Assembly: GCA_013150955.1 (NCBI GenBank)
Contig: JAADJD010000013.1
Coordinates: forward strand, 1-64,000
DNA length: 64,000 nt
Direction of reading: 5' to 3'
Source of the DNA: Calditrichota bacterium
GTDB lineage: Bacteria > Calditrichota > Calditrichia > RBG-13-44-9 > J042
Position numbers and translations under genes: made by a program. The notes beneath the pieces are model-generated. The model was not told the origin of the DNA. It did no database searches and saw only the letters and a list, made by a program, of their open reading frames with translations. Within the stretch, counting starts at the first letter, position 1; every line of letters begins with the position of its first letter. Shown piece after piece: positions 1 to 64,000 of this stretch.

Positions 1-898
1 TATCCGAAGCAATGCATAAGATCACCGCTTCCCCAGTTTCAGCATCAATATCTCCCCAGATATCCTGGATGGGCAAATCCGTCCCACTCTCAACCCGACG
101 CCAGCTCACACCATCGTAGTGGGCAATGAGGCCGTTGTTGCCGACACCATAAATATTATTTTCAGATGTTCCCCACAATTTTTCTACCGTTTGAAAAGTG
201 GAAACATCCCTGCGATACACAAGCTTTGCGCTGCTACAAGCCTTCTTATCCCACAAATAAATGCTACCAGCTGCAAACCAAAATTTTTGAGTATCAAATG
301 TTAATATCCCCCGGATTGCTTTTATTGCCCGATTGTTTTCTTTATAAATCCGCATCAACTCCCACCTCTCTCCATCCCAATGAACCGCATTATAAGGCAG
401 CCAGGGCTGGGCGCTGTCTGCATAAATCTCTCCCACCGCCCAGATGTTGTTCTCATCAATGATGGCTACGTCATACAGCGCCCCACTGCCAAAGGGGCTG
501 GGGAACTCTATCACCTGCCACTCAAAATCATGGCTGGTGGTATCCATGGTTGTTAGGGTAAGGGAGTTGCTTCGGGCCAGCATCTGGCCATTTTGCAACA
601 AGCGGGCCTGGTAGGTGTAGGTATGGTTGGGTAGCAAACCGCTGTCGTAGGCAACGGTATCGCTATCGGTCACTGCCGCCTGCCACATCAAGCTATCCCC
701 ACGCCACAGTTGCCACACCCCATCCTCCGGCACCGGCTCCACCTGCAGCCGCAGCCACACCTCGGTGACCAGCACCGCATCCGCCTCCACCTTAACCGTC
801 AAGCCGCTGCCCACAACCGGCAGACTTAGCCGCTCGCATCCCCACACCATCCAGATGAGCAACACCCAAAGCAAAATATTTTTGCCATATCCGGGCAT
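1..898 (-). CDS. Secreted lipoprotein with propeller-like repeats (3' part outside window)
   Basis: The reading frame is open from an ATG at 898 to the window edge, so the C-terminus is missing. About 299 residues are visible. They begin with a hydrophobic signal peptide ending in a lipobox (LIWMVWGC), so the product is probably a lipoprotein. A fibronectin-III-like stretch follows (about residues 28-120), then aromatic repeats such as YDVAIIDENNIWAVGE, NAVHWDGERWE and IAHYDGVSWRRVE. These resemble the short propeller blades of secreted proteins common in Ignavibacteria and Calditrichota. A GGAGG sequence at 905-909 (minus strand) fixes the start. The function is unknown; surface binding or sensing is only a guess. 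No operon partner is visible. Confidence 0.8.
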   Translation of the reverse strand, partial: MPGYGKNILLWVLLIWMVWGCERLSLPVVGSGLTVKVEADAVLVTEVWLRLQVEPVPEDGVWQLWRGDSLMWQAAVTDSDTVAYDSGLLPNHTYTYQARLLQNGQMLARSNSLTLTTMDTTSHDFEWQVIEFPSPFGSGALYDVAIIDENNIWAVGEIYADSAQPWLPYNAVHWDGERWELMRIYKENNRAIKAIRGILTFDTQKFWFAAGSIYLWDKKACSSAKLVYRRDVSTFQTVEKLWGTSENNIYGVGNNGLIAHYDGVSWRRVESGTDLPIQDIWGDIDAETGEAVILCIASD

Positions 899-1194
899 GT
901 TTTTCCTCCATGGCTGTGAAATACCTTTACATCCAATCACCCTCCAACCGTCTGGAGGGCCGGCTTTTCTTAGATAATCATTAACCAAAGACCGGTCGAT
1001 TCCAAAACCGTGGATTCCATTCCAGAAGGCCTGTTTTTCCCTGGGAAGGCATTCCTAAAATAATTTTTTCTGTCAGAATATTTCAACTAAAAATCTGGCC
1101 GGAGGGTCATTTTTACCATGACTGGCATTTTCATCCTGCAAATCTAATCATTGTTCTCTGCATTGGCCGGCGAATACACGCGAATTGACAGAAA
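899..1194. other. Gap upstream of the lipoprotein gene
   Basis: No gene is supported here. A perfect hairpin lies at 940-959 (CCCTCC, 8-base loop, GGAGGG) and is followed on the plus strand by a pyrimidine-rich run. It could be a weak plus-strand terminator or part of the lipoprotein leader. The rest shows no clear signal until the dispersed repeat begins. Confidence 0.4.
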
Positions 1195-1395
1195 CCCCAA
1201 CAATGCATCAAACCGCAAATCATGCGAATGAATCCAAAATCTATCCACAAAATTGCGAATAAACCTCGAAACGAATTTTTATCCAGATACAATCCAATAC
1301 ATTCTACTAACTTTATTGGTGTCAATTCGCATAATTCGCGGTCAAAAGCATCATTTGGGTTCATTCGGGTAATTCGTGGGCTATTGCATAATCAC
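1195..1395 (+). repeat. Dispersed fold-back repeat, copy A
   Basis: Degenerate copy of the family shared by many gaps in this window. It opens with AATGCATCAAACCGCAAATC, has the core TTTTTATCCAGAT, and closes with GGGCTATTGCATAATC. The two ends are imperfect inverted repeats of each other. It lies between the lipoprotein gene and the 3' end of the citrate synthase gene. Confidence 0.75.
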
Positions 1396-1429
1396 ACCCC
1401 AGAAAAAAATTAGATTGTGAGAAAAAACC

Positions 1430-1468
1430 GAAAATAAAAAAGCGCCGATGGAAGAACCACCGGCGCTT
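1430..1468 (-). terminator. Rho-independent terminator of gltA
   Basis: On the minus strand an 11-bp stem (AGCGCCGGTGG pairing with CCATCGGCGCT) with a short loop is followed by a run of six Ts, 23 bases past the citrate synthase stop codon. Confidence 0.85.
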
Positions 1469-1490
1469 CACTGGTAAATGCGATGATCGT

Positions 1491-2837
1491 TTAATTTCGC
1501 CGATCCAGCGGGATGTAATCCTGCTTGGCTGCCACCCCTTTGTATGCCGGTCGGATAATGCGTCCGCCATTGATCAGCTCTTCAATTCGGTGGGCCGACC
1601 AGCCCACAATACGAGCCATGGCAAAAATGGCCGTGAAAATTTCTTGCGGAAATCCCAGCATGTCGTACACAAACCCCGAATAGAAATCCACATTTGCCGA
1701 GATGACTTTGTCGGACTGCTTCACCCGGCGGAAAATCTCCGGGGTCAGCCGCTCGATGGTGTCATACAGGTGAAACTCATCCAACCGACCTTTTTCCTCG
1801 GCCAATTCCCGTGCCTTTTCTTTCAGAATGATCGCGCGAGGATCGGATTTGGTATACACCGCATGGCCCATTCCGTAAATCAATCCCTTGCGGTCAAATG
1901 CTTCTTTGCGAATGATTTTTTCGATATAATCGGCCACTTCTTTTTCATTGTCCCAGTGCTTCACGTTCTTCATAAAATCCTTGATCATATCCCGAACATA
2001 GGAATTGGCCGCTCCGTGCAATGGGCCTTTCAGGGAGCCAATCGCCGCCGCCACGGCAGAATACGTGTCCGTGTGACTGGAGGTAACCACATGCATGGTA
2101 AAAGCAGAGTTATTGCCACCGCCATGTTCCGCGTGCAGTACCAGAGCCAGATCCAGTAATTCGGCCTCCAGCTGGCTGAATTCACCACTGGGACGCAACA
2201 TGTACAGGAAGTTTTCGGCAATGTCGTAATCATCCCGCGGCGCCCGGATGATGAGCTGTTTGTTGCCGAATTCGTACAGCAAGGCATTGTAGGAATACGC
2301 GATGATGGAGGGGAATTTGGCAATGATGTTCAGGCATTGCCGCACCACATTGGGAATGGAAATGTCATCCGGGTTATCATCCAGTGTATAGAGGGTTAGC
2401 ACGTCCCGCTGCAGGGCATTCATGACGTTGGGAGAAATGAATTGCAGGATGCTGTTTTCCACAAACAGCTTGGGAAGGTGCATTTGTTGTTTCAGATGCG
2501 CCTCAAATTCTTCCAGTTCCTGGCGCGTGGGCAGTTTTCCGAAAAGCAACAGGTAAGACACTTCGGAGAAACCGTGACGTTTCTCGGCCTGCAGGCCTTT
2601 GACAATGTCACGAATGTGAATGCCGCGATAATAAAGCTCGCCATCGACCGGAATGATCTTGTCGCCTTCCTTCTTAAATCCAACCACCGAAGAAATTTGC
2701 GTTAAACCCGCCAGAACACCCGAGCCGTCCGCGTTGCGCAACCCGCGCTTCACATCAAACTTTGTATACAGTTCCTTGTCGATGACGTTACGTTGAAGGA
2801 TGGTTTCAGATGCTTTTTTCAAAAAGTTGTCATCCAT
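1491..2837 (-). CDS. gltA: Citrate synthase
   Basis: Condenses oxaloacetate and acetyl-CoA to citrate and CoA, the entry step of the TCA cycle; cytoplasmic. The 448-residue product has the family's signatures: HAEHGGGNNSAF (about 235-246), GPLHGAAN with the substrate-binding His at 274, GMGHAVYTKSDPRA with the catalytic His at 325, NVDFYSG with the catalytic Asp at 384, and the arginine-bearing GWSAHRIEE near 411-420. The length fits the longer citrate synthases with an N-terminal extension. AGGGGA lies upstream of the ATG. It is monocistronic, with its own terminator downstream and a divergent neighbour upstream. A 2-methylcitrate synthase activity cannot be excluded by eye. Confidence 0.95.
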   Translation of the reverse strand: MDDNFLKKASETILQRNVIDKELYTKFDVKRGLRNADGSGVLAGLTQISSVVGFKKEGDKIIPVDGELYYRGIHIRDIVKGLQAEKRHGFSEVSYLLLFGKLPTRQELEEFEAHLKQQMHLPKLFVENSILQFISPNVMNALQRDVLTLYTLDDNPDDISIPNVVRQCLNIIAKFPSIIAYSYNALLYEFGNKQLIIRAPRDDYDIAENFLYMLRPSGEFSQLEAELLDLALVLHAEHGGGNNSAFTMHVVTSSHTDTYSAVAAAIGSLKGPLHGAANSYVRDMIKDFMKNVKHWDNEKEVADYIEKIIRKEAFDRKGLIYGMGHAVYTKSDPRAIILKEKARELAEEKGRLDEFHLYDTIERLTPEIFRRVKQSDKVISANVDFYSGFVYDMLGFPQEIFTAIFAMARIVGWSAHRIEELINGGRIIRPAYKGVAAKQDYIPLDRRN

Positions 2838-3081
2838 AGTGATGTCCCCTTTGCTTTAATTTAAAGTTGACCACCATTGGTCTGGTAAAAATTAATAAAA
2901 TTTCAAACACTAAGAAACACTTTTCGATTTATTTCATGCCCTGAAAGGTTTGGAGTTTCCGCAAAATTATTTTTTACTTCCGAATTTTTTTTACTCTATC
3001 TAACTTTTTCGTTCAAATCGCAATGGGACTTTAGCCAAATTTGGGCAACCAAATCGTGGAACATAGAAAGGGGAGAAGAAT
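2838..3081. promoter_or_regulatory. Divergent promoter region gltA / ftcD
   Basis: A 244-base AT-rich spacer separates the two divergent genes and must hold both promoters. I cannot pick convincing -35/-10 pairs. The sequence AAAGGGGAGAAGA just upstream of 3082 is the ribosome binding site of the plus-strand gene. Confidence 0.4.
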
Positions 3082-4914
3082 ATGGCCGAACGCCTGGTTG
3101 AATGCGTACCCAATTTTTCGGAAGGGCGCAACAAGAAGGTCATCGATCAAATCACGGCCGAAATTACCTCGGTAGCCGATGTGAAGTTGCTTTCGGTAGA
3201 GATGGGCGCCGATGTGAATCGCACGGTGGTGACATTCATTGGCCCGCCCGAGGCGGTGAAAGAAGCGGCTTTTCGGGCGATTAAAAAAGCTGCCGAACTG
3301 ATCGATATGCGGCATCACAAAGGGGCACATCCTCGCATGGGAGCCACCGATGTGTGTCCCTTCGTTCCGGTCAGTGGCATCACCATGGAAGAGGTGGTGG
3401 AACTGTCCCGTGAGGTGGCACAACGAGTGGGCGAGGAACTGGGCATCCCCGTGTATCTATACGAAGAATCGGCGACCCGCCCGGAGCGTAAAAGCCTGGC
3501 CAACATTCGTGCCGGGGAGTACGAGGGATTGCCCGAAAAATTAAAAGATCCCCGGTGGAAACCGGATTTTGGGCCGGCAGAATTTAACGCCAAGGCCGGT
3601 GCGACCGTTATCGGTGCGCGGGAATTTCTGATCGCCTATAACATTACCCTAAATACGCGGGAAAAACAATATGCCACCGATATCGCCTTCGAGATTCGAG
3701 AAAAAGGCCGATCGGTGCGCAAAGGCAACATCAAGCCGTTTTACTTTAAAGGAGAACTGGTCAAATACCAGGAAAATTATTTTCCCTGCGGGAATTGCGA
3801 ATTTGTGGGCAAGACTATCGAAGAAACCGCCAAACATTGCCAGGACGTTCACCAATACGATTTGTTTGAGCTTCTCCGGATGCATGGCACCGACCCCGAT
3901 AACCCGATTGGACGTTCGGTGAAAAAGCCCGGCAAATTTAAACACGTTCGAGCCATTGGCTGGTATGTGGAAGAATACGGACGGGCACAAATCTCCATCA
4001 ATCTAACCAATTACAAGGTCTCGCCGCCCCACCTGGTGCTGGAAGAAGTGCGTCGCCTGGCAGCCGAGCGGGGATTGGTGGTCACCGGCAGCGAAATTGT
4101 GGGACTGGTACCCTTCCAGGCCATTTACGAAGCCGGAAAATATTATCTGAAACAGCAGGGGAAGTCCACCGGTGTACCGGTAATGGACGTCATCGAAACG
4201 GCGATTTATTCCATGGGACTGAACGATGTCTCTCCTTTTGATCCGCAGGAAAAGATCCTGGGGTTGCCGTCCACGCCAGAATCGGCACTGGTGGAAATGA
4301 AGGTGAATGAGTTTACCCACGAAGTGAGCCGGGAAACACCGGCGCCGGGTGGTGGATCCATTGCGGCACTGGCCGGTGCCCTGGGAGCCGCGCTGGGCTC
4401 CATGGTCAGCAATCTTGCCATTGGCAAACCGGGTTACGAAGCAGTGGAAAATGAGCTGAACCAGCTGGCGGAACGCGCTCAGGAAATTAAGGATAAATTG
4501 TTAAAAGCCGTGGATGACGACACCAACGCCTTCAATGCCTACATGGAAGCGCGACGGATGCCCCAGAACACACCGGAGGAAAAGGCGGCTCGCGAAAAGG
4601 CCATTCAGGACGGGCTAAAACAGGCCGTTAACGTGCCATTCACGACCGCTCAGCTCAGTATGGAGGCGTTAAAGGTCTGCCGGGAAGCCGCCGAAAAGGG
4701 GAACGTGAATTCCATCAGCGATGCGGGTGTGGGAGCCCAGATGGCCTATTCCGGTGTGCTGGGCGGCGTGTTTAATGTGTGGATCAACCTTCCGCCCATC
4801 AAAGATGAAGCATTTGTCCAGGACATGAAAAACCGCTGCGATGCCCTGGAACGGGAAGCCCGTCGCCTTCTGGACGAAACGCTGAAGTTTGTGTGGGATA
4901 AAATCCGAAGCTGA
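3082..4914 (+). CDS. ftcD: Bifunctional glutamate formimidoyltransferase / formimidoyl-THF cyclodeaminase with a zinc-finger-like insert
   Basis: Transfers the formimino group of formiminoglutamate to tetrahydrofolate, then cyclises it to methenyl-THF with release of ammonia; last step of one histidine degradation route. Domains in order: N-terminal formiminotransferase half (about 1-180, VECVPNFSEGRN, and HKGAHPRMGATDVCPF with the catalytic His near 82), C-terminal formiminotransferase half (about 181-215 and 285-390), and the cyclodeaminase (about 405-610, TPAPGGGSIAALAGALGAAL and the DDDTNAFNAYMEARRMP loop). At 610 residues it is longer than the roughly 540-residue mammalian enzyme. The extra length is an insert (about 219-285) carrying C236-x2-C239-x12-H252-x4-H257. 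No other hut gene is in the window. Confidence 0.93.
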   Translation: MAERLVECVPNFSEGRNKKVIDQITAEITSVADVKLLSVEMGADVNRTVVTFIGPPEAVKEAAFRAIKKAAELIDMRHHKGAHPRMGATDVCPFVPVSGITMEEVVELSREVAQRVGEELGIPVYLYEESATRPERKSLANIRAGEYEGLPEKLKDPRWKPDFGPAEFNAKAGATVIGAREFLIAYNITLNTREKQYATDIAFEIREKGRSVRKGNIKPFYFKGELVKYQENYFPCGNCEFVGKTIEETAKHCQDVHQYDLFELLRMHGTDPDNPIGRSVKKPGKFKHVRAIGWYVEEYGRAQISINLTNYKVSPPHLVLEEVRRLAAERGLVVTGSEIVGLVPFQAIYEAGKYYLKQQGKSTGVPVMDVIETAIYSMGLNDVSPFDPQEKILGLPSTPESALVEMKVNEFTHEVSRETPAPGGGSIAALAGALGAALGSMVSNLAIGKPGYEAVENELNQLAERAQEIKDKLLKAVDDDTNAFNAYMEARRMPQNTPEEKAAREKAIQDGLKQAVNVPFTTAQLSMEALKVCREAAEKGNVNSISDAGVGAQMAYSGVLGGVFNVWINLPPIKDEAFVQDMKNRCDALEREARRLLDETLKFVWDKIRS

Positions 4915-5003
4915 TCCAGCGTTCCAATCTTTCATGTTGTTGGGAATTGGAAACCGATAGGGCGGGGAATCGTATATCCCCCAAAAAAATCCGGAGGGTT
5001 TCC

Positions 5004-5906
5004 ATGAAGCGTTTGGTTGCTTTACCCGGCTGGCTGGGTTCCATTCTATTGATCATTGGATGGCTCTTCCCCCTCTCCTCACCTGCCGCACCGCCTTCCA
5101 GTGCCTGGTTGGGGGTATTTGTCCACACGATGGGTAGTGAGGCTCTGGATGACAGGGGACTGGATTTTGGGGTGCGGATCGGCTACGTTATTCCTGATAG
5201 TCCCGCCGATGAGGCTGGCTTGAAGAAAGGCGATATCATTGTTCGCGTGGATGATCGACCCATTTACTCCCCCAAACGATTGGCCTGGTTAATGGGTCAG
5301 TATGAACCCGGCGATGAAGTGACCCTGGAAATCTACCGCGACGGAAAAAAGAAGTTGGTGACGGTGCAGCTGGGGAAACGCCCGCGCCACCGTATTGGAT
5401 TCCTGAAGCGGACTTACCTGGGAGTGAAATTACAGACGCTGAATCCCGCCCTGCGGAAATTCTTTGGCGCACCAGAAGACCAGGGCGTCCTGATTGCAGA
5501 AGTTCATGAAGACAGTCCTGCAGCAGAAGCCGGCTTGCAGGTGGGAGATGTGATTTTAAAAATGGATCGCAAAATTATCCGCAGCATCCGGGATGTGTAT
5601 CGGGTGCTGGACTTTTTTGAGCCCGGTGATGAGATCACTGTGGAAATTCTACGGGACAAAAAGAAGCAAAAGATATCGGTCATACTGGGTGAACGCGAAG
5701 CTGAGGACGGGTGGTTTGAAGGTAGAAAGTTGTGGGGCCATTTCCCTGTTCCGGATCTGGAATATGAGCTGGGCATTTCACCGGAAGAGCTGGAAGAATT
5801 AAAAGAAAGATTGAAGGAGTTGCAGGAATTTTTCCGGGAATGGACTCCGGAAATCCGGGAACAGTTTCGGACATTGCGGGGCTGGTGGGAAGCGGGTTCC
5901 ATTTAA
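5004..5906 (+). CDS. Secreted protein with two PDZ domains and no protease domain
   Basis: The start at 5004 is chosen over in-frame upstream codons because GGAGGG lies 6 bases before it and it opens directly into a signal peptide (about residues 1-28). Two PDZ domains follow, about 34-125 and 137-230. Each has the DSPA-x-EAGL-x-x-GDI/V core and ends in a strand like VTVQLG or ISVILG. The tail (about 250-300) is charged, helical and rich in Glu, Lys and Arg. The 300-residue product lacks the trypsin-like domain of DegP/HtrA, so it is probably a periplasmic adaptor or substrate-presenting protein rather than a protease; that role is inference. It follows ftcD by 89 bases. Confidence 0.85.
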   Translation: MKRLVALPGWLGSILLIIGWLFPLSSPAAPPSSAWLGVFVHTMGSEALDDRGLDFGVRIGYVIPDSPADEAGLKKGDIIVRVDDRPIYSPKRLAWLMGQYEPGDEVTLEIYRDGKKKLVTVQLGKRPRHRIGFLKRTYLGVKLQTLNPALRKFFGAPEDQGVLIAEVHEDSPAAEAGLQVGDVILKMDRKIIRSIRDVYRVLDFFEPGDEITVEILRDKKKQKISVILGEREAEDGWFEGRKLWGHFPVPDLEYELGISPEELEELKERLKELQEFFREWTPEIREQFRTLRGWWEAGSI

Positions 5907-6125
5907 ACACGAATGATGCATGAAACTGCGGATCACGCGATTGAATTCGAAAAAAATCAACAAAATAGCGAATATATCCGGGAAAACATTTTCATCCGGA
6001 TAGAATCCAGTGCATTTTTTATTATTTCTATTGGTGTTCATTCGTGTCATTCGTAGGCGAATGCATCATCCGGGTTTAATTTGTGGGAATTCGTGCAATT
6101 CGCAGGATGATGCCAAATCCGGGAT
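5907..6125 (+). repeat. Dispersed fold-back repeat, copy B
   Basis: Begins with GATGCATGAAACTGCGGATC, carries the core CATTTTCATCCGGATAG, then GTGTTCATTCGTGTCATTCG and GCATCATCCGGGTTT. A partial second right end (ATTCGTGCAATTCGCAGGAT) follows. It sits between two convergent genes. Confidence 0.85.
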
Positions 6126-6192
6126 AGATCGCGGTTGTAAGGAGATCCTGCAGAACACGAACCATTTTTCGATCTGCTCCTGTCCAGAATAA

Positions 6193-6272
6193 AAAAAGAG
6201 GGAATGTTGCTCCCCGCACATCCCTGTTTCTCAAATCACGTCCCTGTGACCCGTGGGCTAACGCAACATTCC
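6193..6272 (-). terminator. Long-loop terminator of the hybrid kinase gene
   Basis: On the minus strand an 11-bp perfect stem (GGGAATGTTGC at 6262-6272 pairing with GCAACATTCCC at 6200-6210) encloses about 50 bases and is followed by a T-rich tract at 6193-6199. The loop is much longer than in a normal intrinsic terminator and holds smaller possible pairings (CACGGGTC, GGGACGTG). Confidence 0.65.
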
Positions 6273-6283
6273 CCAGGCAATTT

Positions 6284-8629
6284 CTATGCTTTCGCTGTCA
6301 ATGTTCTTTCTAAAATATCGGTCAAATCCTTTATCTTGTAAGGCTTTTTCAAAAATTCTTTCACACCCATCTTGCGCAACTCCTCCAGTCGGGCGGGATC
6401 GGCATATCCGCTGGAAAAGATGATTTTTACATCCGGTTTCAACTTCCAGATGTGCAGGGCAGCCTCCAGCCCATCCATTTCCGGCATCTGTAAATCCATG
6501 ATGATCACATCCAGATCTTCAGCGTGCTGTTGGAATAATTCAATGGCTTCCCGTCCGTTGTTGGCGATCAATACTTCGTAATTCATGGATTCCAGCATAT
6601 TGTAAAGGGTAATCTGCAGCATCTTTTCATCATCCACGACCATGATCTTTCCGCTGCCCAGCTGCACATTTAGCGGGGTTTCCTGCTCTTCCTCAATGGG
6701 CTTGAATACCGCCGGAAAATAAATGCTAAATTGCGATCCCTGATTGGGTTCCGACCGCACATCGATGTAACCGTTGTAGCTTTTAATGATGCCATAGACC
6801 ATGCTTAATCCCAGTCCCGTACCCTTACCCTCTTTTTTAGACGAAAAGAATGGATCGAAGATCTTGTCGATGATTTGCGGGGGAATACCCGTCCCGGTAT
6901 CGGCAATTTCCAGCTTCACGTAGGTGCCGGGTTTAATTTCGGAGGAAAACAGCATCTGCTTTTCTTTGATCTGAATGTTGGACGTACGAAAGATCAGCTG
7001 TCCCCCATTGGGCATGGCATCCAGTGCATTCATGGACATGTTCATGAGAATCTGTTCAATCTGGGTCTTGTCCGCCTCGATGTTCCACAGATTGTCAGAC
7101 AGTTCCTTTTTGATTTGCACCTTCTTGGAGACAATCCGGTTGAACATGGAGGAAAAATCATCAATGATTTGATTGAGGTTTAGAATGGTCTTGGTGCCGT
7201 GTTTGCTTCCCCTGGCAAAAGAAAGGATTTGACTGGCCAGTTGAGCCGCCTGCTCGGTGGCGCGTTCGATGGTTTCCAGATAAGTGAGCAATTTGGGATC
7301 GTTTTGAAGGTGCAGTTTTAGCATTTGCGCATTGGGCAGAATGATGGCCAGAAGGTTGTTAAAATCGTGGGCAATCCCGCCGGCCAGAATCCCCATGCTC
7401 TCCAGCCGCTTGGTACGATTGATCTTCTCGATCAGCTCCTTTTCCATGGTAACGTTGCGGATGGTGAAGATGATGCTGGAAATTTCTCCGTTTTCTTCCC
7501 GGAAGGGCTGGGAATTAATCTGAAGGATCTTTCGTTCGCGGGAATTTGCCCGATAGGAAAATTGAAATTCAACCTTCTCGCCCCCCACGATGATATCTCG
7601 CAGTTTACCGGTTAGTTCTGCATTAGAGAACGGATCGTCTTCCAGAAGGTTCTGCACCTTTAGCGAGGATGGATCGCTGATGTTGAAGATTTTGAGCAAC
7701 TCTTCGTTGTACCAGCGAATGTTTCCGTTCCGGTTACACACCAGCAGGCCAATGGGAATCTGATGGAAAATTTGCACCACCTCGTTGCGGATTTGCTGCA
7801 ATTCCTGGGTGCGTTCCCGAACACGTTCTTCCAGTTGTTCGGAATATTCGTGTAGTTTTTTGTTGAGGATTTCCTTCTGGCGATAGTAATAATTCAGCTT
7901 CAGCACCATCTCGTTAAATTTGCGCGCCAGTTGTCCCAGTTCACCTTCATCGCGGATGCGGATCTGGTAGTTGAAATTCCCATCGCTGATTTCTTCGGTA
8001 CCCTTTATCAAATCGTCGATGGGTGCCACGATTCGCTGAGAAATCTTCTGGATGATGAAAATGGCCAGAATAATCGAGATGAGACCGATGCTGAATGTAA
8101 ACCATCGCACTTTATTGACCAGCTGAGTGAAGTAATTGAGATCCAGTCCAATAATGGCCCATCCCCAGGGATTGTTGTTGGCCAGAATTGGCTGGACAAC
8201 CTCCAGCAATTGCCCATTTTCTTTGTAATAAATGAAGCGTTGTTTGCGGTTGGTACTTCGCAGCTCTTCCCAGGGGAGTGATTCCGCAGAAAATGGCACC
8301 TGAGCATCCGGCTGGTTGACCTGGGCCAGTACCTCTCCCTTCTCGCTTAAAATGACCGCATACAACACATCGCGTTGTTGAACAAAGGAGGCACTGTTTT
8401 GCTGGAGGGTCACAAAATCGTAGTTGAGCAGTGGCGTCAACACATTTTGCGCCAGATTGTCTACCAGCGTGGTGGCCCGAAGTTCGATTTGCTGATGAAC
8501 ATAATGCAGGTAAACCGTTTGCGAGAAGTAGACAAAAATCATGAAGATGATGCTCAGGATCATGCCCACAAAAATGGTAATGCGGGCATAAAGAGGTTGC
8601 ATTTTTAGTTTATAACGGAGGTTTATCAT
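6284..8629 (-). CDS. Membrane hybrid histidine kinase (sensor-HAMP-PAS-HisKA-HATPase-REC)
   Basis: Inner-membrane sensor kinase of 781 residues. Order: TM1 (about 15-38), an extracytoplasmic sensor of about 130 residues, TM2 (about 175-194), HAMP (about 195-250), coiled coil (250-285), PAS (about 285-400), HisKA with the phosphoacceptor His421 in [12 protein letters not shown], an ATPase domain (N534 in the N box, DTGTGIPP and [10 protein letters not shown] boxes intact), and a C-terminal receiver with Asp712 in [12 protein letters not shown]. All catalytic motifs are intact. The HDFNN type often passes phosphate to its own receiver or to NtrC-like regulators. No cognate regulator is adjacent. 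An in-frame ATG ten codons in is an alternative start. Confidence 0.92.
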
Positions 8630-8784
8630 CTAAACCCACATACGTTTCGCTAAAAAATAAAGAATTTAGAAATATTCCGATATTTATTTCAGAGAACCGA
8701 AGCAACGCCCCTGCCGTGGCGTATCCTAATTATCGTTAGTGGAAATCGATAGATTAACAAAGATTTCCTTTTATTTTTTCCCGG

Positions 8785-10218
8785 TTATCGGGCAATGAAA
8801 CGAATTGTTTGCTCAATTGCCTGGGCGCATACGGGATCAAATCCCGCCAGCGTACGAGAGAACATGATGCAATCCAGCGCAGGACGATACAGCCCCCGGG
8901 AAGCATAACCCGCCCCTTCGAATGCCCCGACCGCTTCTTTATACGGATTTTTCTCAAAAAACATTTTGATCTTTTTCCGGTATTCCCGGCTAAGTTTTTT
9001 AATTTTGCTCTCCGGTGCGCCCTGCCGCCGAAGCTCGCTCAACTTCTGACCAAATTCTCTGTTAAACTGATCATACTTTTCTTTTCCCCAAGGAGTGGGG
9101 ATGGGCGTATCCGGTGCCACAAAGCGTTGCCACTTCACCGAAGGGGGATTTAATAAAGCGGTAATATTGGGTTCCCAGGGCTCCGTTCCCTTGGGGTAAA
9201 ATTCGCTGTAGGCCACCTGACTGGTGTAATACTCATCGCCCAGTCCTGCAAAACTGTGCCCGAATTCGTGGACGAAGACGTACGGCGTCCAGGGATGAAA
9301 TGCCGCCGTGCTGGCGTAGAGATTGTAAATGCCACCGCCACCGTACTTTCGGGTATTAACCAGGATTATGATCGCATCGAATGGAACGGCGGAGGCCACA
9401 TCCTGTACTGCCCGATTGTCATAGGTCATCAAATAGCGCTGCAGCCGAAAGGTGTTGAAAGTGGTATTTAAGGGGGTTCGTTTAAAAACCCCAGCCCGCG
9501 GATCGTCCGTCCCGGATTCCGGGGAAGGCTTTAAAACAAGCGAGACATTAAAGCGGGATCGGTGTTCTTTGAACGGCGAAATGGTAAAGAGCGTGTCCAC
9601 CAGCCAGCTGGCCTGCTCCCGAAACCGATCCCATTCATCGGAGGTAAACCCATCCCCCAGGATCACCACGTCCACGTGATGGGAAGGTTCACCGTTTTCG
9701 ATCAAATGTTCCACCAACACGTCCGAAATTCGCGGTTCCTTGCGGATGGTTTCCTGATCGGGATCAATCACCCGACTGAAGATGACCTCCGTAAATCGGT
9801 TTTTCCTGTCCCGGCTAACGATTTCAATCAAAATGGGACGCCGGGGAAACGGCAGGCGTACGGTTTCGTGAATGACTTTCTGCCCACCCTGCCTGGCTTC
9901 TTCGGTGGTTTGCCATTCATTGAACAGGGTGCTAAAGCCGCGGGAAAAAATCAACTGCTGGGTGCGGTTATCAAACACGCGCAGCAGGTAATGGCCACGG
10001 TTTAACGTGTCGATCAGGTTGATACGGCTACCGGCCCATCCGTCAAGGCGGTACAACTCATCCAGAACAATGGACTCCTGATCGGCAGTTCCCACATGGT
10101 AATAATCCACCCGCAATGTCTGATCTTCGAAGTAGGTGGAGAACGCATTTTGCTGTGCTCCCAATCCCGTGAGAATTCCCGCCAGAAGAGCAACAAATAT
10201 CCAAAACATCCGCTCCAT
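8785..10218 (-). CDS. Secreted M64-family zinc metallopeptidase
   Basis: The 477-residue protein starts with a signal peptide (about 1-21). The catalytic domain carries HEFGHSFAGLGDEY (317-330), with zinc ligands His317 and His321 and Glu318 as the base; the downstream Asp328 fits the metzincin-like pattern of the M64 (IgA peptidase) family. Other family hallmarks are VDVVILGDGFT (about 183-192) and DAIIILVNTRKYGG. The N-terminal 150 residues form a beta-rich domain seen in M64 homologues of Bacteroidota. A charged helical insert (about 375-425) precedes the final part. It is probably exported to the periplasm or outside and degrades protein; the substrate is unknown. AGGGGTAA lies before the ATG. 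Confidence 0.9.
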   Translation of the reverse strand: MERMFWIFVALLAGILTGLGAQQNAFSTYFEDQTLRVDYYHVGTADQESIVLDELYRLDGWAGSRINLIDTLNRGHYLLRVFDNRTQQLIFSRGFSTLFNEWQTTEEARQGGQKVIHETVRLPFPRRPILIEIVSRDRKNRFTEVIFSRVIDPDQETIRKEPRISDVLVEHLIENGEPSHHVDVVILGDGFTSDEWDRFREQASWLVDTLFTISPFKEHRSRFNVSLVLKPSPESGTDDPRAGVFKRTPLNTTFNTFRLQRYLMTYDNRAVQDVASAVPFDAIIILVNTRKYGGGGIYNLYASTAAFHPWTPYVFVHEFGHSFAGLGDEYYTSQVAYSEFYPKGTEPWEPNITALLNPPSVKWQRFVAPDTPIPTPWGKEKYDQFNREFGQKLSELRRQGAPESKIKKLSREYRKKIKMFFEKNPYKEAVGAFEGAGYASRGLYRPALDCIMFSRTLAGFDPVCAQAIEQTIRFIAR

Positions 10219-10379
10219 AAATTACCCCTTTTCGGCTTTTCGATTGTTTTTGTTAGTTGCCTGATCTTTATCCACCAACGAATTACCCACCAAATATAAG
10301 GCTTTTTCAAAAAATATAAATCCGGAAAATGAGACAGGCCAACCGCCCCCCAAAGCGATAGTTGAATTCGGGATTGATT
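10219..10379. other. Leader side of the divergent gap between the M64 peptidase and thioesterase genes
   Basis: AT-rich sequence that must contain the peptidase promoter. I see no gene or strong structure before the repeat at 10380. Confidence 0.35.
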
Positions 10380-10550
10380 TATCCCAGATAATGCATGAAA
10401 CCGCGCACCACGCGAATTCATCCCAACATATCCACAGAATAGTCAACAAACCGAGGAACCCATTTTCATCCAGAAAGAATCAAATGTACTAACTTTTTAT
10501 TCGAATTCATTCAGGCAATTCGTGGGAGAAATGTGAAATCCGGGTGTATT
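10380..10550 (+). repeat. Dispersed fold-back repeat, copy C
   Basis: Opens with ATCCCAGATAATGCATGAAA, includes CCATTTTCATCCAGAAAG and ends in GGCAATTCGTGGGAG and GAAATCCGGGTG. This copy lies between divergent genes, unlike most of the others. Confidence 0.85.
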
Positions 10551-10690
10551 CAAAGACGGTTCTGTTCGGATTCAAAAATTTTACTTGTAGGATGATTTTT
10601 ATACAACAAGGCTTTACTTTATAGCGATGATTTTCCTTTCGCCACCGTCAATCGCGGTTGGAAATGGAATGTTAAAAGTTGGAGGAACAA

Positions 10691-11134
10691 ATGAGTATCT
10701 GGTTTCACAAACCTACTGTTGAACAGTTAAATCAATTCAGCCGCAACACGCTGATGGAACATCTGGACATTCAGTACACGGAAATCGGCGATGATTACAT
10801 CAAAGCGAGCATGCCGGTGGATCATCGCACGCATCAACCGATGGGGATTCTACATGGAGGGGCATCGGTGGCGCTGGCTGAATCGCTGGGCAGCGTGGCC
10901 GCAACCCTGTGTGTGGATGTGACCCGAAAATATTGCGTGGGCATTGAGATAAATGCTAATCATATTCGACAGGTGCGATCCGGTAAAGTCACGGGGACGG
11001 CGCGTCCGCTCCATCTGGGAAATAAAATCCATGTATGGGAAATCCGTATCACTGATGAGCAGGATCAGCTGGTGTGTACTTCCCGCATCACGTTGATGGT
11101 GATGGATCGGAAAATAAACGCGGGCGGAAAGTGA
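10691..11134 (+). CDS. Hotdog-fold acyl-CoA thioesterase (PaaI/YdiI type)
   Basis: Predicted to hydrolyse acyl- or aroyl-CoA thioesters in the cytoplasm. The start at 10691 is chosen because GGAGG (10681-10685) precedes it by five bases; a TTG 12 bases earlier overlaps that site and is rejected. The 147-residue length and the motif HQPMGILHGGASVALAESLGSVAA, with its conserved His, Gly-Gly and catalytic-region Glu, place it in the PaaI/YdiI (menaquinone DHNA-CoA thioesterase-like) branch. The motif CVGIEINANHIRQVRSGKVTG is also typical. No menaquinone gene is nearby, so the substrate is not assigned. It stands alone. Confidence 0.9.
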   Translation: MSIWFHKPTVEQLNQFSRNTLMEHLDIQYTEIGDDYIKASMPVDHRTHQPMGILHGGASVALAESLGSVAATLCVDVTRKYCVGIEINANHIRQVRSGKVTGTARPLHLGNKIHVWEIRITDEQDQLVCTSRITLMVMDRKINAGGK

Positions 11135-11276
11135 CGCTTCATTCCGTTTTCAACATCATGTTCATCACGTTTACAAAAGGCTCTCAACTTTCTGCCGGTT
11201 CCTGCAATAGATCCCGAATGCGGCCATCCATTCGCGCAAACGAATCGCCAATCTTCCCATCTGGTGAAAATGCCAA

Positions 11277-11489
11277 ATAGTGCATTTAACCGCGAATCAC
11301 GCGAATGAAACCAAAACATATCCACAAAATCGCAAATAAATCCTGGAGTACATTGTTATCCAGATATCATCCAATGGATTTTGTTATTTTTGTTCGCGTT
11401 CATTCGTGTCATTCGTAGACTATTGCGTTTTCTGGGTTTAATTATTTGTGTTCATTCGTGACATTCGTGGTCTCATGCATCATCCGGGA
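11277..11489 (+). repeat. Dispersed fold-back repeat, copy D
   Basis: One of the best copies: ACCGCGAATCACGCGAATGA, then ATCCAGATATCATCCAATGG, CATTCGTGTCATTCGTAGAC, and a second right end closing in GCATCATCCGGGATTA. The last bases run into the alaS stop codon (minus strand, 11490-11492). It lies between convergent genes. Confidence 0.9.
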
Positions 11490-14150
11490 TTATTTCTGGA
11501 CTTCTTTCAGGCGATTCTTAACGAACTGAATGACTTCCGGGATTTTCTCCGGCTGTTTGGCTCCCGCCGTTGCCAGATGCGAGCGTCCTCCGCCACCGCC
11601 ACCGGCAATGCGAGCCGCTTCCTTCACCAGTTCTCCAGCCTTCAGCCCCCGCTGTTTGATCAGGTCATCGGTCACCACGCAAACAAAATTGACCCGCCCA
11701 TTGGCGCGATTAATGAAAAACCCCACCACATTTTTCCCTTTCTGACGAATCCGATCCCCCAGCTGCTTCAGCAAATCCATTTCCTGATCCTGGAACTGCT
11801 CCACAACCAGCTTGACATCACCAATTTTTTGCGAATGGGCCAACAGGTCTTCCACCCGATTCAGAATCTGCCCTGCACGCAACTTTTGCAACTCTTTTTC
11901 CAGCCGTCGATTTTCTTCCAGGATTTCCTTTATCTTCTGCGGTAACTCCTCGGTTTGCACATTCAGCAATTGATCCAGATCGAAGACGACATCGCGGGAT
12001 CGCTGCACAAATTCCACCGCCTTTGGCCCGGTCAGTGCTTCCACCCGGCGGACACCGCTGGCAATGCTGGTCTCCTGGGTGATGACGAATGTTCCGATCT
12101 GTCCGGTATGTCGGACGTGGGTTCCCCCGCACAATTCCTTGCTAAAATCATCGATTACGATCACCCGCACCCAATCGCTGTACTTTTCGCCAAACAGGGC
12201 CATGGCGCCCATCTTGCGGGCCTTTTCGAACTCGGTAAACAACACCTCCACGGGCAGGTCTTCCTGAATCTTTTGATTGACCATCCACTCGATTTCTTCC
12301 AGCTGCTGCCGTTCAATCTTTTTAAAATGGGTAAAATCAAAGCGCAGTCGATCGGGCGCTACCAGGGATCCCGCCTGGGTGACGTGATCCCCCAGCACCC
12401 GCCGGAGGGCGGCATGCAACAGGTGGGTGGCTGTGTGGTTGTACATGGTGGGCAGACGCCATGCCTTATCCACCCGCGCCCAGACGCGGGCATCGGTAAT
12501 CTCCAGTGCTTCCGGTGCCCGACAAATGTGAACAATCTCATCCCCTTCTTTCTGGGTATCGATGACCTCCAGCTCAAAATCCTTTCCCACAATTTTTCCG
12601 CGATCGCCCAGTTGCCCACCGGCTTCCGCGTAAAACGGCGTTTCCGCCAGTACCACATGCAATCGGTCGCCCTGGCGCGTGTACTTCACAATGGTGGATT
12701 CGGCTTCCAGGGTCTCGTATCCCAAAAAGATGGACGATTTTTCCACCGGGGTCACGGTCACCCATTCATCGGCCTGAGTAACGGTCAGGGTAAAACGAGT
12801 GGCCTTGCGGGCCCGTTCCCGCTGGGCCTCCATGGCCTTCTGAAAACCGGCCTCGTCCACCCGCAAACCCTTTTCTTCGGCCATAATTCGGGTCAAATCC
12901 AGCGGAAATCCATAGGTATCGTATAAACGAAAGGCATCTTCTCCGGGGATCTCGTCTTTTCCCTCGACCTGTAATCGGGCCACAATGGATTCGAAGATTT
13001 CAATACCCCGATCCAGCGTCTTATTAAAACTTTGTTCTTCCGACCGAATCACTTCCATTACGTGGGCATATTTTTCCTGCACTTCCGGAAACGCCTCTCC
13101 CATGATCTCCACCACCGTGGGCACCAGCTGGTAGATGAAGGGTTCGTGCATGTTCAATTTTCGGGCATAGCGGGCCGCGCGTCGCAAAATGCGCCGCAAC
13201 ACATAGCCCCGCCCCTCATTTCCCGGCAGGGCCCCGTCGGTGATGGCAAAGGTCAACATCCGCACGTGATCGGCAATGACCCGGAAGGCCACCTGCTGAT
13301 CCCGATTGGCCCGGTCATAATCCACCCCCACCAATTGGCCAATATGGGTCAGGATGGGACGAAACAGATCGGTGTCGTAATTGGAGGCAACGCCCTGCAG
13401 CACTGCCACAATCCGCTCAAACCCCATGCCGGTATCCACATGCCTGTCCGGCAGAGGGGTAAGCACCCCATTTTCATCGCGATTGAATTGAATAAACACC
13501 AGGTTCCACAATTCGATGTAACGGGCGCAATCTCCATTCACCCGGCACACATGGTCGGGATCGTCCTGACGGTCACAACGCTCCGGTCCCAGATCGATAT
13601 GGATTTCCGAGCAGGGACCGCAGGGACCGGTATCGCCCATTTCCCAAAAATTGTCCTTTTTCCCGAAACGCAAGACCTGCGAAGGATTGATGTCGGTTAC
13701 CTCTTTCCACAACCGTTCGGCCTCTTCATCAGGTTCCAGCTGCTCACTGGCATCCCCTTCAAACACCGTCGCCCACAGCTTATCCTTGGGCAATTTCCAG
13801 ACCTCGGTTAATAACTCCCAGGCCCACTGAATGGCCTCGCGTTTAAAGTAGTCCCCAAACGACCAGTTCCCCAGCATCTCAAAAAACGTATGATGATAGG
13901 TATCGTGACCCACTTCTTCCAGGTCGTTGTGCTTACCGCTCACACGGATGCACTTCTGGGAATTTACCGCGCGCTTGTACGGACGCGAACCAATCCCCAG
14001 GAACACATCTTTAAATTGATTCATGCCGGCATTGGTGAATAACAACGTGGGGTCATCTATGGGAATGACCGGGGAACTGGGGACGAATGTGTGATCATAT
14101 TTCTTGAAAAACTCTATAAATTCCGTACGGATTTCCTTGGACGTTTTCAT
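11490..14150 (-). CDS. alaS: Alanyl-tRNA synthetase
   Basis: Charges tRNA-Ala and hydrolyses mischarged Ser/Gly. I place the start at 14150 (MKTSKEIRTEF), giving 886 residues, close to the usual length of about 875; an upstream in-frame ATG adds 17 atypical residues. Order: class II catalytic core (about 1-235; HHTFFEMLGNWSFGDYFK, GDTGPCGPCSEIH), tRNA-binding helices, the editing domain with HTATHLLH (about 572-579) and the zinc-site CGGTHVRHTG (about 674-683), a coiled coil, and the C-terminal DHHA1 domain with the glycine-rich stretch before RSHLATAG. Everything expected is present. The stop codon overlaps the end of repeat copy D. Confidence 0.97.
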   Translation of the reverse strand: MKTSKEIRTEFIEFFKKYDHTFVPSSPVIPIDDPTLLFTNAGMNQFKDVFLGIGSRPYKRAVNSQKCIRVSGKHNDLEEVGHDTYHHTFFEMLGNWSFGDYFKREAIQWAWELLTEVWKLPKDKLWATVFEGDASEQLEPDEEAERLWKEVTDINPSQVLRFGKKDNFWEMGDTGPCGPCSEIHIDLGPERCDRQDDPDHVCRVNGDCARYIELWNLVFIQFNRDENGVLTPLPDRHVDTGMGFERIVAVLQGVASNYDTDLFRPILTHIGQLVGVDYDRANRDQQVAFRVIADHVRMLTFAITDGALPGNEGRGYVLRRILRRAARYARKLNMHEPFIYQLVPTVVEIMGEAFPEVQEKYAHVMEVIRSEEQSFNKTLDRGIEIFESIVARLQVEGKDEIPGEDAFRLYDTYGFPLDLTRIMAEEKGLRVDEAGFQKAMEAQRERARKATRFTLTVTQADEWVTVTPVEKSSIFLGYETLEAESTIVKYTRQGDRLHVVLAETPFYAEAGGQLGDRGKIVGKDFELEVIDTQKEGDEIVHICRAPEALEITDARVWARVDKAWRLPTMYNHTATHLLHAALRRVLGDHVTQAGSLVAPDRLRFDFTHFKKIERQQLEEIEWMVNQKIQEDLPVEVLFTEFEKARKMGAMALFGEKYSDWVRVIVIDDFSKELCGGTHVRHTGQIGTFVITQETSIASGVRRVEALTGPKAVEFVQRSRDVVFDLDQLLNVQTEELPQKIKEILEENRRLEKELQKLRAGQILNRVEDLLAHSQKIGDVKLVVEQFQDQEMDLLKQLGDRIRQKGKNVVGFFINRANGRVNFVCVVTDDLIKQRGLKAGELVKEAARIAGGGGGGRSHLATAGAKQPEKIPEVIQFVKNRLKEVQK

Positions 14151-14387
14151 GCCGAAACACCTGATTTTTTGATTTTTATTATCGTATAAATTTAGAAGCA
14201 CACAACAGGAATTCCAATGAAATTTCTATTGTCATCCCTGGTCGGGTATTTTTGTCATTCCTCTGGACCAACCTGCCCCTGAATCTACCCGTTCCATTTG
14301 TCTAACACCTCTAAATGTCGATACGTTTTTTCGACTGAATTTCAGCGGTGGGCTTTTATCTGGGGGTTAAGCCCGGATTTAGACCCT
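14151..14387. other. Upstream region of alaS
   Basis: No gene is supported. This segment should hold the alaS promoter. There is no obvious T-box or attenuator hairpin. Confidence 0.35.
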
Positions 14388-14822
14388 GTTGATGTATGAA
14401 ACCGCGAACCACGCACATGACACCAAAACATAACTACAAAATCGCGAATAACCCCCGGAATCCATTTTCATCCGGATGTCATCAAATAGATTTTATTATC
14501 TTTACCCGTTGTGCTAATTCAGGATAAAGCAGGTGTTTAGAAAAACCGTTAAAACGGTTAATCATCATTCGGTTACGTTATTCATTTCTCCTGGCTGAAG
14601 CCAGGAGTTAATCGAAATTCTCATTCATTAACACCCAGATTTATCTGGGTGGACAACTTAATTCGTTTTAATTCGCGTCATTCGTAGGCCATTGCATAAT
14701 CTGGGTTCAACTGTTTTCCAGATCGTTTCATTATTCTTAACTCGCACAACGGAGATGTATTTTACTATTTCATTCGTGCTCATTCGGGTGATTCGTAGGA
14801 TAATACAAAATCCGGGTTAAGC
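14388..14822 (+). repeat. Dispersed fold-back repeat, copy E, interrupted by a three-hairpin element
   Basis: The left part (14388-14505) runs from GAAACCGCGAACCACGCACA to CATTTTCATCCGGATGTCAT. The expected right part (CGCGTCATTCGTAGGCCATTGC) appears only at about 14668, after a 150-base insertion. A further partial right end, from about 14770 to 14820, closes in ACAAAATCCGGGTTAAG. The split suggests that another element inserted into an existing copy. Confidence 0.75.
14544..14650. repeat. Three consecutive short hairpins
   Basis: Three perfect stem-loops occur in 107 bases: AACCGTT-AA-AACGGTT (14544-14559), CTCCTGGC-TGAA-GCCAGGAG (14588-14607) and ACCCAGAT-TT-ATCTGGGT (14633-14650). Triplets of this type recur between genes in many bacteria and are thought to be REP-like. 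No matching transposase is in the window. Confidence 0.75.
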
Positions 14823-14857
14823 GTCATATTACCGGATTTCGCGATCCCTTTGCATGG

Positions 14858-15676
14858 TTAGACTTTCGTTTTCACCGCAACCAGCAAGATCGCCGCAAGG
14901 TACCGTTCATACTGCTTGAACACCTTTCGCATGTTCAAGATTCGCTTTCTTGCGATGGAATGACGCACGACATTAAAAACGAAGCGGGAAAACCCCAAAA
15001 CCCCTTCATCCCGTATGACTCTATTGAGCCGGAGCAAATGCATGGGCGCCTTCACTTCTTCCACAACTTCGAAACCATTTTCTTCTAATAACTGTCGCCA
15101 TTCGGAGGGCGTCAGTGGACGGGCCCCCACATGAATAACATCGGACAGAGCCGTTCTAATTTCTTCTTTGATGTTTTCATGAAGATCATCGGGTAAAAGA
15201 CACAGCTCGTGCAAACCATACCTCCCGCCCGGTTCAAGAATCCGACAGGCTTCCTGCACAATTTTGACCTTTTTTTGCTGGGGTTGCATGGTTAACATTG
15301 CCTCGCAATACACAACTGTGGCTGATGAATCTGGTAAACCGGTTGCCTCAGCCCGACCAACCAGACACCTCTGATTTGGACCAATTAAGTATTTGCATAC
15401 GGAATCGGCAGCAACCGGGTCCCGTTCGATTGCCGTATAGCTTGCCGGATTGCATGCCAGAGCGAGTCGGGCAGTTGTACCCAGACCGGGAGCAAATTCA
15501 ACGACGTTATCAGTCGTCTGGATATCGATTGTTTCCAGCATTTTGCGGGTTAATTCCATCCCACCAGGTCGCAGCACCCGTTTACCCAGCCGGGCCAGGA
15601 GCCAATGACCGGGCATTTTATCGATCTCCAGAGTCTTCACAGAAGAAATCGGATTTACAAAAATAGTGGTTTTCAT
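14858..15676 (-). CDS. Class I SAM-dependent methyltransferase
   Basis: The 272-residue cytoplasmic protein has the class I Rossmann motifs: NVVEFAPGLGTTARLAL (motif I, about 57-73), TAIERDP (motif II), LPDSSATVVYCEAMLTMQ (motif IV) and CRILEPGGRYGLHELCLLP (motif V). This resembles the UbiE/small-molecule methyltransferase group. The C-terminal 60 residues are basic and helical. It lies downstream of, and in the same direction as, the TonB receptor gene (249-base gap), so a role in making or modifying a chelator or ligand is possible but unproven. GAGG stands 8 bases before the ATG. Confidence 0.82.
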   Translation of the reverse strand: MKTTIFVNPISSVKTLEIDKMPGHWLLARLGKRVLRPGGMELTRKMLETIDIQTTDNVVEFAPGLGTTARLALACNPASYTAIERDPVAADSVCKYLIGPNQRCLVGRAEATGLPDSSATVVYCEAMLTMQPQQKKVKIVQEACRILEPGGRYGLHELCLLPDDLHENIKEEIRTALSDVIHVGARPLTPSEWRQLLEENGFEVVEEVKAPMHLLRLNRVIRDEGVLGFSRFVFNVVRHSIARKRILNMRKVFKQYERYLAAILLVAVKTKV

Positions 15677-15842
15677 GCAGGCAGCCTCATTTTTAGAGCC
15701 GTGTTGTGATGCGATCCATCGCTCGCATCATTTCGGGTGAACCCAATTCCTTAAAAGCCCACACATCTCACGCATCGAATCAGCGAAAAATAAAGGATGT
15801 TTTCCCCAATCATATCCGCATGTTACGTATTGTTATGCTAAA

Positions 15843-15894
15843 TCCCCCCTCCTCCCTGTCTCCGCGAGCCGAGGCAGGCATGAGAAGAGGGGAT
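15843..15894. other. Nested hairpin between TonB receptor and methyltransferase genes
   Basis: CCCCTC (15846-15851) can pair with GAGGGG (15887-15892). An inner pairing CCTGTCTC with GAGGCAGG (one G-U) is possible. There is no T tract, so this is not a clear terminator. Nothing else is recognised in the 249-base gap. Confidence 0.35.
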
Positions 15895-15925
15895 GAAATC
15901 GATCCTCCACACAGGCAGAACCCAA

Positions 15926-18397
15926 TTAAAAATGCGTTTTAACCCCGGCGAGAAACGTGCGTGGCAGTCCTGGACGCAGGCCTGCCGGACGGCGAGCTGC
16001 CACGTAAATTGCATTGGTCAGATTCCGAACACTAAGAAATACCCTGTTTGAAGGGGTAATCGCGTATTCCGCCGAAAGGTCGAACACGGTGTGAGCATCC
16101 GTACTCCGGGACTCGACAAAATCTCCCTTACCGGCCACCGTGCGCATCCGGCCAACATACTTTGCGCTGATATGAATACGATATGTTGCCGTTTCCAGAC
16201 CCAGACTGGTGTAAAATTGATGTCGGGGCAAATACGGCAGTTCATCACCTTTTTCCACGGTGCCCCAGGGTTTGTAATCGCTTTTAAAACTGTTTTGAAA
16301 TGTTGCATCCGTGAACGTGTATGCCATGCGCAAAGGGATGGCGTAATCCGGCCAACCCATCTGGCTTCCGAAGTCGAAAGAGAAGGAAACCTCCAGCCCT
16401 TTCACTTCCGCCTCGCCTCCGTTGAATAAATCACCGGTTCCTTCACCGCCGGTGGCGAAAAGGTCGGCACCCAGCAGATTGGTGTAATCATTAAAAAACA
16501 CAACGCTTTGAAGGCTAAGCACATCCGTGTGATAGCGCAGACCGAATTCGTAATTCATACTCTCCTCGGGTTTGGTATTTTCTCTGGAACCCGGTGGCGC
16601 AAAGCCTTTGTGTATGCCCAAAAATGTGCTAAAGAATGGCGAGAATTTGTAATCCAGACCGATCCCGGGGATCCATACATCCACTTGATTCTTCTGGCGC
16701 TTTACGTTTACGCCGGTGCGTTGTGGATCGGATTTTCCGAAATCCTCCCGGGTGAGCGTGATGTTCTCGTACCGCAGGCCGGGTAGCGCCACCAGTTTGC
16801 CGAACGATAAATTGAACTGGACAAATCCCGCCCATACCCGGGCTCGAGAGATACGATTGCTTTCCGTACCCGGCGTGCCGGCCCGGGTCAGCCTCATCAC
16901 GCCGTTGTCCATCTTGTAATCATCCACCCACTGAAAACGATCCATTTCGTCTTCATGGTAGCGAAAGCCCAGTTCCGCCTCGTGGCGCTTCCCACCGATA
17001 TTGAATTGCATCCCAACAATCGATTGAATGCCCTGGGCATAATATTTCCTGTTGTTGGCCTTCACAACCAGGGCATTATCGTTGGCACTGGTCTGACCGG
17101 TGATGATGGCGTATTCGCCGGCATATTTGACCGGATCCTCTAATACTTTGCTGATTTTGATTTTCTCACCCGCTTCCGAGGCACGGACGGCGTCTAATTT
17201 GTACCAATTGCGTTTAAAATCATTCCGGTACAGTGTGGTGGTGATATCGATGGCAGAGGACAATTTTGCAAAATGACGGACTTGAAATTGAAGATGTTTA
17301 CTATTCATCACATCCTTCTGGGAAGCCGCATAACGACGAAGTGGATTTATTTTAAAATCGGCTTCGGTTAAACCCAGATAGGTTTCATTGGATACTTCAT
17401 CGGTTTGCTTCAATTTGAAAGTAACTTCCTGATACACCCTGGCGTTCAGGCTGGTATTCAGGCGAAGCTTCACCATGTAGTCCTTCTTGTCAAAACCGGT
17501 ATTCCCGCCGCCATCAAGTTCTTTGAATCCGTCCACCCTTGCCTGAAATGTTTCCACCAAAAAGCCAACATTCTTAAAACTATTCCCGGCGAATGCATGA
17601 ATGCGTCGTGCATTATCTTCGCCAGCCAGAAGTTTAATGCTCACTTTGAATTCCGAAGGAATGGAGGTGGAAATCAAATTCAATGCCCCACCGGTAGTGA
17701 AGGGGCCATATTTAATCTGGCTGGAACCCTTCCGCACTTCAATTCCTTCCATGCGTCCAATCGTGGGAAAGTAATAGGCCGCAGGCGCCGAATAAGGCGC
17801 GGGGGCAATCAATACGCCATCCTCCATCAAGGTGATTTTCTGACTGCGTTCCACCCCCGTGCCCCGCAATCCGATGTTGGGCCGCAATCCATAACCATCT
17901 TCTTCCTGAATATTGATGCCGGGTATTTCCCGCAGGGCGCGATTGATGTCGTTATATTCATGTTTTGACAGCTCCCGCAGGCCTAAATAGTGAGCTGAAC
18001 CGGGAATGTTAAATAGCCGCTCGGGGCTACCGATTAAATGCTCTCGTTCCACAACAATTTCATCGAGACCAATCGGTTCAACAGACAGGGAGAGGACGAG
18101 ATTTGTCACCTTTTTCGGAGACACGACAATTTTTCGGCTGACCTTCTGGTAACCAATGCGCTCAAATACAATCGTGTACTCTCCGGCAGGAACCTCTTCA
18201 ATGAGAAAATAACCATCCTCCGATGTGGCGGCACCAAAGCGTGTACCCAGCAGGGTAATGTTGACATCCTGTAACGGCTGGCCCGATTGGGCATCCGTGA
18301 TACGGCCTTCTATCTGGCCGGTTTGCGTGACGGCTCCCAATGGAAGCCCCAGGAAAAAAACCGTCATCAAAAAAAATGCCTTTAACAATGGTTTCAT
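15926..18397 (-). CDS. TonB-dependent outer-membrane receptor (FecA-like)
   Basis: Takes up a metal chelate or similar ligand through the outer membrane using TonB energy. The start at 18397 has GGAG 8-11 bases upstream and opens into a signal peptide (about 1-25). A carboxypeptidase-D-like (CarbopepD_reg) domain follows (about 28-110; GQIEGRITDAQSGQPLQDVNI in its first part), then a plug (about 140-250; NIGLRGTGVERSQKITLMEDGV region) and a 22-strand barrel ending in FLAGVKTHF with the usual terminal Phe. The plug motif RGTGVERS and the general layout resemble Fe(III)-dicitrate receptors. Its position beside an iron-type DtxR/Fur-like pair supports iron transport. The length, 823 residues, is normal. 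Confidence 0.92.
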   Translation of the reverse strand: MKPLLKAFFLMTVFFLGLPLGAVTQTGQIEGRITDAQSGQPLQDVNITLLGTRFGAATSEDGYFLIEEVPAGEYTIVFERIGYQKVSRKIVVSPKKVTNLVLSLSVEPIGLDEIVVEREHLIGSPERLFNIPGSAHYLGLRELSKHEYNDINRALREIPGINIQEEDGYGLRPNIGLRGTGVERSQKITLMEDGVLIAPAPYSAPAAYYFPTIGRMEGIEVRKGSSQIKYGPFTTGGALNLISTSIPSEFKVSIKLLAGEDNARRIHAFAGNSFKNVGFLVETFQARVDGFKELDGGGNTGFDKKDYMVKLRLNTSLNARVYQEVTFKLKQTDEVSNETYLGLTEADFKINPLRRYAASQKDVMNSKHLQFQVRHFAKLSSAIDITTTLYRNDFKRNWYKLDAVRASEAGEKIKISKVLEDPVKYAGEYAIITGQTSANDNALVVKANNRKYYAQGIQSIVGMQFNIGGKRHEAELGFRYHEDEMDRFQWVDDYKMDNGVMRLTRAGTPGTESNRISRARVWAGFVQFNLSFGKLVALPGLRYENITLTREDFGKSDPQRTGVNVKRQKNQVDVWIPGIGLDYKFSPFFSTFLGIHKGFAPPGSRENTKPEESMNYEFGLRYHTDVLSLQSVVFFNDYTNLLGADLFATGGEGTGDLFNGGEAEVKGLEVSFSFDFGSQMGWPDYAIPLRMAYTFTDATFQNSFKSDYKPWGTVEKGDELPYLPRHQFYTSLGLETATYRIHISAKYVGRMRTVAGKGDFVESRSTDAHTVFDLSAEYAITPSNRVFLSVRNLTNAIYVAARRPAGLRPGLPRTFLAGVKTHF

Positions 18398-18621
18398 ACA
18401 AATGTTCTCCTTTTGGGTTAACGTTTTAGTCAACTATCTGGTGATTCGTGAGTGTATAAACCCCAACAAAGGAGGTTTTCTTTTTCGTGTTTTCATCGCA
18501 TCAGATTTTGCACCCTTTTGTTCAAATCTTTTGAGCTCCCTTTTTTGCATAGATGGATCATCCCAATATTTTCCATGCGCTATTTTGATTTCCTCTGTTC
18601 CTTTTCCTATATTTCTGGATA

Positions 18622-18648
18622 GAAAAAGGCCAGGGCAGTTTAATGCCC
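18622..18648 (-). terminator. Minus-strand terminator between regulator module and TonB receptor
   Basis: On the minus strand GGGCA-TTAAAC-TGCCC is followed by TGGCC and five Ts. It would stop transcripts from the DtxR/Fur-like unit before they reach the receptor gene. Confidence 0.5.
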
Positions 18649-18650
18649 CC

Positions 18651-18706
18651 CATCTCAATGCACGTCACAATGCCGCTGGTGCATTGAGATGACGATGCGC
18701 CTTTTT
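18651..18706 (+). terminator. Long inverted repeat with T run
   Basis: A 12-bp perfect inverted repeat, CATCTCAATGCA (18651-18662) and TGCATTGAGATG (18680-18691), is followed by ACGATGCGCC and TTTTT. It is terminator-like on the plus strand but the T run is displaced by ten bases. Confidence 0.45.
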
Positions 18707-18717
18707 CTGATGTTCAG

Positions 18718-18771
18718 GAGTGAGTCCGTTGAGTGCCTTGGCCAGGTACAGGGACTCACTCTTTTTTTTTT
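18718..18771 (+). terminator. Strong plus-strand terminator with no gene upstream
   Basis: A perfect 10-bp stem GAGTGAGTCC (18718-18727) / GGACTCACTC (18752-18761) runs straight into ten Ts (18762-18771). No plus-strand gene lies upstream back to the divergent TonB receptor start, which suggests an unannotated plus-strand transcript. Confidence 0.75.
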
Positions 18772-18976
18772 ACACGTCCTGCGACCGACTTACCGGCGTT
18801 TCATGCCTGATATGGCATTCGGTTTACCTCCATCATGAATCCATCGGATCGATCACCCGTGCCGGTTCAAAGATTTTTAAAAACAAAACACGCAAGTCAT
18901 AGAAAACTTCCGCCGGAAAAGCCATCACGGGTAACGTTTTTTGTGATCTCGCCCTTTTCTGAAAAGTCATCCAACG

Positions 18977-19189
18977 TTACCGGGACTGTTCCTGCTTCCG
19001 ACAATGATTACAAATGCCGAACATTTGAATCGTTTCTTCATGGGGTTCAAAATCCGTCATTTTAAAAATTTCCCGAAATGTTAACCCCAGGGTCTGATGA
19101 TTGATCTCAATAACCGTTGTGCATTTGGTACAGATAAGATTGAGCGTTGTTTCCGGGCCAATCGCTTGAGTGTCAGTATCGTATTGCAT
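18977..19189 (-). CDS. Free-standing Fur-family C-terminal (zinc/dimerisation) domain
   Basis: A 70-residue protein that matches only the second half of Fur/PerR/Zur regulators: LNLICTKCTTVIEIN, a central helix, FEPHEETIQMFGICNHCRK. Both structural-zinc pairs are kept (Cys20/Cys23 and Cys60/Cys63). The winged-helix DNA-binding half is absent, and the His-rich segment that normally precedes LIC in Fur reads TTLN, so the regulatory metal site is altered. GGAG lies seven bases before the ATG, and no N-terminal remnant is found upstream in any frame, which favours a real small gene over a frameshift. It starts 40 bases after the DtxR-type gene. It could modulate that repressor by binding to it, or act as a zinc-binding remnant. 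Confidence 0.75.
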   Translation of the reverse strand: MQYDTDTQAIGPETTLNLICTKCTTVIEINHQTLGLTFREIFKMTDFEPHEETIQMFGICNHCRKQEQSR

Positions 19190-19229
19190 GAAATAGCTCC
19201 ATCCGATTCAAGGAATTCTGGAATGATTT

Positions 19230-19760
19230 TTATTTGTGCTCTTCAGAATGCAACAGGCATTCGGTATCACAAACGCCGCATTCACCAGTATGCCCCTGGC
19301 ACACATTCTCATAGCTTCTGTAGGCATCTAAAAAGGCCCTGGCTGTCGAATCGCTTGAAAACAAAAATTTTAGAAAACTCAGGAGCTTCTTACCGGTCTC
19401 TTCGCTGATTAAATGTTCCACCTTACAGGCATCTATTTCTGCCTGATCCGGTTGGACCTGGAGAACATCCTGCAGGAACTTGATCAGAATTTTACGAGTG
19501 GATTGGATAGCATGGCTCAGGCGATCCCCCTTTTCGGTAAGAAAAAGGAACTTGTTTTCGTCCTCCATCACGTATCCTTTTTCCTTTAAAGCCTTTAAGG
19601 TGATGGAAGCGCTGCCTCGGGTGATACCCAGCGTACGCGCCACATCACTCACACGCGCATATCCCCGATCAGACAACAGTTGCGCAATAGCCATGAGATG
19701 GTGGGCTGCACTGTGGGTAATCTCATTCTGATCAAACGCTTTCCAGGTTGTTATATCCAT
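19230..19760 (-). CDS. DtxR-family metal-dependent repressor with Cys-rich tail
   Basis: The start at 19760 (MDITTWKAF) has GGGA upstream; longer in-frame starts would include the operator. The 176-residue protein has an N-terminal winged helix (about 15-72; ARVSDVARTLGITRGSASITLKALKEKGYV), then the dimerisation/metal domain with DACKVEHLIS (Cys112, Glu115, His116). The Cys at that place is typical of the iron-type DtxR/IdeR rather than MntR. By eye the ancillary-site residues of DtxR (His79, Glu83, His98) are replaced by Arg, Ile and Glu. The tail holds Cys154, Cys161, Cys164 and Cys168, an extra possible metal or thiol site. It probably represses its own operon and metal uptake genes. Confidence 0.85.
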   Translation of the reverse strand: MDITTWKAFDQNEITHSAAHHLMAIAQLLSDRGYARVSDVARTLGITRGSASITLKALKEKGYVMEDENKFLFLTEKGDRLSHAIQSTRKILIKFLQDVLQVQPDQAEIDACKVEHLISEETGKKLLSFLKFLFSSDSTARAFLDAYRSYENVCQGHTGECGVCDTECLLHSEEHK

Positions 19761-19795
19761 TCCATGTCCCTTTACTTTGTTTTGCATATATAAAC

Positions 19796-19849
19796 ACTGT
19801 TTTAATATTAAAACAGTTGAATGATATGCATGGCACCTCAAAAAGTCAA
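19796..19849 (-). promoter_or_regulatory. DtxR-gene promoter with overlapping 22-bp palindromic operator
   Basis: On the minus strand TTGACT (19844-19849), a 17-base spacer and TATCAT (19821-19826) form a good sigma-70-type promoter. A perfect 22-bp palindrome follows at 19796-19817, made of the half-site ACTGTTTTAAT and its exact complement. It covers the expected start of transcription near 19813, the position of an autorepressor site. Confidence 0.75.
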
Positions 19850-20184
19850 TGGGTTACAGTAAATTCAAGGCTTTATCAAACAGGAATTCTTATCCTTTAA
19901 CTTCGACTTTGTGTCTCAAATAATTTTTAAGTGCGAGACGTTCTGTGGGAAACCTGAAGGGGGTAATTATCCGCTTATACGATGCGGTTCAAATCACAAC
20001 CTTGTAAAAATTTTCAACGGACCGCAACCTCTCAATACGGTATTTTACAATTTGCTCGATCGGGCAATGCCTGTCTATTCGTGAATTATCACATGCCCGC
20101 AGGACCCATGCGTGTCCAATCCATTCATGCCCTAAGCCTCCCAGGGCATACTCTTTGCTTCATCACCCGGATATTATTGAATTA
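19850..20184. other. Gap upstream of the regulator promoter
   Basis: No gene is supported. The region is AT-rich with no repeat copy or strong hairpin that I can identify. Confidence 0.3.
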
Positions 20185-20397
20185 ATCCCAAATGATGCAT
20201 GAAACCGCAAAATAAACCTAAATTATGCTTTTGACCACGAATTACACGAATAAACGCAAATAAAAACAAATTTTTAGAAGACGATATTATTGTTGAAAAA
20301 ACATGCCGGTTCTTAAACAAATAATTTTACTTGTATCAGTTGATAATAATCGTTTTAAACCATGAATGAACCGGTCAATAATGCACAATCCGGGTTT
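20185..20397. repeat. Dispersed fold-back repeat, degenerate copy F
   Basis: The left end is clear (AATGATGCATGAAACCGC), as is a right end (CAATAATGCACAATCCGGGTT). The core is replaced by unrelated AT-rich sequence, with an extra ACCACGAATTACACGAATAA block inside. Orientation cannot be told. Confidence 0.55.
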
Positions 20398-20558
20398 ATC
20401 CCAGATAATGCATTAAACTGCGAATCACGCAAATGATACCAAAATATTTCTACAAAATCGTAAATATACCCCGAAACAAATTTTCATCCAGATCCTGATC
20501 TAATGTATTTGATTATTGTGTTCATTCGTGTCATTCGGGGTCTAACGCATCATTCCAC
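20398..20558 (+). repeat. Dispersed fold-back repeat, copy G
   Basis: Directly abuts copy F. CCCAGATAATGCATTAAACT, the core AATTTTCATCCAGATCCTGA, then GTGTTCATTCGTGTCATTCG and GCATCATTCC. It lies downstream of the dipeptidase gene's 3' end. Confidence 0.85.
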
Positions 20559-20669
20559 TCAATCAGAATCTTTGTATTCCCGTCCCGGCCATGGAAACCG
20601 TCCGTCGAATCGGGTTAGCGCCTTCCGATCCGAATTTTATAAAAACCCCTTTTCGGTAATCTTCAGAGG

Positions 20670-21884
20670 TCATCGCAGGGAGCGGGCGTATTCTTCATTG
20701 GCTTTCAGTACCCGTAACAGGTTACCGCCCAGAATTTTCCGGACATCTTCTTCCGAAAAGCCGCGTTTCAACAGCATGTAGGTGATGTAAGGCAGTTTGC
20801 TCACATCTTCCATCCCAATGGGCAGGGAGGATACGCCATCGAAATCGCTTCCCAGCCCCACATGATCCACGCCGGCAAATTGAACCACATGTTCAATATG
20901 ATCCACGATGACCGAAGCATCGGGTACGGGAAGATCATATTGCCGGAAAAGCTCTCCGTAGGCCTGCCAGAAGCCAAAGCGATCGCCTTCATACTTCTGG
21001 CGCAACACCTTTACCTGGGGTTCCAGCTCTTTTTTCACCCGCTCATATGCTTCTTTGTACTCCTGGCTCAAAAATCCCGAATAGAAATTAATGTGAATCA
21101 CCCCACCGTTCTGTTTGACCTTTCGAATGAGCGCATCGGGCAGATTCCGGGGCACATCGCACAACGCCCGGCAGGAAGAATGGGAGGCGATGACTGGCGT
21201 TCGGGAAAGTTCCAGCACCTGGGCAATGGCCGCATCGGACAGGTGAGAAATATCAATCAGCATGCCCAGCCGATTCATCTCCTGCACCACCTGGCGCCCG
21301 AAGTCACTCAGCCCATTCCAGCGGGGCTCATCGGTACTGGAATCGCTAATATCGTTAGCGGAGGAATGCGTCAGGGTTATGTACCGCACCCCCAGACGAT
21401 AAAAATTGCGCAACAGGGCCAGACTGTGCTCAATTGGGCCGCCATTTTCCATCCCCATCAGGGCGGCAATCTTTCCCTCCCGATGCAAACGCAAAATATC
21501 CTCACTGGAATATGCCATGGCAATTTTATCGGGATTGGCCTCAACTGCCCGGTATACGGCGTCAATCAATTCCAGGGCGTACTTTGCGGGATGTAAACTG
21601 TCCATTCGATTGGGAACATATATGGAAAAAAACTGGGCGTCCAGACCCCCTTCAAAAGCACGGGGCAGGTCAAAATGACCCTCGTCGTGGCGTTTGCCCA
21701 TGTCAAAATTATCGTGAAATAACTTCATGGTCACATCGCAATGGGTATCGATCACAATGGCTTCCCGGTGGAGCTTCATGGCCTTCTGCCACAATTCAGG
21801 ATCCACATTTTCTGGCACATCCCCCGCGAATACACTCCCGAGAACCCAGACCAGAATGGATAACCCAACAACAATTACCCTCAT
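20670..21884 (-). CDS. Secreted membrane dipeptidase (peptidase family M19)
   Basis: Zinc dipeptidase of the renal dipeptidase family; cleaves dipeptides, often with low stereospecificity. The ATG at 21884 has GGAGG seven bases upstream; the TTG two codons earlier is rejected. Residues 1-20 are a signal peptide. The metal-binding pattern is complete: IDTHCD (about 46-50), MENGG, DISHLS, IASHSS and GLGSDFDG. The length, 404 residues, is typical. It is probably periplasmic or surface-exposed and serves peptide scavenging. Monocistronic. Confidence 0.93.
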   Translation of the reverse strand: MRVIVVGLSILVWVLGSVFAGDVPENVDPELWQKAMKLHREAIVIDTHCDVTMKLFHDNFDMGKRHDEGHFDLPRAFEGGLDAQFFSIYVPNRMDSLHPAKYALELIDAVYRAVEANPDKIAMAYSSEDILRLHREGKIAALMGMENGGPIEHSLALLRNFYRLGVRYITLTHSSANDISDSSTDEPRWNGLSDFGRQVVQEMNRLGMLIDISHLSDAAIAQVLELSRTPVIASHSSCRALCDVPRNLPDALIRKVKQNGGVIHINFYSGFLSQEYKEAYERVKKELEPQVKVLRQKYEGDRFGFWQAYGELFRQYDLPVPDASVIVDHIEHVVQFAGVDHVGLGSDFDGVSSLPIGMEDVSKLPYITYMLLKRGFSEEDVRKILGGNLLRVLKANEEYARSLR

Positions 21885-22223
21885 CTTCAATCCTCCATAC
21901 CATTTTGACCCGAATATAATACGGAATTTACATCCGAATTACAAAACTTCGAGCAGGAAAGATGAACTTTTCCCACAGCACTGCTGGCTGCGCTATTTCA
22001 ATACCGGGTTTCGCCATCGATTCATTCCGAAATTCAACGAACGTTGAACCGGGTGAAACCGCGTTTTTTAGTAAACTCCCCAACAAGCCGTTCGATAATG
22101 GAAACGACCCGGAGGGAGCCATCGTTTCTACCAGCATCTTGAGCATGGAAAACGGTCCGTGATGGACTCCAATGGTCAACCCCATATTTGATCGAATAAA
22201 TCTATGCACAGGAGGCGCGGCGC
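21885..22223. promoter_or_regulatory. Divergent gap between dipeptidase and glycosyltransferase genes
   Basis: 339 bases must carry promoters for both genes. Short open frames here (for example 21962-22162) lack ribosome binding sites and recognisable domains. I see no repeat or clear dyad. Confidence 0.35.
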
Positions 22224-23864
22224 ATGATCGCGATTTTACATGGATATTTGCTGGAAGGTTCCGGTAGTAATTTGTGGACCCGATCCATTGTCCGCTCCCT
22301 GGTCCGAAATGGGGAGACGGTGCATTTGATGTGCCAGGAAAATCATCCCGAAATCTACGACTTCATAGCGGAAGCCTATCGATACCGCCTGGATGGGTCC
22401 GTGGAAACGTGGTTCAAAAGAGACGTCCCCTATCCGGGTCGGTGCATTCTTCATAAACCGGAAATTGGAGACACCCTGCCCGTTTACGTGTGGGACCACT
22501 ATGAGGAATTTCCCAACGTGGTTCCCATGGTTGAACTGCCGGATGAGATCATCCACCAATACCTGGAACTGAACAAAAAGGCGTTACGGCGCATCCTGGA
22601 GGAGCATCCCATCACCGTGCTGCATGCCAATCATGCGGTCCTCATGTCCGTGGTTGCCATGGAAATTTCCCGGGAACGGGGAATACCGTACAGCATCATG
22701 CCCCATGGCAGCGCCATCGAATATGCCGTAAAGAAAGATCCCCGATTTTTTCACCATGCCCGCGAAGCCTTTCGCCAGGCGCAGCGCATTCTGGTGATCG
22801 GGAAAGAGATGCGTTCCCGCGTGCTCCAATTGTTCCCGGACATTCCCGATCTGGAACGTCGACTGGAGGAGCTTAACCTGGGGGTGGACACCCAGCAATT
22901 TCAACCCATTGAAAACAACCAGCGCGAGGGGAACATCCTGCGCTTAATCGATCGGGTAAAGGGGTATCCCAGGGGCAAATCACCTGATCAGAGCCAGCAG
23001 CTGGTTCAGGAAGCTCAACACCTTCAGAAACCAGAAGGTTTGAAATCTCTGCTGCAAAAATACGGGCAATACACCGCAAAAAATCCCGATCGGGATGTTG
23101 AAGCCAAACTGCGATCGGTGGATTGGTCCCGGGAGAAAATCCTGCTGTTTGTGGGTCGCCTGATCGCCAGCAAGGGCCTGCAATCGATCCTGGCTGCCCT
23201 GCCGGAAATTTTCGCCACCCATCCCAACAGCCGATTGCTGGTCATCGGACACGGTCCCCTCCGCGAAGCCATGGAACTGCTGGTTTTCGCCTTATCCAGC
23301 GGGAACCGGCAACTGGCAGAATGGATTGTGAATCAGGGAAAGGCCCTGGAAGGCGGCGATCCCACACCATTAATCACCGTGGCAAACTACTGGAAATGGT
23401 TACAGGAACGAGGAGAGTGGGAAACCTACTGGAAAAAGGCCCAACAATTCATGACCCCGGAGCGGGTGATCTTCACCGGTTACCTCACCCACGCGGAATT
23501 ACGATTCGTTTTCCCCTGCTGCGACGTTGCCATTTTTCCTTCGGTAGTTGCTGAAGCCGGCCCTCTGGTCTTTCTGGAAGCCCTGTCCAGCGGTTGCTTT
23601 CCCCTGGGGACGTATTTCGCTGGCATGGCCGCCAGTATTGATTCGACAGCCGACTACCTGCCTGTGGATGCGGTGGAGGCCATGAAAATCCGTGCCGATG
23701 AGCGCTGGACCGTCCATGACATTGCGCAAAAAGCGCCCCGGGCGCTGGAGCTCGCCCCGCGGGTGAAAACGGCTCTGCGTCAGGTGGCCGTGGACCGATA
23801 CGACTGGAGCCGGGTGGCAAAACGATTTTCGAATCTCCTGCATCAACTTCAATACGATGCCTGA
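22224..23864 (+). CDS. GT4-family glycosyltransferase
   Basis: Retaining GT-B glycosyltransferase, 546 residues. The N-terminal acceptor half (about 1-230) opens with AILHGYLLEGSGSNLWTRSIVRSLVRNG, the usual GT4 glycine loop. The donor half (about 310-540) holds KILLFVGRLIASKGLQSILAALPEI, VIFTGYLTHAELRFVFPCCDVAIFPSVVAEAGPLVFLEALSSG with the E-x7-E catalytic and binding pair, and a C-terminal crossover helix. A linker of about 80 charged residues (about 232-312) makes it longer than the usual 380-420. GGAGG precedes the ATG by eight bases. The sugar and acceptor are unknown; no other polysaccharide gene is adjacent. Confidence 0.87.
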   Translation: MIAILHGYLLEGSGSNLWTRSIVRSLVRNGETVHLMCQENHPEIYDFIAEAYRYRLDGSVETWFKRDVPYPGRCILHKPEIGDTLPVYVWDHYEEFPNVVPMVELPDEIIHQYLELNKKALRRILEEHPITVLHANHAVLMSVVAMEISRERGIPYSIMPHGSAIEYAVKKDPRFFHHAREAFRQAQRILVIGKEMRSRVLQLFPDIPDLERRLEELNLGVDTQQFQPIENNQREGNILRLIDRVKGYPRGKSPDQSQQLVQEAQHLQKPEGLKSLLQKYGQYTAKNPDRDVEAKLRSVDWSREKILLFVGRLIASKGLQSILAALPEIFATHPNSRLLVIGHGPLREAMELLVFALSSGNRQLAEWIVNQGKALEGGDPTPLITVANYWKWLQERGEWETYWKKAQQFMTPERVIFTGYLTHAELRFVFPCCDVAIFPSVVAEAGPLVFLEALSSGCFPLGTYFAGMAASIDSTADYLPVDAVEAMKIRADERWTVHDIAQKAPRALELAPRVKTALRQVAVDRYDWSRVAKRFSNLLHQLQYDA

Positions 23865-23910
23865 GCCTCCATAAACTCCCAACAGGATTTTTAACCTAAA
23901 TTCAGCTTAA

Positions 23911-24082
23911 ACCCAAATCATGCGATAAACCGCGAATCGCACGAATGAAACCAAAAAATGTTAACAAAATCGCGAATAATAGCCGGAACACATTTTTATC
24001 CAGACCTCGTCCAATGGATTTTACTATTTTTTATTCGTGTTAATTCGTGTCATTCGTGGTCCTAAGCATCATCCGGGTTAAA
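23911..24082 (+). repeat. Dispersed fold-back repeat, copy H
   Basis: ACCCAAATCATGCGATAAAC, GAATCGCACGAATGAAACC, core CATTTTTATCCAGACCTCGT, ATTCGTGTCATTCGTGGTCC, AGCATCATCCGGGTTAAA. It lies after the glycosyltransferase gene. Confidence 0.9.
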
Positions 24083-24377
24083 TTTCCCGGCGGAAATCCC
24101 AATTACTGCCCAACCCCATTCGCGAATCCAACCCCATCGCTGTGGGACTGTCAGCACACAGGCGCTGTCCTACCAACCCTTTCAGGCCACGTGAATTGTG
24201 GCATTTTACTTTTTTTTTGAACAAAGCTGGATTATATTTGATTTTCTTAAGTTTAACAGCGGATTTCCGACACATTTGTCCACGACAATCGCCAGGGATT
24301 TCCGGAAACGGAATAGTCAATCTGAGCGGTCTACAAAATGGATTGCGTGAAGTAAGAAAAACAGGAGCATTGCCGCA
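24083..24377. promoter_or_regulatory. Upstream region of the acyl-CoA carboxylase operon
   Basis: 295 bases with a T-rich tract near 24210-24220 and no gene of their own. The carboxylase operon promoter should lie here. No clear operator is seen. Confidence 0.35.
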
Positions 24378-25985
24378 ATGAATCGCATTGAATCCCGCAT
24401 TAACCCCAACAGCCGTGAGTTTAAAGAAAACAAAGCCCACATGGAAGCGCTGGTTGCGGAGCTCAAAGAACGGGTCGCCCAGGTTAAAAAGGGGGGACCA
24501 CCCCATCTGCACGAAGCTCACAAAAAACGGGGGAAACTCTTTGTCCGGGAGCGCCTGAAGTTGCTGTTTGATCCGAATACACCGTTCCTGGAGCTTTCTC
24601 CCCTGGCCGCCTGGGATATGTACAACAACGAGGCGCCTTCTGCGGGAATCATCACCGGCATTGGCGTGGTGCACAAGCGCGAAGTGATGGTGGTGGCCCA
24701 CGATGCAACCGTAAAGGGCGGAACCTATTTTCCCATGACCATCAAAAAGCACATCCGAGCTCAGGAAATTGCCATGCAAAACCGGCTGCCCTGCATTTAT
24801 CTGGTGGATTCCGGAGGGATTTTCCTGCCCTATCAGTCGGAAACTTTTCCCGACCGCGACCACTTTGGTCGCATCTTTTACAATCAGGCTCGGATGTCGG
24901 CAGAAGGCATTCCCCAGATTGCCGTGGTGCTGGGCAGCAGTACTGCAGGCGGGGCCTACCAGCCGGCCATGAGCGACGAAGTAGTGATCGTTCGCAAGCG
25001 GGGCACCATTTACATTGGTGGTCCACCCCTGGTAAAAGCGGCCACCGGGGAGGTGGTCACCGACGAGGAACTGGGCGGTGCAGATGTCCACGCCCGCATT
25101 TCCGGTGTCGCCGACCACTACGCGCTGGACGAACCCCACGCGTTCGAAATCACCCGCAACATTGTGGAAAATCTGGGACCGGCACAAAAATTCGAGCTGG
25201 ACCGCAGCGAGCCGGAAGATCCCTATTACGATCCCGAAGAACTTTACGGAATCATCCCCAAAGACATTCGTAAACCGTTCGACATCCGCGAAGTTATTGC
25301 ACGTATCGTCGATGGCAGCCGATTTCAGGAATTTAAAGCCCTCTACGGCCAGACTCTGGTCTGTGGATTTGCCCGGATTATGGGATATCCCGTGGGCATT
25401 CTGGCCAATAACGGGGTGCTCTTCAGCGAAAGTTCCCTGAAAGGCGCCCATTTCATTGAACTCTGCACCCAGCGGAAGATACCGCTGGTATTTTTACAGA
25501 ACATAACGGGATTCATTGTGGGCAAGGAATACGAGCACCGGGGCATTGCAAAGGACGGTGCCAAACTGGTCCATGCGGTGGCCAACGCTCAGGTACCGAA
25601 ATTTACCGTCATTATTGGGGGATCTTACGGCGCAGGCAATTACGGGATGTGCGGTCGGGCGTACGATCCCCGGCTGTTGTGGATGTGGCCCAGTGGCCGC
25701 ATTAGCGTCATGGGCGGTGAACAGGCCGCCGATGTGCTGGTCACCGTCAAAAAGCGCTCCATGGAAAAGAAGGGCATTCAGGTATCCGAAGCGGAACTGG
25801 CCCGATTGCGCGAGGAAACCCTGGCCAAATACGAGCAGGAGGCCAGCCCGTATTACAGTACCGCGCGCTTGTGGGACGACGGCATTCTGGATCCGCTGGA
25901 CACTCGAAATGCCCTGGCTCTGGCCATCTCCATGTCACTCAACGCCCCCATTCCCGATCAAAAGTATGGGGTGTTCCGGATGTAA
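24378..25985 (+). CDS. mccB: Acyl-CoA carboxylase, carboxyltransferase subunit (methylcrotonyl-CoA type)
   Basis: Transfers the carboxyl group from carboxybiotin to an acyl-CoA. The 535-residue protein has both crotonase-like halves of the carboxyltransferase fold in one chain. [40 protein letters not shown] is the pattern of methylcrotonyl-CoA carboxylase beta chains (leucine degradation) rather than the shorter propionyl-CoA pattern; [16 protein letters not shown] and [18 protein letters not shown] are the two oxyanion-hole regions. First gene of a three-gene operon with biotin carboxylase and carrier protein. Propionyl- or geranyl-CoA specificity cannot be excluded without a tree. Confidence 0.9.
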
Positions 25986-26004
25986 ATCCGAAACGGGAAC
26001 GTTC

Positions 26005-27552
26005 ATGAAACGGACAACGAAAACAGTCACCAAACGTTCAGTAAAGACCATGAAACAGCCAATACAACGCATCCTCATTGCCAATCGCGGGGAAATCGCC
26101 CGCCGTGTGATTCAGGCATGTAAGGAATTGAATATTGAGACGGTTGCGATTTATTCCGATGTGGACAAATATTCACCCCATGTGCTGGACGCCGACATGG
26201 CGGTGGAAATCGGCCCGGCGCCCCCAACGGAAAGTTACCTTAACATGGACCGAATCATTGCCGTGGCCAGGGAAACCCGCTGTCAGGCGATTCATCCGGG
26301 TTATGGATTCCTTGCGGAAAATGCAGAATTCGCCCGTCGGTGTGTTTCCGAAGGGATATTGTTTATTGGCCCCACTCCAGAGGCCATGGCCCTGGTAGGC
26401 AACAAGCTTAAGGCTCGCCAGACCGTGATGCAGGCTGGCGTGCCCATCATTCCGGGAATGCAAACGCGGACTCAACAGGACACCGACCTGGAAAAAATCG
26501 TCCAACAAATCGGCTTTCCCATCATGATCAAGGCCGCTGCCGGGGGCGGCGGTAAGGGGATGCGTATTGTCCGCGAGTTTAAGGAACTGCAACCCGCCCT
26601 GGAAGCCAGTCAGCGCGAGGCTCGTTCTGCCTTTGGCGACGATACCGTGTATCTGGAAAAATTCATTGAGCGTCCCCGTCACGTGGAAGTACAGGTCCTG
26701 GCCGACGCCCACGGGAACATCGTCCATTTGTTTGAACGGGAATGTTCCATCCAGCGGCGCCATCAAAAAATCGTTGAGGAAAGCCCCTCCCCCGCACTGG
26801 ATCCCGACCTGCGCCAGAAAATGGGAGAAACAGCCTGCCGGGTAATGGAGGCAGTGGGCTATACCAATGCCGGAACGGTGGAGTTCCTGCTGGACGCCGA
26901 TAAGAATTTCTATTTCCTGGAAGTGAACGCCCGAATTCAGGTGGAACACCCGGTCACAGAGCTGGTCACCGGGATTGACCTGGTAAAACAACAGATTCGC
27001 ATTGCCGCCGGAGAACCCCTGCCATTCTCTCAGGAACAGATTCAGCAGAAAGGCCACGCCATCGAATGCCGCATTTACGCCGAAGACCCGGAAAACCAGT
27101 TCCTGCCTTCCATCGGCAAATTAATCTACGTGCAGGAGCCCCAGGGTGCCGGCATCCGTTGCGATTCGGGCATCTACAGCAGAATGGAGGTCACCCATCA
27201 CTACGATCCCATCCTCTCTAAAGTGATTGTCTGGGATCAGAACCGGGAAGCGGCTATCGCGCGCATGCTACATGCCCTGTCCCATTACGTTATACTGGGG
27301 ATTCAAACGCCCATCCCATTTTTAATCGATTTGCTGTCGCATCCGGAATTTCGCTCCGGGAACCTCCACACCCATTTTCTGGAAGAGCATTTTTCGGGAT
27401 GGAAGCCCCGGGCACAGGAGTCGGAGCGGGCACTGGCGATCGCCATCGCAGCGTTTATGGATTCGCGTCCGCGGAAGACGACCGTCGTCTCCGAAGAACA
27501 ACGCATGCCCACGCCCTGGGAAAGCCTGGGAAGATGGGAATTGCTTTCTTAA
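26005..27552 (+). CDS. Biotin carboxylase subunit without carrier domain
   Basis: Uses ATP and bicarbonate to carboxylate biotin on the carrier protein. I start at 26005, after GGGAA; an ATG at 26050 (MKQPIQRILIANRGEIA) is equally plausible and would match the family start better. The ATP-grasp core shows ILIANRGEIARRV, AIHPGYGFLAENAEFA, KAAAGGGGKGMRIV, HVEVQVLADAHGN, ERECSIQRRHQKIVEE and EVNARIQVEHPVTE. The 515-residue chain stops about 50 residues after the biotin carboxylase C-domain, so the biotinyl domain normally fused in MccA/PccA is a separate gene (27619). It follows the carboxyltransferase gene by 19 bases. Confidence 0.92.
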   Translation: MKRTTKTVTKRSVKTMKQPIQRILIANRGEIARRVIQACKELNIETVAIYSDVDKYSPHVLDADMAVEIGPAPPTESYLNMDRIIAVARETRCQAIHPGYGFLAENAEFARRCVSEGILFIGPTPEAMALVGNKLKARQTVMQAGVPIIPGMQTRTQQDTDLEKIVQQIGFPIMIKAAAGGGGKGMRIVREFKELQPALEASQREARSAFGDDTVYLEKFIERPRHVEVQVLADAHGNIVHLFERECSIQRRHQKIVEESPSPALDPDLRQKMGETACRVMEAVGYTNAGTVEFLLDADKNFYFLEVNARIQVEHPVTELVTGIDLVKQQIRIAAGEPLPFSQEQIQQKGHAIECRIYAEDPENQFLPSIGKLIYVQEPQGAGIRCDSGIYSRMEVTHHYDPILSKVIVWDQNREAAIARMLHALSHYVILGIQTPIPFLIDLLSHPEFRSGNLHTHFLEEHFSGWKPRAQESERALAIAIAAFMDSRPRKTTVVSEEQRMPTPWESLGRWELLS

Positions 27553-27618
27553 GCATTGAATTTTGCTCGAAAGGAAAAAATTGCTTATCTTTGAATAATT
27601 TGAAATGAGCGGATAGCG

Positions 27619-28149
27619 ATGGAAAAGAAGTACCGACACCAGGGGGATGAATTCACGGTTCAGATAGCCAACACCTCACCGGATCAATTCACCATTAGCC
27701 TGAACGGTCACCAGCAAGTGATCGACATTCACCCGATCTCGGATCATCGATTGAGTGTACATCGTGAAGGGCAAACCCTGGATGTTTATGTGGCCGGAAC
27801 GGATGATGGGTATCAGGTTTTCATAAACGGGCACGTCTTTCACATCGTTCGTGTGGATCGGGAATCGTCTCGTGCGGGCGCCCATGCTCAGGCACAGCAG
27901 GATGCATTCGTGGAAAACGTCATCGAAGCCCCGATGCCCGGACGCATCCTGAAAATCTTCGTTCAGGAAGGCCAGGAGATTGAGGCTGATGATCGGCTAT
28001 TCATTCTGGAAGCCATGAAGATGGAGAACGAGATTCGGGCTCCCCGCTCAGGGGTGGTAAAAAAAATATTCTTCCAGGAAAACGAACTGGTTTCCCTGGG
28101 ACAGCCCATCATGGAGTTGGACTTCACCCGGCGTGATCCCGATAGTTAG
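27619..28149 (+). CDS. Biotin carboxyl carrier protein of the acyl-CoA carboxylase
   Basis: 176 residues. The C-terminal biotinyl domain (about 101-170) has APMPGRILKIFV and EAMKMENEIRAP with the biotinylated Lys134. The N-terminal 80 residues are a beta-rich domain of the type that joins biotin carboxylase to carrier in MCC/PCC alpha chains (BT-like), so this gene looks like the detached C-terminal part of such a chain. It lies 66 bases after the biotin carboxylase gene and completes the enzyme. Confidence in the role is high; the partner enzyme is inferred from position. Confidence 0.92.
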   Translation: MEKKYRHQGDEFTVQIANTSPDQFTISLNGHQQVIDIHPISDHRLSVHREGQTLDVYVAGTDDGYQVFINGHVFHIVRVDRESSRAGAHAQAQQDAFVENVIEAPMPGRILKIFVQEGQEIEADDRLFILEAMKMENEIRAPRSGVVKKIFFQENELVSLGQPIMELDFTRRDPDS

Positions 28150-28373
28150 TTTGTTAGCTGTCGCACAAAACGGAAAACAAAATTTTTTAAGCAATTTATA
28201 TAATTTATGGTTTTACCGATACTTATTCCTATAAACAATAATCAGTTATGAACATTTTCATGCAAATAAAATTCCGCTACAAAGCGGAAAAATTGATATT
28301 GGTCATACAGAAACGAATGAAAATGCGGATATTGTAAATAAATTAAAATTTTTCATATATCAGGAGGACAATT
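28150..28373. promoter_or_regulatory. Promoter region of the FecR/cyclase operon
   Basis: A 224-base, very AT-rich gap. It holds the hairpin TTCCGCT-ACA-AAGCGGAA near 28271, which may terminate the carboxylase operon weakly; the bases after it on the plus strand are As rather than Ts. AGGAGG lies seven bases before the next ATG. Confidence 0.45.
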
Positions 28374-29573
28374 ATGCGTAGACTCCGCAGTGTGATTTTG
28401 AGCCTCATTATTCTGGGAATCCTACCTGGATGGATTTTCGCTGCCATTGAAATTGACCTGACCCTTTTAAACACTCAGGCCAGAGTATTTTACGTGGGGG
28501 ATCTGGACTTTACGAAAACCGGTAATGCACCGGATATCTTTCGGCTAAGCATTCGCAACACCACCTCGGAGCCAGAACCCATTGTGTTGGAGATTCGAAT
28601 TCTGTATAACGGTCGGGTTCTGGGTAAAGGCGAGACTAACGATTTTACCATACCGGGGAATAACAATCAATACTACCGAGATATCATAATTACCCAATCC
28701 GATTTGTTAAAAGGCGCTCTTTTTATCCGCGGTCCCGAGGGGCGGCTCCAGAAAGTCTATCTGAAAAGATACGAGCTGGATATAAATCAGCTGGAAGATT
28801 TAAAGAATAAAATTTTATCCACCGGACGGTTGCCTTCTGGCCGCTATCAATTCGAGATTCGGGCCCGATCATTAAAAAATCCCGGTGTGGTATATAGCGA
28901 ATCCCCGGCACAACTGGGCGATAATACCTTGTTTATTACCAATCCCACTAACGTGCAGCTAATTTTTCCCGGACGTCCCACAGGGGATCCCAACATCCCC
29001 ACCATTTCGACGATTTACCCCTATTTTCAATGGCAGTCGGATGCAAACGTATTCAACATTTACGTTTACGAAAAACGGGCTGAAGATCGAAACGTTCAGG
29101 ATGCACTCAGTCACCCGCCAATCCTGTTCATCGAAGGCTATACCCTGGACCCGGATCAGCGGCAATATCTGTTTCAATATCCCACATCCACCCAGCCCAT
29201 ACAGTTTGCGAATGGCGGGCGCAGCGTGGGACCCATTCGGCTGCTGGAACCGGGAAAAATTTACTACTGGTACATCGAAGCGGTCGTCCCGACCGGTTCT
29301 GGAGACAATCAGATCATCAAAAGCGAAGTCTACCATTTCAAGATTCAGGAACGGGTGCCCCAGAACAGTCAGGCCCGGCAAATCATGACCATGCTGCAAA
29401 ACCTCGGGGGAGATGCCCTGTTGCAGCAGATCAAGTTGTTAAAAGAGCAGGGATATGAACCCACTGGTAAAGTGCGATTGAACGGCCGGGAGATCGACCT
29501 GACGGAATTCATCCGCTACATGAATCAATTGCAGGGAACGCAATCTAAGATTGGTAAAATCAGCATTTACTAA
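28374..29573 (+). CDS. Secreted protein of unknown function, first gene of FecR/cyclase operon
   Basis: 399 residues with a signal peptide (about 1-23). The body is beta-rich: an N-terminal immunoglobulin-like part (about 28-125, RLSIRNTTSEPEPIVLEIRI) and a second part (about 190-325) with PYFQWQSDANVFNIYVYEK and PGKIYYWYIEAVVPTG, which resembles fibronectin/DUF-type modules of cell-surface proteins. The C-terminal 75 residues are helical (QIMTMLQNLGGDALLQQIKLL). No enzyme motif or lipobox is seen. It is the first of four genes with gaps of 12-30 bases, all for exported or membrane proteins, so a shared envelope function is likely. I do not recognise the family. Confidence 0.75.
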   Translation: MRRLRSVILSLIILGILPGWIFAAIEIDLTLLNTQARVFYVGDLDFTKTGNAPDIFRLSIRNTTSEPEPIVLEIRILYNGRVLGKGETNDFTIPGNNNQYYRDIIITQSDLLKGALFIRGPEGRLQKVYLKRYELDINQLEDLKNKILSTGRLPSGRYQFEIRARSLKNPGVVYSESPAQLGDNTLFITNPTNVQLIFPGRPTGDPNIPTISTIYPYFQWQSDANVFNIYVYEKRAEDRNVQDALSHPPILFIEGYTLDPDQRQYLFQYPTSTQPIQFANGGRSVGPIRLLEPGKIYYWYIEAVVPTGSGDNQIIKSEVYHFKIQERVPQNSQARQIMTMLQNLGGDALLQQIKLLKEQGYEPTGKVRLNGREIDLTEFIRYMNQLQGTQSKIGKISIY

Positions 29574-29597
29574 CGAAAAAAAGCGAAAGGGGTATAT

Positions 29598-30284
29598 ATG
29601 TTTCGTCGAATCACCTCGTTTTTAATATTTCTTTTTCTGCTATCGGTAACACCGGGCCTATATACCGCCAGTGATTATGTGGCCGTGGTGATTAAAAGTC
29701 GAGGGCGGGTTACCCTGATGCCCAAAGGGAAAACGCGGGCCATTAAGGTGCAGAAAGGCCAGCTGCTGCGGGATGGTGATCGGTTGGAAACGGGAACTGC
29801 CTCATTCTGTGCCATCAAATTCCTGGATGACAAGAGCCTTTTGCGAATTAAAGAAAATTCCACCTGCGTCATCGAAGGGAAAAAGGAAGGCGAACGAATC
29901 GACAAGAACATTCTGGTTGAAGTCGGTTCCTTTTTTGCCAGCATTTTTAAACAGCGGGGGAAGTTCCTGGTAACGACACCGACATCGGTGGCGTCGGTTA
30001 AGGGAACCAAATTCTGGACCATTCAAAAGCGGAACGGTCCCACCATTTACATTGGCATCGAGGGATCCATCGACATTAGCAACGAGGCCGGGCGTGTTCT
30101 CTTGCGAGCCGGTCAAACCGGTATTGTCACCTCGAAAAACCAATTGCCGCAGATTCGGTTAACGGATCCTTCTGAAATCCCATCGGAAGGGGAAGGGTCG
30201 CCCAAAACGCAGATTCTGGAGATCGAATTCAAGAGTCCCGACGGGGGTCAAAAAACGATGCGAATCGAAGTCATTCAAAAATAA
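29598..30284 (+). CDS. Periplasmic FecR-domain protein
   Basis: 228 residues: signal peptide (about 1-24), then a FecR-type beta-helical domain (about 30-170) with GRVTLMPKGKTRAIKVQKGQLLRDGDRLETG, SFCAIKFLDDKSLLRIKENS and FLVTTPTSVASVKGTKFWT, the usual markers. There is no transmembrane anti-sigma segment, so this is the free secreted version and not the FecR of a sigma-factor pair; no ECF sigma gene is nearby. Free FecR proteins are often coded beside CHASE2 cyclases and outer-membrane proteins, as here. Ligand unknown. Confidence 0.87.
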   Translation: MFRRITSFLIFLFLLSVTPGLYTASDYVAVVIKSRGRVTLMPKGKTRAIKVQKGQLLRDGDRLETGTASFCAIKFLDDKSLLRIKENSTCVIEGKKEGERIDKNILVEVGSFFASIFKQRGKFLVTTPTSVASVKGTKFWTIQKRNGPTIYIGIEGSIDISNEAGRVLLRAGQTGIVTSKNQLPQIRLTDPSEIPSEGEGSPKTQILEIEFKSPDGGQKTMRIEVIQK

Positions 30285-30314
30285 AATGTTGTAGGGTCTA
30301 TCAACAGAAAAAGG

Positions 30315-32726
30315 ATGGGGAGAACCGTGGAAAGGCGAAAAATTTTGAGTCTTATTCTTCTGTTTGGGGCAATATCCTTGTTTGCCTCGGGGGTTAAACG
30401 GGTTGATGTGCAATTTTCCACGCCGGTCTTTGATGAAGACGCCAATCGGCTCCACCTGGAGCTTACATTAACCAATCGTACATCTTACGCCATTCGGGAA
30501 GCCCGGGTGTATTATCGCGAGAAAGGAGAGGCCAATTTCAATTGGGAGCGGATGGAGCCTCAGGGATTCCGGTATTTTGCAGTGCTCAATACCGGACAAT
30601 TGAATTCCAATTTAATGGAATATTATTTTGACATTGAGTTCGAGGATGGCCTGCACCAGACCTATCCGGATGATGCGCCCGTTGCCAGCCTATTAAGCTA
30701 CGCATTGCCCCAGCTGGAAACGCCAGACGAAAACATCATCATTATCAGTCCGGAACCGGGAGAAGAGATTTACACCGATGAATTAATCATTACCGTTTCC
30801 TTCCCGCGTTTCAGTGCACAGATCGACAAAGAACGCATCCGATTGTTCCTGGACACCTGGGAGGTCTCCAAATCGCGCTTCTTCCAGGTTTTTGACGATT
30901 TTCTCACATTTTCTCCCAATCGGATTCCACCGGGCAAACACCGCATCCGCCTGGAATTATATGATCGAGGGGGGAAATTGCTGGCTCGCACGGAATGGAG
31001 TTTTGTTGCCCATCGCCGTACCGGGCCCAGGGCACTCACCGAAGCGTTAAGTGTTTCCGGAAATGTCTTCCTGGAAAGTCGGCAGGAGGTGCTTCAGGAT
31101 GGAAACTCCTCCACCCTGTACAATCGGGCGGGATGGGATATCAACGGGTCTTTTGGCAATCTGCTGTTTGGTACCCGTCTCTTTCTGTCCAATCAGGAAA
31201 GGAAAGATCGCCAGCCAGTCAATCGGTATTCGGCATTCATGCAATATTCATTCTGGAACAATCGCTATTTGCGGGTGGATGTTGGCGATAGCTATCCCAT
31301 TTACGGCCCCAATTCTCTGCAAAACATTTTCGTTCGGGGATACTATGCACAGCTGTTTCTGAAATTTTTGAATCTGGAATTTACCCAGGGGTACATTCAG
31401 CGCGCCATTGACATGCAGGTACCGGCTCCCGGAGACACGGTACTGGGTACCTACCAACGCGACTTAACCGCCATCCGGGCCAGTTTTGGTGCGCGTCGCA
31501 AATTCCAGCTGGGTTTTTCCTATTTGAAAGGAATCGACAACACGAGTTCCATCAACGGCAAAGCCATTGAACCGCCCAAGGAGAATCTGGTTCTGGGATC
31601 CGATATTTACCTGGCCAGTGCCGATCAGCGGTTTGTGCTGGAAGGTTACGTCAACGCCAGTTTCATCAACAACAATATTACCGGTGGTTCCATTCCGTTC
31701 GACACCCTCCGTTCTTCATTACCCGATTCGGGTAAGGGATTGGAAGACATCTATAATACCGCAAAACAGTTCATTACCATCAATCAGTACCTGAGTCTGA
31801 TTCCCAGTCTCGCCTATCAAATTCAGGCTCGGGGTCGCTTTTTCCGAAATTATTTCACCATCGTGCTGCAATCTATCGAAGACGGTTACTTTAGCATGGG
31901 ACAACCCTATCTGCTGGCCGATTACCAGGGATTTAGCCTTACGGATAACATCAACCTCTTTCGCAACCAGGTCTTTTTAACCGTTGGCTTTCAACGATTC
32001 CAGAACAATGTGAAAGGCACCAAAAGTACCACCACCGTCACTCAATCTTCCTATCTGAATATTTCCTATTTCCCGACCGGAAATGCTCCCTCTATTACCA
32101 TTGGATTCAACAACTACAAACGCGGGAACGATCTGGACAAACCTCCGGCAGAGGACAACACCGAGGAGATTGACCAGCTGGAATTGCCCGAAAGCAATAA
32201 CACCAACACCTTCAATTTTTCCACCAGCTATTCGGCCGACATCATGGGTCTGGATAATCAATTTACCATTAATCTGATGAGCTTCCAGCAACGCGATGAT
32301 TTCTATCAAAGCGGTAACAGCAATTCCGGGCTGGTTTCGTTCATCACTCGAACGCGTTTTCAATTCCCCCTGATCACGACCCTGGAGGTTTCTTTGCAGC
32401 AAACGGAAAGTGCAAAAGGAACCGATGTGGAAAACCGTATTGAGATGAACAATTTTGGTTTTGGTCTGGAATACCAGCTGGGTAGGTTGTTTATCCGGTC
32501 GGATAATTTGACCGCTGCGTTGAATGCCCAGATCGGCACGGTGAATTCGGTGATTCAGAATGCCAATCAAAGCCTGAAATACACGCGGGCCTTTGTCAGC
32601 GGTCGATTGATTTACAACATGCCTCGAATCGGTCGTTTTTCCGTGAACGCCGATTTCATTAATTACACGGGCGATCAGGCGTATGTCGACTACATCGTCA
32701 CCGCGCGCTACGATATAAGTTTTTAA
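30315..32726 (+). CDS. Large outer-membrane beta-barrel protein
   Basis: 803 residues: signal peptide (about 1-25), two immunoglobulin-like modules (about 27-125 and 140-230, IIISPEPGEEIYTDELIITVSFP), then a barrel from about 245 to the end with alternating hydrophobic strands. It ends in VTARYDISF, with the terminal Phe recognised by BamA. The third gene of the operon, 12 bases before the cyclase gene. A GTG at 30327, four bases after GGGGAG, is a good alternative start. Transport substrate or structural role unknown. Confidence 0.78.
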   Translation: MGRTVERRKILSLILLFGAISLFASGVKRVDVQFSTPVFDEDANRLHLELTLTNRTSYAIREARVYYREKGEANFNWERMEPQGFRYFAVLNTGQLNSNLMEYYFDIEFEDGLHQTYPDDAPVASLLSYALPQLETPDENIIIISPEPGEEIYTDELIITVSFPRFSAQIDKERIRLFLDTWEVSKSRFFQVFDDFLTFSPNRIPPGKHRIRLELYDRGGKLLARTEWSFVAHRRTGPRALTEALSVSGNVFLESRQEVLQDGNSSTLYNRAGWDINGSFGNLLFGTRLFLSNQERKDRQPVNRYSAFMQYSFWNNRYLRVDVGDSYPIYGPNSLQNIFVRGYYAQLFLKFLNLEFTQGYIQRAIDMQVPAPGDTVLGTYQRDLTAIRASFGARRKFQLGFSYLKGIDNTSSINGKAIEPPKENLVLGSDIYLASADQRFVLEGYVNASFINNNITGGSIPFDTLRSSLPDSGKGLEDIYNTAKQFITINQYLSLIPSLAYQIQARGRFFRNYFTIVLQSIEDGYFSMGQPYLLADYQGFSLTDNINLFRNQVFLTVGFQRFQNNVKGTKSTTTVTQSSYLNISYFPTGNAPSITIGFNNYKRGNDLDKPPAEDNTEEIDQLELPESNNTNTFNFSTSYSADIMGLDNQFTINLMSFQQRDDFYQSGNSNSGLVSFITRTRFQFPLITTLEVSLQQTESAKGTDVENRIEMNNFGFGLEYQLGRLFIRSDNLTAALNAQIGTVNSVIQNANQSLKYTRAFVSGRLIYNMPRIGRFSVNADFINYTGDQAYVDYIVTARYDISF

Positions 32727-32738
32727 TCCCGAGGGCTG

Positions 32739-34850
32739 ATGAAAAAAAATCGGATCATTCCGCTTTTACTGATTGGCATCCTGGTCTTTCTACTTTCTGT
32801 GATGCTGAGCGCCATTCCGGTGCTCAGCAGCTTAGAATTGCGCACCATCGACTGGCGATTTAGCTGGCGCGGCGTGGAGTCGGTGGACGACTCCCCCATT
32901 GTCATCGTCACCATCGACGATCAATCGTTTGAATCGTTACCGGATCGTTGGCCCTGGCCCCGCTCGTATTATGCGCACCTGATCGACAATCTGGTGGAAG
33001 CGGGAGCCAAGGTCATTGGCCTGGACGTGATTTTTGACATCCCCGATCCTTACGGCCCGGAAAAAGACCAGATGCTGGCCGATGCTATTCGGCGGGCAGG
33101 GAATGTGGTGTTAACCGGGAAACTGGAAGAAACCGTTGGACGGGTGCGCTATCCCTATCTGAATAAACCCATCCCCCTGTTGCTGGAAGCCGACAGCACC
33201 TGGGGCATCGTCGCCATTCAATCCGACAATGATGGCATGTACCGGCGCTATTTTGTAGCCCAACGATATCGCGAACGCTGGTTGCCATCGTTTGGCCTGC
33301 AGGTCATCCGGAAATACATGAATTACGGCCCGGAAGTAAAGCCTGTCCGGCAATCCAAAGGTTTTCGCTTCGGCGAATTCTTCATCCCTCTGTACGATGC
33401 CAACACCATGTTGATTAATTTCGCCGGCCCTCGAAAAACCTTCCCGTACTATTCTTTCGATACGGTGATTGATGACGAAGACTTTGACCTGAAAGGCGAA
33501 TTTGACCTGGACTATTTCTACGAGTTGCTGCATGAAGGGGTGTTCAAGGATAAAATCGTCCTGGTGGGTTCGACGGTTTCGGAACTGCATGACAACTTCC
33601 CCACGCCATTCCTGGAATACACCGACAGCCGGGGCAACCGGTTTAAGGCCGAAATGCCCGGAGTGGAAATCCACGCCAATGCCATTCGTACCATTCTCAA
33701 CAGCCTGTATTATTACCAGATCAATCCGGTCCTCTTTTTCATCCTGGTCCTGATACTCATTTTCTTTATTCAATTCATCACCTTTCGCCTGCCCACCGTG
33801 GCGGCGGTTTTATTCACCCTGGGGATGATCATTGCCTACAATTTGCTTCAATTTTACCTGTTTGCCAATCACCACCTGATCATGGAAATGGTCTTTCCCA
33901 CGCTGGCGATTTTCCTTTCTTTTGTGGGGAACAATATTTATCAATACATCATCACCCAGCGGGAAAAGCAAATGATTTTTGGGGCCTTTCAGCAATACGT
34001 ACCGGAGAAGGTGGTCAAGGAACTGCTGGCTCATCCGGAAAAATTAACCCTGGGTGGAGAGGAGCGATTCATGACCGTCATGTTTTCTGACGTGGCCAAT
34101 TTCACATCCATTTCAGAAAACATGACCCCTCGCGAACTGGTCAATCTGATTAATGAATACCTCTCGGAAATGACCGATATCATCCTGAAATACGATGGCA
34201 TCATCGATAAATATGAAGGGGATGCCATCATGGCCGAATTTGGCGCTCCGGTTTATTTTGATGATCACGCCATCAAGGCCTGCGCCGCGGCACTGGAGAT
34301 GCAAAAGCGGCTGAAGGAGCTGGGAGAACGCTGGCGAAAACAAAATCGGCCGGTGCTGACCTGCCGGGTGGGTATCAACAGCGGTAACATGATTGTCGGC
34401 AATATGGGATCGCGCAAGGTGTTTGATTACACGGTGCTGGGAGACGAAGTAAACCTGGCTTCCCGGTTGGAAGGGGCCAACAAGATTTTCAAAACCAATA
34501 TCATGATTTCCGAAAGTACCCACAAACTGGTTAAGGAACACTTTATTACCCGTCCACTGGACCTGCTACGGGTAAAAGGAAAGAAAAAACCGGTGCAGGT
34601 GTTCGAACTGATTGCTCGACGGGACGAAAAATTGCCCACCAGCTTCCGGGAGATTTTGCCGGTTTACGTGAACGGCATTCGCTACTACCAGACCCGCCAG
34701 TGGGACAAGGCCATCGAATGCTTCAGCTACTGCCTGCGCATTAAACCAGACGATGGGCCGTCCGAGCAATACCTACAGCGAGTGAAAGCATACAAACAAA
34801 ATCCCCCGCCACCTGACTGGGACGGGGTCTTTACTCTGACCACCAAATGA
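32739..34850 (+). CDS. CHASE2-domain transmembrane adenylate cyclase with C-terminal TPR
   Basis: Predicted to make cAMP in response to an extracytoplasmic signal. 703 residues: TM1 (about 7-27), periplasmic CHASE2 sensor (about 30-325, IVIVTIDDQSFESLPDRWPWPRS), three TM helices (about 330-398), then a class III cyclase domain (about 440-620). The metal-binding Asp451 and Asp495 are present (FSDVANFT, KYEGDAIMAEFG). Lys491 and Thr565 are the residues that select ATP over GTP, and Asn572/Arg576 stabilise the transition state, so the enzyme should be active. A TPR-like tail (about 640-690) follows. Fourth gene of the operon with FecR and barrel proteins, its likely signal inputs. Confidence 0.92.
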   Translation: MKKNRIIPLLLIGILVFLLSVMLSAIPVLSSLELRTIDWRFSWRGVESVDDSPIVIVTIDDQSFESLPDRWPWPRSYYAHLIDNLVEAGAKVIGLDVIFDIPDPYGPEKDQMLADAIRRAGNVVLTGKLEETVGRVRYPYLNKPIPLLLEADSTWGIVAIQSDNDGMYRRYFVAQRYRERWLPSFGLQVIRKYMNYGPEVKPVRQSKGFRFGEFFIPLYDANTMLINFAGPRKTFPYYSFDTVIDDEDFDLKGEFDLDYFYELLHEGVFKDKIVLVGSTVSELHDNFPTPFLEYTDSRGNRFKAEMPGVEIHANAIRTILNSLYYYQINPVLFFILVLILIFFIQFITFRLPTVAAVLFTLGMIIAYNLLQFYLFANHHLIMEMVFPTLAIFLSFVGNNIYQYIITQREKQMIFGAFQQYVPEKVVKELLAHPEKLTLGGEERFMTVMFSDVANFTSISENMTPRELVNLINEYLSEMTDIILKYDGIIDKYEGDAIMAEFGAPVYFDDHAIKACAAALEMQKRLKELGERWRKQNRPVLTCRVGINSGNMIVGNMGSRKVFDYTVLGDEVNLASRLEGANKIFKTNIMISESTHKLVKEHFITRPLDLLRVKGKKKPVQVFELIARRDEKLPTSFREILPVYVNGIRYYQTRQWDKAIECFSYCLRIKPDDGPSEQYLQRVKAYKQNPPPPDWDGVFTLTTK

Positions 34851-34892
34851 TCATCCCTTGCGTTGGTGGTAAATTATCTCCGATTTTGTTTT

Positions 34893-35036
34893 CGCCTACG
34901 AATTACACGAATTCACTCGAATAAAATCATTAAACCGCGAATTACACGAATGAAACCCAAAAATATCTACAAAACCACGAATAAATCCTGGAACACATTT
35001 TTATCCAGACATCACCAGATGGATTTTATTATCCCA
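34893..35036 (+). repeat. Dispersed fold-back repeat, right-truncated copy I1
   Basis: TTAAACCGCGAATTACACGA, core CATTTTTATCCAGACATCAC and ATGGATTTTATTATCCC. The right half is replaced by the start of the next copy. Confidence 0.85.
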
Positions 35037-35238
35037 AATAAAGCGTTAAACCACGAAACAAGCGAATGAATTCTAAAATAATCAATAAAATAGCGAATAT
35101 ATCCGGGAAAACATTTTCATCCAGATAGAATCCAGTGCATTTTATTATTTTTATTGGTGTTCATTCGTGTCATTCGTAGGCTATTGCATAATCTGGGTTA
35201 ATTCGTGCAATTCGTGGGCTAATGCATAATTTGGGAAT
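35037..35238 (+). repeat. Dispersed fold-back repeat, copy I2
   Basis: AAAGCGTTAAACCACGAAAC, core CATTTTCATCCAGATAGAAT, GTGTTCATTCGTGTCATTCG and GGCTATTGCATAATCTGGGT, then an extra right end (TTCGTGGGCTAATGCATAAT). Very similar to copy B, including AATATATCCGGGAAAACA. It lies between convergent genes. Confidence 0.9.
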
Positions 35239-35270
35239 AACGGAAAGAGCAAAAGGCATCCATGGCCGGT

Positions 35271-36158
35271 TCAGGAGTCGTAGCTCCAGCGGCTTTTGTC
35301 CCGAAAATCCTCACCCCAGCGCAATTTACTGTTCAGCAAGGCAAAGAAGTCGCTTTTTTCGTGCTTTACCAGGCGTGTGGTATATTCCGCTTTTTCAATC
35401 AAAATCCGGGTCCGACTCTTACAATAACGGACATCCCGGCCATCGCCCACCACAACCACTTCCGGGTGCTCTGTATAAACGGTTGCCGAAATCTTCACCG
35501 TGTCCGGCAAAATAACCGGGCGATTGGTTAGCGAGTGAGGTGCAATGGGATTGATAATCAGCACTTTTGTGGATGGGATGACAATAGGTCCCCCCACCGA
35601 TAGCGAGTATCCGGTCGACCCCGTTGGCGTGGAGATCAGCAGCCCATCGGCAATATAATTGTTCAAGTACCGCTCATTTACTTTGGTGGTAATCTGAATG
35701 ACCCGCGGGGAACTTCCCTTGTCGATGGTAATTTCGTTCAAGGCGTAAATGGGCCGGGAATCGCCCTCGATGGTTGCCCGCACCATCAACCGCTCTTCAA
35801 TGTGATATCTCCCCTGCAAGATCTCTTCAAAGATCACCTCAAATTTCTCCAGGGGGATTTCCGTTAAAAATCCCAGTCCCCCAACGTTCACCCCCAGAAT
35901 GGGGATTTGTTCGTGGTAAACCAGTTGAACGGTTTTAAGAATGGTTCCATCCCCACCAAAGGCCAGGATCATGTCAAACCCCTTATCGATGTGCTTTTCG
36001 GAAAAGGTGGGGAAATCCCGAATGGGAAATTGAGAGGTCTCCACAATCTGTTCGGAGAGGGCCACCTCTACGCGGTGTTTCTTGAACCAGCTGAGCAGAT
36101 AAGGTAATCGTTCCCAGAAAAGTTTCTTCCGAACATTGGCAATGAGTGCAAATTTCAA
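35271..36158 (-). CDS. nadK: NAD kinase
   Basis: Phosphorylates NAD to NADP using ATP. 295 residues, with the GGDGT catalytic motif (68-72), GVNVGGLGFLTE (89-100), ALNEITIDKG and YIADGLLISTPTGSTGYSLSVGGPI. The start is a TTG, chosen because AAGGAG lies seven bases upstream. It is divergent from trmB and alone on its strand. All motifs are intact; the length is normal. Confidence 0.96.
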   Translation of the reverse strand: MKFALIANVRKKLFWERLPYLLSWFKKHRVEVALSEQIVETSQFPIRDFPTFSEKHIDKGFDMILAFGGDGTILKTVQLVYHEQIPILGVNVGGLGFLTEIPLEKFEVIFEEILQGRYHIEERLMVRATIEGDSRPIYALNEITIDKGSSPRVIQITTKVNERYLNNYIADGLLISTPTGSTGYSLSVGGPIVIPSTKVLIINPIAPHSLTNRPVILPDTVKISATVYTEHPEVVVVGDGRDVRYCKSRTRILIEKAEYTTRLVKHEKSDFFALLNSKLRWGEDFRDKSRWSYDS

Positions 36159-36329
36159 CGTGTCGCTCCTTTATTTTTGCGCACGAACGTATCAAATTAA
36201 CCGCTTCCCCTGATTCAATCAAGCCTTTTCCTGAAAGTTCACCTGCCCGGATGGAAACGATCAAATTGGTACTTGATTTAACCGGGGATTCCAATCTATT
36301 TTTAACGCTTCAAAAAAATATACAACACC

Positions 36330-37304
36330 ATGAAAAAGGCCTCGCTGGCAAAGTATTTAAAATACGAGATTTTCCCCCGTCAGGAGAATCAATTTCCCCT
36401 TCCGTGGACGGATATCTTCGGTCGGTCGGCTCCCCTGTACGTTGAAATCGGATTTGGAAACGGGGTTTTCCTGATCAACTGGGCCAGGGAACAACCGGAG
36501 GGTAATTTCATCGGCATCGAAATATCCCTGGAATCGATGGCCAAGGCGCAGAAGGGGATCTTTCAGGAAGGGATTACCAACATCCGGGTCATTCATGAAG
36601 ATGCCCGGTTTGCCCTGCGCGAATTTTTTGCCGATAACAGCATTCGCCACATCATGATGAATTTTCCGGATCCCTGGCCTAAGGAACGGCATCGGGAACG
36701 GCGAGCACTGAGCCCTGCTTTCGTCCAGATTCTGGGAACGGTGCTGGAATCCGATGGTATTTTCGAGCTGGTAACCGATCAGGAATGGTATGCTCAGGAT
36801 GCTCAGGAACTTTGCCAGCAGTTTGCTTTTCTGGCCGTGGAGAAAGTGGAGAAAAACCCCCACCGCCCGGTGCAGACAAAATACGAAAAAAAATGGCGCC
36901 AGTTAGGACGGGACATCTTCCGACTGGTGGCCCGGAAAGTGCAACCCACCACCGTGGAACGCATAATTGAGGGAGGAGAAATGCCTCACGTGTTCATCCC
37001 GGATATCCCCATAACCTTCGAACACATCCAGTCGCTGGAAAATATGCAGGGCGAAGGGCCGAACCAGTTTTTCATCATCAAAGAAAGTTATGCCACCCCG
37101 GATGGTCAGAAATTTCTACTGTTAACCATTACCCGGGATTTCGATTATCAGCAAAAATTCTACATTACCGTGGTGGCCCGACAAAATGGGTGGATTGCGA
37201 AACTGGAGTCCACGACTCAGCCGTACCGAACCGCTGCCGTCAAAATGGCGGTTCAGGCTGTTGGTCAAAAACTGCTTTCCCGGAACAACGAGGCCATCAA
37301 ATAG
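36330..37304 (+). CDS. trmB: tRNA (guanine-N7-)-methyltransferase with C-terminal extension
   Basis: Methylates G46 of tRNA with SAM. The core (about 1-205) has VEIGFGNGVFLINWA, GIEISLESMAKAQ, NIRVIHEDAR and the TrmB signature MNFPDPWPKERHRERRAL. A further 115 residues (about 210-324, VFIPDIPITFEHIQSLENMQG onward) lie beyond the 210-240 residues usual in E. coli-like TrmB. Longer forms with an extra C-terminal domain are known from some thermophiles such as Aquifex. No clear ribosome binding site precedes the ATG. Confidence 0.92.
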   Translation: MKKASLAKYLKYEIFPRQENQFPLPWTDIFGRSAPLYVEIGFGNGVFLINWAREQPEGNFIGIEISLESMAKAQKGIFQEGITNIRVIHEDARFALREFFADNSIRHIMMNFPDPWPKERHRERRALSPAFVQILGTVLESDGIFELVTDQEWYAQDAQELCQQFAFLAVEKVEKNPHRPVQTKYEKKWRQLGRDIFRLVARKVQPTTVERIIEGGEMPHVFIPDIPITFEHIQSLENMQGEGPNQFFIIKESYATPDGQKFLLLTITRDFDYQQKFYITVVARQNGWIAKLESTTQPYRTAAVKMAVQAVGQKLLSRNNEAIK

Positions 37305-37525
37305 AACGCAATATCGCCGATAATAACTTTTCGGACCAAAAGAAGCTGATTTTGGGGTGGAAGTTCTGGAAGAATTTTCTTATTTTAATTTGGATGAACA
37401 ATTGTCGCTTTTGAACGATTTATTTTTCATTTTGCTGAAAACGTCGGGAGCCCCAAACGCAATGACATTTTATTACCGAAAAATAAAAAGAATAAGAATA
37501 AAAAATAAGGTTAGCAGGTGTATGA

Positions 37526-39226
37526 ATGGATTACAAATGGGTTATCAATTGCGATTATGATGAGGAGGAAGTTGCGCGCCTTGCTCACGAATTAGGTATA
37601 CCAGAATTACTGTCCCGCATTTTGCTAAAGCGGGGCATCGACTCGTTTGAAAAGGCTAAAACGTACTTCCGGCCGAATCTGGACGAGCTGCACGATCCCT
37701 ATCTGATGAAAGACATGGACGTTGCCGTGGATCGGCTGGTGGCAGCCCTGGAAAAGGGCGAAAAAATTCTGATCTACGGCGACTACGATGTGGATGGTGT
37801 TAGCGGTGCCTCCCTGCTATACCTTGCCCTCTCCCGCCTGGTTGGTCCCAAAGTTACCTACTACATTCCGGATCGGATGACTGAAGGTTACGGTCTGTCC
37901 AACCGGGGAATTGACCTGGCCCATCAGGAAGGCGTTTCGCTCATCGTTACCGTGGATTGTGGTGTGACGGCCATCCAGGAAATCGGATACGCCAATCAGC
38001 TGGGTATTGACGTCATCGTTTGTGACCATCATCAGCCGGGCGATGCACTGCCACCGGCGGTTGCCGTGCTGGATCCCAAGCGTCCCGATTGCCCCTATCC
38101 GTTCAAAGAGCTGGCCGGCGTGGGGGTGGGATTCAAATTTCTACAGGGTCTGTACAAAAAGCTGGGCTTGCCCGAAGCTGAACTGGATGAATACCTGGAC
38201 ATTGTGGCCATTGGCAGTTGTGCTGACATTGTGCCGTTGATTGATGAGAACCGGATTTTTGTGCGCCACGGACTGGATCGCATTAATTACAACCCCCGCT
38301 ACGGGGTGAAAGCTTTACTGGAGTCGGCCGGTGTGGATAAACGAGAACTTACCGTGGGGTTGATTGTCTTCATCATTGCGCCGCGCATCAATGCCGTGGG
38401 ACGCATGGGCGATGCCCGCCGTGCGGTTCAGTTGTTTACCGCCCGCAGCCTGCAGGAGGCCCGCACCCTGGCCAAGGAACTGGAACGGGAAAATCGCAAC
38501 CGCCGCAATGTGGATGAAACCACCTTCAAAGAAGCCCTGGAAATTGTGGAAACCCGCCTGGATCCCGTCAACGACTATGCATTTGTGCTTTACCGCCGGG
38601 ACTGGCACCCCGGGGTCATCGGGATCGTGGCCTCCCGCATCGTCGAACGCTACTACCGGCCCACCATCATGATTTCCATCGTCGACGGCATCGGCAAGGG
38701 ATCGGCACGCAGCATCGCCAATTTCAACATTTACGAAGCCATTAAGGAATGCTCCCATCTGTTGACCGGATTTGGCGGGCACAAATACGCTGCCGGGTTA
38801 ACCATCGATGAAGAGAAGATTCCCGAATTTGTGGAATGTTTTAAGCAGGTGGCCCGGCAAAAATTGCAGCCAGAAGATTTAATCCCCCAAATGCAAATCG
38901 ATTGTGAAGCCCAGCTCAACCACTTCGACGATCGGTTTATTCGATTGCTAAAATTGATGGGACCATTTGGTCCCATGAACATGCGGCCGGTGTTTGTTTC
39001 CCGAAACGTCCGGGTGGTGGGCGAACCAACTGTGGTGGGGAACAATCATTTGAAAATGCGGCTGGAACAAAATGGCGTGCAATTCGATGCCATTGGTTTT
39101 AACCTGGCCGACCATCTGGACCTGGTGCTACGGAAAAATGGCTATGTGGATTGCGCTTACGTGCTGGAAGAAAGCCACTGGAACGGGCGCAAAGAAATTC
39201 AAATTCGTTTAAAAGATATTAAATAG
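37526..39226 (+). CDS. recJ: Single-strand-specific 5'-3' exonuclease RecJ
   Basis: DHH-family nuclease of recombination and mismatch repair. 566 residues: motif I DYDVDG (86-91), motif II VDCG (Asp144), motif III CDHHQPG (Asp167, His168, His169), DIVAIGSCADIVPL (motif IV region), the DHHA1 domain with HPGVIGIVASRIVERYYRP and GFGGHKYAAGLTI, and a C-terminal OB fold. All manganese ligands are present. The 220 bases upstream are AT-rich and hold no convincing gene. Confidence 0.95.
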   Translation: MDYKWVINCDYDEEEVARLAHELGIPELLSRILLKRGIDSFEKAKTYFRPNLDELHDPYLMKDMDVAVDRLVAALEKGEKILIYGDYDVDGVSGASLLYLALSRLVGPKVTYYIPDRMTEGYGLSNRGIDLAHQEGVSLIVTVDCGVTAIQEIGYANQLGIDVIVCDHHQPGDALPPAVAVLDPKRPDCPYPFKELAGVGVGFKFLQGLYKKLGLPEAELDEYLDIVAIGSCADIVPLIDENRIFVRHGLDRINYNPRYGVKALLESAGVDKRELTVGLIVFIIAPRINAVGRMGDARRAVQLFTARSLQEARTLAKELERENRNRRNVDETTFKEALEIVETRLDPVNDYAFVLYRRDWHPGVIGIVASRIVERYYRPTIMISIVDGIGKGSARSIANFNIYEAIKECSHLLTGFGGHKYAAGLTIDEEKIPEFVECFKQVARQKLQPEDLIPQMQIDCEAQLNHFDDRFIRLLKLMGPFGPMNMRPVFVSRNVRVVGEPTVVGNNHLKMRLEQNGVQFDAIGFNLADHLDLVLRKNGYVDCAYVLEESHWNGRKEIQIRLKDIK

Positions 39227-39311
39227 AACCATTAAACGGGATAGGATGGAACCGCCAAAGCCCCGGTTATCAACGGGCAACACAGTCAAATAAGGGTGCT
39301 TGAAAACAACC

Positions 39312-40268
39312 ATGAAAGAATTCTTTGACACCTTAAGACAAAAGCGCGAAGAAAAAAACCTGACCCTGGAAGAACTGCATCGACGAACGCGTCTTCCCAT
39401 CGCTTACCTGCAGGCCATCGAAAATGGAGAGATGGAGAAAATCCCCAAAGGGTACGAAAAGATTTACCTGCGCCGCTATGCCCGCGAAGTGGGCCTGGAC
39501 CCGGATGAAGTCTCCCGCGATTTTGACCTGATTACCGGACGCCTGACCGAAGAAACCGATACCGAAGCCTCCAGTGAGCAATCTTCCCCTCCCCCGATGC
39601 ATGACGATTTACCCCCCGGGAGTGAACCGGATCCCGACTTCCGGCCGTCCAGCCGCTGGAGACGCCACCTGGAAAGCCTGGATCTGGACCGCTGGTATAA
39701 AGTATTCTGGGCTGGCTTTGCGGTGGTGATCGTGGCCATTGTGGGATTCTTTTCCTACCAGCAATATCGATTCGAAAAGGGCAATCGAATTGAGATTCGG
39801 GAAATCACCATCTCCGAGATGATCAATGAACTCCAGAAACAGGACAGCCTGCTAACCCCGCAACTTTCCAGCAATACAATTTTGCGGGCCATGGGTCAAT
39901 CCCATTTAACCGTGGCATTGCGGGCCATTCACCGTACCTGGGTGCGGGAGATCCGGGATCGGCAGGACACCACAGAATACATTTTGCCACCGGGCATTGA
40001 ACGAAAAATTGAAGCGCGTGATCAGGTAAAGCTCATGCTTGGCCGGGCAGACGGGGTGGAAGTCTGGTTCAACAACCAGAAACTGGAACCGCTGGGTACG
40101 GCGGATCAGGTGGTTCTCAGTTTAGTGCTGACACCCGGGGGAGTTGCCGAAAAGCGCCTGAAAACGGTGGTGCGCAAACCGGAACCTGTCCCCGACACGG
40201 TGGCCACCCGCCGGGATTTCCAGATGCGTTCCACAGAAGCCCGCAGCGACACCCTTCAACTTCAATAA
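39312..40268 (+). CDS. RodZ-like membrane protein with cytoplasmic HTH
   Basis: Probably links MreB-dependent cell-wall growth to the membrane. 318 residues: N-terminal XRE-type HTH_25 (about 1-65; LRQKREEKNLTLEELHRRTRLPIAYLQAIENGE), an acidic Ser/Pro linker, one TM helix (about 130-152) and a periplasmic beta domain of the DUF4115 type (about 190-285; LTVALRAIHRTWVREIRDRQD, VEVWFNNQKLEPLG). This is the RodZ layout. I choose the ATG at 39312; a TTG four codons earlier is possible. Plus-strand run of envelope genes follows. Confidence 0.82.
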   Translation: MKEFFDTLRQKREEKNLTLEELHRRTRLPIAYLQAIENGEMEKIPKGYEKIYLRRYAREVGLDPDEVSRDFDLITGRLTEETDTEASSEQSSPPPMHDDLPPGSEPDPDFRPSSRWRRHLESLDLDRWYKVFWAGFAVVIVAIVGFFSYQQYRFEKGNRIEIREITISEMINELQKQDSLLTPQLSSNTILRAMGQSHLTVALRAIHRTWVREIRDRQDTTEYILPPGIERKIEARDQVKLMLGRADGVEVWFNNQKLEPLGTADQVVLSLVLTPGGVAEKRLKTVVRKPEPVPDTVATRRDFQMRSTEARSDTLQLQ

Positions 40269-40381
40269 AATTGACGGGATAAAGCCAGCGAATTTTAAAA
40301 TAAGCCCTTCTTTTTTTTCATAACTTTGCGTAAATTTTGTATTCCGTAATGGAAACGGACTTTGAGCGGAGATTAAAACCC

Positions 40382-40903
40382 ATGAAAAACAGGATACTGT
40401 TGGCGATGGCTGCAATGTTGATGCTCCTTTCCTGCGCATCCCGAACCTACCATCCTCAGACGTCCATTGTGGAAATGGATGGCGAAAAAATGCTTGTTGG
40501 CCCGCTTGTTTTTGCGGACATTCTTCATTACTTCCCGGATTGGAACACCGTTTATGAAGAGGCGGAGGTGCCGACAGATCTCGTCCAGAAAATCCAGGCC
40601 ATCAACCGCCCGCTTACCATCCGAATATTTCTGGGTACCTGGTGCGGCGATTCCCGGGATGGCGTTCCCCCGTTTATGAAAATTCTGGAACGGGCACAAA
40701 ATGCCCATTTACGGGTCGAATTAATCGGGGTGGATCGCCAGAAGCTGGATCCAGACGGGCTGGCCATCGATTACCACATCGAACGCGTACCTACATTTAT
40801 CATCCTGGAAAATGGTTCTGAAATTGGTCGCATGGTGGAATTTCCCGAAAAGACCTTTGCAGAAGACCTGCTGGATCTTCTGGCGCAATCGAATGATGAA
40901 TAG
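40382..40903 (+). CDS. Thioredoxin-fold lipoprotein with non-canonical WCGDS site
   Basis: 173 residues from the ATG at 40382. The lipobox LLSC gives a lipid-anchored Cys. The thioredoxin-like fold (about 70-165) has IFLGTWCGDSRDGVPPF where a normal thioredoxin has WCxxC, then the cis-Pro segment RVPTFIILENGSEIGR. Only one of the two redox cysteines is kept, so a disulfide oxidoreductase role is doubtful; the WCGDS type is common in Bacteroidota and may act as a monothiol enzyme or binding protein. It lies 10 bases before the ggt gene. Confidence 0.8.
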   Translation: MKNRILLAMAAMLMLLSCASRTYHPQTSIVEMDGEKMLVGPLVFADILHYFPDWNTVYEEAEVPTDLVQKIQAINRPLTIRIFLGTWCGDSRDGVPPFMKILERAQNAHLRVELIGVDRQKLDPDGLAIDYHIERVPTFIILENGSEIGRMVEFPEKTFAEDLLDLLAQSNDE

Positions 40904-40913
40904 GGAGTAGCCC

Positions 40914-42626
40914 TTGCTGAGCGGAAATAAAAGATTGGCTGGCAACTTCAGATATTTTTTTCTCTTTGTTTTATGGCTTACCTCTGTTGCCTTCGGGCAA
41001 CTTCCCCGGCACATAATAGCCCCGCATGCGGGTGTTGCCTGCGCCGAAATTAACGCGGCCCGGGTGGGCATTCAGATTCTGCAACAGGGTGGAAACGCCA
41101 TGGACGCGATGATTGCCGTTGGATTTGCCATGGCGGTCACTTACCCGCGGGCAGGCAACATTGGTGGCGGAGGGTTTATTCTCTATCGGGATGCCCGGAC
41201 AGGCAAAGTTTCCGCTTTCGACTTTCGGGAGGTGGCACCCGCTGCGGCCCGATACGACATGTACTGGCGGGCCGATGGGACTCCCGATCCCCAGAAAAGC
41301 CGACTGGGTGCCCTGGCCGTTGGCGTACCCGGAACTGTCAGAGGCCTGGCTCTGGCCCATAAGCGATTTGGAACATTTTCCTGGGAGCGCCTCCTGCAGC
41401 CTGCCATCGAACTGGCGCGCTACGGATTCGTCGTCGATTCCTTTCTGTATCGTTCGCTGGAGAACCGCAGGGAGCGTTTTCAGCAGTTTCCCGAATCGTT
41501 TCGCATTTTCTTTCCCAATGGCCAGCCCCCCCGTCCAGGCACCCTCTTCATCCAGAAGGATCTGGCCATCACGCTGGAGCAGATTGCCCGTGAGGGCCCG
41601 GACGCCTTCTACACTGGCGAGATCGCGGCAAAAATCGTGGAAGGCCTGAAAAAACACGGGGGAATTATTTCTCTGGATGATCTGCGCAATTATCGCGCAA
41701 AAGAACGGGAACCGATAAAATTCACCTATCGCGGCTACACTATCTATTCCATGCCACCCCCTTCTTCCGGCGGGCTTACCCTGCAGGGAATTCTCAAAAC
41801 GCTGGAAACATTCCCGCTCCATCAGTTTGAACACAACGGTGCGGATTACATGGCGCTGGTTTCGGAAGTGGAAAAACAATGGTACGCAAAGCGCAATCTG
41901 TACCTGGGCGATCCGGACTTCGTCAAAATCCCATTCCATTTGTTTTCTTCCCCGGAAGTGATTCATCAAATCGCCAGTCGGATCGACCCCAGACGCCCCG
42001 TCAATTCTCGGGAAATGCCGGAGTACAATCAGATTCGCCAGCAGGAATCCACGCACACCACCCATATCTCTATTGTTGATGCCCATGGAAACGCGGCCGC
42101 CATGACCTACACGCTGAATGGCTCCTACGGCAGCTTTCTGGTTGCCGGAGGCACGGGCATCCTGTTTAATAACGAGATGGACGATTTTTCTACCCGGCCT
42201 GGACATCCCAACATGTACGGGCTGGTTCAGGGCTGGGCCAATGCCATCGAACCCGGGAAACGGATGCTCAGCTCCATGACCCCAACCATCGTGGTGCGGG
42301 ATGATCAGCTGGTCGGGGTTCTGGGAACGCCCGGTGGTTCCACCATTATCACCTCGGTTTTGCAGGTACTGTTGAATAAAATCGATTTTCACATGCCTTT
42401 ATCCCAGGCGGTAGAAAAAGGGCGTTTTCACCAGCAGTGGATTCCCGATTCCATTGCTTATGAAAAAGACCGCTTCGATCCAGACGTTTTGCAGGAACTC
42501 CAGCGTCGCGGGTTTGGATTGATGCCCTACTCCAAGATCGGAGACATTCAGGCCATCTGGAAAACAGACGCGGGGTGGGAAATCAGCTCCGATCCCCGGC
42601 GATCGGGATATCCGATAGGTTACTAA
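40914..42626 (+). CDS. ggt: Gamma-glutamyltranspeptidase
   Basis: Self-cleaving N-terminal nucleophile hydrolase that removes or transfers gamma-glutamyl groups, for example from glutathione; periplasmic. 570 residues: signal peptide (about 1-28), large subunit up to residue 381, then Thr382-Thr383-His384, where Thr382 is the new N-terminus and nucleophile. NIGGGGFILYRD, MPPPSSGGLTL and LNNE-like ILFNNEMDDFS and SSMTPTIV motifs are all present. The start is a TTG with GGGAG six bases upstream. Confidence 0.94.
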   Translation: MLSGNKRLAGNFRYFFLFVLWLTSVAFGQLPRHIIAPHAGVACAEINAARVGIQILQQGGNAMDAMIAVGFAMAVTYPRAGNIGGGGFILYRDARTGKVSAFDFREVAPAAARYDMYWRADGTPDPQKSRLGALAVGVPGTVRGLALAHKRFGTFSWERLLQPAIELARYGFVVDSFLYRSLENRRERFQQFPESFRIFFPNGQPPRPGTLFIQKDLAITLEQIAREGPDAFYTGEIAAKIVEGLKKHGGIISLDDLRNYRAKEREPIKFTYRGYTIYSMPPPSSGGLTLQGILKTLETFPLHQFEHNGADYMALVSEVEKQWYAKRNLYLGDPDFVKIPFHLFSSPEVIHQIASRIDPRRPVNSREMPEYNQIRQQESTHTTHISIVDAHGNAAAMTYTLNGSYGSFLVAGGTGILFNNEMDDFSTRPGHPNMYGLVQGWANAIEPGKRMLSSMTPTIVVRDDQLVGVLGTPGGSTIITSVLQVLLNKIDFHMPLSQAVEKGRFHQQWIPDSIAYEKDRFDPDVLQELQRRGFGLMPYSKIGDIQAIWKTDAGWEISSDPRRSGYPIGY

Positions 42627-42676
42627 CGGGTTAACGCGACATGAACAGGAAACGATCAAAGAAAGAGGAATCGATA

Positions 42677-42943
42677 GTGCATCAATATTACCACAAAATT
42701 TCCAGAATCCTGGAATATTATATTCTGTTTTGCTTTGTCATGATCATGATTTTACCCCTTTTCGATTATGGTTGGGTGGCACCTGTGGTTCGTTTCATTT
42801 ACTTCACCGGTTTCCCCCTGTTGCTCTTGCTTTTAATTGTGAGCCTGTTTAAAGAGCCGTTGCTGAACTTTCTGGCCAGCAAGTATGCCACTTCCAATAA
42901 GTCGGTAAAAACGGATTCGGGAAAATCCGAGGGTAAAGCCTAA
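42677..42943 (+). CDS. Small two-helix membrane protein
   Basis: 88 residues from a GTG with AGAGGA seven bases before it; an ATG at 42641 would add 12 basic residues but has a weaker binding site. Two predicted TM helices (about 15-35 and 42-60), then a polar Lys/Ser-rich tail. No family is recognised. It sits 15-50 bases after ggt and its stop codon is adjacent to the start of the heptose kinase gene, so it is co-transcribed with LPS core genes. Confidence 0.65.
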   Translation: MHQYYHKISRILEYYILFCFVMIMILPLFDYGWVAPVVRFIYFTGFPLLLLLLIVSLFKEPLLNFLASKYATSNKSVKTDSGKSEGKA

Positions 42944-42944
42944 C

Positions 42945-43964
42945 ATGCTTAAGTTTAGCGAATCCCGGCTTCAGGAGATCCTGGAACGAGGCCGCGGTAA
43001 ACGGATCATGGTGGTGGGCGACCTGATGGTGGATCGGTACCTGTGGGGCACGGTAAGTCGCCTGTCCCCGGAAGCCCCGGTGCCCATCATTAATATCGAG
43101 GATGAGGAGATTCGTTTTGGAGGGGCGGCCAACGTGGCCAACAACGTGATCAGCCTGGGAGCCACGCCGATTGTGGTCGGTGTGGTGGGTAAGGATCACT
43201 GGGGACAAATCTTCAAGTCCATGCTACTGGATCGCAATCTCCGCGCCGATGGACTGGTGGAAGATGCATCCCGTCCCACCACCTTAAAAACGCGCATCAT
43301 TGGCAACAATCAACACATTGCACGGGTGGATCGGGAAGTGGCAACCCCCATTGCCGACGATATTCAGCAAAAAATTCTGCAATTTGTTGCGGATCAGATG
43401 GATTCGGTGGATGCCATCATCCTGCAGGACTACAACAAGGGCATTCTGGTACCACCGCTCATTCACCAGATCGTGGATCTGGCCGAGAAACACGCTGTAC
43501 TGGTCACCGTCGATCCCAAGTTCGACAATTTTCTGGAATATCGAAAGGTAACCCTGTTTAAGCCCAACAAACGGGAGACCGAGGAAGCGCTGGCCATGCG
43601 TCTGAACGACGAGGCCCGCATCCGAAAGGCGGGAACGACCTTGATTGAACGGTTGAAGGCTCAGGCAGTGCTGATCACCCTGGGCGAAAAAGGCATGGCA
43701 CTGTTTGAAGCCAATGGACAGGTCGCATTTACCGGAACCCGTGCCCGCAAGGTAGCCGATGTTTCCGGTGCCGGGGATACGGTAATTGCCACGGTCACCT
43801 TTGCGCTGGCCGCTGGTGCTAACATGCGCGAGGCGGTCACCCTGGCCAATTACGCCGCGGGTGTGGTCTGTGAGGAAGTGGGCGTCGTTCCCATCGATCG
43901 CGATGTGTTGAAAAAAACCATCTTGACGAACCAGCACCTGTTCGATGACTCAAAGACGGGGTAA
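42945..43964 (+). CDS. hldA: D-glycero-beta-D-manno-heptose-7-phosphate kinase
   Basis: Makes heptose 1,7-bisphosphate in the ADP-heptose pathway for LPS core. 339 residues of the PfkB/ribokinase fold: MVVGDLMVDRYLWG, RFGGAANVANNVISLGA (substrate loop), ILQDYNKG, FKPNKRE, and VADVSGAGDTVIATVTFALAAG with the catalytic Asp. It matches the N-terminal half of E. coli HldE (RfaE). The adenylyltransferase half is a separate gene 51 bases downstream. Confidence 0.94.
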   Translation: MLKFSESRLQEILERGRGKRIMVVGDLMVDRYLWGTVSRLSPEAPVPIINIEDEEIRFGGAANVANNVISLGATPIVVGVVGKDHWGQIFKSMLLDRNLRADGLVEDASRPTTLKTRIIGNNQHIARVDREVATPIADDIQQKILQFVADQMDSVDAIILQDYNKGILVPPLIHQIVDLAEKHAVLVTVDPKFDNFLEYRKVTLFKPNKRETEEALAMRLNDEARIRKAGTTLIERLKAQAVLITLGEKGMALFEANGQVAFTGTRARKVADVSGAGDTVIATVTFALAAGANMREAVTLANYAAGVVCEEVGVVPIDRDVLKKTILTNQHLFDDSKTG

Positions 43965-44015
43965 TTGACCCTGGCGAAAGGAAAGTTTACGATTTAAAAA
44001 AAAGCTTGAGAAAAT

Positions 44016-44546
44016 ATGATCTCTGAAAATTTTTTAAACCGCATTTACCATAAAATTGTATCGTGGGAGAAACTGAAAACTATGCGCGAACGCTGGCGGG
44101 CTGAAAAGAAAACGGTGGTTTTTACGAATGGGTGTTTCGATTTATTGCATCGCGGACACGTGGAATATCTGGCAAGGGCACGCGAACTGGGGGATGTGTT
44201 GATCGTTGCGCTGAACAGTGACGATTCCGTGCGCCGTTTAAAAGGGGCAGAGCGCCCCATTCTACCGCAGGACGACCGTGCCATGATCCTTGCCGCCCTG
44301 CAGATGGTGGATGCGGTAACGCTCTTTGAACAGGATACCCCCTACGAACTGATTCGTGAAATCGTTCCTGATATTCTGGTAAAAGGTGGCGATTATAAAC
44401 CAGACCAGGTGGTGGGCAAAGATATCGTTGAAAATGCCGGGGGACGCGTGGAAATCGTGCCCCTGGTTGCAGGAAAATCGACCAGTGAGGTTATTGAACG
44501 CATTCAATCAAAAGGGAATTTGAACCGGGAGGGCTCAAGGGAATGA
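44016..44546 (+). CDS. hldC: D-beta-D-heptose 1-phosphate adenylyltransferase
   Basis: Joins AMP to heptose 1-phosphate to give ADP-heptose. 176 residues with the nucleotidyltransferase signature FTNGCFDLLHRGHVEYLARA, LNSDDSVRRLKG, RPILPQDDRAMILAALQMVD, ILVKGGDYKPDQVVGKDIVE and the final GKSTSEVIERI. It equals the C-terminal half of HldE. The stop codon overlaps the start of the next gene by four bases (ATGA). The GmhB phosphatase step of the pathway is not in the window. Confidence 0.94.
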   Translation: MISENFLNRIYHKIVSWEKLKTMRERWRAEKKTVVFTNGCFDLLHRGHVEYLARARELGDVLIVALNSDDSVRRLKGAERPILPQDDRAMILAALQMVDAVTLFEQDTPYELIREIVPDILVKGGDYKPDQVVGKDIVENAGGRVEIVPLVAGKSTSEVIERIQSKGNLNREGSRE

Positions 44547-46459
44547 GAAATCGATCCAGGACGCTGTTTATCTACATTCTATCCATTTTCTGGCTACTGG
44601 GATGCCAGTCCATCCACTTCACCCAGAAGGATTCACCCCATCCGCCAGCCCAAACGTCCCTGAATAAAACACAGGAAGCCCCGGTTACCGAAACCGATTT
44701 TACGCTATTGCTAATGGAACAACTCCTGGATTCTGCCACGATTTACATGGAAATGCCCGACAGTCTGCTGGCGGAGCAGTATTTTAATCGGATCTATCAG
44801 CTGCTGGATTCGCTTGAGGAAGCGGAGGTGGAGAGCAGCGCCCTGGATTCCTTCAAAATCCGCCTGGAAAATCAGTACAACCGTTTTGCGCACCTGTTTT
44901 TACAAACGGCAGCGGATTCCCTTTCTCCCGGAGCCATTCTGGATGAACTGGGGCACATGCAGGCCGAACTGGACACGCAGGTAACCGATAGCACGGTGGC
45001 CATCCCGGATGTGATCGACGAGACCCATTCCATGCGGATTCCCATGGTGCTAAATAAGCAGGTGCAGCAAGCAATCAAATACTTTACCACCAATCCGCGA
45101 GGCCGCCGGGTCTTTCGGGTCTGGTTAAGACGATCGGGCAAGTACGAAAAACTCATCAAAGATATTTTACGGGAAGAAGGTGTCCCCGAAGAGCTTTTCT
45201 ACCTGGCGATGATAGAAAGCGGGTTCAATCCCCATGCCCGTTCGTATGCCCGTGCGGTTGGCATCTGGCAATTTATTGCCTCCACCGGACGTGCCTACGG
45301 GCTGCGCCAGAGCTGGTGGTTTGATGAACGGCGGGATCCGGTGAAAGCCACCCGTGCGGCAGCCCGGCTGTTGAAAGACCTTTACCAGCGCTTTGGGGAT
45401 TGGTACCTGGCCATGGCGGGATATAATTTCAGTCCTCGCAAAATTGAGCGTCGCCTGGCCCGCTATGGGGTGGACAGCTACTGGGATCTTCCGCGCCTGC
45501 CCCGACAAACCCGGAACTACATTCCCACGTTCATCGCTGCTGCCATGATTGCCAAAGAACCGGAAAAATATGGTTTCTACGTGGAAAAAGCCCCTCCCGT
45601 GGAGTTCGATACGGTCACGGTGCGGGAATGTGTGGATTTGAACGTGGTGGCCGAATGCGTTGGCAGCACATTCGAAGAAATCAAGGATTTAAATCCGGCG
45701 ATTTTACGCTGGTGCACCCCTCCGGACGTGGACGAATGGACGCTTTATTTACCAAGGGGCACCCGCGAAAAATTTCTGACCAACTACGCCAAAATCCCGG
45801 ACGATCAGAAACTGACCTGGATCCACCATCGAATTCGCTACGGCGAAACGCTTTCGACCATTGCCCGGAAATACGGGGTGAGCATCCGGGAGATTAAGCG
45901 CTTCAACAAAATTCGGGGCAGTATGATCCGTGCCGGCAGCTACCTGGTGATTCCGGTACCCCAAAACCGGCAGGCCTATCGGAAATATGCCCGTCGCAGC
46001 ACCCGCACCTACAGCCGGCGCAAACCTGTGACCCACGTTCCCGGTCGGGTGAAAAAGGTTTACCTGGTTAAAAAAGGGGATACCCTGTGGGACATTGCCC
46101 GCAAGTTTAATGTCACCATTTCCCAGTTGCGCTACTGGAATGGTCTGGGATACAGTCGGATCATTCGGCCGGGACAGACACTGAACATCTGGTTGCCCGA
46201 ATCTTCCGGGCGTTCAGAAGAAATTGCCCGCGGGAACACTCGTTCCGCTTCACCTCCCCTGGCCACCGATAGTGGTAATCCGGCCTCGATCATTCACGTG
46301 GTACAGAAAGGCGAAACCCTGTGGGACATTGCCCAGCGTTACGGTGTACGCCTGCACGACATTAAACGCTGGAACAATATTCGTTCAAACCTGATTCGCC
46401 CCGGCGATCGACTACGAATCCTGACAAACGGGGAAACATTTCAGGGAGGCACCCGCTAA
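44543..46459 (+). CDS. mltD: LysM lytic murein transglycosylase, MltD-like lipoprotein
   Basis: Cleaves peptidoglycan glycan chains with anhydro-muropeptide formation. 638 residues: signal peptide with lipobox LLGC, a helical linker, a transglycosylase (SLT) domain (about 205-345; YLAMIESGFNPHARSYARAVGIWQFIASTGRAYGL with the catalytic Glu in IESG, AMAGYN), and three LysM repeats (about 430-475, 510-555, 590-635; GETLSTIARKYGV, GDTLWDIARKFNV, GETLWDIAQRYGV). This is the MltD layout. The frame overlaps the upstream hldC by four bases. Confidence 0.93.
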   Translation: MRNRSRTLFIYILSIFWLLGCQSIHFTQKDSPHPPAQTSLNKTQEAPVTETDFTLLLMEQLLDSATIYMEMPDSLLAEQYFNRIYQLLDSLEEAEVESSALDSFKIRLENQYNRFAHLFLQTAADSLSPGAILDELGHMQAELDTQVTDSTVAIPDVIDETHSMRIPMVLNKQVQQAIKYFTTNPRGRRVFRVWLRRSGKYEKLIKDILREEGVPEELFYLAMIESGFNPHARSYARAVGIWQFIASTGRAYGLRQSWWFDERRDPVKATRAAARLLKDLYQRFGDWYLAMAGYNFSPRKIERRLARYGVDSYWDLPRLPRQTRNYIPTFIAAAMIAKEPEKYGFYVEKAPPVEFDTVTVRECVDLNVVAECVGSTFEEIKDLNPAILRWCTPPDVDEWTLYLPRGTREKFLTNYAKIPDDQKLTWIHHRIRYGETLSTIARKYGVSIREIKRFNKIRGSMIRAGSYLVIPVPQNRQAYRKYARRSTRTYSRRKPVTHVPGRVKKVYLVKKGDTLWDIARKFNVTISQLRYWNGLGYSRIIRPGQTLNIWLPESSGRSEEIARGNTRSASPPLATDSGNPASIIHVVQKGETLWDIAQRYGVRLHDIKRWNNIRSNLIRPGDRLRILTNGETFQGGTR

Positions 46460-46525
46460 CCACTTTTGCGAATTTCCCTTTCAATCGGGTTTGACCACCA
46501 CTCCCGCTTCAGATAGTGCATCCCT

Positions 46526-46753
46526 TTATCCATTGACCTGGGATTGTTCCGCAGTCACGGATTCTTCTGTTTCTTCCGGGATAATCGCCCAGGCAATAAT
46601 GTATGTGATTAAAATGGGAAAGATACCGGTGAAAAATAGGAGCAGAATCATGATCAATCGCAACAGGCTGGAATCGATTTCAAAATATTCGGCCAGTCCC
46701 CCCACAACACCAGATATTTTGCGGTCTCTCCGGGAACGATACAATTTTTTCAT
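46526..46753 (-). CDS. PspC-domain membrane protein
   Basis: 75 residues from the ATG at 46753, with GGAGGG four bases upstream. KKLYRSRRDRKISGVVGGLAEYFEID is the PspC start signature; one TM helix (about 30-60) and an acidic tail follow. PspC proteins take part in the phage-shock envelope stress response or act as small membrane regulators. No pspA is near. It is alone and convergent with mltD. Confidence 0.9.
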   Translation of the reverse strand: MKKLYRSRRDRKISGVVGGLAEYFEIDSSLLRLIMILLLFFTGIFPILITYIIAWAIIPEETEESVTAEQSQVNG

Positions 46754-46837
46754 GGCGCCCTCCATTTTCGATGGTTGCGCTAAGTTACGACCGGTAGAAG
46801 GCAAAGTTGCTGTGGAAAATAATTTTTTTTAATCCCA

Positions 46838-47107
46838 TACCACGAATGACACGAATTTACACAAACGAAAATAATAAACCCAAATAATGCGTTAAACCGC
46901 GAATCAAGCGAATGAAATCAAAAAATAAACACAAAATCGCGAAAAAACCTAAAACCCATTTTCATCCAGATCTCATCCAATGGATTTTACTATTTTTATT
47001 TGTGTTAATTCGTGTAATTCGTGGTCTAAAGCATAATTTGGGATCAATTATTTGTTGATATTTTCGGATTCATTCGCGTGATTCGGGGTTGGAATGCAAT
47101 ATCGGGG
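46838..47107 (+). repeat. Dispersed fold-back repeat, copy J with duplicated ends
   Basis: An extra left fragment (CCACGAATGACACGAATTTA) precedes AATGCGTTAAACCGCGAATC, core CATTTTCATCCAGATCTCAT, AATTCGTGTAATTCGTGGTC and AAAGCATAATTTGGGATC. Another right end follows (CGCGTGATTCGGGGTTGGAA). It abuts the fapA stop codon. Confidence 0.88.
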
Positions 47108-48520
47108 TCAAACGGTCGAATAGACTTCGGTCTCGATGGTATTCCCGATCACATAAAAGCGGCGCCGGCGAAGCTTGCGTTTAACCTCATAGGTCTTCTT
47201 TTCAATCTGAATGGTCACCTTCTCAAAAATATCGCCAGTGACAATCACTTCCGCCCGTTTGATGTCCTCCAACGCCTTCTCCAGATGCTTCTTTTCGGCT
47301 TCCATTTTCTGGATTCTCTCAGGGATGAGATCATTCTGGCGCTGTAAAAATTGCAGGTGTTTCTCCTCCTGCTCATTCAAATCGCCATCAATCTGCCGCA
47401 AAACCAGATCGTAAATCTCCTGCTTCAGCTCGATGATCCGATCGTAATAGGCGTCAATTTCTTCCTGTACTTTGGCCAGTTTGCGTTTTAATATTTCATC
47501 CTGCCCCACGATTAAAAAGGTGGGAACTCCTTCGGTGCTTCCAACCACATCTACCTGGATTTTATACTGGGCTTCGCAGCGGCCGGAAATGATGCGTCCT
47601 CGTGGGCTCAGAATCATATTGCCTGCGGTAATATTGCTGCCGATTAATTCATATTCAAAATACAGATTTTCCCCGGCCTGAATGTTTTGATACCGGGCAA
47701 ACGCCAGCAGCACGTTCCGGTCGGCCATAATCAATCCTTTACCATGTCCAATAAATCCTTTGTGAACAATCACATCCCGGCGGCCGTGAATGCGAGCGTC
47801 TTCCACCACGCCATACACTTCCACGTCTTCTCCCGCTTCGATGCGGGTGTTGGCCTTGACGTCGCCCAGGACGATGACGGAACCGGATTCCCGCACGTTT
47901 CCCACGGTGGGATCCATCTGATCCAGCACCCGAACCGGCTTCACCCATACCTTATTCGGCTCTTCAAAAAAGGCAAAGCCATCGGTAGCCGCAACAAATA
48001 CATTGGGATTGCCTGGATCGCGGGTAACCCCCTCCCCGGTCTGCAGGGTAAGCTGGGGGACCTCTTTAACCGGGATCAGCTCCCCCAGAACGGTTCGCCC
48101 CTCGCGGGATGGCTGTCCCGGAATAAAACGGATCAACGCCGTTCCTTTGCGCACCAGATTGGGATGCCGAAAGGTGCCAAATCGGATTTCCAGCTTCTCG
48201 TCAAATACGATGGGTTTTCGGGGGGTAAAATCGACCAGTTTTTGAATCTGTGCGGGACGACCGACCTGCGGGGGGCGGCCACGGGCAACCAGAATGCGTT
48301 TATCCGCCTGCTTTTCCAGCAACAATTTTTTAATATTTTCCTTGTCCAGCCCGAAACGGATCCCGGCCTGCTGAAGCTTTTGCTTCAATAGCCCCGCCAG
48401 TTGTTGCGTGGGAAGGGAGAAATTCGAAATCGTGGCATAAACTTCCATATGATCGCGAGAAATTTCCAGCCGGACAAATTCATCGGTGTTCGATGTGGAG
48501 GTGGGAGAGGGATCAATCAT
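47108..48520 (-). CDS. FapA/DUF342 polymer-forming protein
   Basis: 470 residues from the ATG at 48520. The N-terminal part (about 20-110) is basic; a right-handed beta-helix follows (about 150-320; SGSVIVLGDVKANTRIEAGEDVEVYGVVEDARIHGRRDVIVHKGFIG), then a long coiled coil (about 340-420) and a final beta-strand tail. This is the FapA (DUF342) family, whose members are often coded in motility and chemotaxis operons; the biochemical role is unsettled. The ATG overlaps the stop codon of the upstream REC-kinase gene, so the two are translationally coupled. Confidence 0.87.
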   Translation of the reverse strand: MIDPSPTSTSNTDEFVRLEISRDHMEVYATISNFSLPTQQLAGLLKQKLQQAGIRFGLDKENIKKLLLEKQADKRILVARGRPPQVGRPAQIQKLVDFTPRKPIVFDEKLEIRFGTFRHPNLVRKGTALIRFIPGQPSREGRTVLGELIPVKEVPQLTLQTGEGVTRDPGNPNVFVAATDGFAFFEEPNKVWVKPVRVLDQMDPTVGNVRESGSVIVLGDVKANTRIEAGEDVEVYGVVEDARIHGRRDVIVHKGFIGHGKGLIMADRNVLLAFARYQNIQAGENLYFEYELIGSNITAGNMILSPRGRIISGRCEAQYKIQVDVVGSTEGVPTFLIVGQDEILKRKLAKVQEEIDAYYDRIIELKQEIYDLVLRQIDGDLNEQEEKHLQFLQRQNDLIPERIQKMEAEKKHLEKALEDIKRAEVIVTGDIFEKVTIQIEKKTYEVKRKLRRRRFYVIGNTIETEVYSTV

Positions 48521-49703
48521 GGCGCACCGCACGATCTTTACTGCGAACCCGTTTAAACGTGGGAATCTTCAAAATAAAACAATTTCCATCCTGAAATTCC
48601 GGATCCAGCCGGATATCGCCGCCATGGGCATTCATGGCCAGCTTGCAGAAAATCAGTCCCAGTCCACGGGCCGGTTTGATTCCCGCCTTCTTCAACTCGG
48701 TTTGCCCGAATTTCTGAAATACCTTTTCCTGAAACGGGGGAGGTATGGCGTTCCCATCGTGGCATACCCGCATTTCCAGAAATCCATCGGAAGTCTTTCC
48801 GGTGGTGACCAGAATGGTCATATATTCCGGGGTATTCTGGAAAACAAAATTGAACAGATTATCCAGGATTCGTTCAAACACGTCCTTATCCACATAAGCC
48901 GGGGATAAACCGGATGCCAGTTTTAACTGCACGGTTTTATTTTCGTGCTCAGGAATATCCTGGAAATATTCCACCGTGTTCTTAATTAACGGATGGATAT
49001 CCACCGGTACCGGCTCCAGATCCATGGTTTTCTGTTCTAATCGACTGATGTCCAATAAGTTCAACACCATGCGTAACAGGCTGCGACTGCTGCGTTCAAT
49101 GCGGCGCGTATACTTTTCGTCCGGTTCGCTGCCGCCGGCCTGCTTTTGCATGTGCATCATCTGTAAATTCCCCTGAATAACAAACAGGGGATTTTTCATG
49201 TCATGCACAATTAAGTTGGTCAGTTCTTTTTTCAAGAGATCCTCTCGTTCCAGAATCTGTTTCTGGCGCTCCAGTTCCTTGTTGCGCCGGATCAGTTCAT
49301 CGTAATACAGTTTAAGGCGGAGCAGTGACTTCACCCGTGCCAGCAGTTCCACACTGTCGAAGGGTTTGGAGATAAAATCATCCGCCCCCGCCTCCAGCGC
49401 GCGGATCTTGTCTTTCAGCTCCTTCAGCGCCGTGATCATCACAATGGGGATGTAAAAGGTGCGGCTATTTTTCTTCAATCGCTCGCATACCTGAAAACCA
49501 TCCAGCCTGGGCAGCATGATGTCCAGCAGGATAATATCCGGCGGATCCCGCTCCACCATCTCGATGGCCTGAATACCATCCATCGCTGTGATCACTTCGT
49601 ATCCCGCCGGTTTCAGAAAATAAACCAACAGGTCAATGCTTTCCTGGCTGTCTTCGACGATTAAAACTTTTAGTTTCCGATCCGTTGGGAAAATCGTATC
49701 CAT
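48513..49703 (-). CDS. Receiver-histidine kinase fusion with altered G1 box
   Basis: Soluble two-component protein, 396 residues: receiver (about 10-125, Asp61 in ILLDIMLPRLDG), coiled linker, HisKA with His167 in NLIVHDMKNPLF, then a HATPase-type domain. The N box is present (LDNLFNFVF), but the G1 box reads HDGNAIPP instead of the usual DxGxGIP, while G2 (RGLGLIFCK) is kept; nucleotide binding may be weak. A receiver-first kinase suggests it works inside a phosphorelay, maybe with the GAF kinase coded nearby. The frame starts directly at the preceding stop codon. Confidence 0.87.
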   Translation of the reverse strand: MDTIFPTDRKLKVLIVEDSQESIDLLVYFLKPAGYEVITAMDGIQAIEMVERDPPDIILLDIMLPRLDGFQVCERLKKNSRTFYIPIVMITALKELKDKIRALEAGADDFISKPFDSVELLARVKSLLRLKLYYDELIRRNKELERQKQILEREDLLKKELTNLIVHDMKNPLFVIQGNLQMMHMQKQAGGSEPDEKYTRRIERSSRSLLRMVLNLLDISRLEQKTMDLEPVPVDIHPLIKNTVEYFQDIPEHENKTVQLKLASGLSPAYVDKDVFERILDNLFNFVFQNTPEYMTILVTTGKTSDGFLEMRVCHDGNAIPPPFQEKVFQKFGQTELKKAGIKPARGLGLIFCKLAMNAHGGDIRLDPEFQDGNCFILKIPTFKRVRSKDRAVRHD

Positions 49704-50846
49704 TTAAGCAACCTTATCCACCATTGACACCGAATGCTCTAACATTTGCCGGAATCCCTGGCCGGGCTGAATTCCCTTTGTGTATGATAAATTAACCTTT
49801 CGGAAGCCCAATTGCATTAGTTTTTCTTTCAAACTTATCTTGTGAGAATCGACCACCTGTGGGAATTCTTTATGATCATTGTAAAATACCACCCGGATCT
49901 CTCCATCGGTGCAATCGCCCCGCACCTGAATGACCCGCCAGATGGGATGCTCCACCTCGAAATGAAACCGGGTACGGAAAGCCTTTGCCAGCGGCTCCTT
50001 TCTGACAAATAAAAATCGGGAATGGCCCTCAAAATCGGTCGGGAAGATGGCCCATTTCCCGTTTTGGTAGCGTCGGAGCTGTTCTTCCAGAAAGCGAAAG
50101 CAATCCTGCCAAAACCCTGCCGTTTCCATCTTCTCTCCATCAGCGATTGCTGTATTCAAAAACTGCTGGATCGCCCATCGAAGGTAACGGTCAAAGGGGG
50201 TGGGATCTTGCCATGCCTCCGATGTCACAAGCGACTCAATCCGTGCCTCATGTTCGGGGGAGGCTGGCACCGACTCTGCCGATTTTTTCGGCTGCCGACG
50301 CGACTTCTCCCGCGAATCCTCCAGTCCCCAGTACCATTTTAATAAAAAGAACGGATCTGCCAGAGCCAGGTGAGCAAAAATACCTGATTGCACAAAGTAG
50401 GGCAACAGGAATATATCACCCGGAAGTGGATTTTCCCAGCGATATTTCCGGTAAATGGATTTCAACAGTTTCAACTCGTCCAGACGCATCACCAGCCCAA
50501 ACTGGATGGACAATCGGAAAAAATCCAGCGTCAACGCATCTGCTGAAAATCCGAACTGCCGCGCCAGTTGTTTGATCTGCCCCCGTGCCTGCAACCGCTG
50601 AATGGTCGATATCAGACGCAGGTGGATGCGTGTCCCCACCTCCTTCAATTCCATCACCAGTAACTGGCCGTTGGATAAATCCAGCCGGCTATTCACCGAT
50701 ATTACCTGCTGACCAATCCGTACCCGATACTGAAACGGCCCTTTGCGTTCCACCACGCGTCCCACCAGCACATCACCTTTTTTTACAGGAAAATGGGAAG
50801 GGCTAAACGGGGCAGGCTGATTTGTTTGTACCTCTAAAAGACTCAT
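49704..50846 (-). CDS. Possible FliK-like hook-length-control protein
   Basis: 380 residues. The N-terminal segment (about 20-78; GDVLVGRVVERKGPFQYRVRIGQQVISVN, GQLLVMELKEVG) and the C-terminal segment (about 300-355; HPIWRVIQVRGDCTDGEIRVVFYND, LKEKLMQLGFRKVNLSY) look like the beta module and the Flg_hook domain of FliK proteins. The middle is helical with a Ser/Pro-rich stretch. This is pattern recognition, not a search. No signal peptide or TM helix. It lies in the motility cluster five bases after the TPR/HTH gene. Confidence 0.5.
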   Translation of the reverse strand: MSLLEVQTNQPAPFSPSHFPVKKGDVLVGRVVERKGPFQYRVRIGQQVISVNSRLDLSNGQLLVMELKEVGTRIHLRLISTIQRLQARGQIKQLARQFGFSADALTLDFFRLSIQFGLVMRLDELKLLKSIYRKYRWENPLPGDIFLLPYFVQSGIFAHLALADPFFLLKWYWGLEDSREKSRRQPKKSAESVPASPEHEARIESLVTSEAWQDPTPFDRYLRWAIQQFLNTAIADGEKMETAGFWQDCFRFLEEQLRRYQNGKWAIFPTDFEGHSRFLFVRKEPLAKAFRTRFHFEVEHPIWRVIQVRGDCTDGEIRVVFYNDHKEFPQVVDSHKISLKEKLMQLGFRKVNLSYTKGIQPGQGFRQMLEHSVSMVDKVA

Positions 50847-50851
50847 TTACC

Positions 50852-52327
50852 TCATGCTTGTTTCGCCGACAATTCCAGGAACAATTCCACTTCGTGCTGA
50901 CCCAGCTGTAACTCCCGTGCTATTTCCGGTATGCTGTAATTTCGGGCCAACAGATCCAGAATCTGCTGCTTGTAGTTTTGATTGCGATGCACCATATGAT
51001 GATGGGCACTCAGATTGAGCGCCAGCTCAATTTCTCCGACCCCCAGATTCAATTCCTTTGCCAGCTGTTTCTGGCGTTCGGGACTCCAGCTTCCCGCCCC
51101 CTCGTCCCATGCCGCCTGTTCCTGTGGGGGATTCGGGTGCGATTGTTTTTCTGCCAGATCGAATGGTTCTTCACCGGGTGCCTGCAGATTCGCGTCCCGC
51201 TCCTGCGATTCCGACTGCTCCTTTTTATCCTGAAGCTGACTTACCATTTGCAAAATTTGCTTTTTGCGGGCGGCGACATTCACGGTTTGATTCGCCGGTT
51301 TGGGAGCCACCTGTCGCCGGGTTTGCGCCGCCTGCACAAGAAACTTTTCCCGCTGTCGCTTCAATCCGTGCAACACCGCAATCGAAAATCCGAACAGCGC
51401 AAACACGGATCCAAGGATAAGATACACCAGCAGACGCTGCCGGGCGCGTTTTTGGGGAGGAGAAGCACCCTGCGCCAGTTGAGCGCTATCGGCAACGGCA
51501 GGGGTTTCTGCGGCCCGAAGCGAATCGCTGGTGGCTTCCACCAGTTTGATTCGCATGGGAGGTTCGCTTTTGGTCTTCTTTTTCGCCTGTTCGGCTTCCT
51601 CCCGCTGTGCCTTGACTTCCTGATATTTCTTCTCGTAAGATTGTGCCAGCTGGATTTTACCGGATTCCCGGTACAAACGGGCCATGTACAGGTAAATCCG
51701 GGTAGAATCGCAACCTTTCCGCAGCGCGTGATTGAAATTTATTTCCGCCAGGCGGTACTGCTTCCAGGCCAGGCGAATTTGACCCGCTTTATAATAGGCA
51801 TGGGCATGTCCCCGGTTCTGAAAGACCACTCGCCGATAATACTGCAACGCCGTTTTTAAATCCCCCTTCCGCTGGTAGTACACCCCCCGCCAGTAGAGAT
51901 TGTCCAGCGGCTGCCGGTACTGGCGATCCTGAATCTCCAGCCGAATCCGGGTACTACCCGTTCTGACCTGAAATTCCAGTTTGTCCAGCAAATCGACGAT
52001 TACCAACCCATGGGCGTTATCGATGGGGATATAACGGATCCCCACAATCCCCGATGTTTGCGGTGGCTGCGGAGGTGTTCCGGCAACCAGACCACTGAAT
52101 GTTATACCGGCAGCTTCATCCAGAGATAGCTTTAAAATGATTTTATTTGCTGGCGAAAAATTCAGCAGTTTTACCTGGGTGGGATGGGGAAACTGGAGCT
52201 GTATTCGGGTAAGGTCAGCGGTCTGTTCGTACCGAATATCCATTGCACTGGCCCACTGCACCCCAAACAGCCAGCCAATCAGCCAGACCATTTTCACCCA
52301 ATCAGGCAATCGTTGCAAGCGATACAT
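50852..52327 (-). CDS. Membrane protein with AMIN-like, TPR and tandem HTH-like repeats
   Basis: 491 residues from the ATG at 52327 (GGAG five bases upstream). A signal peptide or first TM (about 8-27) precedes an AMIN-like beta domain (about 28-135) and three TPR units (about 143-240). A TM helix (about 299-320) then leads to a charged cytoplasmic tail. The tail ends in two similar 20-residue units, AKELNLGVGEIELALNLSA (about 422-440) and ARELQLGQHEVELFLELSA (about 470-488), each like a helix-turn-helix of DUF2802 proteins. The whole plan resembles FimV/HubP-type polar scaffold proteins. It overlaps the GAF-kinase gene by 26 bases. Confidence 0.75.
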   Translation of the reverse strand: MYRLQRLPDWVKMVWLIGWLFGVQWASAMDIRYEQTADLTRIQLQFPHPTQVKLLNFSPANKIILKLSLDEAAGITFSGLVAGTPPQPPQTSGIVGIRYIPIDNAHGLVIVDLLDKLEFQVRTGSTRIRLEIQDRQYRQPLDNLYWRGVYYQRKGDLKTALQYYRRVVFQNRGHAHAYYKAGQIRLAWKQYRLAEINFNHALRKGCDSTRIYLYMARLYRESGKIQLAQSYEKKYQEVKAQREEAEQAKKKTKSEPPMRIKLVEATSDSLRAAETPAVADSAQLAQGASPPQKRARQRLLVYLILGSVFALFGFSIAVLHGLKRQREKFLVQAAQTRRQVAPKPANQTVNVAARKKQILQMVSQLQDKKEQSESQERDANLQAPGEEPFDLAEKQSHPNPPQEQAAWDEGAGSWSPERQKQLAKELNLGVGEIELALNLSAHHHMVHRNQNYKQQILDLLARNYSIPEIARELQLGQHEVELFLELSAKQA

Positions 52328-53720
52328 CGTCACTCCCTGACTGAAATTGAACATTCTTTTTTATTCGAATAATGATCGTATTCCCCTCTTCCGGGGACGA
52401 CTGTATGTCCACTTCTCCGCCAATGTCGCGGATCATCTGGACACTCACCATCAGGCTTAAATTGTGCTGCGACCCCGATACGCTGAAGGGTACCAGGGCG
52501 TTGGCCACATCGTTGGGATCCAGAGGTTCCCCGTTATCGTGAATGCGGATTTCAATAAATTCGTCATCGACCATGGCCGTTTCGATGCGCAATTTGCCCC
52601 CCTGGGCCAACTGCTTTTTGGCCGTCAAGAAGAAGTTCAGCAAGATCTGCTGCAAATACACCGAATTGGCCGTAATCACCGGCAGTTTGTCGGCCAGTTT
52701 CAGATCGATCTCGATGCCCCGTTTCTCAATTTGTCCGCGTACTAATTTTAACGTATTGACAATTAGCGGATTGATTTCCACCAGATCAGACGCCTGTTGC
52801 TTGTTTTCCTTGGCCAGCATCAACAGCCCGCGGACGATGGTGGCAATGCGCAACGCCTGCATCTCCACAATCTTCAGCGTGTCCTGACTGTTGTTGCCCA
52901 TCATGGCCACCTGGATCTTACCCAGAATAATCTGCAATGGATTGTTAATCTCGTGCGCGATTCCACCGGCCAGCTCGCCAACCGTGGCCAACTTGACCGC
53001 CTGCATCAATTGCGCCTGGGACTTTTTCAATTCCGTATGGGTCTTTTCCAGATCTTTAAACAATCGCGTGTATTGAATGGCTATGGCCGTTTGCATACCC
53101 AGAAGGTTGATCAATTCCAGATCGCGCAGGGAAAATTGGCTCTGATCTTTTTGTGTGTGCAAAAACAACATTCCAATGCGATTGTCGTTCACGATCAGCG
53201 GGGTGATTACCAGATTCCCGTCGTTTAGTTCCAGTTCCTTGCAAATCATGAACTCATGCAATGGTACCACAATCGATTGTTGATGCTCCCACATCCATTC
53301 CAGGATACCCTCTTCCATCATGGCCTGCGACAATCGCAAGAAATCGTTCTGGTGATTCTCCAGCACCACAATCCACTGATCCCCCTCTTTTAAAATCACG
53401 TTCCCCGATTCGTAGCGAATGATTCGGGTACAGAGTTTCAGCAGCGAGGCCACAATCTTATCGTACTCCAGGTGCTGGGTGATAATTTCCGAGGCCTTCT
53501 GAATGGTCAGGAATTCATCCAGCGAGTAGGACAGATCCCCGTGGAGTTTTTTATGATATTCCAGTTCCTGCTTGAGGGTGTGGATGTCCTCTTTTAAACG
53601 GTTGACCAGGGAGATATAATTTTCGACGATCGAATCGATTTCTCCACTGGTAAATGCCCGTCCTTTAAGATCCTGGACTAAAAAATCCACATCCTGGTGG
53701 TTACGGAAATTGGAAAACAT
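52302..53720 (-). CDS. GAF-domain histidine kinase with degenerate ATP lid
   Basis: Soluble kinase, 472 residues: coiled-coil N-terminus (about 28-60), GAF domain (about 70-215), HisKA with His256 in ELAGGIAHEINNPLQIILG, then the ATPase domain. Motif G1 is DNGEPLDP, lacking the second glycine and Ile, and the G2 region is SGSQHNLSLMVS where GTGLGLS is expected. The phosphoacceptor is intact but ATP binding may be poor, so it could be a pseudokinase or phosphotransfer hub. It lies 25 bases after the HDOD gene. Confidence 0.88.
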   Translation of the reverse strand: MFSNFRNHQDVDFLVQDLKGRAFTSGEIDSIVENYISLVNRLKEDIHTLKQELEYHKKLHGDLSYSLDEFLTIQKASEIITQHLEYDKIVASLLKLCTRIIRYESGNVILKEGDQWIVVLENHQNDFLRLSQAMMEEGILEWMWEHQQSIVVPLHEFMICKELELNDGNLVITPLIVNDNRIGMLFLHTQKDQSQFSLRDLELINLLGMQTAIAIQYTRLFKDLEKTHTELKKSQAQLMQAVKLATVGELAGGIAHEINNPLQIILGKIQVAMMGNNSQDTLKIVEMQALRIATIVRGLLMLAKENKQQASDLVEINPLIVNTLKLVRGQIEKRGIEIDLKLADKLPVITANSVYLQQILLNFFLTAKKQLAQGGKLRIETAMVDDEFIEIRIHDNGEPLDPNDVANALVPFSVSGSQHNLSLMVSVQMIRDIGGEVDIQSSPEEGNTIIIRIKKNVQFQSGSDDVSLATIA

Positions 53721-53745
53721 CCTTATTCTCCTTCCTGGTTAATGG

Positions 53746-54657
53746 TCAGGTTACAGTGGACTCTTCTTTTACCTTGCGATTCAGCAAGGTAGCCAGAAAG
53801 TCGTCAACTTTTTCATTTTCTCTTCGAAAGGCATCCTGATAGTATTCCAGTGGTTGCGGTTGCTTGAAGAGCCCTTTTAAACGTTCTTCGATATCCACAT
53901 CGGAAAATTCCGGTAGCTGATTTAATCCGCCACCCTCATCGATGGAGTGGCTAATTAAATCAGCCAGGTGAATTGACCAGACGAATTCGCGGTACTTCAG
54001 GGTTTCCGGAGGTTGATGATGAAACCGAATGGCCTGGACTAACTTTTCGGGCAAATTCCAGCCTTCGGCCAGCCAGCTGCCGACCTCGGCATGGGAAAAT
54101 CCCAGCACCGAATATTCGGCCTGTAAAAACGGCACCTGCTTTTCGCGGGCATATTTCATTACCCTTTCGAACAGACTGGGAAAGTGCTGAACCAGTACCA
54201 GATAACCGATGTCGTGTAACAAACCTCCCACAAACACCTCGCCCGCCACCGAATAGCGCACCATGCGCGACAGCATTCGGGAACCCATGGCCACCACCAC
54301 CGCATGGCGCCAGAATTTTTCCAGATTAATGTCGCCATTAAAATTGCGATTGAACTGATCGATGACCGAGATGCTGAGAACCAGATCCCGCAGGGCATTG
54401 AATCCCAGCACCACGATGGCCAGGTTCAGGGTGGAGATGCGCCGCGGAAAACCGTAAAATGCCGAATTGGCCAGCTTCAGAATGCGAGCCGTCAAAACCT
54501 GATCGGCCGAGATGACCTCACCAAGGCGCGATGCTGAGGTTCGGGGATTTTCCACCAATTCCAGTACGCGAGTGGCAATTTGCGGCAATGTGGTTAAACG
54601 CGAAATGGACTGGACGCGGTTGCGAATATCTATCAGTGAAATTTCTCGTTGTCTCAT
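53746..54657 (-). CDS. HDOD-domain signalling protein
   Basis: 303 residues from an ATG at 54657 (GAAGGAA upstream). The HDOD domain covers about 20-225 (LPQIATRVLELVENPRTSASRLGEVISADQVLTARILKLANSAFYG; GGLLHDIGYLVL; RFHHQPP). HDOD is an inactive-type relative of HD phosphohydrolases that takes part in protein complexes of c-di-GMP and motility signalling. The C-terminal tail is helical. Second gene of the regulatory block. Confidence 0.9.
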   Translation of the reverse strand: MRQREISLIDIRNRVQSISRLTTLPQIATRVLELVENPRTSASRLGEVISADQVLTARILKLANSAFYGFPRRISTLNLAIVVLGFNALRDLVLSISVIDQFNRNFNGDINLEKFWRHAVVVAMGSRMLSRMVRYSVAGEVFVGGLLHDIGYLVLVQHFPSLFERVMKYAREKQVPFLQAEYSVLGFSHAEVGSWLAEGWNLPEKLVQAIRFHHQPPETLKYREFVWSIHLADLISHSIDEGGGLNQLPEFSDVDIEERLKGLFKQPQPLEYYQDAFRRENEKVDDFLATLLNRKVKEESTVT

Positions 54658-54668
54658 CCCGAATTCCT

Positions 54669-54998
54669 TCAAATTTTAACATCCAGGTGTTTTACATGCC
54701 CTTCTTCGTCTTTCTCAATAATCGCATGGCCTTCTGCCGAACGGGGAGTGGCTTTTTTGGTCTCTTTCCCCCTGCGAGATCCCCGACGACCTTTTTCCTG
54801 ATCCTCGCCCTTTTCTTTCAACAGTGCCTTCTCCGAACCCTCCGCCTTGACGGGTTTGTTCTGTAAGCCTTCCAGATACTGCTGAATGGAATTTTCCAGT
54901 ACCTGCTGGTGGATTTCCGGCAATTTCCGCTGGGTGAGGTACTGTTTATCCCCGGATAACACCCCGGCCTGCAGATACTGAATTTTAATTGGGACCAT
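54669..54998 (-). CDS. Small charged protein of the motility cluster
   Basis: 109 residues, no recognised family. The N-terminal 50 residues look folded (PIKIQYLQAGVLSG, LPEIHQQVLENSIQQYLEGL). The middle is an extreme run of Lys, Glu, Gly and Arg and is probably disordered. The end reads GHAIIEKDEEGHVKHLDVKI. GGGGG lies before the ATG. The stop codon is 12 bases from the HDOD start, so the two are co-transcribed; the promoter region at 55000-55060 precedes it. Confidence 0.65.
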   Translation of the reverse strand: MVPIKIQYLQAGVLSGDKQYLTQRKLPEIHQQVLENSIQQYLEGLQNKPVKAEGSEKALLKEKGEDQEKGRRGSRRGKETKKATPRSAEGHAIIEKDEEGHVKHLDVKI

Positions 54999-55009
54999 CG
55001 CTTAGCCCC

Positions 55010-55042
55010 CTTTATATGCTTTGTATTTTATTACAAATACAA
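55010..55042 (-). promoter_or_regulatory. Palindrome upstream of the motility regulatory block
   Basis: TTGTATTT (55021-55028), six bases, then AAATACAA (55035-55042): a perfect dyad 23 bases before the gene that opens the regulatory block. TATAAA lies between it and the gene on the minus strand, a possible -10 box. No flagellar sigma-28 box was found here. Confidence 0.5.
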
Positions 55043-55156
55043 TACCAAAATTTTTTTCCGAGCCTAACCCAATATTATTTATTAACTTACCCCCAATCCT
55101 GTTCAGTATCCCGTTGACCATTTCGTCCCCTTTTTCCATCACAAAGTGTCTGATTT

Positions 55157-55912
55157 TTAAACACTTAGTTCTTTCTTCAACATCCGTTTCAGGGTCTTGA
55201 TGGTTTCGGAATGAATCTGGGAAATCCGGCTTTCGGAAACATTCAGAATTTTACCAATTTCCTTAAACGTCAGGCGTTCGTAATAGTACAGGGTCAAAGC
55301 CAGCCGGGCTTTTTCGGGCAGCTTCTTGATTAACCGGGCCAGCACCTCCTTCATTTCCTGCGATTCCAGGTCCTCCAGCGGATTGCCCGTGGAGCTATCT
55401 TCCACCGAATCGTACAAATTGTGATCATCAAAATTGGGATTGGGTTTGTCCAGTGAAACCATGTTCGTCCGGTTCAATTCGGACTGCCACTGGTGATACT
55501 CTTCCTCGCTGATTCCCAGATGATACGCCACCTGCTGATCCGAAATTTCACCCCGTTGAACCTGCTCCAGCTCTTCCACAACCTTCTTAATCTTGTTCGA
55601 CTTGGACCGCAGGGATCGCGGAATCCAATCCTGCTTCCGCAACTCATCGATAATGGCCCCTTTAATCCGTGGAATGGCGTAAGTCTCGAACTTGATGCCA
55701 AAGTAGGGATTGTAACGATCCAGCGCTTCGCTTAACCCAATAACCCCGATGTGCACCAGATCCTCACGATCCACGTTCGAGGGAATGGATTTAAACAATT
55801 TGTTTACCACATAATGCACCAGGCCTAAATACTTGACCATCAACTGATTGCGTAATTCCGGGGATTTCTGTTGATGGTACGCTTGCCACAATGAATCCAC
55901 TTTTGCCTTCAT
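55157..55912 (-). CDS. fliA: Flagellar sigma factor FliA (sigma-28)
   Basis: Directs RNA polymerase to late flagellar and chemotaxis promoters. 251 residues: region 2 (about 20-90; DLVHIGVIGLSEALDRYNPYFGIKFETYAIPRIKGAIIDELRKQDWIPRS), region 3 (about 95-160), and region 4 (about 195-250; LTFKEIGKILNVSESRISQIHSETIKTLKRML). The DELR-x-x-DW/IPRS motif is diagnostic of FliA. AGGAAG lies before the ATG. Last gene of the flagellar export operon; no flgM anti-sigma gene is visible. Confidence 0.96.
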   Translation of the reverse strand: MKAKVDSLWQAYHQQKSPELRNQLMVKYLGLVHYVVNKLFKSIPSNVDREDLVHIGVIGLSEALDRYNPYFGIKFETYAIPRIKGAIIDELRKQDWIPRSLRSKSNKIKKVVEELEQVQRGEISDQQVAYHLGISEEEYHQWQSELNRTNMVSLDKPNPNFDDHNLYDSVEDSSTGNPLEDLESQEMKEVLARLIKKLPEKARLALTLYYYERLTFKEIGKILNVSESRISQIHSETIKTLKRMLKKELSV

Positions 55913-55937
55913 TGCTTCTTCCTTTCCTTATATTGAT

Positions 55938-56204
55938 TTATTGATTTTCTCCCGTTGATGAAGGGGACTGAACCGGGACCTGTTCCGGCGCAGCCTCTTC
56001 TTCATTCTTTTTCAATTGGGCTTTCAAAAAATTGTAGGTGGTTTGATTGTAAATGAGCAACACCACCAGCTCCAGCACGGAAAAAATCAGGTAAATGACA
56101 AACGACCGAATTAGATTATCCAGTAACGAAAGCTTGAGATAAAATCCCGACAGGAACGTGATCAAAAAGACCAGAATGGACAGTTTAAAGGGTAACTGAC
56201 TCAT
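55938..56204 (-). CDS. Small two-helix membrane protein between flhG and fliA
   Basis: 88 residues: TM helices at about 8-28 and 33-54, then a charged Glu/Pro/Gln tail. The ATG overlaps the flhG stop codon by four bases and fliA starts 25 bases downstream, so it belongs to the operon. Small membrane proteins at this place occur in other flagellar operons, but I do not recognise the family. Confidence 0.7.
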   Translation of the reverse strand: MSQLPFKLSILVFLITFLSGFYLKLSLLDNLIRSFVIYLIFSVLELVVLLIYNQTTYNFLKAQLKKNEEEAAPEQVPVQSPSSTGENQ

Positions 56205-57064
56205 AACGTTACCTCACTGTTATGGGTTACAGAGCGCACTTTATGTGGCATCTGACGGGCCAGATCCTCAGCCACCTGCTGAATGGTTTTCCACACTTTG
56301 GATTTCAACCGCTGTTGCCAGGGAAACGCCTGCGATCCAACACAATCCCGCACCGACAAATCGAAAGGAATGTTGGCCGCCAGCGGAACGGTGCTATTCA
56401 GAAAATGCTTTAACGCAGCATTTAACTTCTCATGGGCCTCTTCACCCCCTTTCTCCGTGATGGTTTGATTCAAAACCAGCTCAAACACATCCAGCGATAC
56501 ATATGGTTGAATTGCCTTTAAAAACAGATAAGAATCGATAATGGCCGTGGGATCGGGTATGGTGGTTAAAAACACCCGATGAGCGGCCTGTATCAAGGTC
56601 AAATTCCAGGTATTGAGTCCCGTCTGTGTATCGAAGAGGATGATGTCGTAGATTTCCCGGAAGGGAGCCAGCTCTTCCAGCAAAAAGCTGCTATTATCGG
56701 CCGCTCCGGAATACACCGCTGCTGCATTGCCCTCGTTGGGAAACAGGTGCAATCCCGGTTGGAGCTCAATGAAAGGCCCCATGCGGTCGGGCTTTCCGAT
56801 GGTCAGTAACTGATTCACCGTAAATTCAGGATTCACATTGCTGAAAATGTGCAGCGAAGGATTGCGTAAATTGGCATCCACCAATAAGACCTGATAACCT
56901 CGGGTCGCCAGAATTTCTCCCAGGGCCAGCGTGAAGAAGCTTTTCCCTACGCCTCCCTTTCCACTGGCAACCAGAAACATTCGGGCACCTGCCTGGGTAT
57001 CAGCCGCTGGCCGCGTCGGGTATTGCCGGGCCAATTTCCGTAATTGACTTGCCTGATCCATCAT
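56201..57064 (-). CDS. flhG: Flagellar number regulator FlhG (MinD/ParA-like ATPase)
   Basis: Cytoplasmic and membrane-bound ATPase that restrains FlhF and sets flagellar number. 287 residues: the N-terminal DQASQLRKL helix that stimulates FlhF, deviant Walker A SGKGGVGKS (34-42), LLVDANLRNPSLH, and ILFDTQTGLN, where FlhG normally has DTGAG; the amphipathic C-terminal helix is present. The frame overlaps flhF by four bases. Order flhF-flhG-(small TM)-fliA is common. Confidence 0.92.
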   Translation of the reverse strand: MMDQASQLRKLARQYPTRPAADTQAGARMFLVASGKGGVGKSFFTLALGEILATRGYQVLLVDANLRNPSLHIFSNVNPEFTVNQLLTIGKPDRMGPFIELQPGLHLFPNEGNAAAVYSGAADNSSFLLEELAPFREIYDIILFDTQTGLNTWNLTLIQAAHRVFLTTIPDPTAIIDSYLFLKAIQPYVSLDVFELVLNQTITEKGGEEAHEKLNAALKHFLNSTVPLAANIPFDLSVRDCVGSQAFPWQQRLKSKVWKTIQQVAEDLARQMPHKVRSVTHNSEVTL

Positions 57065-58329
57065 GCGTTCAACACTCCTTTGTAAATAAGATTCGACAGC
57101 AACGTTCGGTCTGCGGGAACGATATCGTTCGGAACCGTCTGACCGGTGGTTAAAAAGCTGACCGGTAACTGATGCTTGTAGAGAATATTGATGATATTGC
57201 CGGTATGAATGCTTTCGTCCAGTTTGCTAAAAATGAATCGATTGGGACGCAGTAGCTGGAAGCGTTTCACCACATCCAGCATGGTTTTCAGACTGGCGGT
57301 TAAACTCAGTACCAGATGCACCTCATCAGGATTTGCCGCATCCACAAATTTCTGCAGGTCGCGCAAATGTTGATCATGTTTTTGACTGCGCCCAACGGTA
57401 TCGATCAGAATGATCTCTTTGTCTTTGTATTTGTAAATGGCTTCCCGAATTTCCTGCGGGCTATAGGCCACACTCATGGGAATGTTGGCAATGTTCGCAA
57501 AGGTTTGCAATTGCTCAATGGCAGCAATCCGGTACGTATCCGCAGAAATCAACGCTACCCGCCGATTGAAAAACAGCTTCAGGTTGGCGGCAATTTTTGC
57601 AATGGTGGTGGTTTTGCCCACACCTGTCGGCCCAACCAGCGCGATGACATACGGAGTGCGTTTAATCTTATCCAGCGGCTGGGCAATCTTAATCATTTTC
57701 CCCAGCAGATTCAGCAGATTGCGGGTAACCACTTCGCGCTTGCCGTAATCGGTCATATGCGTGTGGGAATACACCGTTTGAACAATGGCCTTGGCCAGAT
57801 CTTCATGCACCTCGTTGTCCACCAGCTTTTTCAGCATTTCCTTGAACAATTCTGGCAGGGCAGGCATGCGGCTGTATTTCAGAAAATCTGCCACCTGATT
57901 CAGGGTTTTCTTGATGTCGCTGATTTCATCCCTTAGCTCCACAATGTTGCTCAGCTGCTCCAGAATTTTTTTGCGTTCGGCTTCCCAGGCGGCAAAATCA
58001 AAATCTGCCGGACGGGTACCGTTTCCATTTTTGGGGGAATCCTGCACCAGGGTGTCCAGTCGGGCACCCTTCGCGTTGGCATAAGTGGCCTTACCGGTCG
58101 CGGCGGAAGATTCCGTTGTATTGGCCATGCCTCGCAACCGGCCATTTCTGGGCGAAACACTATCCAGACCGGCAGTGATTTCGTAATATTCCTTGCCTCC
58201 CCAAAAATCCAGCTTGCCCCCGTTCTTAATCTTCCTCGAATTGAGGATGATGGCTTCGGGGCCCAGCTCGTTCTTCATCTGCTCGAATGCTTCCTGAAAC
58301 GTCCTTCCCACATACTTTTTAATTCTCAT
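57061..58329 (-). CDS. flhF: Flagellar placement GTPase FlhF (SRP family)
   Basis: Positions the new flagellum, often at the pole. 422 residues: basic N-domain (about 1-110; MRIKKYVGRTFQEAFEQMKNELGPEAIILNSRKI), the N domain of the NG core and the GTPase domain with P-loop GPTGVGKTT (233-241), ADTYRIAAIEQL, DTVGRS (about 310-315; DTAGRS is usual) and FSKLDES. It overlaps the end of flhA by 11 bases. Confidence 0.94.
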   Translation of the reverse strand: MRIKKYVGRTFQEAFEQMKNELGPEAIILNSRKIKNGGKLDFWGGKEYYEITAGLDSVSPRNGRLRGMANTTESSAATGKATYANAKGARLDTLVQDSPKNGNGTRPADFDFAAWEAERKKILEQLSNIVELRDEISDIKKTLNQVADFLKYSRMPALPELFKEMLKKLVDNEVHEDLAKAIVQTVYSHTHMTDYGKREVVTRNLLNLLGKMIKIAQPLDKIKRTPYVIALVGPTGVGKTTTIAKIAANLKLFFNRRVALISADTYRIAAIEQLQTFANIANIPMSVAYSPQEIREAIYKYKDKEIILIDTVGRSQKHDQHLRDLQKFVDAANPDEVHLVLSLTASLKTMLDVVKRFQLLRPNRFIFSKLDESIHTGNIINILYKHQLPVSFLTTGQTVPNDIVPADRTLLSNLIYKGVLNA

Positions 58330-60382
58330 TGGAAATCCTCACTTTTCCTATGGATTCGATTTGGACATCTGCCGGCAATTCTCCAAAGGAGATTACCGCA
58401 ACATCCGGGAATACATTTTCGATCAACTTGCGGAAATAGGCCCGGATGGCGGGGGAACAAACAATCACCGGCTGATAACCCTGACTGATCGCCTGTTCCA
58501 CATTTTCGGCAACGCTGCGGTGGATTTGTTGAATGACGGCTGGTGACAGCCCCAGCGTATTGGTGACCTGCTTCTGCTTTTGCAGGGAGCTGGTAATCAA
58601 TTGTTCGATTTTGGCATCCAACGTAATGGCCCGGATGACGCCATCCTCATCCTGGTACAGTTTGGCGATCGTGTCGGAAAGGGCATAGCGCACGTATTCG
58701 GTGAGTACCTCCACATTTTTGGTGACGTTGGCGTAATCGGCCAGCGTCTCCAGGATCGTCACCAGATCCCGGATGGGGATATTTTCCCGAAGCAAATTCT
58801 GCAACACTTTTTGAATGGCCCCAATGGACAGCTGGTCGGGCACCAGCTCTTCGACCACAGCAGGATAATCCTTCTTCAGGTTATCCAGCAGTTGTTTCAC
58901 CTCCTGGCGGCCCAGCAACTTGTCCGCATTGCGGCGGATAACTTCCATCAAATGCGTCGAAAGTACCGCCGACGGTTCCACAACAGTGTAACCGGCCAGT
59001 TCGGCCGCCTGCTTTTGTTCCGGGCGAATCCATACCGCGGGTAATCCAAATGCGGGTTCGGTTACCGGAATGCCTTCGATCTCCTCTTCCACGTTTCCGG
59101 GATTCATGGCCAGGTAATGCCCCACCAGCAACTCGTTGCGGGCCACCTCGTTCCCGCGAATCTTGATGACGTACTCATCGGGATTGAGCTGCAGATTATC
59201 GCGCACCCGGATCGGCGGCACGATGATGCCCACTTCCATGGCCATCTGTTTGCGCATGGAGGTGATGCGCTCGAACAAATCGCCACCCTGTTCGGTATCC
59301 ACCAGCGCAATCAGGTTGTAGCCGATCTCCAGTTCCAGAGCGTCCACCTGCAGGTAGTTTTCGATTTCCACCGTGGGAGCGGGCAGCTGAGCCTCTTCAA
59401 CCATTTCTTCCATTTCTTCCTCCAGTTCCTTGGCCTGGCGCACGGAGTAACCAATGAAGGCAATGATGCTGGCCAGAAGGAAGAACGGCACCGATGGCAG
59501 ACCGGGCGTAAAAGCAAACAATCCCAGCGTTCCGGCGGCAATAAAGAGGGCCTTGGGATTGGCAAACAGCTGAGTGGTCAGGTCGGCGCCCAGATTGTCC
59601 TGACTGGCAGCCCGGGTCACCACGATACCGGCAGAGGTGGACACCAGCAGGGCGGGAATCTGGGAAACCAGGCCATCGCCGATGGTCAACAGGCTGTAGG
59701 TTTGCAACGCCTGTCCGGCCGACATGCCCATCTGGGCCATGCCGATGATCAACCCGCCCACAATGTTTATGGTTGTGATGATCAATCCGGCAATGGCATC
59801 CCCACGGACAAACTTGCTGGCCCCATCCATGGCTCCGTAAAAATCGGCTTCCCGGGAGATCAGTTCGCGGCGCTGGCGGGCTTCCTCTTCGGTGATGATA
59901 CCGGCATTTAAATCGGCGTCGATGCTCATCTGTTTGCCGGGCATGGCATCCAGGGTAAACCGCGCGGCCACCTCCGCAATTCGCCCCGCTCCCTTCACAA
60001 TCACCACAAACTGAATGATGATCAGAATGAGAAAGATGATGAAACCCACCACATAATTGCCCTTCACCACAAAACTCCCAAAAGAGCGGATGATCTCTCC
60101 GGCGTAAGCTTCCCCCAGAATCAGGCGTGTTGAGGCAATATTTAAAGACAATCGGAACAAGGTTAAAACCAGTAACAGACTGGGGAAAACGGATATTTCC
60201 AGCGGATTGGTTAAATAGAGCGAAACCAGCAGCAACACCAGAGCGGCCGAGATGTTCAGGGCCAGTAACACATCCAGCAAGGCCGGCGGCAATGGGATAA
60301 TCATCAACACCAGAATGGTGATGACCCCAACTGCCAGAAAGATGTCGCTATTCCGTTGCCACATGGTGGTTGCTTTCTCCAT
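58319..60382 (-). CDS. flhA: Flagellar export apparatus protein FlhA
   Basis: Inner-membrane export gate component. 687 residues: eight TM helices up to about 310, the FHIPEP region (AARFTLDAMPGKQMSIDADLNAGIITEEEARQRR, then FYGAMDGASKFVRGDAIAG), and a large cytoplasmic domain (about 335-687) forming the nonameric ring. The TAATG overlap with flhB couples translation. Confidence 0.97.
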   Translation of the reverse strand: MEKATTMWQRNSDIFLAVGVITILVLMIIPLPPALLDVLLALNISAALVLLLVSLYLTNPLEISVFPSLLLVLTLFRLSLNIASTRLILGEAYAGEIIRSFGSFVVKGNYVVGFIIFLILIIIQFVVIVKGAGRIAEVAARFTLDAMPGKQMSIDADLNAGIITEEEARQRRELISREADFYGAMDGASKFVRGDAIAGLIITTINIVGGLIIGMAQMGMSAGQALQTYSLLTIGDGLVSQIPALLVSTSAGIVVTRAASQDNLGADLTTQLFANPKALFIAAGTLGLFAFTPGLPSVPFFLLASIIAFIGYSVRQAKELEEEMEEMVEEAQLPAPTVEIENYLQVDALELEIGYNLIALVDTEQGGDLFERITSMRKQMAMEVGIIVPPIRVRDNLQLNPDEYVIKIRGNEVARNELLVGHYLAMNPGNVEEEIEGIPVTEPAFGLPAVWIRPEQKQAAELAGYTVVEPSAVLSTHLMEVIRRNADKLLGRQEVKQLLDNLKKDYPAVVEELVPDQLSIGAIQKVLQNLLRENIPIRDLVTILETLADYANVTKNVEVLTEYVRYALSDTIAKLYQDEDGVIRAITLDAKIEQLITSSLQKQKQVTNTLGLSPAVIQQIHRSVAENVEQAISQGYQPVIVCSPAIRAYFRKLIENVFPDVAVISFGELPADVQIESIGKVRISNEN

Positions 60383-61449
60383 TAAACGGTCTTTTGCTTC
60401 AGTTTATACACATAGGCCAGTACTTCGGCCACGGCCTGGAAGAACTGCTCCGGAATTTCCTGATCCAGCTCCACGGTCTGGTACAGCGCCCGGGCCAGCG
60501 GTGGATCTTCCACAATGGGCACATCGTGCATTTCTGCCAGATCCCGAATGCGCAGGGCGATCAGGTTTTGTCCTTTAGCCACCACTTTGGGTGCCCGCAT
60601 TTGTTCAACGTCATACTTCAATGCCACGGCATAATGCGTGGGGTTGGTAATGACCACATCCGCCGTGGGCACGTTCTGCATCATGCGTTTCATGGCCATC
60701 TGGATCTGCACGCTGCGAATCTTCGATTTGATCTTGGGATCTCCCTCGGTCTGCTTGGCCTCGTCCTTCACTTCCTGCTTGGTCATCATCAAGTTCTTGA
60801 TGTGTTGATACTTCTGAAAGGCGAAGTCGGCGGCGGCAATCAAAATAAAGATGGCCGCGATTTTAAAACTGACCTTAAATCCCGCCGAGATCATGAAACT
60901 GGCGATCTGCGATACGTCCTTATCCTGCAGCGGGATGAATTCTTCCCGGTATCCCATGATAGCCTGATAACCGATGAAGATCACGATGGTCAGTTTGAGG
61001 ATATTTTTCACCAGCTCTTCCACCGTGCGGGCAGAAAACAGGATCTTTTTAAATCCCTTCAGGGGATTGATTTTCTCGAACTTGAACTGAAGCGGCTCCA
61101 GGGTAAATAAGAATCCTACTTGCATGATGCTGGCGGCCATACCGATCACCATAATCCCGATCATGAATCCCAGAACCAGTATTCCCAGGCTCCCCAATCC
61201 CTGAATCAGATAGTAGTGAATGGTCTCCGGAGTCAGTTCAATCATGTACCCACCATTCAAAATCTCGTGGTAAATCAAGCGCGTTTGCTGGTAAAAAAAG
61301 CCGCCCAGCAGGTAGAGTAAAGACAACCCACTGATCAACCCGATGGCCGAATTGATCTCGATACTCTTGGCCACATTGCCCTTTCTTCGGGCTTCTTCCA
61401 GGCGCTTACTGGTTGGCTTTTCGGTTTTTTCCTGGAAACTATCCGCCAT
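60382..61449 (-). CDS. flhB: Flagellar export apparatus protein FlhB
   Basis: Substrate-specificity switch of the export apparatus. 355 residues: N-terminal EKTEKPTSKRLEEARRKGNVAKS, four TM helices (about 33-55, 84-108, 145-165, 190-210), and a cytoplasmic domain with the autocleavage motif NPTH (269-272) and YAVALKYD. TAATG overlap with fliR. Confidence 0.97.
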   Translation of the reverse strand: MADSFQEKTEKPTSKRLEEARRKGNVAKSIEINSAIGLISGLSLLYLLGGFFYQQTRLIYHEILNGGYMIELTPETIHYYLIQGLGSLGILVLGFMIGIMVIGMAASIMQVGFLFTLEPLQFKFEKINPLKGFKKILFSARTVEELVKNILKLTIVIFIGYQAIMGYREEFIPLQDKDVSQIASFMISAGFKVSFKIAAIFILIAAADFAFQKYQHIKNLMMTKQEVKDEAKQTEGDPKIKSKIRSVQIQMAMKRMMQNVPTADVVITNPTHYAVALKYDVEQMRAPKVVAKGQNLIALRIRDLAEMHDVPIVEDPPLARALYQTVELDQEIPEQFFQAVAEVLAYVYKLKQKTV

Positions 61450-62216
61450 TACATTACCTGCAAGATATAGGTGACGTTATTTTCAAACTGCTCCAGCAAC
61501 TTCTGAAAAACGTAAATGAACAATGGCATACCGAAAATCAGTGCCGAGAATCCTGCCAGCATCCGCAACGGAATGCCCACAAAGAAGATGTTCATCTGTG
61601 GCACCGCCCGCGCAATGATCCCCATGGCCACACTGGTTAAAAAGAGGGTGACCACTGCCGGAGCGGCAATCTTGATCCCGATGATGAACACCTCTGCCGA
61701 AATCCGCATAATACGCTGAACGGCCAGTTGCGTCAGTTGCCATCCGCCTATGGGAATGGTACGGTAGCTGTAAGCCAGCGCCTCGATCAGGTAATGATGG
61801 CCATCCAGCAACAGGAATACCAGCATGGCCATATTGGTCTTTAACCGGGCAATGACCGACAGCGGCTGGTTAAACGTGGGATCGATTTCCTGAACCATGG
61901 AGAAACCCATGTCCAGCCCGATGTATTCACCGGCCATCTCGATGCCAACAAACAGGAAACCCAGCACAAAGCCAATGATTACTCCGGTAAACATTTCGGT
62001 AAACACCAGCACCAGCACCTGTAACCAATCCAGGGCAATGTCTGGTGTTTGAGGTTCCACCACCGGGAAAATCAACAGAGACACCAATCCGCCCAGGCCC
62101 ACCTTAAACATCATGGGAACACTGCGGGAGCTGAAAACCGGTGCCGCAATGAATAACGAGGTCATGCGCACCAGAATCAGGAAAAACAGCAATATTTGAT
62201 GTTCGGTATAAGCCAT
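61449..62216 (-). CDS. fliR: Flagellar export apparatus protein FliR
   Basis: 255 residues, six predicted TM helices. VGLGGLVSLLIFP (in KVGLGGLV), GFVLGFLFVGIEMAGEYIGLDMGFS and the C-terminal FGIMPLFIYVFQKLLEQF-like end are FliR/SpaR hallmarks. Part of the fliPQR export-gate core. Confidence 0.95.
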   Translation of the reverse strand: MAYTEHQILLFFLILVRMTSLFIAAPVFSSRSVPMMFKVGLGGLVSLLIFPVVEPQTPDIALDWLQVLVLVFTEMFTGVIIGFVLGFLFVGIEMAGEYIGLDMGFSMVQEIDPTFNQPLSVIARLKTNMAMLVFLLLDGHHYLIEALAYSYRTIPIGGWQLTQLAVQRIMRISAEVFIIGIKIAAPAVVTLFLTSVAMGIIARAVPQMNIFFVGIPLRMLAGFSALIFGMPLFIYVFQKLLEQFENNVTYILQVM

Positions 62217-62217
62217 A

Positions 62218-62487
62218 TTAACGCACCAGTGTCGGTATTAAGTTGAACACAGCAATGGTATAGTTTTGCATGAGCTGTAACATCCAGGGCAACAAAAGCA
62301 GCAACAAGATGACCACCGCAATGATTTTGGGAATGAAGGTCATGGTCATTTCGTTAATGGACGTCACAGCCTGAAAAATACCGATCAGGAACCCCACCAC
62401 CAGGGTAACCAGCAGGATGGGCCCGGCGATGAGAATGACCGTGTAAATGGCATCGGTTAAAAATTTGATCACAAACTGTTCAGTCAT
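62218..62487 (-). CDS. fliQ: Flagellar export apparatus protein FliQ
   Basis: 89 residues, two TM helices (about 15-38 and 52-72) with the family's AGPILLVTLVVGFLIGIFQAVTSINEMT and TFIPKIIAV. Its stop codon is one base from the fliR ATG. Confidence 0.95.
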   Translation of the reverse strand: MTEQFVIKFLTDAIYTVILIAGPILLVTLVVGFLIGIFQAVTSINEMTMTFIPKIIAVVILLLLLLPWMLQLMQNYTIAVFNLIPTLVR

Positions 62488-62502
62488 CTTCTTATTCTCA
62501 CT

Positions 62503-63294
62503 TTAAAAACTGTTCACCAGGGAATTGACCAGCAAATACCACCCATCCACCAGCACGAACAGCAGGATCTTGAATGGTAGCGAAATCATCATGGGTGGCA
62601 ACATGAGCATTCCCATGGACATGAGCACACTCCCCACGACCATGTCGATAATGAGGAATGGGATGTAAATGATAAACCCGATTTGAAAAGCGATCCGCAG
62701 TTCGCTGATGGCAAATGCCGGGATCAGGGCCAGGGTAGATACTTCGTCGGCATTCAACGGTTTTTGATCCTGAGACAGGCGCACAAAAAGCGCCAGGTCT
62801 TTCTCGCGAGTATGTTTGAACAAAAAGGCGCGAATGGGTTCCATGGCGCGCTCGTAGGCTTCCTGCTGGGTAATCTGCCCATCCAGATAGGGTCGCAGGG
62901 CGTTATCGTGCACGGCCTCCCAGGTCGGTGCCATGATAAAAAAGGTCAGGAACAGCGCCAGTCCCACCAGCACCTGATTGGGTGGAATTTGTTGCGTCCC
63001 CAGCGCCTGGCGGATGAAGTGAAACACGATGACGATCCGGGTAAAGGAGGTCAACAGGATCAGAAAAGCGGGTGCCAGGCTCAGGACGGTCATCAGGAAA
63101 ATCAACTGCAGGGTAACCGTAAAATCCTGCGGTGTTCGGGCGGTATCCACGCCAATGGTGACCTTTGGCAACGGCAGCGGCTGGTTTCCTGGCTGAGCCA
63201 GGGCCGGCACTTCACTTCCGGGGAACAACAGCAACAACCCCAGAAAGTACATGGCGTAGCGAAATTTTCCTTTGTTGTAAATTCGAGCCACCAT
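62503..63294 (-). CDS. fliP: Flagellar export apparatus protein FliP
   Basis: 263 residues from the ATG at 63294, four bases after the fliO stop codon. It has a signal peptide (about 10-34), then the FliP pattern: [83 protein letters not shown]. All four TM segments and the periplasmic loop are present. Confidence 0.96.
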
Positions 63295-63298
63295 CTGT

Positions 63299-63757
63299 TT
63301 ATTTCTCAACTTTCTTTTTCAACAAAGACCAGAACACATTCGGGGTCACAGCACCTGAAGAGACCTGATTCTTCTCGATCCATTGCATCAACTGGGGACT
63401 CTGTTGTAACTCGCCCAGATTGCTGATAGACGATTCGGTAATCCCCAACAGGAGGAAACGATCGAACACCTTTACCAGCGCAATGGAATGCTGGGCGTGC
63501 AGGGGTGCTCTGGCCACCACCTGAAACCACTCCTGATCCCCGATGATCCCCAGCTGCCGCCCCCAGACTTTTTTAATGAAAAAGACCAGCAGAAAAATCA
63601 GCGCCAGGATCAGGATCAGCATGGCCACGGCTTTAAACACCAGCCAGCCCAATTCCGGGGTTTCTGCACCGGCAGGCGCCTGCGGATCCGACGGCTGAGC
63701 CAGCAGAGCAGCGGCCGGCACGAGTGGAGTCAGGATGTAAAACAACCCTCGTTTCAT
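63299..63757 (-). CDS. fliO: Flagellar biogenesis protein FliO
   Basis: 152 residues: N-terminal signal or TM segment (about 3-20), TM helix (about 33-58; [24 protein letters not shown]) and a small cytoplasmic domain ([35 protein letters not shown]). FliO is a weakly conserved assembly helper for FliP. ATGA overlap with fliN. Confidence 0.9.
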
Positions 63758-64000
63758 TCTCCTGGCGTCCCCAGTTTTTTAATCCGGTCTGCCGGGTCGA
63801 TGAGGTTGGTGATCCGAATGCCAAAATGCTTATCGACTACCACCACCTCACCCTCGGCCATTTTTTTGTTGTTCACATACAAATCCACCGGTTCGCCAGC
63901 CATCTTGTCCAGTTCGATGATGGAGCCCCGTTCCAGCTCCAGAATATCCTTGATGTACATGCGGGTGCGCCCCAGCTCAATGGAAACGGGCAACACAATG
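63754..64000 (-). CDS. fliN: Flagellar switch protein FliN (5' end outside window)
   Basis: At least 82 codons at the 3' end of the gene. [64 protein letters not shown] is the SpoA (FliMN_C) domain of FliN. The frame stays open to the window edge; an in-frame GTG lies at 63996, but the domain starts before it, so the real start is upstream and the gene is partial here. Confidence 0.95.

Follow-up and report, generated by a model that had tools for sequence, protein, structure and literature searches.

Repressors of the DtxR and IdeR type combine a winged-helix domain with a dimerisation domain, and carry a primary metal site of the form Cys-x2-Glu-His (C102, E105 and H106 in DtxR), an ancillary site (H79, E83 and H98) and a C-terminal SH3-like domain. 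The Fe(II) selectivity of IdeR has been ascribed to Met10 and Cys102 (PMC10317159). The MntR manganese regulators are of two-domain size, use the ligands D8, E11, H77 and E99, and have no cysteine tail. As for Fur, the C-terminal domain of the E. coli protein, Fur(83-148), binds [2Fe-2S] when produced alone (reviewed in PMC12683245), and occupancy of its site 3 has been reported to be necessary and sufficient for Fur dimerisation (PMC12538065); both reports come from one laboratory.

The window analysed here, a stretch of 64,000 nucleotides from a Calditrichota bacterium, brings these families together, with a DtxR-family gene followed, 40 nt past its stop codon, by a small gene that corresponds to the C-terminal half of Fur. 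The features of the locus are as follows.

14226..20682, no strand assigned: inserted cassette of 6.4 kb (dtxR, fur fragment, TonB receptor, methyltransferase), from genome comparison
19796..19817, no strand assigned: perfect 22-bp palindrome ACTGTTTTAATATTAAAACAGT, conserved upstream of dtxR relatives
19798-19815: candidate operator of the subfamily, TGTTTTA-N4-TAAAACA, inside the palindrome, recurring upstream of relatives
19230..19760, minus strand: dtxR, DtxR/MntR-type repressor of the Cys-tail subfamily, 176 aa, from profile, alignment and structure matches
19197..19200, minus strand: ribosome-binding site GGAG, 7 nt before the ATG of the small gene, by direct reading
18977..19189, minus strand: small gene, stand-alone Fur C-terminal domain, 70 aa, from profile, alignment and fold matches
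15926..18394, minus strand: TonB-dependent receptor of siderophore/FecA type with a CarboxypepD_reg N-terminal domain, downstream of the small gene, from profile matches
14858..15676, minus strand: SAM-dependent methyltransferase (DVU_1556-like), last gene of the cassette, from profile matches

The Cys-tail DtxR repressor and its relatives

The product of 19230-19760 is a DtxR-family repressor. In Pfam, it passes the curated cut-offs for both Fe_dep_repress (7.8e-06, 26.5 bits, cut-off 26) and Fe_dep_repr_C (3e-11, 43.6 bits, cut-off 27), and its primary metal site, C112, E115 and H116, has the iron-type Cys-x2-Glu-His form, as the initial annotation had read it. The loss of the DtxR ancillary residues and the Cys-rich tail described there are likewise present: in an ungapped alignment H79/E83/H98 are replaced by R89/I93/E108, and all four tail cysteines (C154, C161, C164 and C168) are in place. 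Unlike DtxR and IdeR, the protein ends with this tail at residue 176 and has no SH3-like domain, so that both marks of the DtxR/IdeR iron-repressor subtype, the ancillary site and the C-terminal SH3-like domain, are missing; in addition, H20 replaces Met10, and the candidate operator is TGTTTTA-N4-TAAAACA. In two-domain size the repressor resembles MntR, which is its top PDB match and the best fold match of its AlphaFold model (pLDDT 90.8; TM 0.86 to 1on2), but the MntR ligands D8, E11, H77 and E99 correspond to H20, M23, R89 and C112, and the Cys tail has no counterpart in MntR.

Relatives of dtxR were found in 104 other loci, spread over Calditrichota, KSB1, Latescibacterota, Gemmatimonadota, Kiritimatiellota, Planctomycetota and others. 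W6, H16, H20, C112, E115 and H116 are invariant among the aligned relatives, none of them has the DtxR ancillary ligands, the position of DtxR H79 is almost always an Arg (R89 here), and the Cys tail is recognised by its pattern in 88 of the 104. A role of the subfamily in Fe(II) sensing is likely, as judged from gene neighbourhood, because feoB lies in the examined flank at 37 of the 104 loci. The subfamily also retains the cysteine comparable to IdeR Cys102, and alignment mapping places H20 at the Met10 position. No description of this subfamily was found in the literature searched, which reached few subscription papers.

In two KSB1-type genomes, small proteins of 55 and 64 aa with a CxxC...CxxH pattern are encoded right after a subfamily dtxR and upstream of feoA/feoB (L060:3079-3246 and L065:4526-4720, respectively); they are not of the same family as the Fur fragment.

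A recurrent candidate operator upstream of dtxR

The candidate operator lies 52 nt upstream of dtxR. Among 106 dtxR upstream regions, which include the window's own and come in part from near-identical genomes, TGTTTTA-N4-TAAAACA is present with at most one mismatch in 19 (none in 7 and one in 12), against 0.1 expected from shuffles, and in the relatives it sits 34-68 nt upstream of the gene. This recurrence supports autoregulation of dtxR, and the subfamily would be expected to bind the sequence; the small gene would belong to the same operon and be co-transcribed with dtxR. Elsewhere in the genome, a single site with at most one mismatch was found (C40:122864-122881, or L171:10865-10882; one mismatch). 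Sites with two mismatches are rarer genome-wide than those of a reversed-pattern control (23 versus 52 per strand), and therefore only the dtxR site and the C40:122864 site merit attention. A 382-aa frame with no assigned role follows the latter at a distance of ~260 nt. The feoB of the genome (C64) stands beside another DtxR-like gene and lacks a good operator site.

A classical Fur box was sought and not found, promoter-like matches were no more frequent than by chance, and no element reached its gathering score in the Rfam scan. The nuoG cis-regulatory RNA family is matched weakly at 14583-14620 of the window, minus strand (28.2 bits, gathering score 33), probably by chance or in connection with a repeat.

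A stand-alone C-terminal domain of Fur

The reading of the 70-residue gene as the zinc/dimerisation half of Fur only, with both CxxC pairs and no DNA-binding half, is confirmed by C-terminal matches. The NCBIfam model of Bacillales Fur aligns residues 16-68 with model positions 96-148 of 149 (1.6e-06), and Pfam FUR is matched at positions 79-120 of 121 only (0.006, 17.2 bits), below the cut-off of 23.1 that marks a full-length Fur. With the AlphaFold model (pLDDT 80; residues 1-10 below 50 and predicted to be disordered) as the query, the top PDB matches in Foldseek are Fur, Zur and PerR only. The N-terminal winged-helix DNA-binding domain is missing, since the frame begins at the domain boundary, where QYDTDT aligns with RYDADT of native Furs, and the gap to dtxR measures only 40 nt.

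In an alignment of 32 Fur C-terminal domains, four cysteines are invariant, and all of them are kept in the small protein as C20, C23, C60 and C63 (site 3), as is Gly58; the CxxC...CxxC site of the dimerisation domain is retained, as is its predicted fold. By contrast, the two His columns conserved in at least 90% of these domains are occupied by T15 and N17. When the E. coli site numbering (PMC12538065) is mapped by position from the invariant cysteines, site 1 (H87, D89, E108 and H125) becomes T14, L16, G35 and E52, and site 2 has lost H88 and H90 (T15 and N17) along with the DNA-binding half. Judged from these residues, the small protein could sense metal through the four-cysteine site 3 only. 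The E. coli Fur(83-148) construct is comparable in being the same domain alone, with site 3 and the C-terminal fold predicted here as Fur/Zur, whereas the small protein is a natural gene product, lacks both site 1 and site 2 and is under ~31% identical to the aligned Furs.

The small gene is coding-like, its coding score of +0.02 per codon exceeding the 99th percentile of shifted frames (-0.14); it falls below the 1st percentile of native gene pieces (+0.09), as expected for foreign DNA.

Insertion of the cassette and horizontal origin of dtxR

In a genome of the same genus (G001), alaS adjoins the M19 peptidase gene without the cassette, and GC within the cassette is 0.40-0.51 compared with about 0.49-0.56 in adjacent coding DNA. 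In the tree, dtxR groups with the KSB1 isolate CS3-K085 (L059, 81% identity; support 100/98) and is placed outside the Calditrichota clade (clade support 100/98). An iron-uptake cassette has been acquired, with a dtxR of horizontal origin. DNA similarity to L059 covers 19229-19815, beginning at the operator and ending with the dtxR stop codon; the small gene lies outside it.

No target-site duplication was recognised at the cassette ends, where the long repeat present on both sides belongs to a dispersed family. This intergenic repeat, about 100-160 nt long and 70-80% identical between copies, occupies many spacers of the genome, occurs also in L001, L162, L165 and L171-L173, and the same-genus region L190 gave no copy. 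Its copies in the window, which flank the cassette on both sides, are the following.

1203-1315, 5901-6001, 10376-10485, 11288-11391 and 14373-14499: dispersed repeat
20390-20516, 23927-24031, 34929-35033 and 46894-47011: dispersed repeat

Distribution of the small gene

The pair is not conserved in related genomes, the small gene being private and absent from the relatives searched. The search covered the phylum (40 genomes), the KSB1-type phylum (82) and broad relatives (146 and 385); among the ~495 distinct genomes (G000-G494) no other stand-alone Fur C-terminal domain was found, and all other genome matches are full-length Furs whose open frames are no shorter than 134 aa. No orthologue came from plasmids, phages or viral contigs, no stand-alone Fur C-terminal gene from the 80 GTDB loci around dtxR relatives, and none of the 104 relatives, L059 included, has the fragment beside dtxR. 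L059, the nearest, has no fur either. No parent Fur above ~37% identity was found, and the small protein has the longest branch in the Fur C-terminal tree (7.69 versus a median of 0.66, lengths being rough). Because frame and cysteines persist despite this branch, long neutral decay is unlikely; a divergent Fur, absent from the sample, may have been truncated recently. In the literature searched, which reached few subscription papers, we found neither a gene for the Fur C-terminal domain alone nor a system with the DtxR/Fur split; the initial annotation likewise knew of no such system.

Relatives with a full-length Fur at this locus, which would mark the small gene as a remnant, exist in part. 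A complete Fur gene lies 15 nt after dtxR in G002 of the same family (L026:916-1407) and 34 nt after it in G004 of the same order (L012:944-1450), but the dtxR concerned is of a different clade and at a different locus, and in G002 it no longer has the Cys tail. The pairing of the two families therefore recurs, with a complete Fur and another dtxR clade. In these loci as in the window, a subfamily dtxR is immediately followed by a Fur-family gene; the Furs of G002 and G004, however, have the DNA-binding half and the HxH residues, and stand in another genome context. Direct descent from the G002/G004 pair was considered as the simple explanation and rejected: in the tree, the window's dtxR falls with KSB1 and outside the Calditrichota clade, and the DNA similarity to L059 stops at the dtxR stop codon.

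Possible functions of the pair

Tentatively, and by a narrow margin, we favour over a remnant the reading that the cell has acquired a DtxR-controlled iron cassette whose second gene is a Fur dimerisation module titrating the cell's Furs. When Fe(II) is ample, DtxR would bind metal via C112/E115/H116 (and H20), and the metal-bound repressor would sit on TGTTTTAATATTAAAACA and repress its own operon. When iron is low, the operon would be derepressed and the small protein made. This protein may fold about a Zn or [2Fe-2S] centre bound by its four cysteines; being without a DNA-binding half, it may pair with a second copy of itself or with a full-length Fur, of which the genome encodes three (C66, C6 and C38), available as targets. 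Pairing with a Fur would weaken Fur repression. Here we infer Fe(II) as the effector, the pairing and the physiological effect. The perfect operator, the gene with its ribosome-binding site 40 nt downstream of dtxR, the predicted Fur/Zur fold, the cysteines retained despite the longest branch, the invariant Cys and His ligands of the repressor, the feoB neighbours of its relatives, the presence of three full-length Furs and the reports on E. coli Fur(83-148) and on site 3 all argue for this reading, whereas the absence of an orthologue in any search, the low identity to the aligned Furs, a pairing with native Furs that is itself a prediction, the low codon score and the disordered residues 1-10 argue against it. 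That the product is a natural microprotein, a DtxR-controlled site-3 domain which binds Zn or [2Fe-2S] and inactivates Fur via DNA-binding-deficient heterodimers, thereby linking both circuits, seems doubtful.

It is almost as likely that the small gene is a recent and functionless leftover of a full-length fur, either from a dtxR-fur operon or joined to dtxR at cassette assembly. The loss of Fur sites 1 and 2, the start at the Fur domain boundary, the lack of an orthologue in ~495 genomes and the complete Fur after dtxR in G002 and G004 speak for such a remnant; yet the adjoining dtxR is of the KSB1 type and not the one beside fur in those genomes, its nearest relative L059 has neither fur nor fragment, a parent Fur above ~37% identity was not found, and the four cysteines, Gly58, the frame, the ribosome-binding site and the predicted fold have all been retained.

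A small zinc or Fe-S protein with its own role, such as a metal buffer or an accessory of the TonB receptor, unrelated to Fur/DtxR regulation, is unlikely: although small metal-binding neighbours of dtxR recur, as in L060 and L065, these are of a different family, and the fold and sequence of the present protein match Fur/Zur specifically. The mixed DtxR-Fur sensor of the initial annotation, in which the small protein would bind DtxR, whose site is altered, and provide it with metal sensing or control of dimerisation, is quite improbable despite the adjacency of the genes in one presumably autoregulated operon and the four clustered cysteines in each protein, because the altered site and, mostly, the tail are shared by the 104 relatives without the small gene and are thus traits of the subfamily rather than compensation for a partner, DtxR carries its own dimerisation domain, and the small protein is without Fur sites 1 and 2.

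Regardless of the small gene, the analysis outlines a widespread Cys-tail DtxR subfamily that is tied to feoAB and has a defined candidate operator. If the small gene is functional, it would be the natural counterpart of the artificial construct used to argue for [2Fe-2S] iron sensing by Fur, it could serve to test whether dimerisation and the response to iron need no more than site 3 in a protein that has neither site 1 nor site 2, and it would represent a rare case in bacteria of a regulator under the control of its own dimerisation domain in isolated form.
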